Assembly: GCF_000014585.1 (NCBI RefSeq)
Contig: NC_008319.1
Location: 2,480,001 to 2,544,000, forward strand
Length of the DNA: 64,000 nucleotides
Reading direction: 5' to 3'
From: Synechococcus sp. CC9311
GTDB lineage: Bacteria > Cyanobacteriota > Cyanobacteriia > PCC-6307 > Cyanobiaceae
In this document: positions 1 to 64,000 of the stretch, one piece after another
Layout: the number at the start of each line of letters is the position of its first letter
Numbering within the stretch: the first letter of the stretch is position 1
Notes under the pieces: generated by a model
The model's input: only the letters and a program-made list of their open reading frames with translations
Database searches by the model: none
Told to the model about the DNA's origin: nothing
Made by a program: the position numbers and the translations under genes

Positions 1-36
1 TCTACAACGACAAGCATCATCAAATACGATTAGCCA

Positions 37-1305
37 ATGCTACACAAAATCCCTGGCATGCCAACAAGAGCTGGATTAATCAACACCATCACAACCGCAA
101 CAACGTTGCTGACGATGTTGCTCTCCGGTTGCTCATCAGCTAACAAGCCAGCTCATACCCTCTATATCGCCTATCCAATTCCAGACAACGAATTCACACA
201 GTCCTCAATAGAACAAAGAGAAAAGCTGATAAGCCTTTTTAATCAGCTATTCCTCAAAACAAATCCCAACACGCGTGTTGTCACTGTTGCCTACAAATCC
301 AATACAATGATACGTCAGATCAAGGAAGACAGCAAGCTAAACCTTGGCCCAGACTTAATCATAAGCACAAATTCACATCTACGATATTTTAATCAAGACT
401 CGCTGTTGAGTACCTTTCCCAACAACTCTCAGTGGACGCAACAGTACGACGATGTCATCAAAAACATGTCCATTGTCGACAACAAACTTCTCTTAGCTCC
501 CGCTATAATCTTCCCTCAAGTTTCCTGTTACAACAACAAGACCGTAAAACAGTCACCAAAAACGATCCAAGAACTGGTGAAGCTTGGTGCAAGCGGAGTT
601 CGCATTGGCTTAGCAACGAATCCCTCTCAGATCTTCTGGACGGCTGGATCGACCGGTGCAATCACAGAAATCAGCTCACTGGTAAACAAGAAAAATCAGA
701 ATAAACCAAAGCCAAAAATCAAAGAATGGATCACATGGCTACGCCAAGCGGCTTACTACCAAAACATTTCCTTTTACAGCCAGCAATCTGAACTTATCAA
801 TGAATTGGCCGCCAATAATCTTGACTGGATCACCTGCGATTCTTTCCAAGCCTCTGCCATAAAAGAGAAAATGGGAGAACAGCTCAGCATTGCCACCCTT
901 CCAGATGGAGTTGAAACAAAAGCTTTTGCATGGCCATTAGTCTTTGGTTTTGGACTAGGCACTGATTCAAGCCCCACACAAAGGGCGCTCGCACTGAGTT
1001 ATGTGAAAACAAACACCAATGTTGTAGGACAAAGGCAAGTGATGCTGCGCACTGAAGGATTCCTTCCTACGAACCAGGCTGTTGATATTCCGAATCGAAG
1101 CTCACAAACTCTCAAAGCCTACAACCATTCTTGGCACACACAATCACGAAGCTATCTCAAGGAGTGGCCCATGATCATTCAATACTTAGCAACATCCAAG
1201 AACTACCTAGCAATCGATCAAATATTAACCGAACTCACCAGTGGAAATATCAGCGTTGACGGCGCAGTGCAGGCCTTAACCAACTTGAGAAAAAAAGGAA
1301 AGTAA
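37..1305 (+). CDS. Extracellular solute-binding lipoprotein (ABC-type, family 1-like)
   Basis: The 422-residue product looks like a periplasmic solute-binding lipoprotein of the sugar/oligopeptide type. A hydrophobic segment around residues 17-30 ends in the lipobox LLSGC, so Cys32 would be the lipidated residue. The body has the alternating pattern of a two-lobed binding protein, with a late segment (EGFLPTNQAV) typical of family 1 proteins. An alternative ATG at 58 gives a shorter signal peptide. No permease or ATPase gene is beside it. Instead its TAA stop overlaps the ATG of an MscS-type channel (TAATG), so the two are probably translated together. The substrate cannot be told from sequence. 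The DNA is A/T-richer than the central part of the window, so recent acquisition is possible. Confidence 0.75.
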   Translation: MLHKIPGMPTRAGLINTITTATTLLTMLLSGCSSANKPAHTLYIAYPIPDNEFTQSSIEQREKLISLFNQLFLKTNPNTRVVTVAYKSNTMIRQIKEDSKLNLGPDLIISTNSHLRYFNQDSLLSTFPNNSQWTQQYDDVIKNMSIVDNKLLLAPAIIFPQVSCYNNKTVKQSPKTIQELVKLGASGVRIGLATNPSQIFWTAGSTGAITEISSLVNKKNQNKPKPKIKEWITWLRQAAYYQNISFYSQQSELINELAANNLDWITCDSFQASAIKEKMGEQLSIATLPDGVETKAFAWPLVFGFGLGTDSSPTQRALALSYVKTNTNVVGQRQVMLRTEGFLPTNQAVDIPNRSSQTLKAYNHSWHTQSRSYLKEWPMIIQYLATSKNYLAIDQILTELTSGNISVDGAVQALTNLRKKGK

Positions 1306-2579
1306 TGAACAATCTTCTCTTCGAGGTTTCATCCTGGACTGGATACATTGGTCGAGCAGCAGTTAGTTGGCAGTTGATCTTGATTGCCTGCACACTAATC
1401 ACTGATGCATTCATTCGCAAAAAGCTGGGAACAAAAAATGTTTCACTCTTAACATCTCAGACCGTAAGTCCTCTTGCGCTACTTGGCATCAGCATTGTGC
1501 TTTGGGTAGCCTCCATTCCCACAGGAATCGCGATCCGCTTTGGATTGATCTGGGCAGCATGGAACATTCTTTTATGGATCGAACAGAAACTGATCCAACG
1601 CAACCCGAAGGATCGAAGAGCGCTCTGGCTCAGGCGCCTAGTGCGTCCTGCCATCCTTGTTTTTGCACTGCTTTACTGCATCGAGCGACTCAGCAGTCTC
1701 TCATCCATTGGTCTGATTAATGTGGGCACATTGCTGAATACCCAACTGGCGCTAGGCAAACTTTTTTACTCCGTAATCGGCCTCTATCTAATTCTGATTG
1801 CCAGCGCCCCGATCGCATTCCTCATCTCATGGATCTCAAAAGAAGGCCTGAAAATCAGCAATCAAAGTCGTCATGCGATTGAAATCATCGTTCGTTATTT
1901 AATCATCAGTTTTGGCCTCCTGGCTGTAGCCCTTCAGGCTGGTTTTAACGCAACAGCGTTACTGACCATTTCAGCAGGTTTGTCCGTTGGTCTTGGTTTT
2001 GGCATCAAAGAAATCTTTGCGAATTTCATCAGCGGAATTTGGCTTTTGTTTGAAGGATCAATCCGACCTGGAGAGATTCTGATGATCAAAGGCGAGCCTT
2101 GCCGAGTCAACAAATTAGGTCTGCGAGCCACACTTCTATCCCGTCAACGGGATGATGCTGAACTGCTCATTCCCAATCAAACCTTTTTCACCCAAGATGC
2201 TGAATCATTCACAGCTGGCGAAAACTACAGACGAGATGAAGTGGTTGTCGGTGCTGCCTATCACCATGAACCGCAGCAGGTGATAACACTTCTCGAGAAG
2301 GTCGCCTGCCAGCATCCAAGGGTCCTACAACATCCCGCACCCCAGGCTTTCGCGATCGACTTTGCAGAGTCGTCGATCAACTACAAACTCAAGTACTCGG
2401 TCCGCAATCCCTTGGAGGCTCTCACCGTGAGCAGTGACTTGCGTCAGGAGATCTGGACTGCATTCAACAAACACGGGATTGGTATCCCATTCCCACAACG
2501 CCAGGTTTATCCGATGGAGTGGCCACCCAACAAGCAATCAAGCCTGCAATCCCAGCAAAACCACCACGATCACTCCTAA
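1305..2579 (+). CDS. MscS-family mechanosensitive channel protein
   Basis: This 424-residue membrane protein has several hydrophobic segments in the first ~230 residues. They are followed by a Gly/Ala-rich pore helix (SAGLSVGLGFG, about residues 222-232) and a beta domain with PGEILMIKG and LLIPNQTF. These are the hallmarks of small-conductance mechanosensitive (MscS) channels, which release solutes on osmotic downshock. Its ATG overlaps the stop of the upstream solute-binding lipoprotein, so it is the second gene of a two-gene unit. A second, shorter MscS homologue lies at 7080-8153; the two are clearly different in sequence. The protein is longer than the E. coli MscS (about 286 residues) because of extra N-terminal membrane segments. 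Family assignment is firm; a role other than osmotic relief is possible given the partner gene. Confidence 0.85.
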   Translation: MNNLLFEVSSWTGYIGRAAVSWQLILIACTLITDAFIRKKLGTKNVSLLTSQTVSPLALLGISIVLWVASIPTGIAIRFGLIWAAWNILLWIEQKLIQRNPKDRRALWLRRLVRPAILVFALLYCIERLSSLSSIGLINVGTLLNTQLALGKLFYSVIGLYLILIASAPIAFLISWISKEGLKISNQSRHAIEIIVRYLIISFGLLAVALQAGFNATALLTISAGLSVGLGFGIKEIFANFISGIWLLFEGSIRPGEILMIKGEPCRVNKLGLRATLLSRQRDDAELLIPNQTFFTQDAESFTAGENYRRDEVVVGAAYHHEPQQVITLLEKVACQHPRVLQHPAPQAFAIDFAESSINYKLKYSVRNPLEALTVSSDLRQEIWTAFNKHGIGIPFPQRQVYPMEWPPNKQSSLQSQQNHHDHS

Positions 2580-2998
2580 TCGTTTTCGGGCTAGCGCAGC
2601 TAGCATTTCAATATCCGCAAGCTTTGCGTTCCATTTCGCCACCACTTCTGCTGGTCCCTGGATCGACAGCAGCACCTGCAGCTCACCTCCTACCCAAAGG
2701 CATCACTGAATTGAATCTGAAAAAACACAAAAATTCGCAGAATTCCTGCAACCAGACTGCCTTTCACCAACATAATAGATCTTTCTGAGTCAACACGCCA
2801 GACAAGGCATACACAATGAGATTAGAAGCCTAAAATCAACTTAAAAGAGATTACGAACTGCAAGCTCAAGAAACCATACCAAAACAACAACCTACACTAT
2901 TAATGTCTACGGCTACATGATTACCACGAAAAATCAACGATAGGAACAATTTTCACGAACGCAAGCTTATCCAAACCCTAACATTCAACGCAATCAAA
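2580..2998. other. A/T-rich intergenic stretch, no supported gene
   Basis: About 420 bases between the MscS gene and the PhnD-like gene. Reading frames here are short and overlap the end of the MscS gene in other frames. No tRNA, clear terminator or strong repeat was seen. It probably holds the promoter of the PhnD-like/GGDEF-EAL pair, but no convincing -10/-35 could be singled out. Confidence 0.5.
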
Positions 2999-3898
2999 AT
3001 GTCTATTCTGACGATAAAGCTCCTACTCATAGCATTTACTGGAGTAATCGCTGGATGCAACAACAATCAATCAAAAAGTATTGAATCCAGTAACGAATCA
3101 AGGCTTACGAAAAACACGGTGAAAGATTGCGCGGGTGAGCATTCCGCAGAGGCAAAACTCCGAACAGTTTCCATTGTCCCTCAATTCTCCGCCTCAAGAA
3201 TTCATTCTGATTACTGGCCTCTTCTTACAGAAATAGGGAAACGCACAAATATATGCTTCAAGCTCGATCAACAAAAATCAATTCCATCATTTGAAGTAGG
3301 GCTCAAATCGGGGGCTTACGATTATGCCTTTATGAACCCATACCATCAGGTGATGGTAAGCGATATCTATCAACCTATCATTAGGGACAAGCAACGTTTG
3401 CTCACAGGGATCATTGTGACCAACAAAGGGAGCAATATTAATTCCGTACAACAAATCAATGGACGCACATTGTTGCTTCCGGCACCCAATGCATTTGGCG
3501 CATCACTACTGACACGAGCATACCTTGACAAAAAGAATATCAAGTTCAATCCAAAATACGTCAAAACGCATCAAAATGTTTATCGCGGGGTCGCTCGAGA
3601 TTCAGAGCTTATTGGAGGCGGGGTCAACAACACATTCAACCGCGAAAGCGACGAGCTTCGCTCCAATCTATCTATCTTGGTTGAGACCCCTGGGTACCCG
3701 GCTCATCCCTTTTCAGCACTGAAAGAACTACCACCTGAAGAGATTAAAAATGTTCAAAATGCGTGGATCATGATTGCAAAAGATTCCAATTCAAAAGATC
3801 TATTTAGGCAAGTTCAGATAAAAATCCCTATCAAGGCTAACTACAATCAAGATTACGCCCCACTTAAAAATCTTAGACTTGAAAAATACGTGCAGTGA
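2999..3898 (+). CDS. PhnD-like phosphate/phosphonate-type binding lipoprotein
   Basis: The 299-residue product has a short hydrophobic signal with a lipobox-like IAGC near residue 20. It then shows the PhnD/phosphonate-binding pattern: a fluxional start (RTVSIVPQF), the block DYAFMNPYHQ near residues 102-111, a segment like LLTGIIVTNKGSNI, and NGRTLLLPAPNAFGAS near 154-169. Such proteins bind phosphonates, phosphite or related oxyanions in the periplasm. No phnC/phnE transporter genes are next to it. Its TGA overlaps the GTG start of a membrane GGDEF-EAL protein (GTGA), so it more likely works as the ligand-sensing subunit of that c-di-GMP enzyme than as a transporter part; that role is inference. 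The DNA is A/T-rich compared with the housekeeping genes further along. Confidence 0.8.
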   Translation: MSILTIKLLLIAFTGVIAGCNNNQSKSIESSNESRLTKNTVKDCAGEHSAEAKLRTVSIVPQFSASRIHSDYWPLLTEIGKRTNICFKLDQQKSIPSFEVGLKSGAYDYAFMNPYHQVMVSDIYQPIIRDKQRLLTGIIVTNKGSNINSVQQINGRTLLLPAPNAFGASLLTRAYLDKKNIKFNPKYVKTHQNVYRGVARDSELIGGGVNNTFNRESDELRSNLSILVETPGYPAHPFSALKELPPEEIKNVQNAWIMIAKDSNSKDLFRQVQIKIPIKANYNQDYAPLKNLRLEKYVQ

Positions 3899-6279
3899 AC
3901 TTGAACTTGAAAAAAATATTTAATGTTAAAAAAGCAGTATTTGTCTTCCGCCACAACGCTGTTCCACTGACACTGATGGCATCCTGCGGCCTTATTGCTC
4001 TATTCGGAGCAGACCGATGGATTCTTCGAAATCTAGAAGAACAAAGAAATCTTAATTTCAAGCAATCAATCAGCAGAATTGCATTACAACTTAGCGAAAA
4101 TATCCTACTTGAAAACTACAATAATATTGATACACTTCTCCTGCGAATTCTTGATGAAGACCTTCATGTGACATGCCTGTTGGTTTCGGGTAACAACGGG
4201 AAAATATTGTCAATTGCAAGTCGTGAGCAGCCGGGTGCTACTGCATCCATTAAATATGGAAAACCCCCAAAAAAATGTCAAGCTAGCAGACAAGAGCCAA
4301 ATAACAAATCAATTTATAATGGAAATTTTTACGCAGAAAGAAGAATCGAAAACAACAATCTACCTCTTGGATTTGTAAGAGGACATGCAGTCAATGACGA
4401 GAATGACTTGGCACTAATTCGCACAATTGAGATTATTCTCTTTGGTGCATTTGGAGTTGCCTTTCTACCGGCTTTTGGATTACTTAGCTGGTCGAGCCTC
4501 CGTCAACTAGAGATAGAGCAAGAAAAGACTGCACGAGTGTCAGGGTTAATTAAGCAGCTTCAGGAAGCCCAAGGTCGAACATATGCTGCTTTTGAAGGAA
4601 CCAATGACGGCTGGATTGAATGGAATCTACAAACAAATCAATGCTTGCCATCACTTAAGATGAGACGACTATTAGGCATATACAAATATCACAGAATTGC
4701 GCAAAGAGCCGATCATTCACTAAGCGAAAACTGGAAATATTTTATCATCAAACAAGATTATAAAAAATTTCATTTTTTCCTGGATAACATCAGACAAAAA
4801 ACTGGTAGAGCTCACTTACCCAAAGTATCTGGAATCGAGGTACGCATTAAACCAATCGGTTCAACAAAAATTCAAACCCTGAAGGTTGAAGCGGTAGTCA
4901 CAAAAAATGTCAACAACCAGCCTTCAGTGATAGCTCTTGTTGCGAATAATATTACACGCGCAAAGGAACAACAACAGAGAATCAATCATCTCGCTTTTTA
5001 TGACACTCTAACAGGCCTTCGAAATCGATTCTCCTTTGAGGAAGAACTCAAAAATGCTGTAAATGGCCTCAATAGAAATGAATATCGCTTGGCAATATTT
5101 GCTATTGATATTGATAATTTTAAATTCTTAAATGACTCTCATGGGCATGCGGCAGGTGATCAATTTCTAATCCAGGTTGCCAACCGAATCAAATCTTGCT
5201 TACGAGCCAATGACTTTGTAGCTCGTCTTGGAGGGGATGAATTCGTCATCATTTTTAGACTTCCGTACAAAAGCAACAGCGAGATAGAAACCCTGACCAC
5301 ATCAATAGCGGGAAAGCTCCTAGCCAAATTATCAAATGCCTTTAGCCTCAAAAATTGTACTGTTTACAATACCTGCAGCATTGGAATTTGCATCGCCAAT
5401 GCTGGATCTAAGTCTACAGCAACATTATTAGACAAAGCTGACATAGCCCTATACAAAGCCAAAGAAATAGGGCGCAATTGTTTCTATATATATCAAGCGG
5501 GAATGGCATCAGCTCTTATTTCAAAAGCGACTACCGCAGAAAGACTCAGAACATTCATTGACGCAGGCGAAAGTGGGCTTTGCTTACAGCCAATCGTAAG
5601 ACTAGACACCAATTACTCTTTAAATAACAAAGGACAACAACGGATCGCTGGATATGAAGCCCTTTTTCGCTGCCCACGCCTTAAAAAAAGCATTCAATAC
5701 TTAATATCATGCGCAGAAGAAGCAGGCATTATTAATTCCATTACAGAGTCAATACTCGACGGAATCAAAGATGAATTAAGCAAAATACATCGCAACAAAA
5801 ATGCTTACATATCGATAAACATAAGTCCTATCCAGTTTTTAGAAAACAAATTCCCCTCAAAATTCTTGAGCCAGCTTCGCCATAGAGACATTAATCCCAA
5901 AAGAATCTGCATAGAAATAACAGAAACCGCCGTCCTAGAAGACACTAATTGCGCGCTAAATCATATTACTTCATTGCAAAAGGAGGGAATTCGCTTCTCT
6001 CTAGATGATTTCGGCACTGGCTATGCTTCAATCGAACTCCTCAGAAAGCTGCCATTTACCTATTTAAAAATAGATAGATCCTACATCCAAAATATCCATC
6101 AAGAATCAGAGATCAAGCTCGTCAAATCTATTATCAGCATGGCCAAAGCGTTTGACATGGAACTCATAGGAGAAGGGGTAGAAACTATCGGACAAAAAAC
6201 CATCCTTGAATCCCTTGGCTGTGAATATGCCCAAGGATTTTTGTTTAACAAAGATGGCAGTTACAACCATGTCAGTTAA
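3895..6279 (+). CDS. Membrane PAS-like/GGDEF/EAL c-di-GMP turnover protein
   Basis: This 794-residue protein starts at a GTG overlapping the previous stop. A membrane segment (about residues 21-44), a periplasmic stretch (about 45-172) and a second membrane segment (about 175-200) are followed by a PAS-like region (about 228-355), a GGDEF domain (about 365-535) and an EAL domain (about 545-790). GGDEF is intact at 446-450, with a RAND inhibitory site (RxxD) five residues upstream. The EAL side also keeps its catalytic residues: EAL at 588-590, NISP, EITE, DDFGTGYAS, KID and GEGVE. Both cyclase and phosphodiesterase activities therefore look possible. The upstream PhnD-like lipoprotein probably talks to the periplasmic stretch. 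c-di-GMP proteins are uncommon in marine picocyanobacteria, and the low G+C look suggests transfer. Confidence 0.88.
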   Translation: MNLNLKKIFNVKKAVFVFRHNAVPLTLMASCGLIALFGADRWILRNLEEQRNLNFKQSISRIALQLSENILLENYNNIDTLLLRILDEDLHVTCLLVSGNNGKILSIASREQPGATASIKYGKPPKKCQASRQEPNNKSIYNGNFYAERRIENNNLPLGFVRGHAVNDENDLALIRTIEIILFGAFGVAFLPAFGLLSWSSLRQLEIEQEKTARVSGLIKQLQEAQGRTYAAFEGTNDGWIEWNLQTNQCLPSLKMRRLLGIYKYHRIAQRADHSLSENWKYFIIKQDYKKFHFFLDNIRQKTGRAHLPKVSGIEVRIKPIGSTKIQTLKVEAVVTKNVNNQPSVIALVANNITRAKEQQQRINHLAFYDTLTGLRNRFSFEEELKNAVNGLNRNEYRLAIFAIDIDNFKFLNDSHGHAAGDQFLIQVANRIKSCLRANDFVARLGGDEFVIIFRLPYKSNSEIETLTTSIAGKLLAKLSNAFSLKNCTVYNTCSIGICIANAGSKSTATLLDKADIALYKAKEIGRNCFYIYQAGMASALISKATTAERLRTFIDAGESGLCLQPIVRLDTNYSLNNKGQQRIAGYEALFRCPRLKKSIQYLISCAEEAGIINSITESILDGIKDELSKIHRNKNAYISINISPIQFLENKFPSKFLSQLRHRDINPKRICIEITETAVLEDTNCALNHITSLQKEGIRFSLDDFGTGYASIELLRKLPFTYLKIDRSYIQNIHQESEIKLVKSIISMAKAFDMELIGEGVETIGQKTILESLGCEYAQGFLFNKDGSYNHVS

Positions 6280-6343
6280 TCAAGGAGCATTCCATCGAGA
6301 GTTGGTCAACCATTGATAACAACTCAGTTCAGATCGCACAGCC

Positions 6344-6966
6344 TTTTAGTTGCTAACTCTGCCCGCGCCTGCTCCTCTGCAAGGTTGGGATTGGCCCATA
6401 GGCCGGGGAAGCCCTTGATCTCCTTCTTGGGCTTGGCGATGTTTTTCTCTAGGCGGGCCTGAAGTGCTTCCAGATCAACCAGGCCTTCGATGGGCAGCAA
6501 CAGGGGCAGCCTCGGCGTCCGCTGGTGTCGTCAACTAGACGGATTCCGCTCGATTCAAAGACGTGATATCAGACGTACCTTGCCCAAAAAGTCCCACCAG
6601 AGCTGGGTGGTCAGTCACGAATCGCACGGGTAACGATTGGGATAGTTTTAAACCCGCAACGGCTCGCAAAGGACGCTTCCAATTCATCATCCAAAGCAAC
6701 CTCGTCCACAACTGACCAAGATTGAAGTACCAAGAAAATGGTTTCGCTCTCCGCGGTAACGCTGTGCCAAAACTCCTCTGGGAGGTGCGTCATCAGGGGA
6801 TACAGCATCAGAGGCATTGGACTGATCACTGTTGCCAGCACCCTCCCGCACTAGAGCGCAGCGAAGGCCGTCGGTGCCATAGCTCAATCAAAAGCAGCGG
6901 ATCAATACCAAACCAGCGCTCTTGCTCATCTTGCGATTCTGCCCGTCCCGAACCAACCCGTGGATG
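6344..6966 (-). pseudogene. Decayed partial duplicate of valS (3' half)
   Basis: Read on the minus strand, this stretch repeats scattered pieces of the valyl-tRNA synthetase encoded at 8164-10908. They include [18 protein letters not shown] with the KMSKS signature, YGTDGLRCALVRE, LMLYPLMTHLPEEFWHSVTAE and part of the C-terminal coiled coil. Order and strand match the intact gene. At least two internal deletions are visible: roughly the DNA matching 8810-9205 is missing near 6840, and about 60 bases matching 8600-8640 are missing near 6670. Frameshifts break the rest, so no long frame survives. It is a dead remnant, not a gene; an MscS gene sits between it and the intact copy. Boundaries are by eye and may be off by tens of bases. 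Confidence 0.85.
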
Positions 6967-7079
6967 AAGCCAACGCTATGACAAATCAGCCCAATGAAAA
7001 TTGATAGACCTCTGCATTCGGCCTGATCAAAGACGAAGGAGACGGCAGACTGCACGAAGCAGATCACCACGATGACGCA

Positions 7080-8153
7080 ATGAAAGAAAGGATCATTCAA
7101 GACGTGGATTGGATCCACTCCAACTCCGGGGTATTGATTGGTACTGCCGTTCTGGTAGCGCTCTGGCTTGTCCTTGGGCTCATGGAGCGGAAAGGACAAA
7201 ATATTGGCGGGATCATCGCTAAAGCAATCCGTCAGCCATTGCTCCTAGGGCTCAGCACCTCTCTTTACTTGGGCTGGCTCGGACGCCAAATCGCCAACAA
7301 TGTGGAGTGGCTGGATGGCAGCAATGCTTTAAAGCTCTCCGCCACAATCACGATCCTCGCCGTCACGTGGGCGGTGAGCCGATTGGGCCACGCCGTCATG
7401 GAGACCAGACGTTTTGAGCGATGGCTCCAGATGGACGACCCCAAAGATCGAGCAATGGCCATCAGCTTTATCGGCCGCATCTATACGATCTTGATTCTGT
7501 TGATTGGCGCTAGCGCCTTGATGCTCACCTTCGGGGTTCCCGCCACAGCACTCGCGGCTCTAGGAGGAGGCGCGGGAGTTGGACTGGCCTTCGGGACGCA
7601 AAACATCTCCCAAAACTTCTTCTCCGGCTTCATGCTGTTCTTTAACCGTCCCTTTAAGGAGGGGGACTGGATCAGTACGGACGGAATGGAAGGAACCGTT
7701 GAAAATATCGGCTGGTATCACACACGGCTACGCACATTTGAGCGGCGACCAATGTATATCCCCAATGCAGTATTTGCAACGAACAGCATCGTCAATCCCG
7801 GGCAAATGTATAACCGCCGGATCCTGGCAAATATTGGCTTGCGCTACGAAGACATCCCCGCCATGGATGCTATTACGAAGCAAGTGCGAGAACTCCTGAA
7901 AAACCACAACGCGATTGACAATGATCAAATCATCCTGGTGCATTTTAATGCATGGGAGAGTTCATCACTCAATCTTCAGGTTTATTGCTTCACTAAAACC
8001 ACAAACTGGCAAGACTACTTAGACATTCAGCAGGAAATATTTCTGGAGATTGCAAAAATTGTAAAGGCCAACAATGCCGACTTTGCTTTCGATTGCACCA
8101 CCCTCTATCCAGCACCCAATTTAAAACCAGAGCAGCTATTCCCCTCGGCCTGA
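7080..8153 (+). CDS. MscS-family mechanosensitive channel protein
   Basis: The 357-residue product has four to five hydrophobic segments in the first ~165 residues. Then comes the MscS pore helix (ALGGGAGVGLAFG, about 160-172), the block NFFSGFMLFFNRPFKEGDW and a beta domain with RRPMYIPNAVFATNSIVNPG. This is the canonical MscS signature, more so than the paralogue at 1305-2579. It would open under membrane tension and protect against osmotic downshock. It starts just after the valS remnant. It is convergent with the intact valS, whose stop is only 10 bases away, leaving no room for a conventional terminator between them. Its placement between the two valS copies suggests it was carried along in the rearrangement that made the duplicate. 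Confidence 0.88.
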   Translation: MKERIIQDVDWIHSNSGVLIGTAVLVALWLVLGLMERKGQNIGGIIAKAIRQPLLLGLSTSLYLGWLGRQIANNVEWLDGSNALKLSATITILAVTWAVSRLGHAVMETRRFERWLQMDDPKDRAMAISFIGRIYTILILLIGASALMLTFGVPATALAALGGGAGVGLAFGTQNISQNFFSGFMLFFNRPFKEGDWISTDGMEGTVENIGWYHTRLRTFERRPMYIPNAVFATNSIVNPGQMYNRRILANIGLRYEDIPAMDAITKQVRELLKNHNAIDNDQIILVHFNAWESSSLNLQVYCFTKTTNWQDYLDIQQEIFLEIAKIVKANNADFAFDCTTLYPAPNLKPEQLFPSA

Positions 8154-8163
8154 TAGCCACTAT

Positions 8164-10908
8164 TCATCCCAAATCCGCCAGCCGTCTGCGCGCAAGGTCC
8201 GCCTGAGCCTCTGCTTCAGCAAGCTTGACCTTGCATTCAGCGACCACATCCGCTGGTGCCTTATCCGCAAAGTTCGGATTACTGAGGCGTCCCGCCAATC
8301 CCTTGATCTCCTTCTCCGCTTTGGTGATGTCTTTTTCAAGACGGCCCTGAAGCGCTTCAAGGTCAACCAAGCCTTCGATGGGCAGCAACACCTGCAACTC
8401 ACCGCTTACACCAGCGAGTGCTTTCGCAACAGGAGCCGCCTCGGCCTGCGCCTGCGTCATTAACTCAACAGATTCAGCTCGAGTGAGCGCAGTGATATCA
8501 GCCGTACCTTGCTCCAACACTGCCATCAAATCAGGGCGGCTCGTCACGAAACGAACGGGGACCGATTGGGACGGCTTCAAACCCGCAACGGCTCGCAAAT
8601 TTCGGACCACTCGAATCGCAGCAATCAGCTCGGAGAAAGACGCTTCCAAACCATCATCCAAAGCACCCTCGTCTATGGAGGGCCAAGGCTGAAGGGCTAA
8701 GAACGTGATTTCGGGCTCAGCAGTCACGCTGTGCCACAGCTCTTCGGTGAGATGGGGCATCAATGGATGCAACATCAAATGCATTTGGCTGATCACCTTC
8801 GCCAGCACTTGCTTGGCCGTGTGCTGATCCGCCAAGGCAGCAGCGCTGGGTTCCTCTCCTGGATTTAAACGACGCTTGCTCAGTTCCAAGTACCAGTCAC
8901 AAACATCATTCCAAGCGAATTCATACAGCCCCTTAGCGGCTTCACCAAGGGCATAACTGCTGTATCGCCCTGCCGTTTCCTGATTCACGCGCGCCAAGCG
9001 CGACAAAATCCAACGGTCGGCGAGCCGTAACGCGGAAACCTCTGGCTCCCCCAGCTCTGCTGGTGTGGCCCCACCCAGATTCATCAGGGCGAAGCGGGTG
9101 GCATTCCAAAGCTTGTTCGCGAAGTTTCGAGAGGCCTCAACCGTGGCAGATGTGTCCTTTTTACGGTCGTAATCAAGGCGAATGTCCTGGCCAGCACCGG
9201 CCACCTCGCGCACCAGAGCAAAACGCAGAGCATCGGTGCCATAGCGCTCAATCAACAACAGGGGATCGATCCCGTTACCGGCGCTTTTGCTCATCTTGCG
9301 GTTCTGCTCATCCCGCACCAGCCCATGGATATAGACGTCCTGAAAAGGCATCTCACCGGTGAAAGCACCGGCCATCATTGTCATCCTGGCGACCCAGAAA
9401 AAGATGATGTCAAAGCCTGTAATCAAGGTGCTAGTGGGGTACCAACGCTGAAGGTCAGCGGCATTCGCATCGGGCCAACCCAGGGTTGAAAACGGCCAAA
9501 GCCCACTCGAAAACCAGGTGTCGAGCACGTCTTCATCCTGCTCAATGCGGGCCTCAGCTCCAAACTGCTCTTGGGCTTTCGCCAGCGCTTCAGCCTCGTC
9601 CCTAGCCACCACATAAGGCGTGGTGTCGGTGTATTTGCCGCCGGTTTCACTAATGACAAACCAGGCGGGGATGCGATGGCCCCACCACAGCTGTCGACTG
9701 ATGCACCAGTCGCGAATATCTGTAAGCCAATCGCGGTAGACCTTTTCCCAGCGCTCGGGAATAAAGCGGGGATCCTGTTGAGCCAGTGCTTCTCGACAGC
9801 GAGCAGCGAGAGGCTCAGTCTTGATAAACCACTGGGTGGAGAGCAGGGGCTCTACCGGCACCTTGCCCCGATCGGAGTGGGGAACGCTGTGCCGGTAGTC
9901 CTCCACCTTGACCAACAAGCCGTCTTCATCAAGGGCTGCCACCACAGCCTTACGCGCCTCAAAGCGATCCAAGCCTTCGAAGCGCCCGGCCTCGGCATTC
10001 ATCGTGCCGTTCTTGCGCATCACCGTGATCTGAGCCAGACCGTGACGCTGCCCAATGGCGAAGTCATTGGGGTCATGAGCTGGTGTGACCTTGACGCAGC
10101 CAGTGCCGAACGCCTTCTCCACGTGATCGTCGGCAACGATCGGGATCTGACGGCCCGTAAAAGGGAGGTCAAGGGTCTGACCCACTAGATGGGCATAGCG
10201 CTCATCGCTGGGGTTCACCGCCACTGCTGTATCACCGAGCATGGTTTCTGGCCGCGTGGTGGCCACCTCGAGATGGCCCTCACCACTGCTGAGGGGATAG
10301 CGGAAATGCCAGAGATGGCCATCCACCTCCTTCATCTCCACCTCGAGGTCACTCACCGCGGAGCCCGAAGCAGGACACCAATTCACCAGATATTCACCGC
10401 GATAGATGAGGCCCTGCTCATGCAGACGAACGAAGGCCTCTTTCACTGCCTCGCTCAATCCCTCATCCAACGTGAATCGTTGGCGCTGCCAGTCGACGGA
10501 ATACCCCAACCGACGTAACTGATCGACAATGCGACCTCCACTTTCTGCTTTCCACTGCCAGGCCCGCTCCAAAAAGGCCTCGCGGCCAAGGTCATGGCGC
10601 GTCTTGCCCTCCTCCTTGAGCTGCTTCTCAAGAATGGTTTGCACTGCAATCGACGCGTGATCAGTACCAGGCAGGCAAAGCACGTTTTTGCCAGCCAAAC
10701 GTTGGTAGCGCACGATCGTATCGATCAGAGCCGTATTAAAGGCATGCCCCATGTGCAAGCTGCCGGTGACATTGGGCGGCGGGATCACCACAGCAAAAGG
10801 TTCGCCCTCAGCCGCAGGATCGGGATGAAAGGCCCCCTCGTCCTCCCAGGCCTTCTGCCATCTGGCTTCCGTACCAACCGAGTCATAGGTCTTGGCCAGA
10901 TCCGACAC
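8164..10908 (-). CDS. valS: Valyl-tRNA synthetase
   Basis: The 914-residue class I synthetase charges tRNA-Val in the cytoplasm. The HIGH-type motif appears in [15 protein letters not shown] (about residues 48-62). The editing domain contains [22 protein letters not shown] lies in [10 protein letters not shown] near residue 537. The anticodon-binding region includes [15 protein letters not shown], and the C-terminal coiled coil closes the protein ([20 protein letters not shown]). Length is normal for bacterial ValRS. It reads toward the MscS gene at 7080-8153. A decayed partial copy lies beyond that gene at 6344-6966. tRNA-Val(UAC) is in the same window at 18375. Confidence 0.98.
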
Positions 10909-10999
10909 GGGTAGAGCCCATACACGCCATTCATGGTCGCAAAAGACGTTTTCAGTCGGCTTGACAGCGATGATCAGGGAGCATCAATTCCAACGATCC

Positions 11000-11281
11000 A
11001 TGGGCTCAACTTCCAACGATCTCAGCGCTGCAATCCAGCAGATGCTTGCAGCTGTGGCCCAGAACGATGATCTCAAGAGGGGCTTGAGGATGGCCACCAC
11101 AGCGGCTGCCATTAGTGAGGTAGCAGCACAGGCAGGAGTACATCTCGACCCTGCTGAGCTGGTGAAGCACTACGCCCAACGCCTGCTCGATGCTTCCGAT
11201 GCAACCGCAATCCACAATTTCGATCTCTGCGGCTGGGATGCAGGCGAATTGCTATGGACGATGAAAAACTGGAAACCCTGA
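11000..11281 (+). CDS. Nif11-like small protein
   Basis: A 93-residue protein if started at the ATG at 11000 (an ATG at 10970 is an alternative). Residues about 5-55 follow the Nif11 domain pattern: a helix starting DLSAAIQQMLAAV, a polar turn with DDLKRGLRMAT, then AAISEVAAQAGVHLDPAELVKH. Nif11-type domains occur as stand-alone small proteins of unknown role and as leader regions of lanthipeptide-type precursors in picocyanobacteria. Here the C-terminal part (FDLCGWDAGELLW) holds only one Cys and no Gly-Gly cleavage site, so a modified-peptide precursor is unlikely. No modification enzyme is nearby, although a bacteriocin-type exporter is found at 33.7-38.7 kb. The function is unknown. Confidence 0.6.
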   Translation: MGSTSNDLSAAIQQMLAAVAQNDDLKRGLRMATTAAAISEVAAQAGVHLDPAELVKHYAQRLLDASDATAIHNFDLCGWDAGELLWTMKNWKP

Positions 11282-11450
11282 AAAAACATTCATCACTTCT
11301 CAGTAAAACAACAGCCCTTCCATAAACCTGAGCAATCCACACTTTGAATAACAAAATAAATCTCTTTTCAAGTCTCAACGACAATCAAAATAATCACAAT
11401 TAAAGTTAAACAATGACGCAACCAAAACGTTCTGAAAGCAGCCCGTTCCC

Positions 11451-12101
11451 CTACACAGAGGGAGGAGCAATGTCTTCTCCCTGTGCCAGGCGCTGCAGAT
11501 AACCCTGACGTGAGCCAGCATTGATCCATCCCGTGGCAATCGTCTTACTTAAATCCGGATTCACCCTGCCGCGATGAATGTGAGACGGGCCCGCTGGAAA
11601 AATAATTAACTTGCCGCGTTCGGCGGGTTCGTGATGGTTCTGCCAATGAAATTCCGTGCCTGCCTCTTCCACCGTGTCGCAATAAAGAATCCAAGCCAGC
11701 ACACGATGTACGGGCTCAGTTGCTTCATCACTAATCGTCCAATCACAATGCCACTGCTTAAAACCTTCGCCAGGGGCATACCGCTGAAGGTTAAAGATCG
11801 GCATCACAAATAACTCTTGATCGGGGCAGACCGAACGGAACAGCGGTCTTTCTTGCACATAGCGTTCGAGTCCAGCGGCTACGCCGCGCAAGATCACCTC
11901 AGACAATCCAAACGCGTCTGGATCACTGCGATCAATCGCAACCAAGCTGATGTCCGTCGACAGCTTGGCCGGTTCTTCAGCACCGCCTGGCCCGAAGGCC
12001 ACCCCGGCCCGCCGCAGATCAGTGCGGCGATCAAAAAAGGCCATGGCACCATCAGCAACCGCTTCAAAACCAGCGTTGCGATACCGGGCGATCAGGTCCA
12101 T
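11451..12101 (-). CDS. 2-oxoglutarate/Fe(II)-dependent oxygenase (prolyl 4-hydroxylase-like)
   Basis: The 216-residue protein carries a P4H-type double-stranded beta-helix. The iron-binding HxD is in QWHCDWT (His118, Asp120), and the distal His is in PSHIHRGRV (His174 or His176), with Arg/Lys residues following that could hold 2-oxoglutarate. Proteins of this type hydroxylate a protein side chain or small molecule using O2, Fe(II) and 2-oxoglutarate. The substrate cannot be inferred. The gene lies 5 bases after the end of the preceding minus-strand gene (12107-12565), so the two may be co-transcribed. G+C and codon use look like the core genome, so this is probably a resident gene. Confidence 0.82.
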   Translation of the reverse strand: MDLIARYRNAGFEAVADGAMAFFDRRTDLRRAGVAFGPGGAEEPAKLSTDISLVAIDRSDPDAFGLSEVILRGVAAGLERYVQERPLFRSVCPDQELFVMPIFNLQRYAPGEGFKQWHCDWTISDEATEPVHRVLAWILYCDTVEEAGTEFHWQNHHEPAERGKLIIFPAGPSHIHRGRVNPDLSKTIATGWINAGSRQGYLQRLAQGEDIAPPSV

Positions 12102-12106
12102 GGTTA

Positions 12107-12565
12107 TCAGGATTCAGCACGTTTCCAAGGGATCGCGACGATGCCATCGAGAGCTTGCCACTGACTTTGATCAGCAGTCACATGCTCGAGCAAATCAACT
12201 CGCTTTAAAGCACGGGTTAGTCGCTCCGGTGCCAGCACTAAGGGATCTTGCGGGGCTTGAGAGAGCAACAGCACTTCAGCATCAGCTGGATCTGCCAAGA
12301 CATGGAGCTCAAGATCGCCTAACTCTCGTTCAAAAAATGTGCGGCGCATCCGCATCGTGATCGTCTCCCCCAGGGACGTCGCGAAATGCTCAAGGCTTTC
12401 GGTGTCCCCTGAAAGGCCGCAATTCAAGGCAAGCCAAATCATCAATTTGGCCCAGCCATCAACCGTCCAAAGCGGTTGAAAACTGAGACGGTGCTGTCGA
12501 ATCAGCTCCAAAAGCGCAAAGTCCACAAGAGTTCCTTGCAGCTGGTCAGGATCCGGAAGGCTCAT
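12107..12565 (-). CDS. Conserved cyanobacterial-type protein of unknown function
   Basis: A soluble protein of 152 residues from the ATG at 12565 (MSLPDPDQLQ). A GAAGAAG purine run about nine bases upstream supports that start; an in-frame ATG at 12607 would add 14 residues. There are no signal peptide or membrane segments. The N-terminal half is helical (DFALLELIRQHRLSFQPLW) and the C-terminal half mixes short strands with acidic loops. I do not recognise a domain. It lies just upstream of the 2-oxoglutarate oxygenase gene on the same strand with a 5-base gap, so a shared transcript is likely. It is divergent from the small acidic protein gene at 12637. Confidence 0.65.
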   Translation of the reverse strand: MSLPDPDQLQGTLVDFALLELIRQHRLSFQPLWTVDGWAKLMIWLALNCGLSGDTESLEHFATSLGETITMRMRRTFFERELGDLELHVLADPADAEVLLLSQAPQDPLVLAPERLTRALKRVDLLEHVTADQSQWQALDGIVAIPWKRAES

Positions 12566-12636
12566 ATCAAACATCTTCTTCGAGACATCTTCCCTGCCGG
12601 AGGTCAAAATGGTGGTGCTAATGATCGACTCTGGCC

Positions 12637-12894
12637 ATGCCCCTGGATCTCAACGATCCCGAACTTGAGTTCTCGGATCTGGTGTACGCCTATCAGAGCT
12701 GGGTGATGGCCGTCATCAACGACGAGAAGCTCGAAGGCGATGACCTACTCCTGACAGACGAGATCGCCGAAGACGCACTCAATGCCATGAGATTCCTTCC
12801 GGGCGAAGTCACCAGTGCGATTGAGACGTCTCTTGCCCGTGTCTACGACGTCGACGCCGACGAATTAGCGGAATTACTCTTCCCCGAAGACTGA
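12637..12894 (+). CDS. Small acidic conserved protein, function unknown
   Basis: An 85-residue, strongly acidic protein without signal peptide or membrane segment. Regular helices (LVYAYQSWVMAVINDEKL and AEDALNAMRFLPGEV) and an acidic C-terminus (DADELAELLFPED) suggest a compact helical domain. It is the first of three plus-strand genes (this one, a short-chain dehydrogenase, a Fur-family regulator) spaced 39 and 5 bases apart, so they may form one transcript. No known domain recognised. Confidence 0.7.
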   Translation: MPLDLNDPELEFSDLVYAYQSWVMAVINDEKLEGDDLLLTDEIAEDALNAMRFLPGEVTSAIETSLARVYDVDADELAELLFPED

Positions 12895-12933
12895 TTCCAA
12901 CAGCGAGACTGGATCTTCTCTGACGCCTGCTCC

Positions 12934-13854
12934 ATGGGCTGGACCCTGAAGGACATCCCAGACCAAACTGGACGCTTGGCCCTCGTAACTGGGGCCAACA
13001 GCGGCCTCGGTTTGGAAACCAGTCGTGCGCTTTTACAAAAAGGCGCAACCGTACTCATGGCTTGCCGCAACCAAAAAAAAAGCGAAGCGGCACGACGTGA
13101 CTTGCTGGAACTCGGCACAACGGGCGTTGACCTGCTGGATCTTGATTTATCCGATCTCAACAGTGTTGAACGCTGCGCAAAGGCTGTCCAAGAGCGTTAT
13201 GGACGCCTGGACCTGTTGATGAACAACGCTGGCCTGATGGCACCACCAAGACGGTTGAGCGTGCAAGGCTTCGAAATGCAGTTTGCCGTGAACCATCTAG
13301 GGCACATGGCACTCACCCAAAGGCTTCTTCCACTGATGGAAGGCCGACAAGATCCTCGAGTGGTCACTGTGACGTCAGGAGCGCAATATTTTGGCAAAAT
13401 GCAGTGGTCAGACCTGCAAGGTGAGCGGCGTTATGACCGATGGAAGGCCTACAGCCAAAGCAAATTGGCCAACGTGATGTTTGCACTCGAGCTCAATCAT
13501 CGACTCCACAAACAAAACAGCACTGTGATATCACTCGCGGCCCATCCAGGCTTGGCCCGCACCAACCTTCAAAAGGTCTCCGTCGCCTCTAGGGGAGCCT
13601 GGCAAGAGTCTTTGGCCTACCGACTCATGGATCCCTTATTTCAAAGCGCAGCAATGGGCGCTCTCCCCCAACTCCATGCAGCAACAGCAAGCAGCGCTAA
13701 GGGTGGAGAACACTTTGGGCCCGGTGGCTTTGCATCCATGCGCGGAATGCCAACACGTCAGCCCGTAGCCCGTCCCGCCAGAGACGCCGAGCAACGCGAA
13801 CGTCTTTGGACGACTAGCGATGACATGATCCAATGCAATAAAAGCGAGGTCTGA
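12934..13854 (+). CDS. Short-chain dehydrogenase/reductase (protochlorophyllide reductase/retinol dehydrogenase-like)
   Basis: The 306-residue protein has the complete classical SDR set. The NAD(P)-binding TGANSGLG is at about residues 19-26, NNAG at about 96-99, the catalytic Ser in TVTSGAQ near 150, and YSQSK (catalytic Tyr and Lys) near 173-177. Length and the C-terminal extension resemble the retinol dehydrogenase/light-dependent protochlorophyllide reductase branch, but the Cys pattern of true LPOR is not evident. It is therefore better called a POR-like SDR of unknown substrate. It lies 5 bases before a Fur-family regulator gene, so the pair is probably an operon. Confidence 0.85.
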   Translation: MGWTLKDIPDQTGRLALVTGANSGLGLETSRALLQKGATVLMACRNQKKSEAARRDLLELGTTGVDLLDLDLSDLNSVERCAKAVQERYGRLDLLMNNAGLMAPPRRLSVQGFEMQFAVNHLGHMALTQRLLPLMEGRQDPRVVTVTSGAQYFGKMQWSDLQGERRYDRWKAYSQSKLANVMFALELNHRLHKQNSTVISLAAHPGLARTNLQKVSVASRGAWQESLAYRLMDPLFQSAAMGALPQLHAATASSAKGGEHFGPGGFASMRGMPTRQPVARPARDAEQRERLWTTSDDMIQCNKSEV

Positions 13855-13859
13855 TCACC

Positions 13860-14258
13860 ATGACGACCCAGCCGACAGCGAGCCGAAATCGACAGCAACG
13901 CCTTCTCGACGCCTTGCGTGACAGCGGTGACGAGATGAGTGGGCAACAGATCCATCGACTCTTAGAGAACGGATCCAACGCCATGGGACTCGCAACGGTG
14001 TACCGGAACCTCAGACAACTGCAGCAGCAGGGTCTTGTGCGCTGCCGGCATCTGCCTACAGGAGAGGCCCTTTACGCCCCAATTGAGCAAGACCTCCATC
14101 ACCTCACATGTGTGGACTGTGGAAGAACCAAAGCATTGGATCACTGCCCGATTCACGGACTTTCAATCTCAACCGAAGAGACGTCTGGCTTCAAGATGTT
14201 GTTCCACACTTTGGAATTCTTCGGCATTTGCTCTGAGTGCCAACAAAATCACCCTTAG
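13860..14258 (+). CDS. Fur-family metal-responsive regulator (possibly Zur)
   Basis: The 132-residue protein has a winged helix in the first ~75 residues (GLATVYRNLRQL is the recognition region). The C-terminal metal-binding and dimerisation half contains HHLTCVDCG near 78-86 and CSEC near the end, two CxxC pairs that usually hold a structural zinc. Fur-family proteins repress metal-uptake or oxidative stress genes. The short length and CxxC pairs fit Zur or PerR as well as Fur, and the sequence alone does not decide. It follows the short-chain dehydrogenase by 5 bases. The end of a minus-strand small gene lies 18 bases beyond its stop. Confidence 0.85.
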   Translation: MTTQPTASRNRQQRLLDALRDSGDEMSGQQIHRLLENGSNAMGLATVYRNLRQLQQQGLVRCRHLPTGEALYAPIEQDLHHLTCVDCGRTKALDHCPIHGLSISTEETSGFKMLFHTLEFFGICSECQQNHP

Positions 14259-14276
14259 GCAGCCTGAAAGCACGGA

Positions 14277-14480
14277 TCAGCTTCCACTGCAGAGGTTGGC
14301 GGCAAAGGCTCGTTTCTCGGCAAAACTACCTTTCGCTTCCTTAATGACTTCATCCACGCAATGATCGAAATATCGAGCCTGGTTTGCGATCGGAGCAATT
14401 TGAATCGCAAAATAAATGACTGAAAATGTCGCCAACACTGGATATAGATGAGCATTGATCAGATCGCGTGCGTTCAACAT
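14277..14480 (-). CDS. Small membrane-anchored protein, unknown function
   Basis: A 67-residue product with one hydrophobic segment (about residues 10-32, LYPVLATFSVIYFAIQIAP). A soluble tail follows with two Cys (FDHCVDE and NLCSGS), suggesting an N-terminally anchored or exported small protein. It is convergent with the Fur-family gene. The arrangement (one TM, then a Cys-containing tail ending CxG) resembles small proteins I associate with marine Synechococcus, but I cannot name a family. Confidence 0.5.
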   Translation of the reverse strand: MLNARDLINAHLYPVLATFSVIYFAIQIAPIANQARYFDHCVDEVIKEAKGSFAEKRAFAANLCSGS

Positions 14481-14740
14481 GGAGGGCGCTAATAGTTACC
14501 GCTTAATTATTCCCAATACTGCTGCCTCAAGGCGCGATTAACTAAAAATCGTTTCGTTGCTCACACGGGAAGACGATTGCAGCTCACTAACAGAATCGAG
14601 GGGCAGGGCGGAAGAGCACGCTCTAACACAACAGAACCTGAAGGATTGATTGAAGCCGAAAGACTGGCACATAGAGATTTAAACTGCATGCTCGTCCAAA
14701 TCCCTAAGAAAACTGATTGGAGATTTCTAGGTTAAAGCAA

Positions 14741-14765
14741 TAAAAAGCCCCGCTCAAGGCGGGGC
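14741..14765 (-). terminator. Rho-independent terminator for the Cys-rich secreted peptide gene
   Basis: On the minus strand GCCCCGC, a five-base loop and GCGGGGC form a perfect 7-bp G/C stem followed by TTTTTA. It lies about 43 bases beyond the stop of the gene at 14808-15167. The stretch 14481-14740 upstream of it holds no gene that I can support. Confidence 0.9.
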
Positions 14766-14807
14766 AATTGAAGTTACTGAATCAACAAGTTTAGGATTGA
14801 GAAAATC

Positions 14808-15167
14808 TCACCATCTCACTCGAATGTTCCCACCATTCGGGCCCTGAAACGTAACGCCGCCTTCTGGCCTTTGAGGCTCATAACGAGGCCCCCAGTTAAT
14901 TGGCCTACGCCCTTGCCACCAGTCTCCATTGCGTCTACAAACGCCACCACCTTCGTAGTGATAGCCGATTGCACAAACTTGATGATCCCTCCTGTGCTTG
15001 GGCTTGCAATATCCAGCGCCATAACCTTCACCTGTCTGAACCCAGTGCCGATTAGGGCCACAATTTTGTGCTGCACTCACAGGCAAACCTGCAAAAGAGA
15101 GAGATTGCAACGCGGCACAGCATGCCATTGCCACATGCTTCACTTCCAGCATCAATTTCACCCGCAA
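14808..15167 (-). CDS. Small secreted Cys-rich protein
   Basis: The 119-residue product has an N-terminal hydrophobic signal (about residues 10-31, ending PVSAAQ) typical of Sec export. The mature part contains Cys-bounded loops with Gly/aromatic residues: C-GPNRHW...GAGYCK, then CAIGYHYEGGGVCRR. The tail is rich in Trp, Arg, Gly and Pro. The gene at 21276-21527 encodes a different small secreted protein with the same kind of Cys loop (CPLGYINTLGTKC, CESGWMNIGAGYCKKK). A strong terminator follows. The function is unknown; cell-surface or periplasmic disulfide-linked peptides are the natural reading. Confidence 0.72.
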   Translation of the reverse strand: MRVKLMLEVKHVAMACCAALQSLSFAGLPVSAAQNCGPNRHWVQTGEGYGAGYCKPKHRRDHQVCAIGYHYEGGGVCRRNGDWWQGRRPINWGPRYEPQRPEGGVTFQGPNGGNIRVRW

Positions 15168-15459
15168 ATTTCAACCATGACTCTTGACGGGCTTGATGTC
15201 AGCTGATCTTTGCAATCTTTCCTTATCTCTAGCGAGCAGGTCAAAGGACAAAACAAATCAGACCAAGCCGCCAAGGAGTAGGACTCCCCATCAAAGCGAG
15301 CCAGGCAGACCAATGGGTGCCTGATCAAGACAGCCAGACTTGGAAGCAAACACATATCAATCGTTTAGAGCAAACGCGTGTTCGGCCGATGGGGGGATTT
15401 CACTGTCACGGACAGATCGGCTCACTAGCGATTATTTGAGGGTTCTAATTTTTAACTGA

Positions 15460-15630
15460 ATGTCAACTGAAATTCGTAACTGGGATGTGGTCGCCAAAGC
15501 CATGGAGGCATCAGGTGCAACATCAAGTCAAATGTATCAACGTGCCAAAGCATTAGCTCAAGGCAAGCTTGACCCAATGCCAACCAGTTTTCCTGAGGCG
15601 CCTTACAGCATCTCAGCGATTCCTGGTTGA
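15460..15630 (+). CDS. 56-residue small ORF, unknown function
   Basis: ATG at 15460 opens a 56-codon frame (MSTEIRNWDVVAKAMEASG... ending ISAIPG, TGA 15628-15630). The composition is protein-like: a helical first half with MYQRAKALAQGKLDPMP, then a Pro-rich tail. No signal or TM. No clear Shine-Dalgarno is seen, which is common in this lineage. It is the first of several tiny plus-strand genes up to 17.1 kb. Confidence 0.5.
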   Translation: MSTEIRNWDVVAKAMEASGATSSQMYQRAKALAQGKLDPMPTSFPEAPYSISAIPG

Positions 15631-15732
15631 TCGCTACTTAACACGATTTCAGTCCGACAACGTGTCCTTCCACCTTCGCCGGAGGTTGGACACCCTGCAT
15701 TCACCTATTAAAAGCAGTCCGGCAATAGTTTT

Positions 15733-15915
15733 ATGTCCACCCATCAGGCCTTCAAACGCTATGCAATCCGATACCGAGATTCACTTGGAGACATACACGA
15801 AGACAATGTCTATGCATCAAATGCGATGGAGGCACAAAATTTAGCGATGGAGTTCAACAACGAACTCAATCGAAGGCCGCAGAGCATCACGTCCATCCTT
15901 CAAACTTTCGACTAA
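15733..15915 (+). CDS. 60-residue small conserved-type protein
   Basis: The product (MSTHQAFKRYAIRYRD...) is a compact alpha/beta-looking protein of 60 residues with a charged strand (YAIRYRDSLGDIHEDNVYA) and a helix (AMEAQNLAMEFNNEL). The pattern of a strand-turn-strand followed by an amphipathic helix makes it a plausible real gene rather than chance, but no named domain fits. No signal peptide. It lies in the micro-gene island between the secreted peptide and the hli gene. Confidence 0.55.
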   Translation: MSTHQAFKRYAIRYRDSLGDIHEDNVYASNAMEAQNLAMEFNNELNRRPQSITSILQTFD

Positions 15916-16130
15916 ATCATCCAAATCAATTCTCATAAGAGTTGAACACCATAAACTCCTGAAAAAGTTTGGCTGACTAAAAATAGTCAATAAAGTTTCA
16001 ACCTTGGCACACTCTTGATCACTTATCACACGCATCGGTGGCATTGACCACAACCAGCACAGCGTCCTGAGCACCAAGCATCAGATCATTGTTTATTTTT
16101 CAACCCTTCACCGGACTGACAGTGGTGATT

Positions 16131-16197
16131 ACTCAAGGAGGTCGGTTCCTTGAGTTGGCTCGGTAAACAGAGAGGCTTCGTTTTGAACTCTCTGTTT
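16131..16197. repeat. Two tandem perfect hairpins, possible small RNA or terminator pair
   Basis: ACTCAAGGA (16131-16139) and TCCTTGAGT (16147-16155) form a perfect 9-bp stem with a 7-base loop. Ten bases later AAACAGAGAG (16165-16174) and CTCTCTGTTT (16188-16197) form a perfect 10-bp stem with a 13-base loop. No gene is supported between 15916 and 16289. Two adjacent perfect stems in an otherwise empty stretch suggest a structured RNA, or the 3' end of the gene at 15733. The second stem is only weakly followed by T residues on the plus strand. Confidence 0.5.
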
Positions 16198-16289
16198 CCC
16201 CTCATAACGAGTTGAGAAGGAAGTGGAGCATTCGGCTTCAACAACCTCATCAGCACATATCACTCACCGGCTCTCGAGGAGCCTTCAAT

Positions 16290-16478
16290 TTGAACCATCC
16301 CTTAGTACGTACGCACCTACTCCCTTACAGGCTGGCGAGTGGAGAAGAGGTTCCAGGGCTTGTTGTGGAGCTAGAAAATGATCTCAACGGTGGCGTTGAA
16401 GTGAGGGTTCTCACTGACGCCAATGTTGTAAGCGCAGTCACCCTGGCAACGCTTCAGCATGGTGAAAGTGAAGCCTGA
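16290..16478 (+). CDS. 62-residue small protein, unknown function
   Basis: The frame is open from about 16212, but a GAGGAG run eight to nine bases before TTG 16290 supports that start, giving 62 residues beginning NHPLVRTHLL. The core alternates hydrophobic and polar residues (GLVVELENDLNGGVEVRVLTDANVV) like a small beta-barrel or beta-sheet fold. No signal peptide. It sits between the tandem hairpins and the hli gene. No family recognised. Confidence 0.45.
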   Translation: MNHPLVRTHLLPYRLASGEEVPGLVVELENDLNGGVEVRVLTDANVVSAVTLATLQHGESEA

Positions 16479-16644
16479 CCTAAATACAGGGTCACGGCCA
16501 GACGAACGAAAGCAAAATACGTCGTCAATACTCACGCTATGACCACACAGGCAGATCCTGAAACCGAACCTTCTGGTGCGGCTGCCCCCCTTCCGAGTTC
16601 AGGGAAGCAGATCTAGACCGATCAGGTCCCAATCGGAGACATTC

Positions 16645-16878
16645 ATGACCTCAACAACACTCCGCGCACCAACAGGCCTCGTCACCAGAGATGGCGAGGG
16701 TCACGGCAATATTTATGCCAAAGAGCCACGCATGGAATATGCAACTGCAGATGCTGGCTGGGGCTTCCATTCACGTGCAGAAAAGCTCAATGGACGATTA
16801 GCGATGCTTGGATTCGTTGCTGCCATTGCCACAGAAATGATCACTGGGGAAGGCCTACTGCGCACCATCGGACTTTGA
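16645..16878 (+). CDS. hli: High-light-inducible protein (Hlip/Scp)
   Basis: A 77-residue protein from the ATG at 16645, with GGAG six bases before it. The C-terminal half has the single chlorophyll-binding helix of the LHC/ELIP superfamily: [21 protein letters not shown], containing the ExxNGRxAM chlorophyll-binding core. Hlips sit in the thylakoid membrane, bind chlorophyll and carotenoid, and protect photosystem II during assembly and light stress. The first ~45 residues are polar. A longer in-frame start at 16576 exists but lacks support. High-light induction is a property of the family; nothing in the sequence proves it here. Confidence 0.93.
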
Positions 16879-16905
16879 CAAAGCCGGTTCGGATCAATCC
16901 ATTGG

Positions 16906-17094
16906 ATGACAAATATGAAACTTTTCTCTGTAATTGCTGCCATCACCCTGATGACAACTCCAGCCCAAGCAAGCATTGGGATGAAGGCCCCAAATCTCCT
17001 CATGGAGAAGCTCTATTACGCTGAAGGACGTCAACACCCTGACCATCCACTTCATGGATCATTTTCTGGACTCTGTTGTGGCACAGATCCCTGA
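16906..17094 (+). CDS. 62-residue secreted small protein
   Basis: An N-terminal signal peptide (MTNMKLFSVIAAITLMTTPAQA) with an AQA cleavage site near residue 22 is followed by a roughly 40-residue mature peptide. That peptide is rich in His, Gly and Cys near its end (HPDHPLHGSFSGLCCGTDP). It lies 27 bases after the hli gene. The CC pair and His cluster could bind metal, but this is speculation. ATG at 16915 is an alternative start. Confidence 0.5.
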   Translation: MTNMKLFSVIAAITLMTTPAQASIGMKAPNLLMEKLYYAEGRQHPDHPLHGSFSGLCCGTDP

Positions 17095-17154
17095 GGTGAT
17101 CAACAAGTCCAAAGGTCCAAAGCTACGTATGAGCCACTGAAAACTTAGAAAGAA

Positions 17155-17188
17155 TGGATGAATCAGTTTAGCGGCGCTGATTCATCCA
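17155..17188. terminator. Perfect 12-bp inverted repeat, probable bidirectional terminator
   Basis: TGGATGAATCAG (17155-17166) and CTGATTCATCCA (17177-17188) pair perfectly around a 10-base loop. It lies between the ends of two converging genes (the plus-strand secreted peptide ending 17094 and the minus-strand ferredoxin ending 17283), where a shared terminator is expected. The T-run is poor on both strands (TTCTTTCT on the minus strand), so a regulatory protein site is the alternative. Confidence 0.5.
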
Positions 17189-17282
17189 ATAACATGGCAA
17201 ATAATCTTGCCAAGAGTATTCCGACTGCAAGTAAAAAATTAATCCTATCCGTTAGAACATCCTTTGGAGCGACGGGAGCAAC

Positions 17283-17585
17283 TTAATAGAGATCATCTTC
17301 TGCATTTGCAATCACCGAACAGTCACTGACGGGATATGAAACACACAATAGAGCAAAACCTGCGGCAATCTGGTCATCATCCAAGAAACTCTGATCACTT
17401 TGATCGATTGAACCAGCCGTTACCTTTGCGGCACAAGTCGAGCAGGCGCCTGCACGACAAGAATATGGCATATCAATTCCATGCTCTTCCGCCGCATCAA
17501 GGATATATTGATCATCGGGACAATTAATCACTGTTTCTTCTCCTTTACTTAGGATCGTCACTTTAAAATCAGCCACTTGAAACAT
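17283..17585 (-). CDS. Plant-type [2Fe-2S] ferredoxin
   Basis: The 100-residue protein has the plant-type ferredoxin signature CRAGACSTC (about residues 43-51) plus the distal Cys in FALLCVSYP (about 80), supplying the four iron ligands. Acidic residues are frequent, as usual for photosynthetic electron donors. Such ferredoxins take electrons from photosystem I and pass them to FNR, nitrite or nitrate reductase and others; NarB in this window is a ferredoxin-using enzyme type. The C-terminus (NAEDDLY) is close to canonical petF products. Which of the cell's several ferredoxins this is cannot be decided here. Confidence 0.92.
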
Positions 17586-17786
17586 TGCAATTGAATATTG
17601 TTCTAGCCATTCCAGCCAAATGAATGCAAAAAATCAACAACCCCACACATGAACATATTCATGAATCATTGGTCACATCGAAACACCTAAGATTGTATAA
17701 ACCCAAGAATCAACGCCATGAGAAGCAGGGCTTCAGACAGCTTTCTTAATCGGCAACATCGATCACATCAATCATCAGATAGTGAA

Positions 17787-17987
17787 TCAGCCGGCTTCTA
17801 GCTCAAACGACTGCTCAAGCAAACAACGAAAGAGCTGATCTTTGCTTTCACCTAGAAACTGTTGTTCGAGTGGGTCACCACCAGGCCAATTACGAAGCGC
17901 ATCACATGTGGTCTTATAAGCCAATCGCAACGCCTCTCGACTCAAGTGGACAGTGGCAACGATTTCATCAGAATGATTTTGTGACAT
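17787..17987 (-). CDS. 66-residue small protein, unknown function
   Basis: A soluble 66-residue product with two predicted helices (REALRLAYKTTCDALRNW and ESKDQLFRCLLEQSFELE) separated by WPGGDPLEQQF. The regular amphipathic pattern suggests a real small helical protein. It starts 11 bases after the stop of the minus-strand gene at 17999-18157, so the two are probably co-transcribed. No known domain recognised. Confidence 0.5.
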   Translation of the reverse strand: MSQNHSDEIVATVHLSREALRLAYKTTCDALRNWPGGDPLEQQFLGESKDQLFRCLLEQSFELEAG

Positions 17988-17998
17988 TGGATAACTCG

Positions 17999-18157
17999 TT
18001 ATTTTTCAGAAATGACGCGTGTCGTAGCGGCCTTTTGCATGAAGTAAAGGTCTAGAAGCTGTCCAGCGACTTCCTTGAGCTCATCCATATCACTGGCCTG
18101 CTGGATAGCCCCCTGAAGCCGAAGCTTCTCGAATTGAAAGTGGAGTGGCAAACTCAT
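17999..18157 (-). CDS. 52-residue small helical protein, unknown function
   Basis: The open frame begins at 18196, but MSLPLHFQFEKL at 18157 is the more natural start and gives 52 residues. The whole product looks like two amphipathic helices (FEKLRLQGAIQQASDMDELKEVAGQLLDLYFMQKAATTRV, quoted here only as its extent, residues 7-46). Size and layout recall small cyanobacterial helix-turn-helix hairpin proteins of the NblA type, though no specific NblA residue could be verified. It precedes the gene at 17787 on the same strand. Confidence 0.45.
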   Translation of the reverse strand: MSLPLHFQFEKLRLQGAIQQASDMDELKEVAGQLLDLYFMQKAATTRVISEK

Positions 18158-18374
18158 GGCGAAGCAGTTGTTCAAACGAATGTAAAGAACTATCAAGATT
18201 CAGTTGGTAGTCATTTCTACTCAAATCGAATCCGGCACTCAGCGATGAGCGCTGACGTTCTTCATTCGGCTTCTGCAGCGAGGGCAAAAGGGTTTAGCGC
18301 TAACCAGGCCGCACCGCCCCAGTGCAAAGGAACCACATCCCTGCGCAGTGCTGAGCTTTCTGAGAAGTTTGAGA

Positions 18375-18446
<72 letters not shown>

Positions 18447-18504
18447 TTAGACAGTGATTCTGCCTGAAGGTGGCAGGCTACGGCAACACTGTGCTTTAAC
18501 CAGC

Positions 18505-19017
18505 ATGGCTTCCGGCCGGGAGCACGATCGAGCCACCTGTGTTCTGGCTTTGATCTACGGGGTCATCTGGTGGCCATGGCTAGGACTCAGTGCAGCCTTC
18601 TGCAGTGCACTGGCTTTTTTGTTCGGCGGACTCTTCCTTTCCCCTGATCTCGATATCAATTCCAGGCCCTATCAACGTTGGGGTGTGCTGCGCTGGATTT
18701 GGTGGCCTTACCTACGCCTGATCCCTCACCGCTCGGTGCTGTCTCACAGCCCAGTTATAGGAACAGCCATTCGGATCGCCTATCTCTGCTGTTCCTTCGC
18801 AACGATCAGCTGGCTGGGCAGCCGTTGGGGCACCCCAACCCCAGAGCAATGGCGGAGCTGGCTGCAACAGACATGGAACGACTCATCCAACTCCGTACTA
18901 ATTGCACTCATTGGCCTTGAAGCGAGCGCTTGGCTCCATCTGATTCAGGACGGTGACCCCATGCCAAAACTGCCCATCAAGCGTCAGCCACCTCGCAAGC
19001 GAAGACGCCGTCGTTGA
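18505..19017 (+). CDS. DUF2227-like putative metal-binding membrane protein
   Basis: A 170-residue protein from the ATG at 18505 (MASGREHDRAT); an ATG-type start at 18454 is less likely. The early conserved block GREHD, FLSPDLDINSRPYQRWG (about 50-66) and PHRSVLSHSPVIG (about 82-94) match the DUF2227 pattern, with His and Asp residues positioned for metal binding. Three or four hydrophobic segments indicate a membrane protein. The tail is extremely basic (RKRRRRR). Function unknown. It starts just past the divergent tRNA-Val gene and is followed by mazG. Confidence 0.78.
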   Translation: MASGREHDRATCVLALIYGVIWWPWLGLSAAFCSALAFLFGGLFLSPDLDINSRPYQRWGVLRWIWWPYLRLIPHRSVLSHSPVIGTAIRIAYLCCSFATISWLGSRWGTPTPEQWRSWLQQTWNDSSNSVLIALIGLEASAWLHLIQDGDPMPKLPIKRQPPRKRRRRR

Positions 19018-19108
19018 CCACAAATGTGCAGCCTCTCTCAAAGGAACTCAAGGGTGGCGAGTGAAGTTGTGCTGGCAACGAGACTTAGACATTCCTCGAT
19101 CTGCCCCC

Positions 19109-19963
19109 ATGAGAGACGCCATGCACGATCTGGTCGAGGTGGTCGCGCAACTGCGCGACCCCGACCACGGTTGTCCTTGGGACCTCAAACAAACCCATCA
19201 GACCTTGGTGCCCTACGTCCTGGAGGAGGCTCACGAAGTCGTCGATGCGATCCGGCATGGCGATGATCGGCATCTCAAAGAGGAGCTAGGCGATCTGCTC
19301 CTACAAGTCGTACTGCACGCACAACTCGCTCAGGAACAACAACGCTTCGATCTCGATGCGATTGCTCGTGGAATCACTGACAAATTGATTCGCCGCCACC
19401 CTCATGTCTTTGGCGATGCAGAGGCCCATGACTGCAAGACCGTCTCCGCGAATTGGGACGCCATTAAAGCCGCAGAACAAGCCGAGCGAGGCGAAAGTCT
19501 CCCCGAATCAAGCAGCCCACTGAGTGATCAAATCACCAGAAAAGTTCGCGGACAACCAGCGCTCGCTGGTGCCATGACCATCTCGCGCAAAGCAGCCAAA
19601 GCAGGTTTTGAGTGGGATGACATGAAGGGGGTTTGGGACAAGGTGCACGAGGAGCTTGATGAACTCAAGGAGGCCGTCTCGTCCGGTGATCCAAAACATG
19701 CTCAGGAAGAGCTCGGCGACCTGCTGTTCACTCTTGTGAATGTGGCTCGCTGGTGTGACATTCAGCCGGAAGAAGGCCTCGCGGGCACCAACCAGCGCTT
19801 TCTCGATCGCTTCTCTCGCGTGGAAGCCGCTCTGGGGGGACAACTCCAAGAACGCAGCATCCAGGAACTAGAAGCGGTTTGGCAGCAAGCAAAGCTGGCA
19901 ATCCGTGCCGAACAAGCTGCCAATCGTTCAATGACGGATGCTGTTGACGAATTTTTAATTTGA
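19109..19963 (+). CDS. mazG: Nucleoside triphosphate pyrophosphohydrolase MazG
   Basis: A 284-residue protein from the ATG at 19109 (MRDAMHDLVEVV). The frame stays open upstream to 18953 but would overlap the DUF2227-like gene. It has two MazG helical repeats. The first has CPWDLKQTHQTLVPYVLEEAHE and EELGDLLLQVVLHAQ, and the second has WDKVHEELDELKEA and EELGDLLFTLVNVA. Both keep the EExxE and ExxD residues that bind magnesium. MazG hydrolyses (d)NTPs, and in E. coli it influences ppGpp; it removes damaged nucleotides. Length is close to the E. coli enzyme (263 residues). Confidence 0.95.
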   Translation: MRDAMHDLVEVVAQLRDPDHGCPWDLKQTHQTLVPYVLEEAHEVVDAIRHGDDRHLKEELGDLLLQVVLHAQLAQEQQRFDLDAIARGITDKLIRRHPHVFGDAEAHDCKTVSANWDAIKAAEQAERGESLPESSSPLSDQITRKVRGQPALAGAMTISRKAAKAGFEWDDMKGVWDKVHEELDELKEAVSSGDPKHAQEELGDLLFTLVNVARWCDIQPEEGLAGTNQRFLDRFSRVEAALGGQLQERSIQELEAVWQQAKLAIRAEQAANRSMTDAVDEFLI

Positions 19964-20455
19964 CGGCAACGCCCATTGGCCGCAAACCGTCGCGGCAGGT
20001 GGTGGCTTCAAGCCATTCTTTCCTTTAAGCCAGTAGTAGTTCCAGATGCATCTGTTACTCAGTGCATTCTGAATATCAAGAAAAAGTGTTCAGCTATAGA
20101 CACCTCTTCAGAAAAATTTTGGTGTATTTCATGGAAACATGGATGACATTAATGAGCTAATACGTTCTTGTTAATGCGCACGTCCTACTAGCATTATCCT
20201 CAGCCGAACAACTAGAGTCGATCAGAATAAGAGCAGGAAGCAGGAGAGACTTCTTTTTCATTGCTGACTCTAAATGGCTCTTCAGCAAGCGGCTTGCAAT
20301 TGCAAAAGGTAGTTTACGATACATACACTAAGACAACTTTGATTGGTGCTCATCACCCACTCTTGCAACCTTTGAGTTGGGTAGTTAAATTTCGGCGAAC
20401 TTGGAAGCTAAAAATGGAACGCTACCTCTTCCGCAAAAGAAAGGAGAATCAACTG
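19964..20455. other. Gene-poor stretch after mazG
   Basis: About 490 bases without a frame that I can support. The frame beginning at 20261 only looks protein-like from about 20456 on (see the next entry). No tRNA or strong hairpin seen. Confidence 0.4.
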
Positions 20456-20629
20456 ATGAAGTTCGTTTCACTTCCTTTTGCCTTAGTTGGTTGCGTTGTA
20501 GTTCTTGAGTTTTTAGGATCTGAAGCGCCAATTATTGGATCAACGACAGAGCAGGTTCCCCAGCAAGTCATGGAGACGTTAAATTCAACTCTTGAAAATA
20601 TAGTTTCTTCTGGATTTGTTACTTTCTGA
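20456..20629 (+). CDS. 57-residue small single-TM protein, weakly supported
   Basis: ATG 20456 is preceded at nine bases by AAAGGAG, a good ribosome-binding site. The product starts with a hydrophobic segment (MKFVSLPFALVGCVVVLEFLG) that is either a membrane anchor or a signal peptide, with a possible lipobox-like VGC. The rest is polar with a short helix (QVPQQVMETLNSTLENI). The frame is open back to 20261, but that part is not convincing. Unknown function. Confidence 0.4.
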   Translation: MKFVSLPFALVGCVVVLEFLGSEAPIIGSTTEQVPQQVMETLNSTLENIVSSGFVTF

Positions 20630-20740
20630 CCTTCCTCTCTCATTGGCAAGATTTTAGGTGTCTGCACTTATTCAGGGGAAAAGATTGACCCGACATTTAT
20701 ACAGAGGAGATTAGAGGAAAAGCGGGTAGAGCAGGACTAC

Positions 20741-20932
20741 ACATGATGGTGAAGCTTTACTCTTTTAAAATGGAGAAGCGGTAGAAAAAGCGTCTAGACA
20801 AAAGCCATAGAGAATCCGTTGAAAAGATTGGACTTAATCCGTCAAGGTGACCAAAACCAATGAGAACTGTCAAGTTGAAAGCACTGAAATCAACTTCACT
20901 ATTGCTTTCAATACAAATCCGATCAACAGCTA
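20741..20932 (+). pseudogene. Possible decayed small gene
   Basis: Several protein-like blocks appear in succession but in different plus-strand frames with stops between them: MVKLYSF, GEAVEKASRQKP, ESVEKIGLNPSR and VTKTNENCQVESTEINFTIA. Their order and spacing suggest one small protein broken by two or three indels. This is a by-eye reading, and a homologue search would be needed to confirm it. Confidence 0.25.
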
Positions 20933-21111
20933 GAAAAGGAGGAACACACTTTCCTCAGCAAGTATGGAGTAAAAACTCTACGCAAGACATCGCGAATGCT
21001 TGATGTAAGGCAAGCACAAGTCAGGCATGCATACATCGATGACAAGAGTCATGAGCAAGAATGTGCTTATTGAGCTTCGACAAGCACACCCTATCAACAT
21101 TGATGAGAAGC

Positions 21112-21270
21112 ATGAAAGATGACAGTGAGCCGCTTCAGGTACAAGTGCAAAAGGCTGTTGATGAGTACCTACGTTCAATTGAGCCTAACCATTTAGATAA
21201 GTTTCTCAATGAGTACACTCCACTTGGACAGGATCAGATCCGCGGCTTACATCATAATAATCAGCACTAA
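21112..21270 (+). CDS. 52-residue small ORF, weakly supported
   Basis: The frame is open from 21061, but MKDDSEPLQVQVQKAVDEYL at 21112 is a more natural start. The product is acidic and helical, without signal or TM. It ends 5 bases before the convergent gene at 21276, a spacing often seen between real convergent genes here. Ribosome-binding site unclear. Function unknown. Confidence 0.35.
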   Translation: MKDDSEPLQVQVQKAVDEYLRSIEPNHLDKFLNEYTPLGQDQIRGLHHNNQH

Positions 21271-21275
21271 AGGCT

Positions 21276-21527
21276 TTAAAAAATTCCAAGGATAGTTTTT
21301 TTCTTGCAATAACCAGCTCCAATGTTCATCCAACCTGATTCACAAGCTTCGCCGTAGGTGGGTGCAACTTCGTAATAAATAGGTGAAACACATTTTGTAC
21401 CGAGTGTATTAATATATCCGAGAGGACACTGATCATAACCCTCAGCTTTCGGTATTTCTTTTTGGGCATGAGCTGAAGAACCAACAACAAAACTGATGCT
21501 AACGAGAACCCAGGCGAGCCTTTTCAT
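21276..21527 (-). CDS. Small secreted Cys-rich protein
   Basis: The 83-residue product has a signal peptide (MKRLAWVLVSISFVVGSSAHA, cleavage after AHA near residue 21). The ~60-residue mature part carries Cys-bounded loops: CPLGYINTLGTKC and CESGWMNIGAGYC followed by KKK. The loop pattern C-x2-G-[YW]-x(n)-G-x-[GTY]-x-C also occurs in the protein at 14808-15167, so both belong to one type of small exported peptide. A disulfide in each loop is likely. The role is unknown. About 390 bases upstream (21528-21914) hold no gene. Confidence 0.68.
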   Translation of the reverse strand: MKRLAWVLVSISFVVGSSAHAQKEIPKAEGYDQCPLGYINTLGTKCVSPIYYEVAPTYGEACESGWMNIGAGYCKKKTILGIF

Positions 21528-21681
21528 CCGTATTTGTTTAACTGCGCTAAAAAATTACTGCATATCTGATGGTGAGGCTAGGCCCAAAAGGCGTCAATAT
21601 GTTTGCAATTGTTACTGAGTCATTACGATGGAAGTAAGTGCACTGATTGGGTCACAGCTCAAACGGCGGGCAGATCATAAG

Positions 21682-21700
21682 AGCGCCAGACTCTGGCGCT
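21682..21700. repeat. Short perfect hairpin in an empty stretch
   Basis: AGCGCCAG, a three-base loop and CTGGCGCT form a perfect 8-bp G/C-rich stem. It lies in the gene-free 21528-21914 stretch between two minus-strand genes, downstream of arfB. No T-run follows on either strand, so it may be a weak transcription end for arfB or a structural element. Confidence 0.4.
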
Positions 21701-21914
21701 GAGTTCTTCACCAGCTCAGACTGACTAGCAGCAACTTAATGGCACTATCGATTCACCAACCCGACACGAACGAGGTTTTTACTGCAGCATGAATACGACC
21801 ATCACATTCACGACACCATTGATCCTGAAGAATACATAAAAAACATCTAAATATGAAATTTATACTTTGCCTAAGCTTATACATGCCTACGACCAACTCA
21901 TTTCGTTCCCATTT

Positions 21915-22352
21915 TCAATCATCATAAGACTTTCTGGACTGTCTACCTTTTTTTAACTCACCACGTTTCTTCTTACTATCAACCCTTTTTCGTTGAGAGG
22001 ATCGTGTTGGACGAGTTTCTTTCCTTTTAGGTGGTGGTGACTTAATTCCTTCTCTAATTAAATCGCCCAAACGCTTGAGAGCAATCTGACGATTTTGATA
22101 CTGTGAACGTTCTTCAGAGGCAGATATTCGTAAGCAACCATCAAGAATCCTTGTTCTATAGAAATCAAGCAGTCGCTGCTTACGGAATGGTCCTAAAGAC
22201 TCTGAATCCTCAAGGTTCCACGACAACTCAACAGCAGTCTCAACCTTATTAACGTTCTGCCCACCAGCACCAGAAGAACGAGAAAACTTCCAAGACAATT
22301 CAGATCGCTTAAGAGTGAGGCGAGAATTTATTACTAAATCAGAATCCAGCAT
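21915..22352 (-). CDS. arfB: Peptidyl-tRNA hydrolase ArfB (YaeJ-type release factor)
   Basis: The 145-residue protein is a small class I release-factor-like hydrolase. It keeps the GGQ catalytic motif in SRSSGAGGQNVNKVET (GGQ near residues 30-32) but lacks stop-codon recognition domains. The C-terminal ~45 residues are highly basic (KRKETRPTRSSQRKR), the tail that in ArfB enters the empty mRNA channel. ArfB frees ribosomes stalled on mRNAs lacking a stop codon. Its ATG directly follows the TGA of a possible small upstream frame (22353-22517). Confidence 0.92.
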   Translation of the reverse strand: MLDSDLVINSRLTLKRSELSWKFSRSSGAGGQNVNKVETAVELSWNLEDSESLGPFRKQRLLDFYRTRILDGCLRISASEERSQYQNRQIALKRLGDLIREGIKSPPPKRKETRPTRSSQRKRVDSKKKRGELKKGRQSRKSYDD

Positions 22353-22517
22353 TCATTTCATTATTTCTTTCGTTGTCGGCGTTTTGGACGAGGGAACAAG
22401 AGCAACGAATACTTCAAGGGCAACAAAAACAAAATTCTTGAGCGCCATAAGCAAAAGGAAACTCACCTTGCTGACAAACTTAAGCAGCAAAAATAGTGTT
22501 TGAAGGAAAGGGTTCAT
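22353..22517 (-). CDS. 54-residue hydrophobic small ORF, weakly supported
   Basis: From the ATG at 22517 the frame reads MNPFLQTLFLLLKFVSKVSFLL and continues hydrophobic for about 40 residues, so it would be a small membrane protein. It ends directly before the arfB start and begins 22 bases past the stop of the gene at 22540. Tight packing with both neighbours is the main support; composition bias could also produce it by chance. Confidence 0.3.
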   Translation of the reverse strand: MNPFLQTLFLLLKFVSKVSFLLLMALKNFVFVALEVFVALVPSSKTPTTKEIMK

Positions 22518-22539
22518 AACTCGAGGAATCTGATCTGTC

Positions 22540-22767
22540 TTAGCCTTCCTGGTCGATGAGCGCAACCTCATCGAGAAGAAACTGATCATGGATTGCAATG
22601 AAAGGCTCACCATCTAAAACACCTTTGATGGCCTCATAGTTATCACTGCTTAAGCCTCTGGCAATAAACAAGTCCCGATAAACACACCAAAGCTTATCTG
22701 TAGCGACTGGGGTCAACGGGTGATAATCACCAAAGAACTTTGTTCTTGAGCGAGCAGAAAAACTCAT
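22540..22767 (-). CDS. 75-residue protein, unknown function
   Basis: Starting at MSFSARSRTKFFGDYHP (22767; an ATG at 22809 would add 14 residues), the product is soluble. It has a Tyr/Trp-containing core (TDKLWCVYRDLFIARGLSSDNYEAIKG is its central part, residues 23-49) and an acidic C-terminus. The sequence is protein-like with clear helices, but I recognise no domain. It is upstream of the arfB gene on the same strand. Confidence 0.45.
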   Translation of the reverse strand: MSFSARSRTKFFGDYHPLTPVATDKLWCVYRDLFIARGLSSDNYEAIKGVLDGEPFIAIHDQFLLDEVALIDQEG

Positions 22768-22809
22768 CACCCCACAGCAGATTGACTTCCTTAGCTCAGC
22801 AAATGACAA

Positions 22810-23449
22810 ACTAGCAATATCTTCACTGAGAGATCAACATATGAATTGCATTGCATTGAACAAAACCCGAGAGAGATTTCTGAATCAACTTATCTAGACA
22901 GCATTGCCAAGTATTTGCCCCATACCAGGGTCGCGTCACAGAACTCAACGGCGCGACTAAGTCGCAATAACTCTCTATTTGAGCCGATACAGCCAGCAAC
23001 AACTTATGTAATGGGTGCATCGCAATCCGTACCGGCTTTAACCATCTACAGATGGTGTGCATGAGGCCGTTGCAAAAGCTACGAACTCTACTTTTATCAG
23101 CAACAAATTCATAACAAACAATTCAAACGCCTGAATGCACATATCAACAAAATACCAACATCGCTAATCAGCCCCAAACTTAGACAAATACAGAGGCGAT
23201 CAGCTCAGCAGGAGGATCCGTAGTGTTAACGCCTTGACCTGCTGAACCTGAGGCAGGGGAAAACCGCCATTGAAGCCCTCGATGGAATCAACAAGCTTGC
23301 ATTCACAGGGCGGTCCTGGGGCATCGTTCCAGCACTCCTTCACTGCATCAATCGCTAAACGACCGACTGACACCCCTGACCTTGGCAACACGCCATCCAA
23401 CCGGTGCTGGTTTTAGCTGGGTGGAGCGAACGTCCAGCGCCCCCGCCAT
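22810..23449. other. Gene-poor stretch upstream of speE
   Basis: About 640 bases. Frames exist on both strands (for example 22823-23062 and 23200-23400 minus, 22846-23064 plus), but none has a convincing start or composition. The last ~50 bases before 23450 probably contain the speE leader. No tRNA or strong hairpin seen. Confidence 0.4.
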
Positions 23450-24313
23450 ATGACCACTGCACCTGAGACCAGTGGCAACTGGATTGATGAGCACCACAAC
23501 GGCGTGCGCTACGGCCTGGAAGGCCGTGTGCTGGTTGAGGAGACCAGCCCGTTTCAGCGCATCACCGTGATCGATAGCCAGCGCTACGGGAAAGGACTCC
23601 TGTTGGATGGCTGCTGGATGACGGCAGAACACCAGGAACGCCACTATCACGAAGCATTGGTACATCCTGCGCTCTGCTCGGCAAAGGCCATCGAGCGCGT
23701 GCTGGTGATTGGCGGCGGAGATGGCGGAACCGCCCGCGAATGCCTGCGCTACCCGGGGGTGAAACACCTCGACATGGTGGAGATCGACGGCCGGGTTGTG
23801 GATCTCAGCCAAGAACACCTTCCTTCAATCGGAGGCGGGTGTTGGCACGACCCTCGCTTTCACCTAACGATTGGTGATGGCATCGCTTGGGCAGCTGAAG
23901 CCGAAAACGCGTTTTACGACGTCGTCCTAGTGGATGGATCCGACCCCACAGGGCCTGCCGAAGGCCTGTTCAACCGTGCCTTCTTCAGCAACTGTTGCCG
24001 CATCCTCAAGCCAGGGGGAGTGTTTGCCACCCAAAGCGAATCACCCGAAGCCTTCCGCCAAGTGCACATCGACATGGTGAAGCTCATTCGAGAGCTGTTT
24101 GGCCATGCTGATCCTCTCTACGGCTGGGTCCCGATGTATCCAAGTGGCTGGTGGAGCTGGACCTTTGCTGCGAAGGATGCGCCCCGTTACCTCACCGTTC
24201 AAAGCGAGCGCGCCGCAGCCGTGGCAGAAGGGTCTGCCATCTGGAGTCCCCGCTGGCAGCAAGGAGCCTTCAACACCATTCCAGCTTTTATTGAACGGGA
24301 ACTGAATCAATGA
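23450..24313 (+). CDS. speE: Spermidine synthase
   Basis: The 287-residue aminopropyltransferase moves the aminopropyl group from decarboxylated S-adenosylmethionine to putrescine. The glycine-rich cofactor loop is [12 protein letters not shown] (about residues 86-97). It is followed by [16 protein letters not shown], by [18 protein letters not shown] with the catalytic Asp (about 156-173), and by [16 protein letters not shown]. Length is normal for bacterial SpeE. The stop overlaps the speB start by four bases (ATGA), so the two polyamine genes form an operon. Confidence 0.96.
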
Positions 24314-25188
24314 ACAATCCCAAAAGCCAAACGATTGATCAGAGCCTGTTTGATGACGAAGGTGCCATTTTTATGGGAGGACAGCGAGATCCAGAGGGAT
24401 GCCGGATCGCCTTGTTTGGCGTGCCCTATGACGGCACCACCTCGTTCCGACCAGGCACCCGATTTGGCCCAGCCGCGATTCGTGAAGTGAGCACAGGTCT
24501 TGAGACCTACTGCCCCCAGCTGGATCGAGACCTCGAAGACATCCCTTACGCCGACATTGGAGCCGTTGAGATTCCCTATGGCGACCCACAGCCCGTTGTG
24601 GATGCCGTGCGCCACGCCACTGGCACCGTGCTGGCTGCAGGCATGAAGCCGCTGATGCTTGGCGGTGAGCATTCCATCAGCTCTGGTGCGGTTGCTGCTG
24701 TGGCGGAGCAACACCCCGACCTCGTGCTGGTGCAACTCGATGCCCATGCCGACTTACGGAATGAGTGGCTTGGATCCCGTCACAGCCATGCCTGCGCCAT
24801 GCGCCGCTGTTTGGAGGTGCTGCCTAGCCAACAACTTTTACAGATCGCGATCCGCAGCGGCACCTTTGAAGAATTCAAAGAGCTACATCGCAATGAAAGG
24901 CTGATCTCAGTTCAAGAGATCCCCGAGCGAATGACCCCACTCAGGGGACGGCCGATCTACCTCACCGTGGACCTCGACTGGTTCGACCCGGCCGTAATGC
25001 CGGGGACAGGGACCCCAGAGCCAGGTGGTTTTATTTGGAACGATTTCGCAGCTGTGATCAACGAGCTGCGCCACCATCGCCTCATGGGCGCAGATGTGGT
25101 GGAGCTCGCTCCTCAACTCGATTCAAGTGGGATCAGTAGCGTCTTGGCCGCCAAAGTCACCCGCAGCCTGCTGCTGTTGATGGCTTAG
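24310..25188 (+). CDS. speB: Agmatinase-type ureohydrolase
   Basis: The 292-residue manganese- or nickel-type ureohydrolase has all metal-binding blocks: GGEHS (about residues 117-121), QLDAHADL (about 140-147) and [21 protein letters not shown] (about 220-240). An agmatinase turns agmatine into putrescine and urea. Its overlap with speE, which uses putrescine, supports that role. Some cyanobacterial proteins of this family, long labelled agmatinase, are guanidine hydrolases, so guanidinase is the main alternative. Released urea could feed the urease encoded at 49-54 kb. About 190 bases after the stop are empty. Confidence 0.9.
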
Positions 25189-25375
25189 TAGATCACACTT
25201 TCAATGGCTCAGGAGCTAAGGCGAACCTGAACATCCAGCTCGGCTCAAGAGCGACGCTGCAATTAACTGACTGCAAAAACATCAAATGGATAGGCCAAAA
25301 AGCCAATAATCATCAATCTCTAAATCAAAATCTCAAAAAATTTTAAAAGAGCCGAAATCAAGCCAAGACGAATAC

Positions 25376-25636
25376 TTACAGCCGAACTGTTAGTTCAGAA
25401 TCCTGATCAGACGTTTGCATCGAATCACAAAAATCCAGCTGACGATCCAAGGGGATCAACAAGGGCTCCTGAAGATTGAGCTCGGGAAGAGAAGGCGGAC
25501 GACAGGTCCAGTGGTGACAAAACACTTGGTTCGCCAACTCCGCATGAACGGAGAGTCGTCGTAACCGACACCACCCAGATCCTGTTGCTGAAGGGGGAGT
25601 GCAATGCACGCAGGATTGACAATTTGACTGAGTCAC
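25376..25636 (-). CDS. Small Cys-rich protein, unknown function
   Basis: Starting at the GTG at 25636 (VTQSNCQSCVHC), the product has 86 residues and at least six Cys in the first ~50: C-x2-C-x2-C, then GWCRLRRL and VFCHHWTCRPP. The CxxCxxC and CHHxxC arrangement suggests zinc or iron-sulfur binding. A start at 25723 would add an unlikely N-terminus. There is no signal peptide from the GTG start. It is divergent from gcvT. I recognise no named family. Confidence 0.55.
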   Translation of the reverse strand: MTQSNCQSCVHCTPPSATGSGWCRLRRLSVHAELANQVFCHHWTCRPPSLPELNLQEPLLIPLDRQLDFCDSMQTSDQDSELTVRL

Positions 25637-25788
25637 ATCACACCTGCTGAAACGTGGGCTCTTGCTAAGGACGCTTGTCAAAGCGCACCACAAAAGCACC
25701 ACAATCTGCTGCTTTGCTTCCAATTCCAGAATTCATTCCAATACGAGCGCAAATTGGTTCATAGGATTTGAGCGCTAACAGCTCAGTC

Positions 25789-26898
25789 ATGGACCAAAAC
25801 TGCACACCGCTCCATGACCTCTGCATCGCGGCAGGCGGTCGAATGGTCTCCTTCGCTGGATGGGAAATGCCCGTTCAGTTTTCAGGGCTCATGGCTGAAC
25901 ACAAGGCCGTACGCAGCGACAGCGGCATGTTTGATATTTCCCACATGGGAGTTCTGCGGATTGAAGGTGCCAATCCCAAAGATGCGTTGCAACAACTTGT
26001 ACCGAGTGATCTTCACCGAATCGGTCCTGGCCAAGCCTGCTATTCGGTGTTGCTGAATGAACAAGGTGGAATTATTGATGACTTAATCATTTATGACCTT
26101 GGGCCATCGTTATTAGACGAAAGCCACGAAACCCTGCTGGTTGTGATCAATGCAGCTTGCGCAGAGACCGACACAGCCTGGATTCGTCAACATCTTGAAA
26201 GGGCTGATCTGCAGGTGCTCGACGAAAAGAAGGATGGCGTATTGCTCGCTCTTCAAGGGCCAAAGGCAATCGGCCTACTGGAGCGATTGAGTGGCAGCGA
26301 TCTCAGCGAACTGCCGCGCTTCGGCCACTGCAGTCTCAATATTCACGGACTCCAAGCTCCGGTCTTCACAGCACGCACGGGCTACACCGGAGAGGATGGC
26401 GTGGAGTTGCTGCTCAAGGCAGACGACGGACGACAGCTGTGGCAGCTACTACTCGAGGAGGGGGTGACACCCTGCGGCCTCGGCGCTCGCGACACCCTGC
26501 GACTAGAGGCAGCCATGCATCTCTACGGCCAAGACATGGACGCTGCCACCACTCCCTTCGAGGCGGGATTGGGGTGGCTGGTGCATCTGGAAATGCCCGC
26601 CCTGTTCATCGGACGACAAGCCCTCGAGCAAGCAGCCGAACAGGGGCCTTCCAAGCGTCTCGTAGGACTGAAACTGCAGGGCCGTTCGATTGCCCGCCAC
26701 GACTACCCCGTCATCCACAACGGAGCGACTGTGGGCGTGGTGACAAGCGGCAGCTGGTCTCCCACTCTCCAAGAGCCCATTGCTCTCGCCTCGCTTCCCC
26801 CAGCCCTGGCCAAGCTCGGCACGGAACTTAGTGTGGAGATCCGCGGGCAACTGCAACCGGCCACTGTCGTGAAACGTCCCTTCTATCGCCGTTCCTAG
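25789..26898 (+). CDS. gcvT: Glycine cleavage system T protein (aminomethyltransferase)
   Basis: From the ATG at 25789 ([11 protein letters not shown]) the protein has 369 residues, normal for GcvT. It passes the methylene group from the aminomethylated H protein to tetrahydrofolate and frees ammonia, a key step of photorespiratory glycine breakdown. Typical blocks are [13 protein letters not shown] (about 18-30), FDISHMG (about 53-59), [11 protein letters not shown] (about 199-209) and [12 protein letters not shown] (about 231-242), which lines the folate site. The other glycine cleavage genes are not in this window. aspS starts 61 bases downstream on the same strand. Confidence 0.95.
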
Positions 26899-26959
26899 TC
26901 GGGGTACGGGCTTCTGGGCACAGGCTGTGGGAAACTCGCCTCTCTCCAGCGAAACTCCC

Positions 26960-28795
26960 ATGCGCAGCAACGGATGCGGCGACCTGCGCGACACGCACAT
27001 CGACGAAACCGTTCAGCTCTGTGGCTGGGTGGATCGCCGCCGCGATCATGGAGGCGTGATCTTTATCGACCTGCGCGACCGCAGCGGCACGGTTCAAATC
27101 ACCGTGGATCCCGACCTTGGAGCTGATGCCTTTGCCGTCGCAGAACATTTGCGTAGCGAAACCGTTTTGCAAGTTCAGGGCATGGTTCGGGCCCGTCCTG
27201 ATGAGTCGCTTAACGACCGACTTGCCACCGGTGCGGTGGAGGTTTTAGCGAGCAACATCCACGTGCTCAACAGCGTGAAAGGCACGCTTCCCTTTCCAGT
27301 GTCTGTGCATGACGAGGAAAACACGCGCGAAGAACTGCGCCTCCGCCACCGCTTTTTAGATCTGCGCCGCAAGCGCATGAATGACAACCTGCGCTTGCGT
27401 GCCCAAACGATCCAAACGGCACGCCGATTCCTCGAGGACGAAGGGTTTATCGAAGTAGAAACTCCTGTACTGACCCGCTCAACCCCAGAGGGAGCAAGGG
27501 ATTACATCCTTCCAAGCCGCGTCTGTGGTGGTGAATGGTTTGCACTTCCCCAGTCCCCTCAGCTGTTTAAGCAGCTGCTGATGGTGGGCGGCATTGAGCG
27601 GTACTACCAAGTGGCTCGCTGCTTCCGCGATGAGGACCTACGGGCAGATCGACAGCCTGAGTTCACGCAATTGGACATGGAAATGAGCTTCATGGGCCAG
27701 GAGCAGATCCTCGAGCTCAATGAGCGGCTGATTGCTGCTATTTGGAAAACGATCAAAGGGATTGATCTACCACTACCGTTTCCCCGCCTCACCTGGCACG
27801 AAGCGATGGAGCGCTACGGCACGGATCGCCCCGACACCCGTTACGGCATGGAGCTCACCAATGTGAGTGACATCGTGAAAGACATGGGTTTCAAGGTGTT
27901 TAGTGGAGCGGTGAAGTCCGGCGGCTCCGTGAAGTGCATTGCGGTTTCCGGGGGCAATGACGCGGTGTCCAACGTGCGTATCAAACCCGGTGGTGACGTT
28001 TTTAGCGAAGCCCAAGCCGCAGGAGCCGGTGGCCTCGCCTTCATCCGGGTGAGAGAGGGCGGCGAAATCGACACCATTGGTGCCATCAAGGACAACCTGT
28101 CAGACGAACAGAAGCAAACCCTGCTGCAGCGCACCGGGGCTGAGCCCGGAACCCTGCTGCTCTTTGGCGCTGGAGACACCGCAACGGTGAACAAAGCTCT
28201 CGATCGCGTGCGCCAATATCTCGCCAAAGAAATGGGGCTCGTGAAGCCCGACAGGGAGAACGATCAGTGGAATTTTCTGTGGGTCGTCGATTTCCCGATG
28301 TTCGAATTCAACAAGGACGAAAATCGGCTCGAAGCCCTGCACCATCCCTTCTGCGCCCCGAACACCAGCGACCTGGGTGATAAGGCTGAGGAGTGGGCGA
28401 AAACCCTTCCCACAGCTCGCGCCCAGGCCTACGACCTAGTTCTCAACGGCTTGGAACTAGGAGGGGGCTCCCTGCGTATTCATGACTCCGCCCTGCAGCG
28501 AGAGGTGCTGAACAGCATCGGGCTTGCTCCAGAGGAGGCCCAAGAGCAGTTCGGATTCTTGGTCGATGCGCTCGACATGGGCGCACCTCCCCACGGTGGA
28601 CTGGCTTTTGGCGTGGACCGAATGGTGATGCTGCTCGCCGGAGAGGATTCGATCCGCGACACGATCGCGTTCCCGAAAACCCAGCAGGCACGCTGCCTGA
28701 TGACGGCTGCACCGGCAGGGGTCTCTGAACGGCAACTCGAGGATTTGCATGTCGCCAGCACTTGGGTCGATCCCATGACAGAAAACACTGACTAG
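26960..28795 (+). CDS. aspS: Aspartyl-tRNA synthetase
   Basis: The 611-residue class IIb synthetase starts at the ATG at 26960 (MRSNGCGDL). In order: an N-terminal OB-fold anticodon-binding domain ([24 protein letters not shown]), class II motif 1 region [12 protein letters not shown], motif 2 [20 protein letters not shown] (about 214-233), a GAD insertion domain in the middle (the segment around [16 protein letters not shown] to LLFGAGD), and motif 3 [13 protein letters not shown] (about 560-572). It charges tRNA-Asp; bacterial enzymes of this length may also charge tRNA-Asn. Confidence 0.97.
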
Positions 28796-28888
28796 TCGCA
28801 GCACAAAACCCGAACAGAAACCAACGTTTCTGAAGACCAACTGGCTTAAACCGAGAACCTTGAGATACCTCATTGAATTCTCAGCCTT

Positions 28889-30019
28889 TTGTCCGCCAGC
28901 TCCTCATCGACGGGATCAGCCCCGATCCGCTGGAGCGGCGGCAACGACCTGTTGCGTCTCTACCTGCAGGACATCGGTCGGGTGGACCTGCTCACCGCTG
29001 AAGACGAGGTGGTGTTATCTCGCCTCGTTCAGCAATACGAGCGCCTGAAGCGCGAAGAACGTCAATTCGCCGAAGATCATCCGGCGATTGAACGGTTGCT
29101 GTGCCTTGAGGAACTGCAGTTGAGAGAGGCCAACCATCTCTCTCACTGGCCCACAAGACAAGAGTGGGCTCGAGCTGCCGAGATGCCTTTGCAAGAGCTG
29201 AACAAGGGACTGACTCAGGGCTATGAAACCTGGGCCAACCTCATCAGCACCGACAGCAGGGAGCTGCAACTACGCCTGCGTCGAGGGCGGAAGGCCAGAG
29301 ACCGGATGATCCAAGCCAATTTGCGCTTGGTGGTGGCTGTAGCGAAGAAATACCAGCACCGAGGTATGGAGCTTCTGGACCTGGTCCAAGAGGGAACCTT
29401 GGGACTCGAACGAGCGGTCGAAAAATTCGATTCCACCCGCGGTTTTCGCTTCAGCACCTACTCCTACTGGTGGATTCGCCAAGGGATCACTCGGGCTATC
29501 GCCACCCAAAGCCGCACCATTCGCCTTCCAGTCCACATCACCGAAAAGCTCAACCGAATCAAACGGGTGCAGCAAGAGATCGCCAGCAATGAGGGGCGAA
29601 CCGCTTCGATGACAGATCTGGCGAGAGAGCTCAGCGTCAGCGAAGACACCGTGCGTCAAACGCTGGCTCGCGTTCCCCGCTCCGTATCACTGGAAACCAA
29701 GGTGGGCCGGGATCAAGATACCCAGCTCGGGGAGCTCCTAGAAGACGAACACGCCACACCAGAGCAGACCCTTACCCGCGATTCACTCCACGACGATCTC
29801 GAACACTTGCTCAATGAGCTAACCCCGAGGGAAGCCACCGTGATTCGCTGTCGCTTTGGACTTGAAGACGACACCCCCCGAACCCTCGCTCAAATCGGCG
29901 AAGACATGAACCTCTCCCGAGAAAGGGTGCGTCAGATCGAAACCCGAGCTCTTTTGAAATTGCGCCAGCCCCAGCGCAGGAACAAGGTGCGCGATTACAT
30001 CCAATCCTTGGATTCTTAA
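28889..30019 (+). CDS. RNA polymerase sigma factor, sigma-70 family (group 2 type)
   Basis: The 376-residue sigma factor starts with TTG at 28889; a stop in frame 15 bases upstream leaves little choice. Region 1.2 is NDLLRLYLQDIGRVDLLTAEDE (about 19-40). Region 2 is NLRLVVAVAKKYQHRGMELLDLVQEG with the -10-binding stretch FRFSTYSYWWIRQGITRAI (about 189-207). Region 3 follows (RLPVHITEKLNRI). Region 4 is LTPREATVIRCRFGL and LSRERVRQIETRALLKLR. There is no long N-terminal region 1.1, so this is a non-essential alternative sigma rather than the housekeeping one. A roughly 70-residue spacer between 1.2 and 2 contains a Trp/Glu-rich helix. Confidence 0.93.
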   Translation: MSASSSSTGSAPIRWSGGNDLLRLYLQDIGRVDLLTAEDEVVLSRLVQQYERLKREERQFAEDHPAIERLLCLEELQLREANHLSHWPTRQEWARAAEMPLQELNKGLTQGYETWANLISTDSRELQLRLRRGRKARDRMIQANLRLVVAVAKKYQHRGMELLDLVQEGTLGLERAVEKFDSTRGFRFSTYSYWWIRQGITRAIATQSRTIRLPVHITEKLNRIKRVQQEIASNEGRTASMTDLARELSVSEDTVRQTLARVPRSVSLETKVGRDQDTQLGELLEDEHATPEQTLTRDSLHDDLEHLLNELTPREATVIRCRFGLEDDTPRTLAQIGEDMNLSRERVRQIETRALLKLRQPQRRNKVRDYIQSLDS

Positions 30020-30049
30020 ACCAAGCAAACGTTTCAACTCCCATCCACA

Positions 30050-30532
30050 ATGGCCCAAAGCTCCGCCATCGATATCGGCATCACCAGCGCACAACGGGAG
30101 GAAATCGCTGCTGAACTCAGCCGCCTCCTCGCAGATACGTACGTGTTGTACGGCAAAACCCACGGTTTCCACTGGAACGTGACCGGGCCGATGTTCAACA
30201 CATTGCACCTGATGTTCATGGACCAGTACACCGAGTTGTGGAACGCCCTGGATGTGATCGCTGAACGCATACGCGCCCTTGGCGTTTTGGCGCCCCATGG
30301 AGGTTCCACCCTGGCCGGTTTGGCCTCGATCCAAGAAGCAGAGCAACAGCCTGCCGCGCTCGACATGGTGCGTGAGCTGGTAACCGGCCATGAGGCCGTT
30401 GCCCGTACGGCACGGAGCATCTTTCCTCTGGCAGAGGCTGCCAACGACGAACCCACTGCTGACCTGCTCACCCAACGACTTCAGATCCACGAAAAAACAG
30501 CCTGGATGCTGCGCAGCCTGCTGGAAAACTAA
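30050..30532 (+). CDS. dps: Dps-type ferritin-like protein
   Basis: The 160-residue protein is a Dps-family mini-ferritin. The ferroxidase signature lies in [25 protein letters not shown] (about residues 36-60), with His and Asp at the dimer interface, followed by ERIRALG. Dps dodecamers store iron and consume hydrogen peroxide, protecting DNA. No extended lysine-rich N-terminus is present, so strong DNA binding is not expected. It lies 30 bases after the sigma factor gene on the same strand, and its stop is 3 bases from the end of the convergent short-chain dehydrogenase gene. Confidence 0.95.
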
Positions 30533-30535
30533 GCA

Positions 30536-31270
30536 TCACTCCAGGCTGGAGCTAACCGCAAGCTCAAAAGGGACCGCCCGATTGGGAAGTCTCAACAGTT
30601 CAGCACTCATCGAAGCAATGTCTTCGGGCTGAGTCATCGCTTCAGCTGCCATCGATTGCGTTGGCCAGCGGTCGCTCGGACCGCTACGCACCGCAGCTGC
30701 CATATCGGTATTGACCCAGCCAGGGCAAATCGCTGTCACCCGAATTCCGGCAGCCCATCCCTCGTTGCGCATGGTTTGGCACAGACCAAGCAGAGCAAAT
30801 TTGCTGGCGCTGTATGCCGCCAGGCGACCTTTACTGCGCTTCCCGCTCATCGAAACCAAAACCTGAATGCGACCCTCTCCGTGGGATGCCAACTGCGGCC
30901 AGGCCGCGCGAGTCAGCCACCACGGTCCCATCAGGTTCACATTCATGGTGTGAGCGATTTCTTGGTCTTCACCGGGCTCAAATAGCAGCGGCACACGGCT
31001 GAAGATCCCGGCGTTATGGATCACGCTGTCGAAGCCACCAAAATGGTTGGCGGTTGCCTCAACCCAGGCCTGGGCCGCCGCAGGGTCTTCAGCCGCATAG
31101 GGACAAAGCAACACCTTGTCGCTCCCAGCTATCGCAGGATCAAGGGGCGTCTGCTTCAACGCCTCCAGGTCGCGAAGCCCAAGGCTGAGGCGATGACCGT
31201 CGGCAAGAGCTCGTTCAGCCACCGCACGACCAATCCCACGACTTGCACCACTAATCAGGAGAGTGCGCAC
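30536..31270 (-). CDS. Short-chain dehydrogenase/reductase
   Basis: The 244-residue classical SDR has an N-terminal Rossmann motif SGASRGIGRAV (about residues 7-17), HNAGIF (about 87-92), a catalytic Ser in LVSMSGKR and YSASKFALLG with the catalytic Tyr and Lys (about 154-163). The length is the usual SDR length. The substrate is not predictable. It is convergent with dps and divergent from pyrG. It shares little beyond family motifs with the SDR at 12934-13854. Confidence 0.88.
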   Translation of the reverse strand: MRTLLISGASRGIGRAVAERALADGHRLSLGLRDLEALKQTPLDPAIAGSDKVLLCPYAAEDPAAAQAWVEATANHFGGFDSVIHNAGIFSRVPLLFEPGEDQEIAHTMNVNLMGPWWLTRAAWPQLASHGEGRIQVLVSMSGKRSKGRLAAYSASKFALLGLCQTMRNEGWAAGIRVTAICPGWVNTDMAAAVRSGPSDRWPTQSMAAEAMTQPEDIASMSAELLRLPNRAVPFELAVSSSLE

Positions 31271-31305
31271 GGCTACCAGGGTGAGGGGCTACAGCGGTAA
31301 ATTGA

Positions 31306-33602
<2,297 letters not shown>

Positions 33603-33716
33603 GGCAGTCTGCCCAAAACCAGTCAGCGGCATTCAATCTGAATTTGTCATCAATGGATGACGAGGACGTTGAGCTGAGTCACGATCAAAGTCGTTGGAAC
33701 GACTCACCTCTCAGTC

Positions 33717-34466
33717 ATGAAGGATTTCTGTCCAATGGTGCTGTCGAAGTTCAAAGACGTTAAGGACAACACCGTTGACCTTTTGAGACGAACCGACCAG
33801 TTGCATCAACTTGTTCGACGTTTGCTAATTGAAGAGTCGACCCAAGAGCTCAATCCTCCTGAGGAGCTTTTGAAACAAGCCCTCGCAAACCATTGCCGGC
33901 AAAAGCAACTCAACAGCGAAGAATCCCTAAATCACTGGTTGTCAGAGCGGTGCCTCAGCCAAGACGAACTTCTTGAGCAGCTCAGTCTTCCCATCAAGCT
34001 AAGCAAACTGGCGATGGATTCTTTTTCTGCCAAAGCAGAAGCCCAATTTCTTCAACGCAAAGAAGCTCTCGATCAGGCCACATACAGCCTCCTAAGGGTG
34101 AAAGACTCAGGGGTCGCTCATGAGCTTTACCTTCAATTAGAGGCCGGTGAAACGAGTTTCGAGAAGTTGGCGACTGGCTACAGCGAAGGACCTGAGCAAC
34201 GCAGTGGCGGCAGAGTGGGACCAGCCCCTATCTCGCGTGCCCATCCGCAACTTCAGCAGCTCTTACGAACCGCCCCCGCCGGCATTGTTCTCGAACCCAT
34301 AGCCATTGAACAGTGGTGGGTTGTGGCACGCCTAGAAGAACGCATGGAGGCAAGCTTCGACGACGCAATGCGACAGCGCATGGCGACGGAACTTCTTGAG
34401 CAATGGATCGCAAGCGAGACCAACCATCTCGTCAAAGCGGTCTGCAAGCGCGAGAATGATCGATAG
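33717..34466 (+). CDS. Parvulin-type (PpiC-like) peptidyl-prolyl isomerase domain protein
   Basis: The 249-residue protein has a helical N-terminal part (about 1-115, SurA/PrsA-like chaperone arm). A parvulin domain follows (about 118-210), with SLLRVKDSGVAHELYLQLEAGETSFEKLA, GGRVGPAPISRA and a final WWVVARLEERME. There is no signal peptide, so it would act in the cytoplasm, perhaps keeping an export substrate unfolded. ATG 33735 is an alternative start. It is followed within 135 bases by an ABC exporter and an HlyD-type adaptor, so it looks like a component of a type I secretion operon. Confidence 0.8.
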   Translation: MKDFCPMVLSKFKDVKDNTVDLLRRTDQLHQLVRRLLIEESTQELNPPEELLKQALANHCRQKQLNSEESLNHWLSERCLSQDELLEQLSLPIKLSKLAMDSFSAKAEAQFLQRKEALDQATYSLLRVKDSGVAHELYLQLEAGETSFEKLATGYSEGPEQRSGGRVGPAPISRAHPQLQQLLRTAPAGIVLEPIAIEQWWVVARLEERMEASFDDAMRQRMATELLEQWIASETNHLVKAVCKRENDR

Positions 34467-34600
34467 CAAGCCTGTATCTCCTGACGTCAAACTCATCCAA
34501 TGGGCTGCAGGCCCTAAAACAAGTCTTCCTCGAACGCGGAGAGTTACTTCGCTATGAACTAGGACAACCGCTAAGCGAAGGACGCTTTATTCCTGGCCAA

Positions 34601-37429
34601 GTGCTGTTGATCGAACATGGCACAGCCCGCCTTCTTGGCGAACAAGATGGACGACTCAGCACCCTCTCCAAACTGGAAGCGGGAGAACTGGTTGGAGCTG
34701 CTTCTCTTTTACGAGGATCTCCCTGCGAAGACGTGCGAGCAGCGTCTGAGCTTGTGGTGCGCAGGCTGAGCGACGACGTCTTTTTGGATCTGGCTCAAAA
34801 CAACCCAACCATCAGGGCCGAATGCCTCAGCCATCTATGGACGGCCGAGCTTGCATCGCTTCTACAAATCCTCCTGAATCAAACCCCCAAACAAACTCGA
34901 TCGCTGAACAACTGGATTGAAGACCTGCTACCCCAAGCGCAGATCCTCGATGCCGTCGACGCTGTTGCAGCGCAAAAGGCACTTGAAGCCAATCAACACC
35001 TATTCCTCGCGGGAGACCCCTCGAAAAAAGGTGATGCCAAGATCGGCCAGGAACTCAAAACTCCAGAAGGGATAGCAGCCTTAGCCACTGAACAACAGAA
35101 GCTGCCTTTGAGAATCATTGCGCTGCCTAATGCAGCCATCCATGAACTCAGGTACACAGCTGCTGCGCAGGTAGTCAAACAAGAAGTCATCGGCAACGAC
35201 TTAGGAGACGAGTCCAAAGACCGAGACATCCCCAAGGCACCGCTGAGGCCTCCCGTTAGCCGCTTCAACAGCAGCCAATCAGACGACGGCGACTTTTTCG
35301 TCGGCGGAGAGGGACCGTTGCAAGAAACCCTCGCCTGCTTCCAGATGCTGGCAAAGCTGATGAAGCTGCCATTTCGGCGCGACGCGATTGAGAAGGTTCT
35401 CCGTGAACAATTAAGCCGTGGCCAGACTCCGACCCTGCGCCTCTGTGGCCAGATCGCAGCAGGTCTTGGCTTGCATGTCTCGGGCGCCAAGGTTGCTGCG
35501 CGTTTCGGCACCCGCTTGCAAACCCCCAGCATGATCCCTTGGCAGGGCGGCTTTGCGCTCGTGACCCGTAGTGATGAACGCGGCGTCGTGCTCGCCTCAC
35601 CTAGCCAGGGATTCGTCGATCTACCAGCCTCAGCACTGGAAGAAGTCTTCCCAGAAGGAATCGAATTATTGCTGCTGGATCGCACCAATACCACTCCTGA
35701 ACAGAAGTTCGGCCCGGGTTGGTTCTGGCCAGCGCTTAAGCGCTACCGCAGCGTTTTAGTGCAAGTGCTGGCAGCCAGCTTCGTCATTCAGCTCTTCACG
35801 CTGGCGAATCCGTTGCTGATTCAGGTGATCATCGACAAGGTGATTAATCAGCGCAGCTTGGACACCCTTCAAGTGCTCGGGATTGCCCTGGTTGCAGTAA
35901 CCATTCTTGAAGGAGTGCTTGGAAGCCTCAAAACGTTCCTCTTCGCTGAAACAACCAATCGCATCGACCAACGTCTGGGTGCAGAAGTTATCGACCATCT
36001 TCTGCGCTTGCCCCTTGGCTATTTCGACAAGCGGCCCGTGGGTGAACTGGGTTCAAGGATCAGCGAGCTGGAGAAGATCCGCAACTTCCTGACTGGCCAA
36101 GCCCTCACCACAGTTCTTGATGCTGCTTTCTCGGTGATTTACATCGCAGTGATGCTGTTTTACAGCTGGTTGCTGACCCTGATCGCCCTCGCCGTGCTCC
36201 CAATTCAGGTGGGGCTCACCCTGCTTGGGGCACCACTATTCCGGCGTCAGTATCGAAAAGCTGCAGAAGCAAATGCCAAAACACAGAGTCATTTAGTTGA
36301 GGTGCTCACTGGTATCCAAACGGTGAAGAGTCAGAACGTAGAAATGGTCAGTCGTTATACATGGCAAGAGCGCTATTCCGAATACATCAGCAGCACCTTC
36401 GAGAAAACCATCAGCGGCACAGCACTGAGTCAGACATCCCAAGTGCTTCAAAAAATTTCTCAGCTGCTGGTGCTTTGGGTCGGTGCCACATTGGTTCTCT
36501 CTGGAGACCTCACACTGGGACAATTGATCGCATTCCGGATCATTTCCGGTTACGTCACCCAGCCACTCTTACGCCTTTCCACCATCTGGCAGAGCATCCA
36601 GGAGTTGAAAGTGAGTTTCGAACGTCTCGCGGATGTGATCGATACACCTCAGGAATCGAACGAACTTGATAAGGCCAAAGTTCCGCTTCCTTCTCTTCAG
36701 GGAGATGTGAGCTTCGAAAACCTCAGCTTCTCATTCAGCAAAAGCTCACCACCTGTTCTGAATGACATTGATTTGCATGTGAAAGCTGGAACCTTCGTAG
36801 GAATCGTGGGGCAGAGCGGTAGTGGAAAAAGCACCTTGATGAAATTGCTACCCAGGCTCTATGCCCCTGATCAAGGCAGGATCCTGATCGATGGCTACGA
36901 CATCGACAAAGTGGAGCTTTATTCGCTGCGACGCCAAATTGGAATCGTGCCCCAGGATCCCCTTCTGTTCTCTGGAAGCGTGAGTGAAAATATCGCGCTA
37001 ACCCAGCCTGATGTTGCAAGCGACACGATCGTGACGGCTGCCAAGATCGCCTGCGCCCATGAATTCATCATGCAGCTGCCAAGTGGTTACTCCACGCCAG
37101 TTGGTGAGCGGGGCGCATCGCTCAGTGGTGGCCAACGGCAACGGATTGCAATCGCAAGGACCCTGCTCGCCAATCCAAAACTTCTAGTGATGGATGAAGC
37201 CACGAGCGCTCTTGACTATGAAACCGAACGCAAGGTTTGCGACAACTTGATCAATGCATTGCATGACTGCAGCGTTTTCTTCATTACCCACCGACTCTCC
37301 ACTGTGCGCCGGGCAGACCGAATTGTGGTGATGCACCAGGGGGCCATTGTCGAACAGGGATCACACGATCAATTGATGGAAAAACGAGGCCGCTATTACG
37401 CCCTTTACCGCCAACAAGAGGCCAGCTGA
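34601..37429 (+). CDS. Type I secretion ABC transporter with cNMP-like and degenerate C39-like domains
   Basis: The 942-residue exporter has several domains in order. First is an N-terminal cyclic-nucleotide-binding-like region (about 1-90). A C39-peptidase-like domain follows (about 215-350), in which the expected catalytic Cys position reads QETLACFQML, so cleavage is unlikely. Six membrane helices span about 375-655. The nucleotide-binding domain has GQSGSGKST (about 737-745), LSGGQ (about 840) and LLVMDEATSALD. It probably exports an RTX-type or bacteriocin-like protein across both membranes with the HlyD partner. The only canonical start is GTG 34601, yet the frame stays open and protein-like (FLERGELLRYELGQPL) back to about 34460. 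The true N-terminus may lie upstream. Confidence 0.9.
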   Translation: MLLIEHGTARLLGEQDGRLSTLSKLEAGELVGAASLLRGSPCEDVRAASELVVRRLSDDVFLDLAQNNPTIRAECLSHLWTAELASLLQILLNQTPKQTRSLNNWIEDLLPQAQILDAVDAVAAQKALEANQHLFLAGDPSKKGDAKIGQELKTPEGIAALATEQQKLPLRIIALPNAAIHELRYTAAAQVVKQEVIGNDLGDESKDRDIPKAPLRPPVSRFNSSQSDDGDFFVGGEGPLQETLACFQMLAKLMKLPFRRDAIEKVLREQLSRGQTPTLRLCGQIAAGLGLHVSGAKVAARFGTRLQTPSMIPWQGGFALVTRSDERGVVLASPSQGFVDLPASALEEVFPEGIELLLLDRTNTTPEQKFGPGWFWPALKRYRSVLVQVLAASFVIQLFTLANPLLIQVIIDKVINQRSLDTLQVLGIALVAVTILEGVLGSLKTFLFAETTNRIDQRLGAEVIDHLLRLPLGYFDKRPVGELGSRISELEKIRNFLTGQALTTVLDAAFSVIYIAVMLFYSWLLTLIALAVLPIQVGLTLLGAPLFRRQYRKAAEANAKTQSHLVEVLTGIQTVKSQNVEMVSRYTWQERYSEYISSTFEKTISGTALSQTSQVLQKISQLLVLWVGATLVLSGDLTLGQLIAFRIISGYVTQPLLRLSTIWQSIQELKVSFERLADVIDTPQESNELDKAKVPLPSLQGDVSFENLSFSFSKSSPPVLNDIDLHVKAGTFVGIVGQSGSGKSTLMKLLPRLYAPDQGRILIDGYDIDKVELYSLRRQIGIVPQDPLLFSGSVSENIALTQPDVASDTIVTAAKIACAHEFIMQLPSGYSTPVGERGASLSGGQRQRIAIARTLLANPKLLVMDEATSALDYETERKVCDNLINALHDCSVFFITHRLSTVRRADRIVVMHQGAIVEQGSHDQLMEKRGRYYALYRQQEAS

Positions 37430-37431
37430 AC

Positions 37432-38691
37432 ATGACAGAACCAAATAAACAGCCACCCCCAAAGAGCCGTAACACCGGTACCAATCCCATCGGCAATCTT
37501 GTCCGCCAAGCCCAGAACAAACTCGAAAGCAGCGTCAGCACTGGTGTTCACAACGAAGCTGTCCTCCAGCAAAGTCAGGTTTGGGTCAAAGCGGTGACCT
37601 GGAGCTTGATCGGTACAACCGTCTTTTTCATCGGCTGGCTGGGCATTGCCCGCACCGAAGAGGTGGTGGTGGCCACAGGCAAACTCGAACCGGTGGGCAA
37701 CGTCAAAGAGATGCGGATCCCAGCAGGCGCAGTGGTCGAAGAAATTCTGGTGAAAAGCGGTGAACGTGTGATCAAAGACCAGGCGCTGATTCGCCTTGAT
37801 CAGGAGAGCACAGCCGAACAACTGAAGTCTCTCGAACAAGGTGTCAAGGAGAAAACATCCCAAATCATGCAGAAACAGGAGCAACTCTCCCTGAAAAAAA
37901 TGGAGCGCAAGCGCACGCTAGATCTCAATCGTGAGCAACTTTCAACCACCGGCAACAATTTGGATCTTGAAAGCCAGATTCTTGATCGGCTTCAAGGCTT
38001 AGCAAGAGAAGGAGCCGCACCTGATATCCAGTACCTGCAGCAACGCAACAAAGTGGCTGGACTAAAAGGAGAGTTGATCCAGTTAGAGATTGAAGGTAAA
38101 CGCCAGATCAATCAGATCAATCAACAAATCGAACAATTAAACGCCGAACTGGCAGGACTCCGCAGTGAACGCGCTCAGCTCAATGCGAACCTCACCGAAG
38201 TAAGGGTAACCAACAAAAATCAAATCCTTCGGGCTCCAGTGAGTGGCATCGTTTTTGATTTAAAGTTGAACAACCCTGGGTATATCTCTCAGGCCCAATC
38301 ATCCCAGGCTGTATTGAAGGTTGTGCCCTTCAATACGCTGGAAGCTGATGTTGAAATTCCGAGCAACAAAATCGGATTCGTGCGCATTGGGCAGCAAGCC
38401 GATATCAGCATTGACTCCTTTCCTGCCAGCGATTTTGGAGTGCTGGAGGGCAAAGTCCTTTCTGTAGGATCAGATGCTCTCCCACCAGATCAACAGCAAA
38501 TGCGTCAGGGATATTCCTACCCTGCAGTGATTAAATTAGATAGCCAACAGTTGAAGATTAAAAATGGCAAAACATTGCCGCTACAGGTAGGGATGTCGCT
38601 AACAGCAAACATCAAATTACGTAGCGTTAGTTATCTACAACTTCTTCTAAATACGTTTCGAAGCAAAACCGATTCCTTGAGAGAGCTCTAA
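37432..38691 (+). CDS. HlyD-type membrane fusion protein
   Basis: The 419-residue adaptor starts 2 bases after the exporter gene. It has one N-terminal membrane segment (about residues 56-76, WSLIGTTVFFIGWLGIA), a lipoyl-like half with TGKLEPVGNVKEMRIPAG, long coiled coils (about 135-260) and the RAPVSGIVFDLKL block where the second half closes the barrel. It would bridge the inner-membrane ABC exporter to an outer-membrane TolC-type channel, which is not in this window. The gene ends 4 bases from the convergent ecotin gene. Confidence 0.92.
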   Translation: MTEPNKQPPPKSRNTGTNPIGNLVRQAQNKLESSVSTGVHNEAVLQQSQVWVKAVTWSLIGTTVFFIGWLGIARTEEVVVATGKLEPVGNVKEMRIPAGAVVEEILVKSGERVIKDQALIRLDQESTAEQLKSLEQGVKEKTSQIMQKQEQLSLKKMERKRTLDLNREQLSTTGNNLDLESQILDRLQGLAREGAAPDIQYLQQRNKVAGLKGELIQLEIEGKRQINQINQQIEQLNAELAGLRSERAQLNANLTEVRVTNKNQILRAPVSGIVFDLKLNNPGYISQAQSSQAVLKVVPFNTLEADVEIPSNKIGFVRIGQQADISIDSFPASDFGVLEGKVLSVGSDALPPDQQQMRQGYSYPAVIKLDSQQLKIKNGKTLPLQVGMSLTANIKLRSVSYLQLLLNTFRSKTDSLREL

Positions 38692-38695
38692 GACA

Positions 38696-39217
38696 TCAAA
38701 GCCTCACGGCTTCCTGCTGACGCGTCTCAGCTTTCCAAACTCTCCAGCGCAACTCCACCCCATCGGGCAGATCCACCACAACCGGCCAAGACGCGTTGTA
38801 GGGAATCAAATAGGGCTGCTTCCCAAGGGACAAGAAAGATTTGCCTTTTGCTTGTTCCGAATTGCAAGCCATGCGCGTACTCAGCACAAGCACTGGCCCA
38901 CTTACTTCAAACAAGGCCTTTCCAGAGGCTTGAGGGAGTCGCTGCATTGATAAAGACGGACCCGACAAGCGTTTGACATTGCAGTCCATCTCCACCTCCT
39001 TCCCCACGATCAACTGGACGCGCCAATCGAGTGGATGGGGCGAAATCAGCGCGTCGTCACTCTTCGGGAGAAGGCCCGAGGGCTGAATGACCCAACGCTT
39101 CAGACCTTGCTTGGGTGCTGGATAACCACTCAGGTCAAGACGGGGAATCGCAACAGCAGGAGCTGAAGCAGCAACCATCAGCAGCGGCAATGCCAGCCTC
39201 AAGAATCCCAAGCCCAT
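38696..39217 (-). CDS. Ecotin-type serine protease inhibitor
   Basis: From ATG 39217 the product has 173 residues with a Sec signal peptide ([19 protein letters not shown]). The mature part matches ecotin (inhibitor family I11): [14 protein letters not shown], a [12 protein letters not shown] block, then STRMAC, and finally a [19 protein letters not shown] block. The paired Cys (DCN and MAC) form ecotin's disulfide. In E. coli ecotin the reactive loop reads STMMAC with Met as P1; here the P1 position is Arg (STR-MAC), which should favour trypsin-like enzymes. It would act in the periplasm against exogenous proteases. ATG 39223 is an alternative start. It is divergent from queC. Confidence 0.88.
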
Positions 39218-39248
39218 GGTCATACCCCTACGGCAACAGAATGCAAGC

Positions 39249-39929
39249 ATGACCGATTCCACCGCGATTGCCCTGCTCTCGGGAGGGCTTGATTCCGCAA
39301 CGGCTGCTGCTTTGGCCATCAAGTCAGGCTTCCGCGTGATTGGCCTCTCTTTTGATTACGGCCAGCGCCATCGAAGGGAGCTTGATGCCGCCGTAGAAAT
39401 CGCTAAAGCTCTGAACCTGGCTGAACATCACACCATCAACGTGGATTTGGCGATGTGGGGAGGCTCCTCACTCACCGATCACGCCCAAACCCTTCCCACC
39501 AGCGGCGTTGAGACGAGCATCATCCCGAATACGTATGTTCCTGGGCGAAACACCGTGTTTATTGCGATCGGACTCAGCCTTGCCGAAGCGCGGGGTGCCG
39601 ATCGACTAGTGCTGGGGGTGAATGCCGTGGACTACTCGGGCTATCCCGACTGCCGGCCCGATTATCTGGAGGCATTTCAGGATCTCGCAGACCTCAGCAG
39701 CCGTGCTGGACGTGAAGGCCATGGTCCAAAGCTATGGGCACCACTTGTGGAGTGGAGTAAACAGCAAATTGCAGAAGAAGCACTACATCTAGGAATTCCC
39801 ATCGAACGCACCTGGAGTTGCTACAGCGGAGGCGACGTGCCCTGTGGTGTCTGCGACAGCTGCCGCATTCGTGATGAAGCGCTGCTCGCCGCCGGACGGC
39901 CAGACCTATGCAGCCCAGGCCGTCCATGA
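39249..39929 (+). CDS. queC: 7-cyano-7-deazaguanine synthase (QueC)
   Basis: A 226-residue protein from the ATG at 39249 ([10 protein letters not shown]). The PP-loop ATP motif is [10 protein letters not shown] (about residues 9-18). The C-terminal zinc site is CPxGxCDSC-like ([15 protein letters not shown], near 200-214). [11 protein letters not shown] and [17 protein letters not shown] are typical QueC blocks. It converts 7-carboxy-7-deazaguanine to preQ0, the step after QueE. The stop overlaps the next start by four bases (ATGA), linking it to pabB and pabC although the pathways differ; both start from GTP-derived pterins. Confidence 0.95.
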
Positions 39930-41269
39930 ACTCCAATCAAGCCGGCAGCCAAAAACTGATTCGCAGCAAGCATCCCTGGATCGAACCGGATTCAGTCGCA
40001 CAAGCGCTAGCCGAAGAGCATGGCGAGGCTGGCCTGATTTGGTTAGACGGGGATGCCAGCGACCTGGGGCGTTGGCTCACCTTGGCAGCTGACCCTCTCG
40101 AGCAACGTTGTTGCCGGGGATTGCCTGGAGAAGCTGGAGCCACCAATCCGTTTGAAGCTCTGCGCTCGCTCGATCCGGGGCACTGGACGGGCTGGCTTAG
40201 TTACGACGCCGCCGCCTGGCTCGAACCCACAAACGCCTGGAGAAGCGATGCGATAGCGAGTCTTTGGATCGGGCGCCACGATCCCGTTTTGCGCTTTGAC
40301 CTACAACAACGGGAGCTGTGGATTGAGGGGCGTGATCCCAAGCGCCATGCCGCAATGGAGCGCTGGATACTGGGACTAAGTGAACAATTCAACCGAAGCC
40401 CAAACGCACTCCCCAAACCCAAACCCCTGCATACCGCTTGGGTACGCCACAGCGACAGGCAGGCTTATGCCAAGGGCGTCGAGCGAATCCGCGAACTGAT
40501 CGCGATGGGGGATCTCTTTCAAGCCAATCTCACCAGTTGCTCCAGCACAACGTTGCAGGAATCGATCAACAATCTGGAGCTCTTTCGACGCTTGCGTCGA
40601 GCCTGTCCGGCACCCTTTGCCGGTCTAGTCGTTGCCGGCGGTGAAGCCAATGGTGAAGCCCTCCTATCCACATCGCCGGAACGCTTCATGGAAGTGCTGC
40701 CCAATGGTGCTGTTCAAACAAGGCCCATTAAGGGAACACGCCCTCGAGATTCCGATCCAAAACGGGATTCCGATCAAGCCGCTGAATTGGTTTGCAGCGA
40801 AAAAGACCGTGCCGAAAACGTGATGATCGTCGACTTGCTGCGCAATGACCTCGGCAGGGTCTGCGTGCCTGGGAGCGTCGATGTTCCTCAACTGGTCCAT
40901 CTCGAAAGCTACGCCCGCGTCCATCACCTCACCTCAGTTGTTAACGGCCAACTCAGGGACGGACTGAACTGGGTGGATCTGTTAGAAGCGAGCTGGCCTG
41001 GGGGTTCGATTAGCGGCGCACCAAAACTGAGGGCATGCCAAAGGCTCCAGGAATTAGAACCCAAAGGTCGAGGCCCCTACTGCGGTTCCTTGCTCACGCT
41101 GAACTGGGATGGGCGTTTCGACAGCAATATTTTGATTCGCACCGTTCTACGCAAAAACAATGAACTTCGGGTGCATGCAGGCTGCGGAATCGTTGCCGAC
41201 TCGGATCCTCAGGCAGAAGCCGATGAACTGGACTGGAAATTGCTGCCACTTTTAGAGGCATTGGAGTGA
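39926..41269 (+). CDS. pabB: Aminodeoxychorismate synthase component I
   Basis: A 447-residue chorismate-using enzyme from ATG 39926, which overlaps the queC stop. The N-terminal part is variable ([13 protein letters not shown]). The C-terminal half carries the chorismate-binding blocks [18 protein letters not shown] (about 265-273) and [14 protein letters not shown] (about 353-366), plus [19 protein letters not shown]. These also occur in anthranilate synthase TrpE. The directly overlapping PabC-like aminotransferase class IV gene makes p-aminobenzoate synthesis for folate the better reading. The glutaminase partner is not adjacent. Confidence 0.88.
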
Positions 41270-42132
41270 CAGCATCTCAGCCACAACACGCCATCGCCTG
41301 GCTCAATGGAACGTGGGGGCGGCCTGCAGAGCTGGCTCTGCCACTCAGCGACCGGGGGCTACAGCTCGCCGATGGACTGTTCGAAACGATCCTCATCCAT
41401 CACAACCGTCCCTGCTTGTTAGACGCACACCTCAGTCGATGGGACGACAGTTCTGATCTTTTAGGAATGGCGCCACCCCCAAAAAGGCCATGGTTGGAAC
41501 CATTGATTCAAGAAGCGATTCAACGGCTTGGGCTTGAGCACGGAGAGGGCGCCCTGCGCCTGAACTGGAGTCGAGGCGATGGAAGCAAGCGAGGGATTGG
41601 ACTCGATCACAACTCAGCCGACCCCTCCAGGCATCGCTTTTGGATGACATTGCAAACTCATACGCCAACGTTCGAGTCCGTACGCACATGGATCAGTCGT
41701 CATGAATATCGGCAGGCATCAAGCCTGATGAGCCGATGCAAAACCTTTTCCTATGGACAAGCGATTCAAGTGCGCCGGGAGGCTCAACAGAGGGGGGCTG
41801 AGGATGGATTGATGCTCAGCACCAATGGCTATCTGTGCTGCGGGAGCAGCGCCAATCTTGTGATGGAACGCCATGGCCAGTGGCTCACACCACCCTTGAG
41901 CGATGGCTGCCTACCTGGAGTGATGAGGGGTGAAGCGCTCAAGAAGGGACTCCTGAAAGAGCAGTCGCTTGCAGCAGAACCGCAACCGGGTGACCAATGG
42001 TTATTAATCAACAGTCTTGGCTGCAGGACGATCAGCCAAGTGAATGGCAAACCACTCGCAAACAGAGGAAACGCAGAAGCCCTCTGGAGATCCTTAGTGC
42101 CATCTCATTCTGAGAAATCATTGCCATCCTGA
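41266..42132 (+). CDS. pabC: Aminotransferase class IV, probable aminodeoxychorismate lyase
   Basis: The 288-residue protein starts at GTG 41266, overlapping the pabB stop (GTGA). Class IV fold blocks are SDRGLQLADGLFETI (about residues 27-41), RCKTFSYGQA with the PLP-binding Lys (about 153-162), and GCLPGVMRGE near 217. PabC releases pyruvate from aminodeoxychorismate to give p-aminobenzoate, matching its neighbour. Branched-chain or D-amino acid aminotransferases share the fold, so the call leans on the operon. It ends 14 bases before the permease gene. Confidence 0.85.
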   Translation: MTASQPQHAIAWLNGTWGRPAELALPLSDRGLQLADGLFETILIHHNRPCLLDAHLSRWDDSSDLLGMAPPPKRPWLEPLIQEAIQRLGLEHGEGALRLNWSRGDGSKRGIGLDHNSADPSRHRFWMTLQTHTPTFESVRTWISRHEYRQASSLMSRCKTFSYGQAIQVRREAQQRGAEDGLMLSTNGYLCCGSSANLVMERHGQWLTPPLSDGCLPGVMRGEALKKGLLKEQSLAAEPQPGDQWLLINSLGCRTISQVNGKPLANRGNAEALWRSLVPSHSEKSLPS

Positions 42133-42146
42133 GCCCAACAGGACCA

Positions 42147-43751
42147 ATGGGCGGAATGGAATTACGGCGTGACTTAAGCCTCACAAGCCTCACCCTGACC
42201 GTCGTCACCGGAACCATTGGCTCGGGATGGTTGTTTGCCTCCTACTACGCCGCCCGCATAGCTGGACCCGCAAGCCTGCCCGCCTGGATCCTCGGAGGAG
42301 TGATTTCCTTCCTTCTTGCCCTGGTGTTTGCGGAGCTGGGCTCACTCATCAACAGTTCCGGGGCATTGGCCCAGGTACCACTACTAAGTCACGGTCGCTT
42401 GTCGGGATTTATCGGTGGCTGGAGCATCTGGATCAGCTATCTGTGCGTGCCAACGATCGAGCTGTTAGCAATGCTCGATTATCTCGATAGCAGTCTTCCC
42501 TGGCTCACACAGGATCGGAACGGCACGCAAATCCTCAGCGGCGCCGGTCTGGCTGTCGCCATCGTGTTGATGGTGTTTTTCACCTGGATCAACCTCAACG
42601 GCATTAAGGGGTTGGCCCGATGGATCAATAGCCTCACGATCTGGAAGTTAATCGTGCCCCTGCTGGTGGCAGGTGTGTTGATGCTGCTCAGTCAGCACTG
42701 GGGGAATCTGAGCATCCCAGTCACAATCGGCAGCGACCCATCTGCGATCAAAGCTGGCACCGGCACAGAACTTGTGAATGCCGTAGGAAGCGGAGGCATC
42801 CTTTTTTGCCTCCTTGGCTTCCGCACAGCCGTTGACCTCGCGGGAGAAGCGCGCAACCCCCAACGCAACGTGCCACTAGCGATGGGACTTGGGCTAGGCA
42901 TCAGCCTGCTGATTTACCTCGTTCTTCAATGGTCTTTGCTGGTGAGCGTGCCACCGGAAGCCCTCCAGCAAGGCTGGTCCCAACTAAGCCTCAGCCAAAA
43001 TGGCGGCCCACTTGCAGCCATCGCCGTTGGTCTTGGACTCGGCTGGATGGTGGTGCTGTTACTCATCGACGCAGCACTCTCCCCCAGCACAACGGCGATG
43101 GCCTATCTAGGGGTATCGGCTCGGGTGAGCTGGATGATGGGTCGCTGCAAACTGCTCCCTGAGTCTCTGGGTCGAGTTAATAGACATGGTGTTCCGGATC
43201 TTGCCGTCGTCAGCAGTTTGGTGGTGGGCTGCGCCCTGTTCTTGATCGGCCCAGGCTGGCAACAGGTTGTGGCTTTTCTCACAGCAGCCCAGATGATCGC
43301 CCTAGCCATGGGACCAGCAAGCTTGTTGGCCCTACGCCAACAACTCCCCAAGCAGCAAGGACATTTTCGGATTCCATGTGCCACCGCACTCAGTGCCCTG
43401 GCTTTCGTGATGGCGACATGGGCGACGAACTGGTGCGGACGCACGGCGTTGGAGGGTGCGGTGCTCGCCATCGGAATCCCAAGCCTGCTGTTTTCTCTTC
43501 ACAACTGGAGAAAACGCCAGCCAATTGAAACCAAAGCAGGGCTTTGGTGGGGGCTCTATTTAGGACTTCTTGTTTTAGATATGGAGTTATTCAGCAAAGG
43601 GCAACCCCTGGAGCTCTCGAATCTGGCCCATCTCGCAGTGTTAGCGGGTATGGCACTTTTGGTGCTGCCGATCGCGGTCAGCACCGCTTTGCCTGAAGTA
43701 TCACCCCACGCACTCACACACTTAGGAAACGATCTACAACCTGCTGACTGA
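42147..43751 (+). CDS. APC-superfamily amino acid permease
   Basis: The 534-residue membrane protein has about twelve to fourteen hydrophobic segments. The first contains the APC signature TVVTGTIGSGWLFASYYAARIAGPAS (about residues 18-43), a helix-breaking Gly-rich substrate site, and later GFRTAVDLAGEARNPQRNVPLAM (about 224-246). Such proteins import amino acids or polyamines with H+ or Na+. The substrate is not predictable. ATG 42156 is an alternative start. Its 3' end overlaps the end of the convergent urtE by 38 bases, so the coding tails are read on both strands. Confidence 0.88.
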   Translation: MGGMELRRDLSLTSLTLTVVTGTIGSGWLFASYYAARIAGPASLPAWILGGVISFLLALVFAELGSLINSSGALAQVPLLSHGRLSGFIGGWSIWISYLCVPTIELLAMLDYLDSSLPWLTQDRNGTQILSGAGLAVAIVLMVFFTWINLNGIKGLARWINSLTIWKLIVPLLVAGVLMLLSQHWGNLSIPVTIGSDPSAIKAGTGTELVNAVGSGGILFCLLGFRTAVDLAGEARNPQRNVPLAMGLGLGISLLIYLVLQWSLLVSVPPEALQQGWSQLSLSQNGGPLAAIAVGLGLGWMVVLLLIDAALSPSTTAMAYLGVSARVSWMMGRCKLLPESLGRVNRHGVPDLAVVSSLVVGCALFLIGPGWQQVVAFLTAAQMIALAMGPASLLALRQQLPKQQGHFRIPCATALSALAFVMATWATNWCGRTALEGAVLAIGIPSLLFSLHNWRKRQPIETKAGLWWGLYLGLLVLDMELFSKGQPLELSNLAHLAVLAGMALLVLPIAVSTALPEVSPHALTHLGNDLQPAD

Positions 43752-44421
43752 GCTCAGACGTAGAGCCACTGGCCACAATTCCACCGCGCTGCATGGCGTA
43801 ATAACGATCAGCCTGTCGAACAAAATGCAAATGCTGTTCCACAAGCAAAACACCAATACCTTTCTCAGCGATAATTCGTTGAACGGCAGCCTCAATATCC
43901 TGGACAATATTGGGCTGAATACCCTCAGTGGGCTCATCAAGAAGCAACAATTTAGGCTGACCTAAAAGAGCACGAGCGATGGCAAGCTGCTGCTGCTGAC
44001 CACCAGAAAGATCACCACCTTTACGTGAAAGAAACTCCTGGAGAATTGGGAAGAGCTCATAAACAAAAGGATCGATGTGACGATTTCGAGCAAGACCTCC
44101 CGGAAGTGCCTCCATCCCCAACATCAAATTCTCTTCGACAGTCAATTGAGGGATGATTTCTCTGCCCTGAGGTACATAACCGATTCCTGACCTTGCTCTC
44201 CGATGAGGAGGCTGACGCTCCATTCCGTGGCCTTCGAAGACAATCTCACCGGACCGTGGCTTAAGCAAACCGATCAGAGACTTCAGGAGGGTGGTCTTAC
44301 CCACACCATTCCGGCCAATCAGACAGACCATTTCCCCGGCACGAACTCTGAGGTCCACATCTCGAAGAATGTGGCTCTCGCCGTAATAAGTATTAAGGCC
44401 TCGAATTTCAAGCATTGTCAT
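43714..44421 (-). CDS. urtE: Urea ABC transporter ATP-binding protein UrtE
   Basis: The 235-residue ATPase has Walker A GRNGVGKTT (about residues 38-46), signature LSGGQQQQLAIA (about 138-149) and Walker B LLLLDEPTEGIQ (about 158-169). The short LivF-type layout and the GYVPQGREIIPQLTVEENL block are typical of UrtE. It powers high-affinity urea import together with UrtD. Its ATG overlaps the urtD stop (ATGA). The 3' end overlaps the convergent permease gene. Confidence 0.95.
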   Translation of the reverse strand: MTMLEIRGLNTYYGESHILRDVDLRVRAGEMVCLIGRNGVGKTTLLKSLIGLLKPRSGEIVFEGHGMERQPPHRRARSGIGYVPQGREIIPQLTVEENLMLGMEALPGGLARNRHIDPFVYELFPILQEFLSRKGGDLSGGQQQQLAIARALLGQPKLLLLDEPTEGIQPNIVQDIEAAVQRIIAEKGIGVLLVEQHLHFVRQADRYYAMQRGGIVASGSTSELSQQVVDRFLSV

Positions 44422-45191
44422 AGAGCGTCGTCCTCCATCGTTCCCAAATAAACTTCAATCACGCGGGGATCTTGTTGCACTTGGTCCATCGATCCCTCAC
44501 AAAGAACATGGCCCTGATGCAACACCGTCACAGGGCTATCAAGACGACGAATGAATTCCATATCGTGCTCAATCACTAAGACAGTGTGGTCACCAGCTAA
44601 AGACTTCAGCAAGTCAGCCGTAAGATCAGTTTCTTCATCCGTCAGACCAGCAACCGGTTCATCAACCAGCAAGAGGTCTGGATCCTGGCCAACCAACATC
44701 GCAATTTCCAACCACTGCTTCTGTCCATGAGACAGAGATCCTGCTCTCCAGTCGGCACGAGACTGAAGATTAACAATGTTCATTAAATGATGAATTTGGT
44801 CGCGCTGCTCAGCACGAATGCGACCAAACAGCAAAGACCAAGGCTGTTTAGACCGACTAACAGCCAATGCCAAGTTGTCCTGGACAGTCAAATCTTCAAA
44901 CACGCGAGGGCTTTGGAATTTTCGTCCGATTCCAAGTCGAGCAATGCGGTGCTCTGGGATTCCAACCAGAGAGAGACCTTTGAAGAGCACGCCTCCTGAG
45001 CTAGGCGCAACCTTTCCAGTGATGACATCTAGAAACGTGGTCTTCCCAGCACCATTGGGACCGATCACCGCCCGCAGTTCTCCAGGTCGCAAGCTGAGAT
45101 TAAGGTCACGAAGGGCAAGAAAACCATCGAAACTAACCGTGATGTCAGTGAGCTCCAGCAGTGGGCTGGATCCAGAAACGACTCTGCTCAT
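44418..45191 (-). CDS. urtD: Urea ABC transporter ATP-binding protein UrtD
   Basis: The 257-residue LivG-type ATPase has Walker A GPNGAGKTT (about residues 44-52), signature LSHGQKQWLEIA (about 158-169) and Walker B LLLVDEPVAG (about 178-187). VSFDGFLALRDLNLSL near the start and the SLVGIPEHRIARLGIGRKFQ block are typical of UrtD. It overlaps both neighbours by four bases, so translation of urtC-urtD-urtE is probably coupled. Confidence 0.95.
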   Translation of the reverse strand: MSRVVSGSSPLLELTDITVSFDGFLALRDLNLSLRPGELRAVIGPNGAGKTTFLDVITGKVAPSSGGVLFKGLSLVGIPEHRIARLGIGRKFQSPRVFEDLTVQDNLALAVSRSKQPWSLLFGRIRAEQRDQIHHLMNIVNLQSRADWRAGSLSHGQKQWLEIAMLVGQDPDLLLVDEPVAGLTDEETDLTADLLKSLAGDHTVLVIEHDMEFIRRLDSPVTVLHQGHVLCEGSMDQVQQDPRVIEVYLGTMEDDAL

Positions 45192-46318
45192 GACTGCACC
45201 TCCTCATTGCCATCAACTTCAAGTTGTGGATAAGTACCGATGGGGCGAGAAAAGCCCACACGAGACATCAAATTTCTTGGACCTGCTCCACGGAACCAAC
45301 CAATCACACCTTCCGGCAATGCCGTTACCACAAGGATGAACAAACCACCTTGAATAAAAAGCCAGGTTTCTGGCAAAGCCTCACTCACCAAACTTTTGGC
45401 ATACATAATTGAAACGGATCCAAGAATCGCTCCTACTAATGTTCCACGACCACCAACAGCAACCCAAATCACCATTTCAATCGAAAACGGTACAGTCATA
45501 AACTGTGGCGAAACAATACCGGATTGCACTGTGTAGAGCGCACCACCAATACCCGCTAAGCCCCCAGCGATTGCAAACACAATGGTTTTAAACAACGTTG
45601 GGTTATAACCCGTAAAGCGGAGCCTTGGTTCATCATCGCGGATTGCAATCAGAACATTTCCAAAGCGACCACGAACAACCCAACGTAAAAATATCCACAC
45701 CAAGATCACAATTACAGCAGTCAACCAAAAGAAACCGCGTTGCATCTCTGGCGAGCCCAATTCGAGCTGCCCAAACAACACAGTGACATCGGTTTTGAGA
45801 CCATTGGTGCCATTGATTAATTTTTGCTGACCATTGAAGAAATTGAAAAAGACCAACAGAGCAGCCTGGGTCAGAATCGAAAAATAAACCCCCTTAATCC
45901 GATTACGAAATACCAAGTTCCCTAACACACCTGCGAGCAATGCAGGGATCAGCCAAATTGCAACGAGCGTAAACAAAGGCGATCGAAAGGGCTCCCAAAA
46001 CAAAGGCAACCGATCAACCCCATAAAGACTGAAAAATTCCGGAATAGAGTTGGGCATATCGATAGAACTCCTAAGTTGGAGATACATCGCAGCGGCATAA
46101 CCTCCAAGTGCAAAGAAAATTCCCTGTCCAAGACTAAGAAGTCCGGTAAAGCCCCAAATCAAATCAATCCCAAGCGCCACAATCGCTAGCGATAAAAAGC
46201 GACCCAGCAGGTTCAAGCGAAAAACAGGCAGAACCGATGGTGCAGCAACGATTGCCGCAATGATCAACACCCAAACTGTCACGAAGAGCCAGGGGCGTTG
46301 TTGAAAGGAACGCAACAT
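45188..46318 (-). CDS. urtC: Urea ABC transporter permease UrtC
   Basis: From ATG 46318 (MLRSFQQRPWLF) the protein has 376 residues; a longer frame to 46390 would run into the end of urtB. It has about nine to ten membrane segments and the LivM-type loop (IAIRDDEPRLRFTGYNPTLFKTIVFAIAG is its extent, around residues 226-254), which contacts the ATPases. With UrtB it forms the urea channel in the inner membrane. It starts 4 bases after the urtB stop. Confidence 0.94.
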   Translation of the reverse strand: MLRSFQQRPWLFVTVWVLIIAAIVAAPSVLPVFRLNLLGRFLSLAIVALGIDLIWGFTGLLSLGQGIFFALGGYAAAMYLQLRSSIDMPNSIPEFFSLYGVDRLPLFWEPFRSPLFTLVAIWLIPALLAGVLGNLVFRNRIKGVYFSILTQAALLVFFNFFNGQQKLINGTNGLKTDVTVLFGQLELGSPEMQRGFFWLTAVIVILVWIFLRWVVRGRFGNVLIAIRDDEPRLRFTGYNPTLFKTIVFAIAGGLAGIGGALYTVQSGIVSPQFMTVPFSIEMVIWVAVGGRGTLVGAILGSVSIMYAKSLVSEALPETWLFIQGGLFILVVTALPEGVIGWFRGAGPRNLMSRVGFSRPIGTYPQLEVDGNEEVQS

Positions 46319-46322
46319 CAGT

Positions 46323-47477
46323 TCAAGCCTCCACCATGCGGCCTTTTTGCGGGAACAAACCTGCAGGCCGGAACTGAAGGAACACCACAATCAGAGCAAA
46401 CACCATGACCTGCGCCATGCTCGTGGTCGCAAAAAATTCAACACCGCTAGCCAGTGGTCCAGGCATATCGGGCCAAATCGTGAGCAGACGCCCTGCTCCA
46501 ATGAGATCGGTTAACAAGCCGATCGCAAATGAGGCCAGCACGGTACCCAGCAGATTGCCAACACCACCGAGCACCACAACCATGAAACAGCCGACGATGT
46601 AAGACGTGCCAACGTTGGGGCCCACCGAACCCAGCAACGACACGGCAACTCCCGCCACCCCGGCCAAACCTGAACCAATCCCAAAAGTGAGGACATCAAC
46701 CGTGTCTGTGGGAATCCCAAGGCAATCGCTCATCGAACGGTTTTGCGTGACGGCCCTGATCCGGACCCCCCAAACACTGCGGTTGAGGAACCAGATCACC
46801 CCAACGACTGCGATGAAGGTCATCACAATGATCACAAGGCGTGGGACGGGAAAGGTGAGATCCATCCACTCCAGACCTCCGCGCATCCACTTCGGAGCGG
46901 TGACATCCACATTGCGGGATGTCGCCCTTGCAATACGACTGATTTGTGAGGCCAATCCACCAGCGCACAACACACCAATGAGAGCAGACACAGCCCAACC
47001 ACCTGATCGCACAAGCCGAGATTGACGTCCCTCCAATAGAGGAGTCGGAAGAAACAACGGAAGACTGAATCCGAGCACTAAAAACACAACCATTCCAGCC
47101 GCATAAGCAAGCGGAACGCTGCGCACAAACTGCTGGAGGATCAAACTGACTCCCCACGTGGCCAGCAAAGTCTCAAGTGGGTTGCCATACAGACGTCGTA
47201 TGACTGTGCGCTCAAGCAAAATCCCAATCACACCGCTTACAGCAAAGGCGCATGGAATAGCAACCAGCACGTAGGCGTTGTAAACCGGCGCAAGAAAGGG
47301 AAGTTTGAAAATGAGCTGCACCACATACGTGGTGTAGGCACCAAGCATGATTAATTCGCCATGAGCGAGATTGATCACACCCATCAAGCCGAACACAATT
47401 GCCAGTCCAAGGGCAGCCATTAGCAATACAGAGCCGATGGCCACACCGTTAAACAGGCTTTCGAAAAGCAGTTCCAC
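46323..47477 (-). CDS. urtB: Urea ABC transporter permease UrtB
   Basis: The 384-residue permease is mostly hydrophobic with about eight to nine membrane segments. LivH-type blocks are MGVINLAHGELIMLGAYTTY (about residues 32-51) and RAVTQNRSMSDCLGIPTDTVD (about 237-257), the latter being the coupling loop to the ATPases. It is the first gene after a stem-loop that separates it from urtA, so urtBCDE is likely expressed at lower level than the binding protein. Confidence 0.95.
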   Translation of the reverse strand: MELLFESLFNGVAIGSVLLMAALGLAIVFGLMGVINLAHGELIMLGAYTTYVVQLIFKLPFLAPVYNAYVLVAIPCAFAVSGVIGILLERTVIRRLYGNPLETLLATWGVSLILQQFVRSVPLAYAAGMVVFLVLGFSLPLFLPTPLLEGRQSRLVRSGGWAVSALIGVLCAGGLASQISRIARATSRNVDVTAPKWMRGGLEWMDLTFPVPRLVIIVMTFIAVVGVIWFLNRSVWGVRIRAVTQNRSMSDCLGIPTDTVDVLTFGIGSGLAGVAGVAVSLLGSVGPNVGTSYIVGCFMVVVLGGVGNLLGTVLASFAIGLLTDLIGAGRLLTIWPDMPGPLASGVEFFATTSMAQVMVFALIVVFLQFRPAGLFPQKGRMVEA

Positions 47478-47502
47478 GGGGGGTCTAGTAAGCGAAACAA
47501 AT

Positions 47503-47531
47503 AAAAAGAGGAGCCCCCAAGGGGCCCCTCC
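47503..47531 (-). terminator. Stem-loop with T-run between urtA and urtB
   Basis: On the minus strand, GGAG, a bulge, CCCC-TT-GGGG and CTCC form a stem, followed by TCTTTTT. It lies 36 bases after the urtA stop and 26 bases before the urtB start. In binding-protein operons such a structure usually stops most transcripts after the binding-protein gene and lets some continue to the permease and ATPase genes. That role is inferred. Confidence 0.8.
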
Positions 47532-47566
47532 AACAGCTACCCATTAATGGATGGGGCTATTCGTGA

Positions 47567-48862
47567 TCAGAGCTTGTACTTCTCTCCCTTGCTGGGGTCA
47601 GACCAATCGCAAGCAAAGCCCTTCGACGTGGGCTCAAACTGGTTCCATGTCTGAGGATCAATTGGATAATCAGACTCTTCTACGATCTTAAATTGACCGT
47701 CTGAAGTGATCTCACCAATCCGAACGATTTGAGAGATGTGGTGATTCGGACGAACCTCGATTGGGCCTTGAGGAGCATCGAATTTGATGCCAATCAGAGC
47801 CTCACGTACTTTGTCATCATCGAAAGTACCTGCTTTCTCAACTGCCTTTTTCCAGAGATAAACCATGTTGTAAGCAGACTCTTGAGGGTCAGCAACTACT
47901 CGGTCATCTCCATACTTGGCCTTAAAGTCAGCAGCAAACTTCTTAGAGGCCGGTGTATCAATGGACATCATGTAGTTCCAGGCTCCATAGTGACCCTCAA
48001 GAAACTCTGGCCCAATCGTGCTGATTTCCTCCTCAGCAATTGAGTAGCTCATAACATAATAACCATTCTCAGGGGTAATCCCTGCATCCTGGATCTGCTT
48101 GAAGAAGGCAACATTTTGGTCGCCATTCAAGGTGTTGATAATGACCCCACCATCAGGAAGAGCAGCCTTGATCTTGGCAATGATCGGGGCGACCTCGGTG
48201 TTACCAAGAGGCAAGTAGTCTTCACCAACGACTTCTCCACCAAGAGACTTCACTTGCTCTTTGGTGATGGTGTTGGACGTACGAGGGAATACGTAGTCGG
48301 AACCCACTAAATAGAAAGGCTTTCCGGCAGCAGGCGACTTCTCGAACATGTAGCTGGTCGCCGGCTCAGACTGCTGATTAGGAGTCGCGCCGGTGTAAAA
48401 AATATTTTTCGAGCACTCCTGGCCTTCGTACTGAATCGGGTAGTAGAGGAAAGCTTCCTTAGACTCGTAAACCGGAAGCATGGCCTTACGACTGGCAGAA
48501 GTCCAGCCGCCAAAAACTACAGGAACTTTGTCCTGGTCGATGAGTTTTTTGGACTTCTCCGCGAAAGTTGGCCAATCAGAGGCGCCATCTTCAACGATAT
48601 ATTCGATTTTGTACTTCTTGCCATCTACCTCAACACCGCCAGCTGCATTGATTTCATCAATGGCCATCTTTTCCGTATCCACCAAAGTGGACTCGGAGAT
48701 CGCCATCGTTCCCGTTAGGGAATGCAGGATGCCAACAGTGACGCTGTCGTCATACTCAACGCTGGAGGCCTTCTCATCGCCACCGCCGCAAGCAGTGACG
48801 GCCAGACCCAGCGACGCTGCGGCCATGCCGGCAAATAGACGCTTGGACAATGATGAGCTCAT
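47567..48862 (-). CDS. urtA: Urea ABC transporter substrate-binding protein UrtA
   Basis: From ATG 48862 (MSSSLSKRLFAGMAAAS) the lipoprotein has 431 residues. A signal helix ends with the lipobox VTAC (Cys near residue 24) followed by GGG. The periplasmic body carries the urea/amide-binding blocks TVGILHSLTGTMAISESTL, VFGGWTSASRKAMLPV, YYPIQYEGQE and the late YNMVYLWKKAVEKAG. It captures urea for UrtBC. The frame is open to 48943, but that would remove the signal peptide from the N-terminus. A probable NtcA promoter lies 46-88 bases upstream. Confidence 0.97.
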   Translation of the reverse strand: MSSSLSKRLFAGMAAASLGLAVTACGGGDEKASSVEYDDSVTVGILHSLTGTMAISESTLVDTEKMAIDEINAAGGVEVDGKKYKIEYIVEDGASDWPTFAEKSKKLIDQDKVPVVFGGWTSASRKAMLPVYESKEAFLYYPIQYEGQECSKNIFYTGATPNQQSEPATSYMFEKSPAAGKPFYLVGSDYVFPRTSNTITKEQVKSLGGEVVGEDYLPLGNTEVAPIIAKIKAALPDGGVIINTLNGDQNVAFFKQIQDAGITPENGYYVMSYSIAEEEISTIGPEFLEGHYGAWNYMMSIDTPASKKFAADFKAKYGDDRVVADPQESAYNMVYLWKKAVEKAGTFDDDKVREALIGIKFDAPQGPIEVRPNHHISQIVRIGEITSDGQFKIVEESDYPIDPQTWNQFEPTSKGFACDWSDPSKGEKYKL

Positions 48863-48907
48863 GAGTTCCAAAAACAAGTGAAACGACGCTTCAACGCCGG
48901 GGCCTGA

Positions 48908-48950
48908 AAGGTACAGATCAAGTGAAAGAAATTCCTGTATCAATTAGAAC
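48908..48950 (-). promoter_or_regulatory. Probable NtcA-activated promoter of urtA
   Basis: On the minus strand GTT-N8-TAC (48937-48950) differs by one base from the NtcA consensus GTA-N8-TAC. It is followed 23 bases later by TACCTT (48908-48913), a TAN3T -10 box. A spacing of 22-23 bases is that of class II NtcA promoters. The urtA start is 46 bases further on. Confidence 0.65.
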
Positions 48951-48979
48951 CATTTAGAAATTTCGAGGCCAAATACGCA

Positions 48980-49582
48980 TCAATTTGGTATCTGTTGCAA
49001 CACAAATTCTTCCACCCGATCAAGTCCTTCTTCAGTACGAAGATTGGTAAAGCACCAGGGTCGATTCCTCCGCATCCTTAATGTGTCCTGTTCCATGACT
49101 CCGAGGTCAGCACCAACGAAAGAGGCCAGATCGATCTTGTTAATGACTAATAAATCAGACCGTGTAATTCCAGGTCCACCTTTACGAGGAATCTTGTCTC
49201 CAGCCGCTACATCAATCACGTAGATACAAAGATCGACAAGTTCAGGACTAAAACTGGCCGCAAGATTGTCTCCACCGCTTTCAACCATCACCAGATCAAG
49301 TCCAGGGAATTGATGCTCCAGTTCACTCACAGCAGCTCGATTGATGGAGCAGTCTTCTCGTATCGCCGTATGGGGGCACCCCCCGGTTTCAACCCCACGG
49401 ATACGCTCAGGCTCCAATGCACCTGAGCGCGTGAGGAATTGAGCATCCTCTTGCGTGTAGATGTCATTGGTCACAACTGCTAATTGCAGGCGATCGCGCA
49501 ATCTCCTGCAAAGCGCTTGCACGAGCGCTGTCTTGCCTGAGCCCACCGGACCGGCGACACCAAGCCTGAGTTTGCTGCTCAT
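48980..49582 (-). CDS. ureG: Urease accessory GTPase UreG
   Basis: The 200-residue GTPase has the P-loop [11 protein letters not shown] (about residues 11-21), the nickel-binding CPH-type site in [18 protein letters not shown] (about 67-84), and NKID (about 147-150). It hydrolyses GTP to drive nickel insertion into urease with UreF and UreD. Its ATG overlaps the ureF stop by one base. A gap of about 115 bases separates it from the urtA start, which is read in the same direction. Confidence 0.97.
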
Positions 49583-50250
49583 CAGCTCCGGAACAAACGT
49601 GAATACAAGTCAGCATGAGCCAACTGGGCGAGCCCTGCACCAACACCACCACACCAAAGCGTGTGCGGATCTTGATCCTTTAAAACACTCGCCTGATCAC
49701 GAATCATCGGCAACAGTCGCTGCTGAATCCGTTGAGCCGTGGTGGGACCCAGCGGCACCAAGCGGACCGCCGCACTGAGCTGATTTGCAACCCAGCCATA
49801 GAGATAACCCTCAACCATCTCCAACTCAGAAATCTTCCACGACAGGGCAGCCCAAGCCCAGGCCGCAGGCCACGCCAAAACCAATGGCTGAGGCAATGGA
49901 TGCCCAAGATCAGCCATCAATTTCAGCAAAGAACCACCCATCTGTCCTTGCTGAGCTCGCATCTCAGCCGACTCCCTCAAAGCCAGCAACCACCCATCGA
50001 GACTGATCAAGTCACTAGGCATTTCTAACCGTTTTTCCTCCCAGCTTTGAAGCTGAACACGCAACGGGGTTAGCGCCGCAGCCTCCAACCTCAATGCACC
50101 CCTCTGAAGCTCAGCTTCAATCCACTGTTGAAGATCGAATTCGTTGATCAAAGAACCATCCTGGATCAAGACTTCAAGACCTTCCGAATAACTAAAAGCA
50201 CCAACAGGCAAAGCAGGGCTTACCAACTGCAATAACGCAAGCGATGTCAT
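49582..50250 (-). CDS. ureF: Urease accessory protein UreF
   Basis: A 222-residue all-helical protein from ATG 50250 (MTSLALLQL); the frame is open to 50304 but would overlap ureE further. The UreF blocks [20 protein letters not shown] (about residues 7-26) and a C-terminal [19 protein letters not shown] (about 164-182) are present. UreF acts as a checkpoint that activates UreG in the UreDFG complex. The start overlaps the ureE stop by four bases (ATGA). Confidence 0.95.
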
Positions 50251-50726
50251 GCGTGCTGATGGGCAATGTAAGCACCGCCTTCCGGCATGAAGGAACGACA
50301 ACACCGTGTCAGCTTCAATCCACGACCCTTAAGCATGGTTTCGAGTACGGAGTCATTCAGTAACAACAGCTCATCCTCATGCAACTCAAGTGCCACATGG
50401 CGATTCCCTAGGTGATAGGCAGCCTCCAGCAATGCCAGCGGCGTTGCTGCTTCCACCCGCAACAACTCCTCAAGAGCAGCGGTTACCAAAACATGCACCT
50501 GCTCATGCGCATCGGTGAGGCGATCACCAGGCATCAAGGCTCGCTCGCGCGGCAGCTGCAACAACACGTCTCGACCACAAGCAGTTCGACGACGTCCACG
50601 CAGCACAGTGCGCTGATCCGCGCTCAACGGCAACTCCATCACAGCGAGGGAGCCGTTCGGCCACGGCTCTTCAGACAAGAGGCGATGGTCCAACACGGTC
50701 AAGCCAACATCCAAGGGTTCAGACAA
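50247..50726 (-). CDS. ureE: Urease accessory nickel chaperone UreE
   Basis: The 159-residue protein is a UreE metallochaperone. The N-terminal domain ends with the RTVLRGRRRTACGRDVLLQLPR block, and the C-terminal metal-binding domain has YHLGNRHVALEL with the conserved nickel-binding His. The tail (AYIAHQHA) has only two His, not the long His-rich tail of some bacteria. It delivers nickel to UreG. It is the first gene of ureEFG on the minus strand, divergent from ureD with an NtcA box between them. Confidence 0.94.
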   Translation of the reverse strand: MSEPLDVGLTVLDHRLLSEEPWPNGSLAVMELPLSADQRTVLRGRRRTACGRDVLLQLPRERALMPGDRLTDAHEQVHVLVTAALEELLRVEAATPLALLEAAYHLGNRHVALELHEDELLLLNDSVLETMLKGRGLKLTRCCRSFMPEGGAYIAHQHA

Positions 50727-50775
50727 CCAACGAGATCACGCCACAAAGACTGCCCAAACAGCACGCCATCATTTG

Positions 50776-50789
50776 GTAGTCCTTGTTAC
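50776..50789. promoter_or_regulatory. Perfect NtcA-type box between ureE and ureD
   Basis: GTAGTCCTTGTTAC fits GTA-N8-TAC exactly. It lies in the 97-base space between the divergent ureE and ureD genes. On the minus strand a CAGTCT (xAN3T) follows 23 bases later, suitable as a -10 for ureEFG. On the plus strand no good -10 is seen at that distance. If ureD began at TTG 50773 the box would be inside the gene, which favours the later start. Confidence 0.65.
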
Positions 50790-50823
50790 AGAGCTGAGGA
50801 GAGTTGGCGTCGAGCGTGCGTTG

Positions 50824-51714
50824 ATGCAACGACTTGATCCATGGCACGGCACCTGCAACCTGCAGTTTGTTGCGGGCAGCAGTGGCAGTCAATTTCAAGG
50901 GGGCTGTACCGCCCCCTTGAAATTAATGCGGGCCGAACGGGGCGAGAACGGGCGTTGCGAGCTGCCACTACTTCATACCGCTGGTGGCCTTGTGGGGGGA
51001 GACCAATTGAGCATCAACCTCGGCTTAAGACCAAACAGTCGCTGCTTACTCACAAGCGTGGCCGCGCAAAAGATCTATGGATCCATAGGTCGAAGCCAGC
51101 TCCATCCGCTGGGAACTTGGGCCCGCCAACAGGTCTCGGCAGAGCTTGATGCGGATAGTGATTTGGAATGGCTTCCGCAAGAACTTGTGCTCTATGCCGA
51201 TGCTTTGTTTGAACAAAACCTCAGCGTCACATTGCCCATGGATGGATCCTTTCTCAGCGCTGAAATTGTGCGTCTCGGACGCACTGCCGCAAACGAAACA
51301 TTGGGACAGGGATGCTGGAGATCAGACGTTCAAATCCAACGCCAAACGTCTGAGGGAAGGCGTTGGGAACTTGTTGACAGACTCGAAATCAGCGACGACG
51401 CGCTGAAGGGGTTCCATGGACTCAATCAACAACCTGTCTTCGGCACCTTGGTTTGGGCTGCACCCTTCCCTCTCCAAACAACCAAGATCAACAACCTCCT
51501 CGATGACATTCGCCAAGATCGAAAGGCTCTCGAAGGACAGATGCATTGCGGCGCACTCCCTCAGGGACTGATCGCCCGATACAGCGGCTTCTCCAGTCGA
51601 GATGCCCGTTTCTGGTTCAGCAGGATTTGGGCTCGCACCCGTCAAGCGCGAAACCTGGCATCGCCAAAGATTCCCAGGGTCTGGCCTTTACAAGAATATC
51701 CATTGAGGCCATAA
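50824..51714 (+). CDS. ureD: Urease accessory protein UreD
   Basis: From ATG 50824 (MQRLDPWHGTCNLQF) the protein has 296 residues. UreD blocks are FQGGCTAPLKLMRA (about residues 24-37), ELPLLHTAGGLVGGDQLSINL (about 46-66) and the beta-rich middle with ALFEQNLSVTL. UreD is the scaffold that holds UreFG on the apo-urease. It is followed by ureA (63 bases), ureB and ureC, so ureDABC is one unit. An open frame reaches back to TTG 50773, crossing the NtcA box. Confidence 0.94.
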   Translation: MQRLDPWHGTCNLQFVAGSSGSQFQGGCTAPLKLMRAERGENGRCELPLLHTAGGLVGGDQLSINLGLRPNSRCLLTSVAAQKIYGSIGRSQLHPLGTWARQQVSAELDADSDLEWLPQELVLYADALFEQNLSVTLPMDGSFLSAEIVRLGRTAANETLGQGCWRSDVQIQRQTSEGRRWELVDRLEISDDALKGFHGLNQQPVFGTLVWAAPFPLQTTKINNLLDDIRQDRKALEGQMHCGALPQGLIARYSGFSSRDARFWFSRIWARTRQARNLASPKIPRVWPLQEYPLRP

Positions 51715-51777
51715 GGGTTCACATTGAACATTCCGCTGCCCAAGAGCGATAGAAACTAAGAGGAGTGCAAGGTCACC

Positions 51778-52080
51778 ATGCACCTCAGCCCCCAGGAAAA
51801 AGACAAGCTGCTGATCGTCACGGCTGCGCTCTTGGCAGAACGTCGACTCCAGCGCGGCCTCAAGCTCAACCACCCTGAAGCTGTGGCATGGCTCAGTTTC
51901 TTGGTTCTAGAGGGAGCACGCGATGGGAAGAATGTGGCCGACCTTATGCAGGAAGGCAGCACATGGTTAAGCCGCGACCAGGTGATGGAGGGCATTCCAG
52001 AGTTGGTCGATGAAGTCCAAATCGAGGCTGTATTTCCCGATGGGACCAAGCTCGTGACCCTGCATGACCCCATTCGCTAA
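51778..52080 (+). CDS. ureA: Urease gamma subunit UreA
   Basis: The 100-residue subunit matches UreA in full: [33 protein letters not shown] (about residues 20-39), [21 protein letters not shown] (about 69-89) and a C-terminal VTLHDPIR. It is the small structural chain of the (alpha-beta-gamma) urease. AGGAG lies upstream of the ATG at a good distance. Eleven bases separate it from ureB. Confidence 0.97.
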
Positions 52081-52091
52081 GGCTTCTTCTG

Positions 52092-52412
52092 ATGGCACCC
52101 CTGATCCCCGGTGAATTGTTAGCGGAACCCGGCGAACTTGAACTCAACGCCAACAGAGAGGTCACGACCCTCACCGTTGCCAACAGCGGAGACCGTCCCG
52201 TGCAGGTGGGATCCCACTTCCATTTCCAAGAAGCCAATGCTGCCTTGATCTTTGACCGTGACGCTGCACGCGGGCAAAGGCTTGACATCCCAGCCGGTAC
52301 GGCCATTCGCTTCGAGCCAGGTGACAACCGCGACGTGAATTTGATCCCATTTTCTGGAGCACGCCGCGTGGTCGGCTTCAACGGAAACATCAACGGACCC
52401 CTCGACGCCTGA
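52092..52412 (+). CDS. ureB: Urease beta subunit UreB
   Basis: The 106-residue subunit has [36 protein letters not shown]-type core (about residues 28-55, here [20 protein letters not shown]) and [16 protein letters not shown] at the end. This is the standard short UreB of cyanobacteria. It ends 3 bases before ureC. Confidence 0.96.
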
Positions 52413-52415
52413 TTC

Positions 52416-54125
52416 ATGCCCTACCGCATTTCTCGCCAGGCCTACGCCGAAACCTATGGGCCTACCACTGGAGACCGCATTCGCCTAGCGGACACCGAAC
52501 TCATCCTCGAAGTGGAAAAGGACTTCACCACCTACGGCGATGAGGTGAAATTCGGAGGCGGGAAGGTGATTCGCGATGGCATGGGCCAATCCCAAACCTC
52601 GCGGGCTGGGGGAGCCGTTGACACCGTGATTACCAATGCCCTGATTCTTGATTGGTGGGGCATCGTCAAGGCCGATATCGGCCTCAAGGATGGCCGCATT
52701 GTTGGGATCGGCAAAGCCGGCAACCCCGACATCCAGGAAGGCGTCACCATCGTGATCGGGCCGGGCACCGAAGCGATTGCTGGTGAAGGGCACATCCTTA
52801 CCGCTGGGGGAATCGACACGCACATCCATTTCATCTGCCCCCAACAAATTGAAACGGCCCTCGCTAGCGGGGTGACCACACTCATGGGCGGTGGCACGGG
52901 ACCCGCCACCGGAACTAATGCAACCACCTGCACCCCGGGTGCATTTCACATCGGCCGAATGCTGCAGGCAGCAGAAGGACTTCCCGTGAACCTGGGCTTT
53001 TTCGGCAAAGGAAACGCCAGCACTCCAGAAGCCTTGGAGGAACAAGTACGAGCGGGAGCCTGTGGCCTGAAGCTTCACGAGGATTGGGGCACCACACCTG
53101 CCGCGATCGATGCCTGTCTGTCCGTTGCTGACCAGATGGATGTGCAGGTTTGCATCCACACCGACACGCTCAATGAAGCCGGTTTCGTGGAAGACACCAT
53201 CGCAGCCATCAAGGGACGCACGATTCATACCTTTCATACCGAAGGTGCCGGAGGCGGGCATGCGCCAGACATCATCAAAATCTGCGGAGAAGCGAACGTG
53301 CTGCCAAGCAGCACCAACCCAACAAGGCCCTACACCCGCAACACTCTCGAGGAACACCTCGACATGTTGATGGTGTGCCATCACCTTGATCCAAAAATCC
53401 CAGAGGACGTGGCCTTTGCAGAATCACGCATCCGCCGCGAAACCATTGCTGCTGAGGACATCCTTCACGACCTAGGCGCCTTCTCGATCATCGCTAGCGA
53501 CTCCCAAGCAATGGGACGCGTGGGAGAGGTGATCACACGCACCTTCCAAACAGCCCACAAAATGAAGGTTCAACGCGGCGCCTTACCAGAAGACTCAAGC
53601 CGAAACGACAACCACCGCCTCAAGCGCTACATCGCCAAAGTGACGATCAACCCAGCAATCGCCCATGGCATCAGCAGTCAGGTGGGTTCCGTGGAAACAG
53701 GCAAACTCGCCGACCTCGTGCTTTGGAAACCAGGATTCTTTGGAATACGACCTCAACTTGTTGTCAAAGGCGGGTCAATCGTCTGGGCCCAAATGGGTGA
53801 TGCCAATGCCTCAATCCCCACGCCTGGTCCAGTCCACGGCAGACCGATGTTTGCTGCCTTCGGAAAAGCGCTTGCACCCAGTTGCCTCACCTTCATGAGC
53901 GATGCGGCCATGAACGACAACATCCAAAGCAAACTTGGACTGAAGCGCACCTGTATTGCCGTAGAAAACACGCGTGAAGTTGGCAAAAGTGCTCTGAAGC
54001 TCAACTCTGCACTACCAAACATGAGCGTGGATCCACAGACCTATGAGGTGTTTGCCGATGGCGAGCTCCTAACCTGTGAACCAGCGGAGGTTTTGCCTCT
54101 CGCCCAACGCTATCTGCTGCTTTGA
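52416..54125 (+). CDS. ureC: Urease alpha subunit UreC (catalytic)
   Basis: The 569-residue catalytic chain has all active-site blocks: [11 protein letters not shown] (nickel His, about residues 135-145), GLKLHEDWG with the carbamylated Lys (about 218-226), [16 protein letters not shown] (about 248-263), [13 protein letters not shown] (about 274-286), MVCHHLDP with the catalytic flap His (about 319-326), and ASDSQAMGR (about 362-370). It hydrolyses urea to ammonia and carbamate in the cytoplasm. Length is canonical. The stop overlaps the TTG of the next gene (TTGA). Confidence 0.98.
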
Positions 54126-54889
54126 ACACAACCACCCCAACCTTGCTGGTGGTGCAGCACATCGATCGAGAAGGCCCTGATCTCGTTGCGGAAATCGCAC
54201 TGGAGCAAGGGATGAGCATTCACACGATTCGCCCTGATCAGGGGGAGCCTCTCCCCGACCCCATCAGCACTAAAAACACAATCGCTCTTCTACTCGGAGG
54301 ACCGATGAGTGTCGGAGACCGACATCAAGAGTCGCTGGCTTGGATGCAACAGGAGTTGGACTGGCTCACTCGTTGGCATCAACACAACAATCCCGTGCTG
54401 GGAATCTGCCTTGGCGCTCAACTTTTGGCGGTCGCTGCTGGTGGCAGGGTGCAACCATTGCAGGTGGGACTACCACCTCAACCCTTGAAAGAGGTTGGCT
54501 ACGGATCCATTCATTGGCTCACGAAGCCAAGTAGCGAACCACTCCTACAGGGATTACAACCCAGTGAAATAGTGCTGCATTGGCATGGTGATCGCATCCA
54601 GCTTCCTCCAACAGCAACCTTGCTGGGCTCATCACTTCATTGCCCAGAACAAGCGTTCCGAATTGCCAAACATGCGGTTGGCTTGCAATGTCACTTTGAA
54701 CTGAGCAGGTCCAATCTCGAGCGCTGGATTCAAGAGGACCATGAAACTATCGTGAGCGCCATAGGGCCGGATGGGCCCGAGCGATTAAGACAAGACAATG
54801 AGAGATTCGGTGAATCAGTGCAACAACAAGGACGAATTTTGATCAGAAATACCTTGAGACTCCTTTCTGCACGCACAACCAAACCATAA
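54122..54889 (+). CDS. Class I glutamine amidotransferase-like protein
   Basis: The 255-residue protein starts at TTG 54122, overlapping the ureC stop. The amidotransferase nucleophile Cys is in [12 protein letters not shown] (about residue 99). [15 protein letters not shown] (about 59-73) resembles GMP synthase-type stand-alone amidotransferases. The catalytic His is in GLQCHFELS (about 186-194). Oddly the His-x-Glu is present as CHFE. Homologues with a missing synthetase partner often act on peptides or polyamines. Its overlap with ureC suggests it belongs to the nitrogen unit, yet its substrate is unknown. Confidence 0.85.
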
Positions 54890-55145
54890 ACAGGCCAAAT
54901 GGGCCAACAATGAAGTGACCCTTACAAGAGCTTCAAGCTGAAGCTAACACCACTTACAAATGGCTCAGGCAAATCACGCTTAGGCCTAAAAAAGAAGTAT
55001 TCGAGTCCAATTTATTCAAACAATTGATCAGGAGCAGAGGACAAAAGTCAGCTCTACAGCAGCAATTTAGAAATCAGTAGCAAACAACACCTGCCAAGGT
55101 GGGCTCAAAGCGATTGGATAGGAGTGATAAACAACGATTCATGCG

Positions 55146-56618
55146 ATGTTCAAGGAATACCAACCATCGCATGGATATGACGAGTATTTCTGCAAAAAGC
55201 AGGCTGCCCCACGTGCTGACTTGGAGCCTCTACTCAACTCGCTGGGCCAAATCGGCATGGCCGAGCTCCAACACAATCATGCCTGCGCCAGCAATCTGTT
55301 AAGACGCCTAGGAGCCACGTTCCGAATCAACGGCTCAGGAGCACATGCAGACGAACGAATCCTCCCTTTTGATCCATTACCAAGACTGATTCACAAACGA
55401 GAGTGGGTGATTCTGGAAGAGGGTTTGCTGCAACGGCTGGATGCAATTGATCATTTTTTGGCTGATATTTATGGACCACAAAATATCCTCAATGACAACG
55501 TCATTCCACGGGAAGACGTTGAAAGCTCCCAAGGCTGGCGTCCAGAAATGCAAGGTATTTCATTACCTCTGGGACGATGGTGTCACATTTCTGGACTGGA
55601 CTTGATCAGGGATGGGGATGGCAACTGGCGAGTACTAGAAGACAACTTACGATGCCCTTCAGGGGTTGCTTATTTCCTCGAAAATCGTCGTGTCATGAAG
55701 CGATTATTTCCGAGTCTATTTGAAGGGCGACAAATCCAAGCAATCGATGATTACCCCTCCCATTTACTACGAACACTTCAGGATCTAGCCCCATGGAGTG
55801 AAACCCCACGGGTGGCTCTTCTCACTCCAGGAGTCTTCAACAGTGCTTATTTCGAACACAGCTACCTCGCACAGCAAATGGGAATCACACTAGTGGAAGG
55901 CAGAGACTTGATCTGCGAAAACGAACATGTATGGATGCGCAGCACAGCAGGATTACAACGTATCGATGTGATCTATCGACGAATTGATGATGATTTTCTG
56001 GACCCCAAAGTGTTCCGCCGAGATTCCGTCCTTGGAGTGCCTGGCCTCATGGACGCAATGCGCAAAGGAAACGTAGCGATCGCCAATGCACCAGGCACAG
56101 GTGTTGCCGACGACAAGCTTATTTATGCCTACGTGCCCGAGATGATTCGCTACTACCTCGACCAGGAACCAATCATCGACAACGTGCCCACTTACCTCTG
56201 TTCAAAGCCAAATGACTTGACCTACGTGCTGGAACACCTCAACTCACTCGTCGTGAAATCAGTCGCTGAAGCTGGTGGCTACGGGATGTTGATCGGCCCC
56301 CACGCATCAACAAGCGAAATCGAGGCTTTTGCCGAGAAGATCAAGGCCCATCCACGCAATTTCATTGCACAGCCCACATTGCAACTCTCGACCGTTCCCT
56401 CTCTCAGTGAGGGTGAACTCTATCCGTGTCATGTGGACTTGCGTCCATATGTTCTGCGCGGAAAAAGGAACTGGGTCAGTCCAGGTGGACTCACCCGCGT
56501 CGCCTTAAGACGTGGATCTTTAGTCGTGAATTCATCCCAAGGTGGCGGGTGCAAAGACACCTGGGTGGTGACCGATCATCACGCACCCGTTGAACATCGG
56601 GAGGCCATGCCGTGTTGA
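55146..56618 (+). CDS. Circularly permuted ATP-grasp type 2 protein
   Basis: The 490-residue protein has the circularly permuted ATP-grasp layout (formerly DUF404/DUF407). Residues ~95-160 contain FLADIYGPQNIL and PLGRWCHISGLDLIRDGDGNWRVLEDNLRCPSG (block around 135-168). The C-terminal half has LVVKSVAEAGGYGMLIGPHAS (about 369-389) and NFIAQPTLQLSTVPS. Such enzymes are predicted amide/peptide ligases using ATP. It is followed with overlaps by an alpha-E and a transglutaminase-like gene; this trio is a conserved bacterial gene neighbourhood of unknown product. It lies 256 bases after the amidotransferase gene. Confidence 0.92.
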   Translation: MFKEYQPSHGYDEYFCKKQAAPRADLEPLLNSLGQIGMAELQHNHACASNLLRRLGATFRINGSGAHADERILPFDPLPRLIHKREWVILEEGLLQRLDAIDHFLADIYGPQNILNDNVIPREDVESSQGWRPEMQGISLPLGRWCHISGLDLIRDGDGNWRVLEDNLRCPSGVAYFLENRRVMKRLFPSLFEGRQIQAIDDYPSHLLRTLQDLAPWSETPRVALLTPGVFNSAYFEHSYLAQQMGITLVEGRDLICENEHVWMRSTAGLQRIDVIYRRIDDDFLDPKVFRRDSVLGVPGLMDAMRKGNVAIANAPGTGVADDKLIYAYVPEMIRYYLDQEPIIDNVPTYLCSKPNDLTYVLEHLNSLVVKSVAEAGGYGMLIGPHASTSEIEAFAEKIKAHPRNFIAQPTLQLSTVPSLSEGELYPCHVDLRPYVLRGKRNWVSPGGLTRVALRRGSLVVNSSQGGGCKDTWVVTDHHAPVEHREAMPC

Positions 56619-57610
56619 GCCGGGTCGCGGACTCCCTCTATTGGATCAACCGTTTTGTGGAGCGCGCCGAAAACATCTCTCGCTTTCTTGAAGTAAGCGA
56701 AGCAATGTCTTTAGACAATCCCAGCAGCAATGCTGAACCCTGGTTGCCATTAATCGATGCAAGCGGTGATCGCCAGCTTTTCGATCAAAGCTATCCACGT
56801 CGATCGCCACAGGATGTAAGGGGTTTTCTGCTCCTTGACCGCAACAACCCAAACAGCATTGTGAGCTGCATCTCTAATGCCCGTGAGAACGCCCGTCAGA
56901 TCCGCGATGTGATCTCTACAGAGATGTGGGAACACATCAATGAACTTTTTTGGAGTCTTCAGGATGGAGAAGTCCTTTGGAGAGAACCAGACTTAGAGCA
57001 ACTGCGCACGATTCGTCGTGGTTGCCAACTTTTTTATGGCATTACTGACGTCACACTCAGCCGCGATCATGCCTGGTTGTTTAGCCGCCTAGGTCGGCTC
57101 ATCGAAAGGGCTGATAAAACCTCGAGAATTCTTGATGTGAAGTACTTTCTGCTGCTGCCTGACCCGAACGCAGTAGGTGGCGTGCTGGATGAGCTGCAAT
57201 GGATTGCTCTTCTCCGTTCCGCTGGGGCTTATCAGATGTATCGGCAGAGCGTCCAACAAGCCATCAGTCCCACGTCGGTGGCCCGTTTTCTTCTGCTTGA
57301 TCCGATTTTTCCCAGATCCGTACGGTTTTGCCTACAAGAGATCAACGACACCCTTAAGTGCATTCAACACAACCCCATTCCAGGATCACCTGACGATCTC
57401 GAATGCCTACGCGGGCAACTAGTAGCCAAGTGGAGTTACGTTCGCATCGAACCACTCATCAACCGCGGATTGCATGAAGCGATTGATCAACTGCAGAACG
57501 ATCTCAATCAACTGCATGGGCTCATTCATAACAACTATTTCACCACCCCAGCTCTCACACCTCAGGACCTCTCAACCATTTCGAAAGATCCCTCATGCTC
57601 ATTGAGCTAA
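56612..57610 (+). CDS. Alpha-E domain protein (DUF403)
   Basis: The 332-residue protein starts at GTG 56612, seven bases inside the end of the ATP-grasp gene. It begins with the alpha-E signature MLSRVADSLYWINRFVERAENISRFLEV (first 28 residues) and is helical throughout, with HAWLFSRLGRLIERADKTSRILDVKYFLLLP in the middle (about 150-180). The Arg/Glu-rich helices may bind substrate for the adjacent permuted ATP-grasp enzyme. No separate catalytic motif is known. Confidence 0.92.
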   Translation: MLSRVADSLYWINRFVERAENISRFLEVSEAMSLDNPSSNAEPWLPLIDASGDRQLFDQSYPRRSPQDVRGFLLLDRNNPNSIVSCISNARENARQIRDVISTEMWEHINELFWSLQDGEVLWREPDLEQLRTIRRGCQLFYGITDVTLSRDHAWLFSRLGRLIERADKTSRILDVKYFLLLPDPNAVGGVLDELQWIALLRSAGAYQMYRQSVQQAISPTSVARFLLLDPIFPRSVRFCLQEINDTLKCIQHNPIPGSPDDLECLRGQLVAKWSYVRIEPLINRGLHEAIDQLQNDLNQLHGLIHNNYFTTPALTPQDLSTISKDPSCSLS

Positions 57611-58494
57611 CTCACAACCTCACGTATCGATACGACGCACCGATCAGCCTTGGTGATCACCGACTGTGTCTCCAACCAAGAGGTCATGGTCATCAGCGGC
57701 TACTCGAGCACAGGCTGATCGTCTCTCCAGAACCAAGCCATCACCACGCGCTCGTAGCAGCAAGTGGAGACGAGATTCGACGGGTTCGCTTTCAAGGTAC
57801 GACAAGTCATTTATGCATTGAAGCTCACAGCAAAGTGGAAACCCAAGTGGCAATGCCCCTTGAAGAATGCTTCAACCCACTCAATCCTCCGCTCCCCTAT
57901 CCCCGCGGACATCTCAATCGTGACCTGCACGGTGCACTAGAGGGCTGGCTGCCTAACGGTCAGCACGATCCGTCAGCCGTCGCCCTAGCCCAAGACGCAT
58001 TAATGGGCGGGAACCAGCAAACCTTGCCGTTTTTGATCCAACTGATGGGAACCATTCAAGACAGGGTGAAATACACCGAGCGACATTTAGGTCCAGCCTG
58101 GCCAGCTGGCCGAACCTTGAGAGAAAGAGTGGGCTCTTGCCGAGATTTAGCCATGTTGATGGTGGAATGTTGTCGAAGCGTTGGGCTACCAGCACGATTC
58201 ACCAGCGGGTATCAACTCATCGATCCTCCTCCTGCTGACTATGACCTACATGCTTGGGCCGAAATTTATCTTCCAGGAGCCGGTTGGCGTGGTTTTGACC
58301 CAAGCGCTGGAAGTGAAATCAACGAGCGCTATATCGTCCTGGCCAGCTCATCAAAACCAGAACTAACTGCAGCTGTTTCTGGAAACTTCTCTGGCCCACC
58401 AAATACAAGCAGCACACTCAACTGGACGATCAAGGCACAAATCGCAGACGTGAAGCACGACGACACTGCGATGAAGACAGCTCAAGCAGCCTGA
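57595..58494 (+). CDS. Transglutaminase-like cysteine peptidase-fold protein
   Basis: The 299-residue protein has a beta-rich N-terminal domain (TYRYDAPISLGDHRLCLQPRG) and a transglutaminase-like core with the triad Cys in GSCRDLAMLMVECCRSVGLPARF (about residues 180-202), His in DLHAWAEIYLPGAGWRGFDPS (about 216-236), and Asp in that same block. Members of this neighbourhood are thought to cleave or transfer peptide-type products of the ATP-grasp enzyme. The start overlaps the alpha-E gene by 16 bases. The stop overlaps the end of the convergent gene at 58482 by 13 bases. Confidence 0.92.
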   Translation: MLIELTHNLTYRYDAPISLGDHRLCLQPRGHGHQRLLEHRLIVSPEPSHHHALVAASGDEIRRVRFQGTTSHLCIEAHSKVETQVAMPLEECFNPLNPPLPYPRGHLNRDLHGALEGWLPNGQHDPSAVALAQDALMGGNQQTLPFLIQLMGTIQDRVKYTERHLGPAWPAGRTLRERVGSCRDLAMLMVECCRSVGLPARFTSGYQLIDPPPADYDLHAWAEIYLPGAGWRGFDPSAGSEINERYIVLASSSKPELTAAVSGNFSGPPNTSSTLNWTIKAQIADVKHDDTAMKTAQAA

Positions 58495-58973
58495 AGGACA
58501 GGTTCAAGACCATGCAAAAGAGGAGGTGCTGCAGCTTGTGACGTTGCTTGATAAAGCCTTGGAATCTTCAGGCTGTTGTAAACACGAAACTCTCTGTCGA
58601 GACATGCATTTGGATTTCGCATGGCCTGATTAAGAACAACAGACCCATCAGGATCCGATAAAGAGCGATGAAATGTTCCTCTTGGGATATTGAGAATGTC
58701 TCCCCCGCTTTCCAAACGAACGATGTGAAAAGGTTGCGCCCAAGCCAAATTCACCAAGTAGAAGGTTCGTCCACCACTTGCAGCGAGCAGATTGTCGTCT
58801 TGGTGAGGATGGAGATAAAATTGCCAAGCCCCACTCTCTTCAGCATCCGGCGGACTCACAGCTGGTCCACGATGTATCACTAAGTCGCGAGCATTCGAGT
58901 CAGCAATAGTGACATCAAAAAAGCGAACAGATGGGGTATCGCGAAATCGCGTGTAAGGAATAAGCTCAAACAT
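58482..58973 (-). CDS. Cupin-like protein of unknown function
   Basis: The 163-residue protein has a beta-strand-rich centre with spaced His residues (FYLHPHQDDNLLAASGGRTFYL, PFHIVRL, GDILNIPRGTFHRSL), which matches a single cupin barrel that could hold a metal through His/Asp/Glu. No signal peptide. It is convergent with the transglutaminase-like gene and reads toward it. The substrate is unknown; sugar isomerases and dioxygenases share this fold. Confidence 0.65.
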   Translation of the reverse strand: MFELIPYTRFRDTPSVRFFDVTIADSNARDLVIHRGPAVSPPDAEESGAWQFYLHPHQDDNLLAASGGRTFYLVNLAWAQPFHIVRLESGGDILNIPRGTFHRSLSDPDGSVVLNQAMRNPNACLDREFRVYNSLKIPRLYQATSQAAAPPLLHGLEPVLQAA

Positions 58974-59037
58974 CTCAACGAAAAATTAGTAGTTAGCTTT
59001 AACGCCTATACCTCGTTTAATCCGTAGCGGATGCCAC

Positions 59038-60090
59038 TCATCCACCCAAATAAGCCATCTCGGCATGATGGTTTACTGGCTGCTCTAACCCACGCTGCTC
59101 ACTAAAACGGTCCGACCGTACAGACCACAACTCGCTCAGAGCGTTTTGCAGCAACGAATCTGCAACATCCTCACGAAGCCACTGACGCAAATCGGTGCCT
59201 TCACTGGCAAACAAGCAGGTAAAAGCTTGACCATCGGCTGTAATCCTTAAGCGGTTGCAATCGGAACAAAAAGGCTCGCTAATGGAGGCAATCGTACCCA
59301 CAATCCCACCACCATCTTGATACGACCACTGCCGACTCGTCCCAGCAACGGGTCGACCAATAGGTTGAATCGGCCAATGGCGATGAAGGAGCTGAATCAT
59401 CTCCTGAGCAGGCATGACCTGATCACGGCACCAGCCATTGCGATTGCCAACGTCCATATATTCGATCAAACGCAACTGCAACCGTTGTTGCCTGGCCAAA
59501 CGCGCCAATGGAATCAACTGATCATCATTGAAGCCGCGTTGGATCACGGCATTGAGCTTGAGGCCGCCTTGCGCAGGATCAAATCCAGCAGCACGAGCGG
59601 CATCAATTCCAGCCAATACCCTCGCGAACAGGGCATTCCCAGCCTCAGGGCCAGAACGCAAACCTGCCATTCGCGCGATACTTGCGCCATCTACGGCATC
59701 CAAGCTGATCGTGATGCGATCCACTCCAGCAGCTCGCAACCGTCTCGCCTTGTTGTCGTTTAGAAGAGAACCGTTGGTCGTGATAGCAACCTCTTTCAAA
59801 CGGCTGAAGGGGTGAGCAGCCGTCTGCCTTCCAAGCGAAAGGGCATCAAGAAGCGGCCAAAGGCGTTCGGTGAGCAAAGGTTCACCACCGGTCAAGCGAA
59901 GAGTGTGGGCACCTAATCGGCAAGCAGCAGAAATTAAGCGCAGCTGGTCTGCGGTCGTAAGTAAACCGGGCGGCTCAATACTTTCTGGACAGCAATAAGG
60001 GCAAGACAAATTGCACCGTGCCGTTAGCGAAAGCCTCAAAACCCCAAGGGGCCTTGCAAGACGATCAGTGACTGGCGAGGGCATCGTCAT
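59038..60090 (-). CDS. moaA: GTP 3',8-cyclase MoaA (molybdopterin biosynthesis)
   Basis: The 350-residue radical SAM enzyme starts molybdopterin synthesis by rearranging GTP. The N-terminal [4Fe-4S] site is CNLSCPYC (CxxxCxxC, about residues 27-34). RLTGGEPLL follows. The second cluster uses the C-terminal Cys in FCSDCNRLRITADGQAFTCLF (about 269-289). The protein ends in Gly-Gly (MAYLGG), the conserved catalytic tail. Its start overlaps the mobA stop by four bases. The cofactor is needed by NarB, encoded on the other strand. Confidence 0.96.
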   Translation of the reverse strand: MTMPSPVTDRLARPLGVLRLSLTARCNLSCPYCCPESIEPPGLLTTADQLRLISAACRLGAHTLRLTGGEPLLTERLWPLLDALSLGRQTAAHPFSRLKEVAITTNGSLLNDNKARRLRAAGVDRITISLDAVDGASIARMAGLRSGPEAGNALFARVLAGIDAARAAGFDPAQGGLKLNAVIQRGFNDDQLIPLARLARQQRLQLRLIEYMDVGNRNGWCRDQVMPAQEMIQLLHRHWPIQPIGRPVAGTSRQWSYQDGGGIVGTIASISEPFCSDCNRLRITADGQAFTCLFASEGTDLRQWLREDVADSLLQNALSELWSVRSDRFSEQRGLEQPVNHHAEMAYLGG

Positions 60091-60668
60091 GTCCCAAACG
60101 GGGCAAGATCAGCAGGGCAGTTGGCATTACGCAAAAATTCTGCTTGGAAGCCAAGAGTCCGATACGGAACCCTTTCTAGCCATTTCATCCAACTTCGCTC
60201 ATCGGCAGACATTTGAAATTTGATGCTGTCTCGGTAAAGAGAGGAATTGGGATAAATACCAAACAATGGCTGAAGGGTATGACCATCGTGAGCGACTACA
60301 GCCAAAGTGGGTTGTTCGTTCCAGGCTGCAATCAAGGCAACAAGGAGCTCAGTCTCCAACCAAGGCATATCAACAGGCAGTGTTAACCAGCCTTGGGCTT
60401 CGTCCTGATCGAACATGGCGAGCATCGCAGCAAGAGGTCCCTTCCCAGGGGAAGGATCTAACTTGCAATCCACACCCTCCAGTTTTGAAACAAGCGCATG
60501 GTGACTGGGGCTCGAACTCACGACAACTGCTTCAAGACCAAGTTGGAGGCACAAATCGACAGTGTGAGTCAACCAACAGCCTCCCTTTGGATGGGGGATC
60601 AAAGCTTTATCTCGGCCCATTCGGCGACTGGAACCACCGCAGAGGACACACGCCAACAGGGTGCCCAC
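60087..60668 (-). CDS. mobA: Molybdenum cofactor guanylyltransferase MobA
   Basis: The 193-residue nucleotidyltransferase carries the MobA signature LCGGSSRRMGRDKALI (about residues 9-24), and LDPSPGKGPLAAMLAMFD and LTLPVDMPWL further on. It attaches GMP to molybdopterin, giving the bis-MGD form used by nitrate reductases. It is the first gene of mobA-moaA on the minus strand, divergent from nrtP across a 256-base space. Confidence 0.93.
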   Translation of the reverse strand: MGTLLACVLCGGSSRRMGRDKALIPHPKGGCWLTHTVDLCLQLGLEAVVVSSSPSHHALVSKLEGVDCKLDPSPGKGPLAAMLAMFDQDEAQGWLTLPVDMPWLETELLVALIAAWNEQPTLAVVAHDGHTLQPLFGIYPNSSLYRDSIKFQMSADERSWMKWLERVPYRTLGFQAEFLRNANCPADLAPFGT

Positions 60669-60794
60669 TTGTTAGAAACCCGTCTATAGACATCATCAAT
60701 CGGCACATGGAACAGTTGTGTAGCGAATACGACCATTAGGCGACAGGCAATCCCTTTATCACTCAACTGAAGTCCTCAGATCAAGTGCCATTCC

Positions 60795-60808
60795 GTATCT
60801 GAGACAAC
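60795..60808 (+). promoter_or_regulatory. Candidate NtcA box upstream of nrtP
   Basis: GTATCTGAGACAAC (GTA-N8-AAC) is one base off the NtcA consensus and lies 117 bases before the nrtP ATG. About 22 bases after it TTTAGT could serve as a weak -10, but the second base is not A. The 60669-60924 space holds no gene. Confidence 0.4.
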
Positions 60809-60924
60809 CATGCAAATCACAATTGGATGGTTTAGTGAATGATCGGCTTGCATATGCGCCGTTTTTTGAATCCTGAGTGCGTTTTTTAAGAGACCGGGGT
60901 TTATTCCAATTTTATTAATTCCCC

Positions 60925-62487
60925 ATGCTTGGAGAACTCTGGTCGTTCCAGGGGAGATACCGAACTCTTCATCTCACCTGGTTCGCATTTTTTCTGACCT
61001 TTGTCGTCTGGTTCAACCTGGCGCCCTTGGCTACCACCGTTAAGGCCGATTTGGGATTAACTCTCGGTCAAATCCGCACCGTTGCCATTTGCAACGTAGC
61101 CCTCACGATCCCAGCCCGCGTTCTGATTGGAATGCTCCTCGACAAATACGGGCCTCGACTGACCTATTCCAGCCTGCTGGTTTTTTCAGTCATTCCTTGC
61201 CTGATGTTCGCCTCAGCCCAAGACTTCAATCAATTAGTTGTTGCACGCCTGCTTTTATCCATCGTGGGTGCAGGCTTTGTGATCGGGATCCGCATGGTTG
61301 CCGAATGGTTCCCACCGAAAGAGATCGGTCTAGCTGAAGGAATCTATGGCGGATGGGGCAATTTCGGATCAGCGTTCTCGGCTTTAACACTTGTAGGACT
61401 GGCCGGATGGCTCTCGTTCTCAGGCGGCTTCGAGCTGCCATCAGGCGCTGTCCTTAATTGGCGTGGTGCCATTGCTCTAACAGGGATTATTTCTGCTGTA
61501 TACGGCTTTATTTATTACTTCAACGTTAGCGATACACCTCCTGGTAAGACTTATCAAAAGCCTGAGCGAACAGCAGGCTTGGAAGTCACATCGATGCGTG
61601 ATTTCTGGGGTTTGCTGGGGATGAATGTACCGTTTGCCGCCATTCTCTGTGTGCTTTGTTGGCGCCTACAAAAAGTTGGCTTCCTGAATGCAGGAACCTA
61701 CCCACTAGCCCTAGGGGCTGTTCTGATCTGGTTTATCTTTCAGACCTGGGGAATCATTCGCACCAATCGTGAGCTAATCATGGGTACGAAGACGTACCCC
61801 AAAGAAGATCGCTACGAATTCAAGCAGGTTGCCATTCTTGAACTCACTTACATTGTGAACTTCGGATCAGAGTTGGCCGTCGTATCGATGTTGCCAACAT
61901 TTTTCGAAACCACTTTTGATCTACCCAAGGCAACCGCTGGAATCCTTGCCTCCTGCTTTGCTTTTGTGAATCTTGTCGCTCGCCCAGCTGGTGGTCTGAT
62001 CTCAGACAAACTCGGCAGTCGTAAGAACACCATGGCATTTTTAACAGGAGGCCTAGGGATTGGTTATCTCGTGATGAGCATGATCAAACCTGGCACGTTC
62101 AGCGGAACGACAGGGATCATCATTGCTGTGTTGATCACCATGCTTGCCTCCTTCTTCGTTCAATCAGGAGAAGGGGCTACGTTTGCACTTGTTCCGTTGG
62201 TGAAGCGTCGCGTCACGGGCCAAGTCGCTGGTTTGGTTGGTGCATACGGCAACGTCGGAGCTGTGACTTATCTAACGATTTTTAGTCTGCTTCCGATGTG
62301 GATGGGTGGGGGTAAAGATCCTTCACCAGAAATCATCGCAGCCTCCAATAGTGCTTTCTTCCAAGTTCTGGGGGTCGCTGGCCTGATTGTTGCTTTCTTC
62401 TGCTTCTTTTTCCTCAAAGAACCTAAGGGTTCCTTCGATGACTTACATGAAGGGGAAACAGCGAGTCCTGAATTCGCCAACAACTGA
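60925..62487 (+). CDS. nrtP: Nitrate/nitrite transporter of the NrtP (NRT2/NarK) type
   Basis: The 520-residue major facilitator has twelve hydrophobic segments. Nitrate-porter blocks are LAPLATTVKADLGLTLGQIRTVA (about residues 33-55), RVLIGMLLDKYGPRLTY (about 66-82) and IGIRMVAEWFPPKEIGLAEGIYGGWGNFGSAFS (about 120-152) with the Arg that contacts nitrate. Marine Synechococcus uses this single permease instead of an ABC system (called napA or nrtP in that group). A terminator-like stem-loop and narB follow. A candidate NtcA box lies upstream. Confidence 0.93.
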   Translation: MLGELWSFQGRYRTLHLTWFAFFLTFVVWFNLAPLATTVKADLGLTLGQIRTVAICNVALTIPARVLIGMLLDKYGPRLTYSSLLVFSVIPCLMFASAQDFNQLVVARLLLSIVGAGFVIGIRMVAEWFPPKEIGLAEGIYGGWGNFGSAFSALTLVGLAGWLSFSGGFELPSGAVLNWRGAIALTGIISAVYGFIYYFNVSDTPPGKTYQKPERTAGLEVTSMRDFWGLLGMNVPFAAILCVLCWRLQKVGFLNAGTYPLALGAVLIWFIFQTWGIIRTNRELIMGTKTYPKEDRYEFKQVAILELTYIVNFGSELAVVSMLPTFFETTFDLPKATAGILASCFAFVNLVARPAGGLISDKLGSRKNTMAFLTGGLGIGYLVMSMIKPGTFSGTTGIIIAVLITMLASFFVQSGEGATFALVPLVKRRVTGQVAGLVGAYGNVGAVTYLTIFSLLPMWMGGGKDPSPEIIAASNSAFFQVLGVAGLIVAFFCFFFLKEPKGSFDDLHEGETASPEFANN

Positions 62488-62515
62488 TTCCATATACCTA
62501 TTCATAACTGCAGTG

Positions 62516-62545
62516 CACCCGGCGTCATTGACTCCGGGTGTTTCT
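62516..62545 (+). terminator. Terminator-like stem-loop between nrtP and narB
   Basis: CACCCGG (62516-62522) pairs with CCGGGTG (62534-62540) around an 11-base loop and is followed by TTTCT. It may stop or thin transcription after nrtP before narB begins at 62565. Confidence 0.75.
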
Positions 62546-62564
62546 AAATACCTATCTTCAAATC

Positions 62565-64000
62565 ATGGCAGAGCAAACCACATCCATTCGCAGTCAATGT
62601 CCTTATTGCGGAGTGGGGTGTGGTTTGGACTTACAACCACCAGCAAAAAAGGGGGAGGCCGTCAGGCGAGATGCAGATGGAACCCCCATGTGGACGGCTA
62701 GAGGAGATCGACAGCATCCATCAAGTCTCGGTCAAGTTTGCATCAAGGGGGCCACAGTCGGAGAAACCCTATCGAGGGGCCGCCTGGATCAACCCCTCGG
62801 TCGAACCAGTCTTGATGATGACTTCCAACCGATCAGTTGGGATGAAGCTCTTGAGCGCATCTCAAGCCAAATCAAAACAAGCCTGGAATACAAGGGACCA
62901 GACTCCATCGCCATGTATGGCTCCGGACAATTCCATACCGAAGACTATTATTTGGCTCAAAAACTACTCAAAGGAGCGCTAGGAACTAATAATTTCGACG
63001 CCAATTCAAGACTTTGCATGAGTTCTGCCGTCGCGGGTTATACCCGCAGCTTGGGCTCAGATGGTCCCCCATGTAGCTATGAAGACCTAGACCACTGCAC
63101 TGTGGCGTTTCTCATCGGAACCAACACCGCTGAATGCCATCCAGTGCTCTTTCAACGATTACTTAAACGTAAAAAAAGACATCCTGGCTCTGTCACCATC
63201 GTGGTAATTGACCCACGCCAAACCGATACCGCAAAGGCTGCTGACATCCACCTGGCGGTAGCTCCTGGGAGTGACCTTGCCCTCCTTCACGGCATCGCCC
63301 ACCTGGTGATGCGTGAAAACGGACAGGACCCTACATTTATCGATAATTGCACAGACAACTACGACTCCTTTTTTGATGTCGTAGCCCGCTGGACGCCTAG
63401 ACGGGTGGCCTTGTTTTGTGGCATTCCTGAAAAACGCCTACGGGAAGTCGCCCAACTTTTTCATCGTCGTGAAAAAGTCTTAAGCCTCTGGTCGATGGGA
63501 GTAAATCAACGGCGAGAAGGAACCGCCGTCGTGGGTGGAATCATCAATCTGCACTTATTAACAGGACAAATCGGCAAGGAAGGAGCCGGACCTTTTTCAC
63601 TGACAGGGCAACCCAACGCCATGGGAGGCAGAGAAGCAGGTGGCCTCTCCCATCTTCTTCCTGGATATCGCCAAGTCACGAACCCAGAGCACCGCGCTGA
63701 AGTCGAGCAAACCTGGGGATTTCCCAAAGGGAAAATTTCTCCCAATCCTGGCCTAACGGCCTGGCAACAGGTCGAGGCGATGGAACGAGGAGAGCTGGAT
63801 TTGTGGTGGGTCGCTGCGACCAACCCTCTCGTGAGCATGCCAGACCTTGAACGCGTAAAAACAGCGATGAAGCGCTGCCCATTAGTCGTTGTTAGTGAAG
63901 CTTATACAGACTCAGAAACATCGCATTACGCTCACCTACTTCTACCAGCTGCTCAATGGAGTGAAAAATCAGGAACCATGACCAACTCTGAACGCAGGGT
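62565..64000 (+). CDS. narB: Assimilatory nitrate reductase NarB (partial, runs off the right edge)
   Basis: Reading from ATG 62565 (MAEQTTSIRSQCPYCGVGCG), the frame is open to the window end, giving 478 codons of a protein that normally has about 730. The [4Fe-4S] ligands are CPYCGVGC (CxxCxxxC, Cys12, 15, 19) and a later Cys in GQVCIKG (about residue 61). The molybdenum-binding Cys is in SRLCMSSAV. Later blocks such as LTGQIGKEGAGPFSLTGQPNAMGG and LPAAQWSEKSGT are typical of molybdopterin oxidoreductases of the NarB/NapA group. It reduces nitrate to nitrite with electrons from ferredoxin. The rest of the gene lies beyond 64000. Confidence 0.95.
   Translation, partial: MAEQTTSIRSQCPYCGVGCGLDLQPPAKKGEAVRRDADGTPMWTARGDRQHPSSLGQVCIKGATVGETLSRGRLDQPLGRTSLDDDFQPISWDEALERISSQIKTSLEYKGPDSIAMYGSGQFHTEDYYLAQKLLKGALGTNNFDANSRLCMSSAVAGYTRSLGSDGPPCSYEDLDHCTVAFLIGTNTAECHPVLFQRLLKRKKRHPGSVTIVVIDPRQTDTAKAADIHLAVAPGSDLALLHGIAHLVMRENGQDPTFIDNCTDNYDSFFDVVARWTPRRVALFCGIPEKRLREVAQLFHRREKVLSLWSMGVNQRREGTAVVGGIINLHLLTGQIGKEGAGPFSLTGQPNAMGGREAGGLSHLLPGYRQVTNPEHRAEVEQTWGFPKGKISPNPGLTAWQQVEAMERGELDLWWVAATNPLVSMPDLERVKTAMKRCPLVVVSEAYTDSETSHYAHLLLPAAQWSEKSGTMTNSERR

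Follow-up and report, generated by a model that had tools for sequence, protein, structure and literature searches.

A PhnD-fold lipoprotein and a membrane GGDEF-EAL receptor as a probable bipartite sensor acting on c-di-GMP in Synechococcus sp. CC9311

The lipoprotein-receptor locus

In the window, the 64,000-nucleotide stretch of Synechococcus sp. CC9311 DNA that was analysed, a gene for a solute-binding lipoprotein overlaps the start of a gene for a membrane receptor. The features of the pair are listed with their evidence in brackets.

2999..3898, + strand: PhnD-fold (PF12974) solute-binding lipoprotein gene, 299 aa, ATG start (ORF list, profile match, structure model)
3047..3058, + strand: lipobox IAGC, residues 17-20 (motif read from the sequence)
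3335..3346, + strand: NPYH, residues 113-116, near-invariant, with N113 in 40/41 and H116 in 40/41 (subfamily alignment)
3482..3505, + strand: APNAFGAS loop, residues 162-169, in place of the PhnD1 STS anion-binding loop (pocket alignment)
3569..3571, + strand: His191, the sole phosphate-shell residue retained, 41/41 (pocket alignment)
3704..3706, + strand: His236, where PhnD1 has the capping Tyr204, His in 41/41 (pocket alignment)
3895..3898, + strand: four-base overlap of the two genes, GTGA (ORF coordinates)
3895..6279, + strand: membrane receptor gene with GGDEF and EAL domains, 794 aa, GTG start (ORF list, profile matches, motifs)
4021..4419, + strand: periplasmic domain, residues ~43-175, PAS/cache-like predicted fold (hydrophobicity, structure model)
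4489..4992, + strand: cytoplasmic linker, residues 199-366, without Pfam match and PAS-like by eye only
4993..5478, + strand: GGDEF domain with RxxD inhibitory site, RAND (profile, motifs)
5539..6252, + strand: EAL domain with the expected motifs (profile, motifs)

The GTGA overlap described in the initial annotation was confirmed from the gene coordinates (2999-3898 and 3895-6279). A profile scan identified the flanking genes as an SBP-MscS pair together with another MscS gene; among the scanned flanking genes there was no ABC permease or ATPase, so the adjoining transporter genes of the PhnD1/PtxB type are missing here. Phage carriage was rejected, as a search of the phage collection gave no match. 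Among the papers listed in literature searches with thin coverage of subscription journals, none was by title a picocyanobacterial study of the pair, and a search on c-di-GMP in marine Synechococcus gave two reviews.

The receptor scored 153 bits with the GGDEF profile and 178 bits with the EAL profile. RAND lies at residues 437-440 and GGDEF at 446-450, and the EAL, N, E, DD, K, E and Q motifs are present, so that the initial claim of an intact GGDEF, RAND site and EAL residues holds for the residues that we take to be catalytic. The periplasmic stretch lies between two hydrophobic segments, residues 21-39 and 180-198, in a TM-periplasmic-TM layout, and the predicted domain (~43-175) lies close to the residues 45-172 first proposed. 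A Pfam search of the window's periplasmic domain and linker returned nothing significant.

The periplasmic domains of five receptor groups matched one another in profile comparison; the window's group aligned with the others over just 48-108 columns, with probabilities of 75-96%. The window's domain is divergent: with one exception, its 27 relatives share 10-36% identity with it. Matches to CHASE8 (PF17152) with E values up to 1 (best 8e-4) occurred in 5 of 20 receptor domains, that of the window not among them, and matches to SMP_2 (PF10144) in 2 of 20 (best 1e-5), exceeding its cut-off in L055. When the PDB sequences were searched with the receptor-domain profile, the periplasmic output domain of the LapD-like CdgS9 was the sole match below E 0.1 (E 2.5e-4); it also ranked first in Foldseek. 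At 3 of 8 remoter matches to the domain within the phylum, the 1.5 kb covered contained no lipoprotein gene of this type.

Co-occurrence of the pair and exchange of its outputs

The lipoprotein was found in 16 of 300 genomes of the family, at 17 loci. The receptor-domain profile gave 17 full-length matches (149-203 bits) in the same 300 genomes, all at lipoprotein loci; the 16 remaining matches were partial and scored 38 bits or less. For this search the best 10 first-pass candidates per genome were scored, and weak relatives of the domain may have escaped it. Twelve of the 17 family loci are among the 28 sequences that went into the profile, and all 28 belong to the 43 entries of the wider scan; these match by construction, whereas the other five family loci were not part of the profile. 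Within the family, lipoprotein and receptor domain are co-inherited one to one.

In the wider scan, the receptor domain lay in the gene adjoining the lipoprotein in 42 of 43 entries (42 loci and the window), where L035 and L059 are one Cyanobium contig and L022 and L024, which recur as L042, are two fragments of a single gene. An insertion sequence separates the two genes in L036, and in L060 a kinase gene lies upstream of the lipoprotein. L051 has lipoprotein and kinase with no receptor-domain match, and the matches in L025, L026 and L060 were weak (22-28 bits). A gene overlap of four bases or wider in L034, L037, L038 and L041 depends on the choice of start codon.

The outputs attached to the receptor domain are exchanged between loci. 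At the 17 family loci they were GGDEF-EAL (4), GGDEF alone (11), a hybrid kinase (1) and one cut by the contig end; at 24 loci of the wider set of genome contigs they were GGDEF (8), kinases (15) and one cut, with L059, identical to L035, counted. Both of the two plasmid records examined, out of 10, carried a kinase output. Distances between lipoproteins correlated with those between receptor domains (r 0.85 over 37 pairs, with 0 of 5000 permutations as high); this correlation partly reflects shared descent, and among the 629 more distant pairs it dropped to 0.58. The pairing is far beyond chance, and the neighbourhood survey suggested in the initial annotation clearly found homologues of the two genes co-located elsewhere, at 17 of 17 family loci.

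The lipoprotein and its ligand pocket

The lipoprotein belongs to the PhnD-type family PF12974 both by profile score (135 bits, cut-off 27) and by the fold of its structure model (pLDDT 88.9), which matched PtxB, ArrX, PhnD and XAC2383. It scored 33.1 bits with the NCBIfam PhnD equivalog TIGR03431 (cut-off 261.1) and 45.4 bits with the wider subfamily TIGR01098 (cut-off 112), below the cut-off in each case. The closest solved relatives by profile search were ArrX (E 6.5e-20), PtxB and AioX, with ArrX first; a single-sequence search placed PtxB closest and ArrX next. XAC2383 headed the VIA-align rows (Z 24.5, rmsd 2.7, 246 aligned), tied with HtxB as best structural match (HtxB Z 23.7). The subfamily profile matched the XAC2383 sequence weakly, with E 1.1 over 26 residues; since XAC2383 is barely detectable by sequence, the lipoprotein appears to represent another subfamily.

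The pocket was compared using the phosphate shell of PhnD1, namely Tyr44, Ser124-Thr125-Ser126, His156, Asp203 and Tyr204, as listed in PMC10284923. Numbering was transferred by counting onto the genome's own PhnD1 copy (E 1.5e-145 to MITS9220 PhnD1) via alignment, and 41 aligned subfamily sequences including the window were scored, the L042 pieces and L059 being left out. The window counterparts are Ile95, Ala165-Phe166-Gly167, His191, Ala235 and His236, so that one of seven shell residues is retained (His156, equivalent to His191). Across the subfamily, five of the other six were kept in 0/41 and Ser124 in 3/41; the Tyr44 position is Ile in 40/41, the STS positions are Ala (38/41), Phe (40/41) and Ala/Gly (41/41), and the Asp203 position is Pro, Ala or Ser. 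Elsewhere in the phylum, PhnD-type proteins beside distantly related receptors still had STS in 4 of 5 cases.

The oxyanion ligands of AioX/ArrX are given in PMC5908839 as Tyr88, Cys106, Tyr131, Ser161, Ser163, His192 and Asp210. In the alignment of the subfamily profile with ArrX, read by hand, Cys106 is replaced by Asn113, Ser161 by Ala165, Ser163 by Gly167, Tyr88 by Ile95 and Asp210 by Asn210; the ligand His is retained and the counterpart of Tyr131 is uncertain. The lipoprotein thus has neither the PhnD1/PtxB phosphate shell nor the AioX/ArrX ligand set. After the pocket comparison, a phosphorus compound was rejected as the default ligand; binding of a simple phosphorus oxyanion in the way seen in PhnD is unlikely.

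A probable sensor controlling c-di-GMP turnover, and the alternatives

Because lipoprotein and periplasmic domain occur together while outputs are exchanged around them, we consider it highly probable that lipoprotein and receptor form an inherited bipartite transmembrane sensor that sets c-di-GMP turnover. The membrane-anchored PhnD-fold lipoprotein would close on a small ligand and dock on the PAS/cache-like periplasmic domain of a receptor dimer. The change would be relayed via the second transmembrane helix and the linker, and the balance between the GGDEF diguanylate cyclase and the EAL phosphodiesterase would shift, presumably by ligand-dependent switching as in NspS-MbaA.

The initial annotation had proposed a phosphonate or oxyanion input. 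Sensing of phosphate, phosphite, phosphonate or another tetrahedral oxyanion, passed on to the enzyme, is consistent with PF12974 membership, with the closest solved relatives (ArrX, PtxB and AioX by profile, PtxB then ArrX by single sequence), with the retained His191 and with a structure of XAC2383 solved with ATP (PDB title). It is nevertheless improbable, as the 41 sequences carry other residues at the pocket Tyr (mostly Ile for Tyr44), at the Asp-Tyr cap (Asp203, Tyr204) and, save for Ser124 in 3 of them, in the STS loop, and the Cys, first Tyr and two Ser ligands of ArrX/AioX are replaced in the alignment as well. A bolder reading, somewhat less likely than not, is a distinct PhnD-fold lipoprotein subfamily in which binding of P-oxyanions was given up for another ligand held by the invariant His191 and His236 and the near-invariant Asn113 and His116; a single ligand module and a single docking domain would move as a unit through cyanobacteria, betaproteobacteria and further groups, and would be attached to cyclases, to cyclase-phosphodiesterases or to kinases. 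If so, an environmental signal would be read by several unrelated outputs via the lipoprotein-docking-domain module. As the unit is linked to kinases in other bacteria too, identifying its ligand could account for many systems at once.

The receptor might instead work inside-out like LapD, its cytoplasmic domains reading c-di-GMP and its periplasmic domain acting on the lipoprotein, as the CdgS9 matches would suggest. The GGDEF and EAL domains of LapD are degenerate, whereas both sets of motifs are intact in the receptor, and the outputs of its relatives, a lone GGDEF or a kinase, fit outside-in signalling; this direction is thus very unlikely. The lipoprotein could also be the binding protein of an ABC transporter whose genes lie elsewhere, with no tie to the enzyme gene beyond its position: the members of the structural family discussed in PMC5908839 belong, outside the AioX group, to ABC transporters, and in the genome an ABC ATPase gene comes after that of the other PF12974 protein, which resembles PhnD1. 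Set against this are the one receptor domain adjoining at 17/17 family loci while outputs change, and the closest solved relative by profile, ArrX, being a sensor protein. An orphan transport protein was rejected on this co-location and can scarcely be credited.

The probable bipartite sensor is most likely a member of an already known sensor kind, represented by NspS-MbaA and XAC2383-XAC2382. NspS belongs to another binding-protein family than the PhnD type. In Vibrio cholerae, according to PMC8967002, this periplasmic protein binds polyamines and controls a membrane-bound GGDEF-EAL enzyme, which alternates between making and degrading c-di-GMP; the window pair would resemble it in coupling a binding protein to a membrane GGDEF-EAL receptor. 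The binding-protein gene of the window pair stands beside the gene of a membrane GGDEF-EAL protein with a periplasmic domain, in a conserved pair. XAC2382 is reportedly a membrane-bound, cache-domain cyclase that interacts physically with XAC2383, with output swapping, and XAC2383 is said to prefer phosphate-containing ligands. By its title in the reference list of PMC10380989 and by PDB titles, that system pairs a PhnD-fold periplasmic protein with a diguanylate cyclase, as the window pair does, whereas the window output also has EAL and the lipoprotein lacks the PhnD1 phosphate shell. The 'new kind of input' of the initial annotation was therefore overstated; its coupling of lipoprotein and enzyme stands, and its phosphorus-type ligand does not. 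Of the binding-protein clan, only SBP_bac_3 has been studied in c-di-GMP networks according to the review PMC8846402, in which the string XAC238 does not occur.

AioX and ArrX work with a histidine kinase. Unlike theirs, the partner at the window locus is a GGDEF-EAL protein, though its relatives use kinases, and Tyr88, Cys106, Ser161 and Ser163 are replaced; the likeness is that of PhnD-like proteins dedicated to sensing (PMC5908839), ArrX being closest by profile. Marine Synechococcus PhnD1 (PMC10284923) shares the fold and the kind of organism, but works in transport and has the complete phosphate shell, of which the lipoprotein keeps 1/7. Not every PF12974 gene should be read as phosphonate uptake.

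The whole genome contains 4 GGDEF and 3 EAL matches, and of 31 genomes surveyed in the genus, 7 had a GGDEF match above the cut-off, in line with the scarcity of c-di-GMP genes noted initially; the pair would be a conserved c-di-GMP input unit in a genus with few such enzymes. Profile searches of the genome found no ComFB or PilZ c-di-GMP effectors. One MshEN match (30.8 bits) was found, in a T2SSE-type ATPase adjoining a GrpE gene. As a PilB-type ATPase gene beside a GrpE gene is described in PMC12288463, the ATPase was read as PilB from this setting; the c-di-GMP signal could go to this MshEN-type ATPase, with pilus assembly as its perhaps regulated target.

Gene pair and its surroundings

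The lipoprotein and the receptor are encoded on the same strand by genes that overlap by four bases:

2999–3898, + strand: lipoprotein gene, 299 aa, PF12974 match (135 bits)
3895–6279, + strand: receptor gene, 794 aa, GTG start, GGDEF and EAL domains

The lipoprotein has a lipobox whose last residue is Cys20, and the NCBIfam PhnD model scored 33 bits against it, far under the cut-off of 261. The receptor contains hydrophobic segments at residues 21–39 and 180–198 and a linker to which Pfam assigned no family. Its GGDEF domain scored 153 bits and carries a RAND inhibitory site, and its EAL domain (178 bits) shows the motifs that such a domain should have. These motifs and the gene overlap bear out what the initial annotation described. 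The G+C contents of the two genes are 42.0% and 39.1%, compared with 52.8% for the window from 10909 onward, and this A+T richness suggests that the pair was acquired by the host genome. A decayed copy of parts of valS (6409–6965; 65–79% identity to the intact valS at 8164–10908) sits between the GGDEF-EAL gene and the second MscS gene (7080–8153), with A+T-rich genes upstream; together with these genes, the remnant looks like a trace left at valS by an insertion or recombination event.

Further upstream, a gene for a binding-protein-like lipoprotein (37–1305; weak PF01547 match, slightly below the cut-off) is abutted by an MscS/MscK-like channel gene (1305–2579). Homologues of this lipoprotein were found in 138 of 300 family (Cyanobiaceae) genomes, and a channel homologue (40–100% identity) adjoins them in all 30 best-scoring loci. 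A literature search yielded a single, unrelated paper; 37–2579 perhaps encodes an MscS channel that is coupled to a ligand and widespread among picocyanobacteria.

Shared inheritance of lipoprotein and receptor domain

The initial annotation had coupled the lipoprotein to the enzyme, and homologues of the two proved to be co-located elsewhere. Lipoprotein homologues (E up to 1e-5) were present in 16 of the 300 family genomes, including the window's own, at 17 loci. A profile of the receptor N-terminal domain, which included 12 of these loci (L035, L036, L038, L041 and L042 being outside it), was searched against 300 family genomes, scoring the best 10 candidates per genome. Among the 33 matches listed, from 29 genomes, 17 were full-length (149–203 bits), each at one of the 17 lipoprotein loci, and the other 16 scored ≤38 bits, none spanning the whole model. 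At 15 of the 17 loci the lipoprotein gene runs into the receptor ORF or ends ≤12 bases before it. At L036, an insertion sequence (7304–8919), with transposase (HTH_Tnp_1) and integrase-core ORF matches, separates the two genes (about 1.4 kb); at L035 (Cyanobium), a TAG at about 8606 splits the receptor inside the periplasmic domain, so that the gene is either disrupted or misread in sequencing.

In a wider scan of 42 loci and the window, the gene adjoining the lipoprotein contained the domain in 42 of 43 entries, 28 of which were themselves in the profile. Matches were weak at L025 and L026 (22–24 bits) and at L060 (28 bits, with a kinase gene upstream). At L051 (2013–4495), where the lipoprotein lies beside a histidine kinase, the domain profile gave no match; this kinase seems to be without the periplasmic domain, through deletion or an assembly fault. 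Distances between lipoproteins correlated with those between receptor domains (r 0.85 over 37 pairs, reached by 0 of 5000 permutations, highest 0.29; 0.58 for the more distant pairs), a correlation owed in part to shared descent.

Across the phylum, domain matches at E 1e-6 were obtained in 12 of 386 genomes, four being loci already counted and eight weaker (31–49 bits). A PhnD-type gene was directly upstream in five of these eight and was not found within 1.5 kb in three; PF12974 was confirmed by Pfam in both distant upstream genes tested.

Exchange of output domains

Outputs at the 17 family loci were GGDEF-EAL (4), GGDEF alone (11; Pfam run on three, the other eight assigned from motif and phmmer), a hybrid kinase (1) and one cut by a contig end, and the window's genus alone shows all three kinds (L027, L029, L031). 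The 24 loci from genome records, mostly betaproteobacteria as judged from record titles, comprised 8 GGDEF outputs (Pfam-confirmed in three), 15 kinases (kinase domains Pfam-confirmed in all) and one cut; L059 among them is the same contig as L035, and the GGDEF ORF of L065 is interrupted by a frame change. Two Vibrionaceae plasmids carry kinase outputs. In profile comparisons, five groups of receptors had periplasmic domains that matched one another. The weakest matches were those involving the window's group (probability 75–96% over 48–108 columns, E 7e-9 to 2.5e-5) and the epsilon/Vibrio group (E down to 8e-8); the other three pairs gave 2e-22 to 2e-30. One lipoprotein and one domain are conserved under changing outputs, as expected of a ligand module with a docking site.

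At the betaproteobacterial loci L045, L054 and L065, two further ORFs directly upstream of the lipoprotein gave GGDEF-like and EAL-like matches (43–59 bits), with no intact GGDEF motif seen.

Predicted structures, ligand pocket and known sensors

XAC2383 led the structural matches to the lipoprotein model (pLDDT 88.9) with Z 24.5 (246 aligned, rmsd 2.7), in a tie with HtxB (Z 23.7), and ArrX (22.8) came next; Foldseek's own ranking placed PtxB first. The receptor N-terminus was modeled (pLDDT 81.7) as a PAS/cache-like domain flanked by two long helices, for which the top structural rows (Z 11.6 to about 10.5) were mostly cache-type sensor domains. Among these rows is CdgS9, a LapD-like domain (120 aligned at rmsd 3.5, Z 10.9), which Foldseek ranked first and which was the only PDB sequence match of the receptor domain below E 0.1 (2.5e-4).

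A second PF12974 protein of the genome matches marine Synechococcus PhnD1 (E 1.5e-145) and an ABC ATPase gene comes after its gene; the organism therefore encodes a phosphate-type binding protein of the usual sort alongside the window lipoprotein. The presence of this protein also favours the initial annotation's view of the organism as a marine picocyanobacterium. The phosphate shell given for picocyanobacterial PhnD1 in PMC10284923 (Tyr44, Ser124-Thr125-Ser126, His156, Asp203, Tyr204) was counted onto the genome's own PhnD1 and aligned with the window lipoprotein, which has Ile95, Ala165-Phe166-Gly167, His191, Ala235 and His236 at these positions. Across 41 aligned sequences (window included), Tyr44, Thr125, Ser126, Asp203 and Tyr204 were kept in none, Ser124 in three and His156 in all; His236 was invariant. 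When aligned with ArrX, the arsenic-sensor ligands were replaced too, His excepted, the Tyr131 position being uncertain. BstB, with a PhnD-like fold, is described as binding sterols (PMC10942540). Because both ligand sets are largely replaced and such a fold can bind quite other things, the phosphonate or oxyanion ligand proposed in the initial annotation loses ground, and pocket residues make phosphorus or a similar oxyanion an unlikely ligand, as far as an alignment, which is no proof of side-chain orientation, can show. The anion loop, read from the alignment, is STS in four of five distant lipoproteins; loss of STS therefore marks the window's subfamily and not sensing as such.

For NspS-MbaA, PMC8967002 states that occupancy of the binding protein decides between cyclase and phosphodiesterase activity. 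By analogy, the window lipoprotein, ligand-bound or free, would dock on the receptor's cache-like domain and docking would flip the enzyme between these activities. The new kind of input suggested in the initial annotation is overstated, since the sensor type is already known from NspS-MbaA and the PhnD-fold pair XAC2383-XAC2382. The paper on the latter reportedly describes interaction with a cache domain, as well as recombination that brings in different outputs, and most of the concept is therefore already published. New here are a subfamily of lipoproteins with hardly any sequence match to XAC2383 (E 1.1) and a pocket unlike that of PhnD1, and the presence of the pair in a genus where c-di-GMP genes are few. 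The c-di-GMP signal may act on pilus assembly, because PilZ and ComFB had no match in the genome and its one MshEN match lies inside a PilB-like ATPase.
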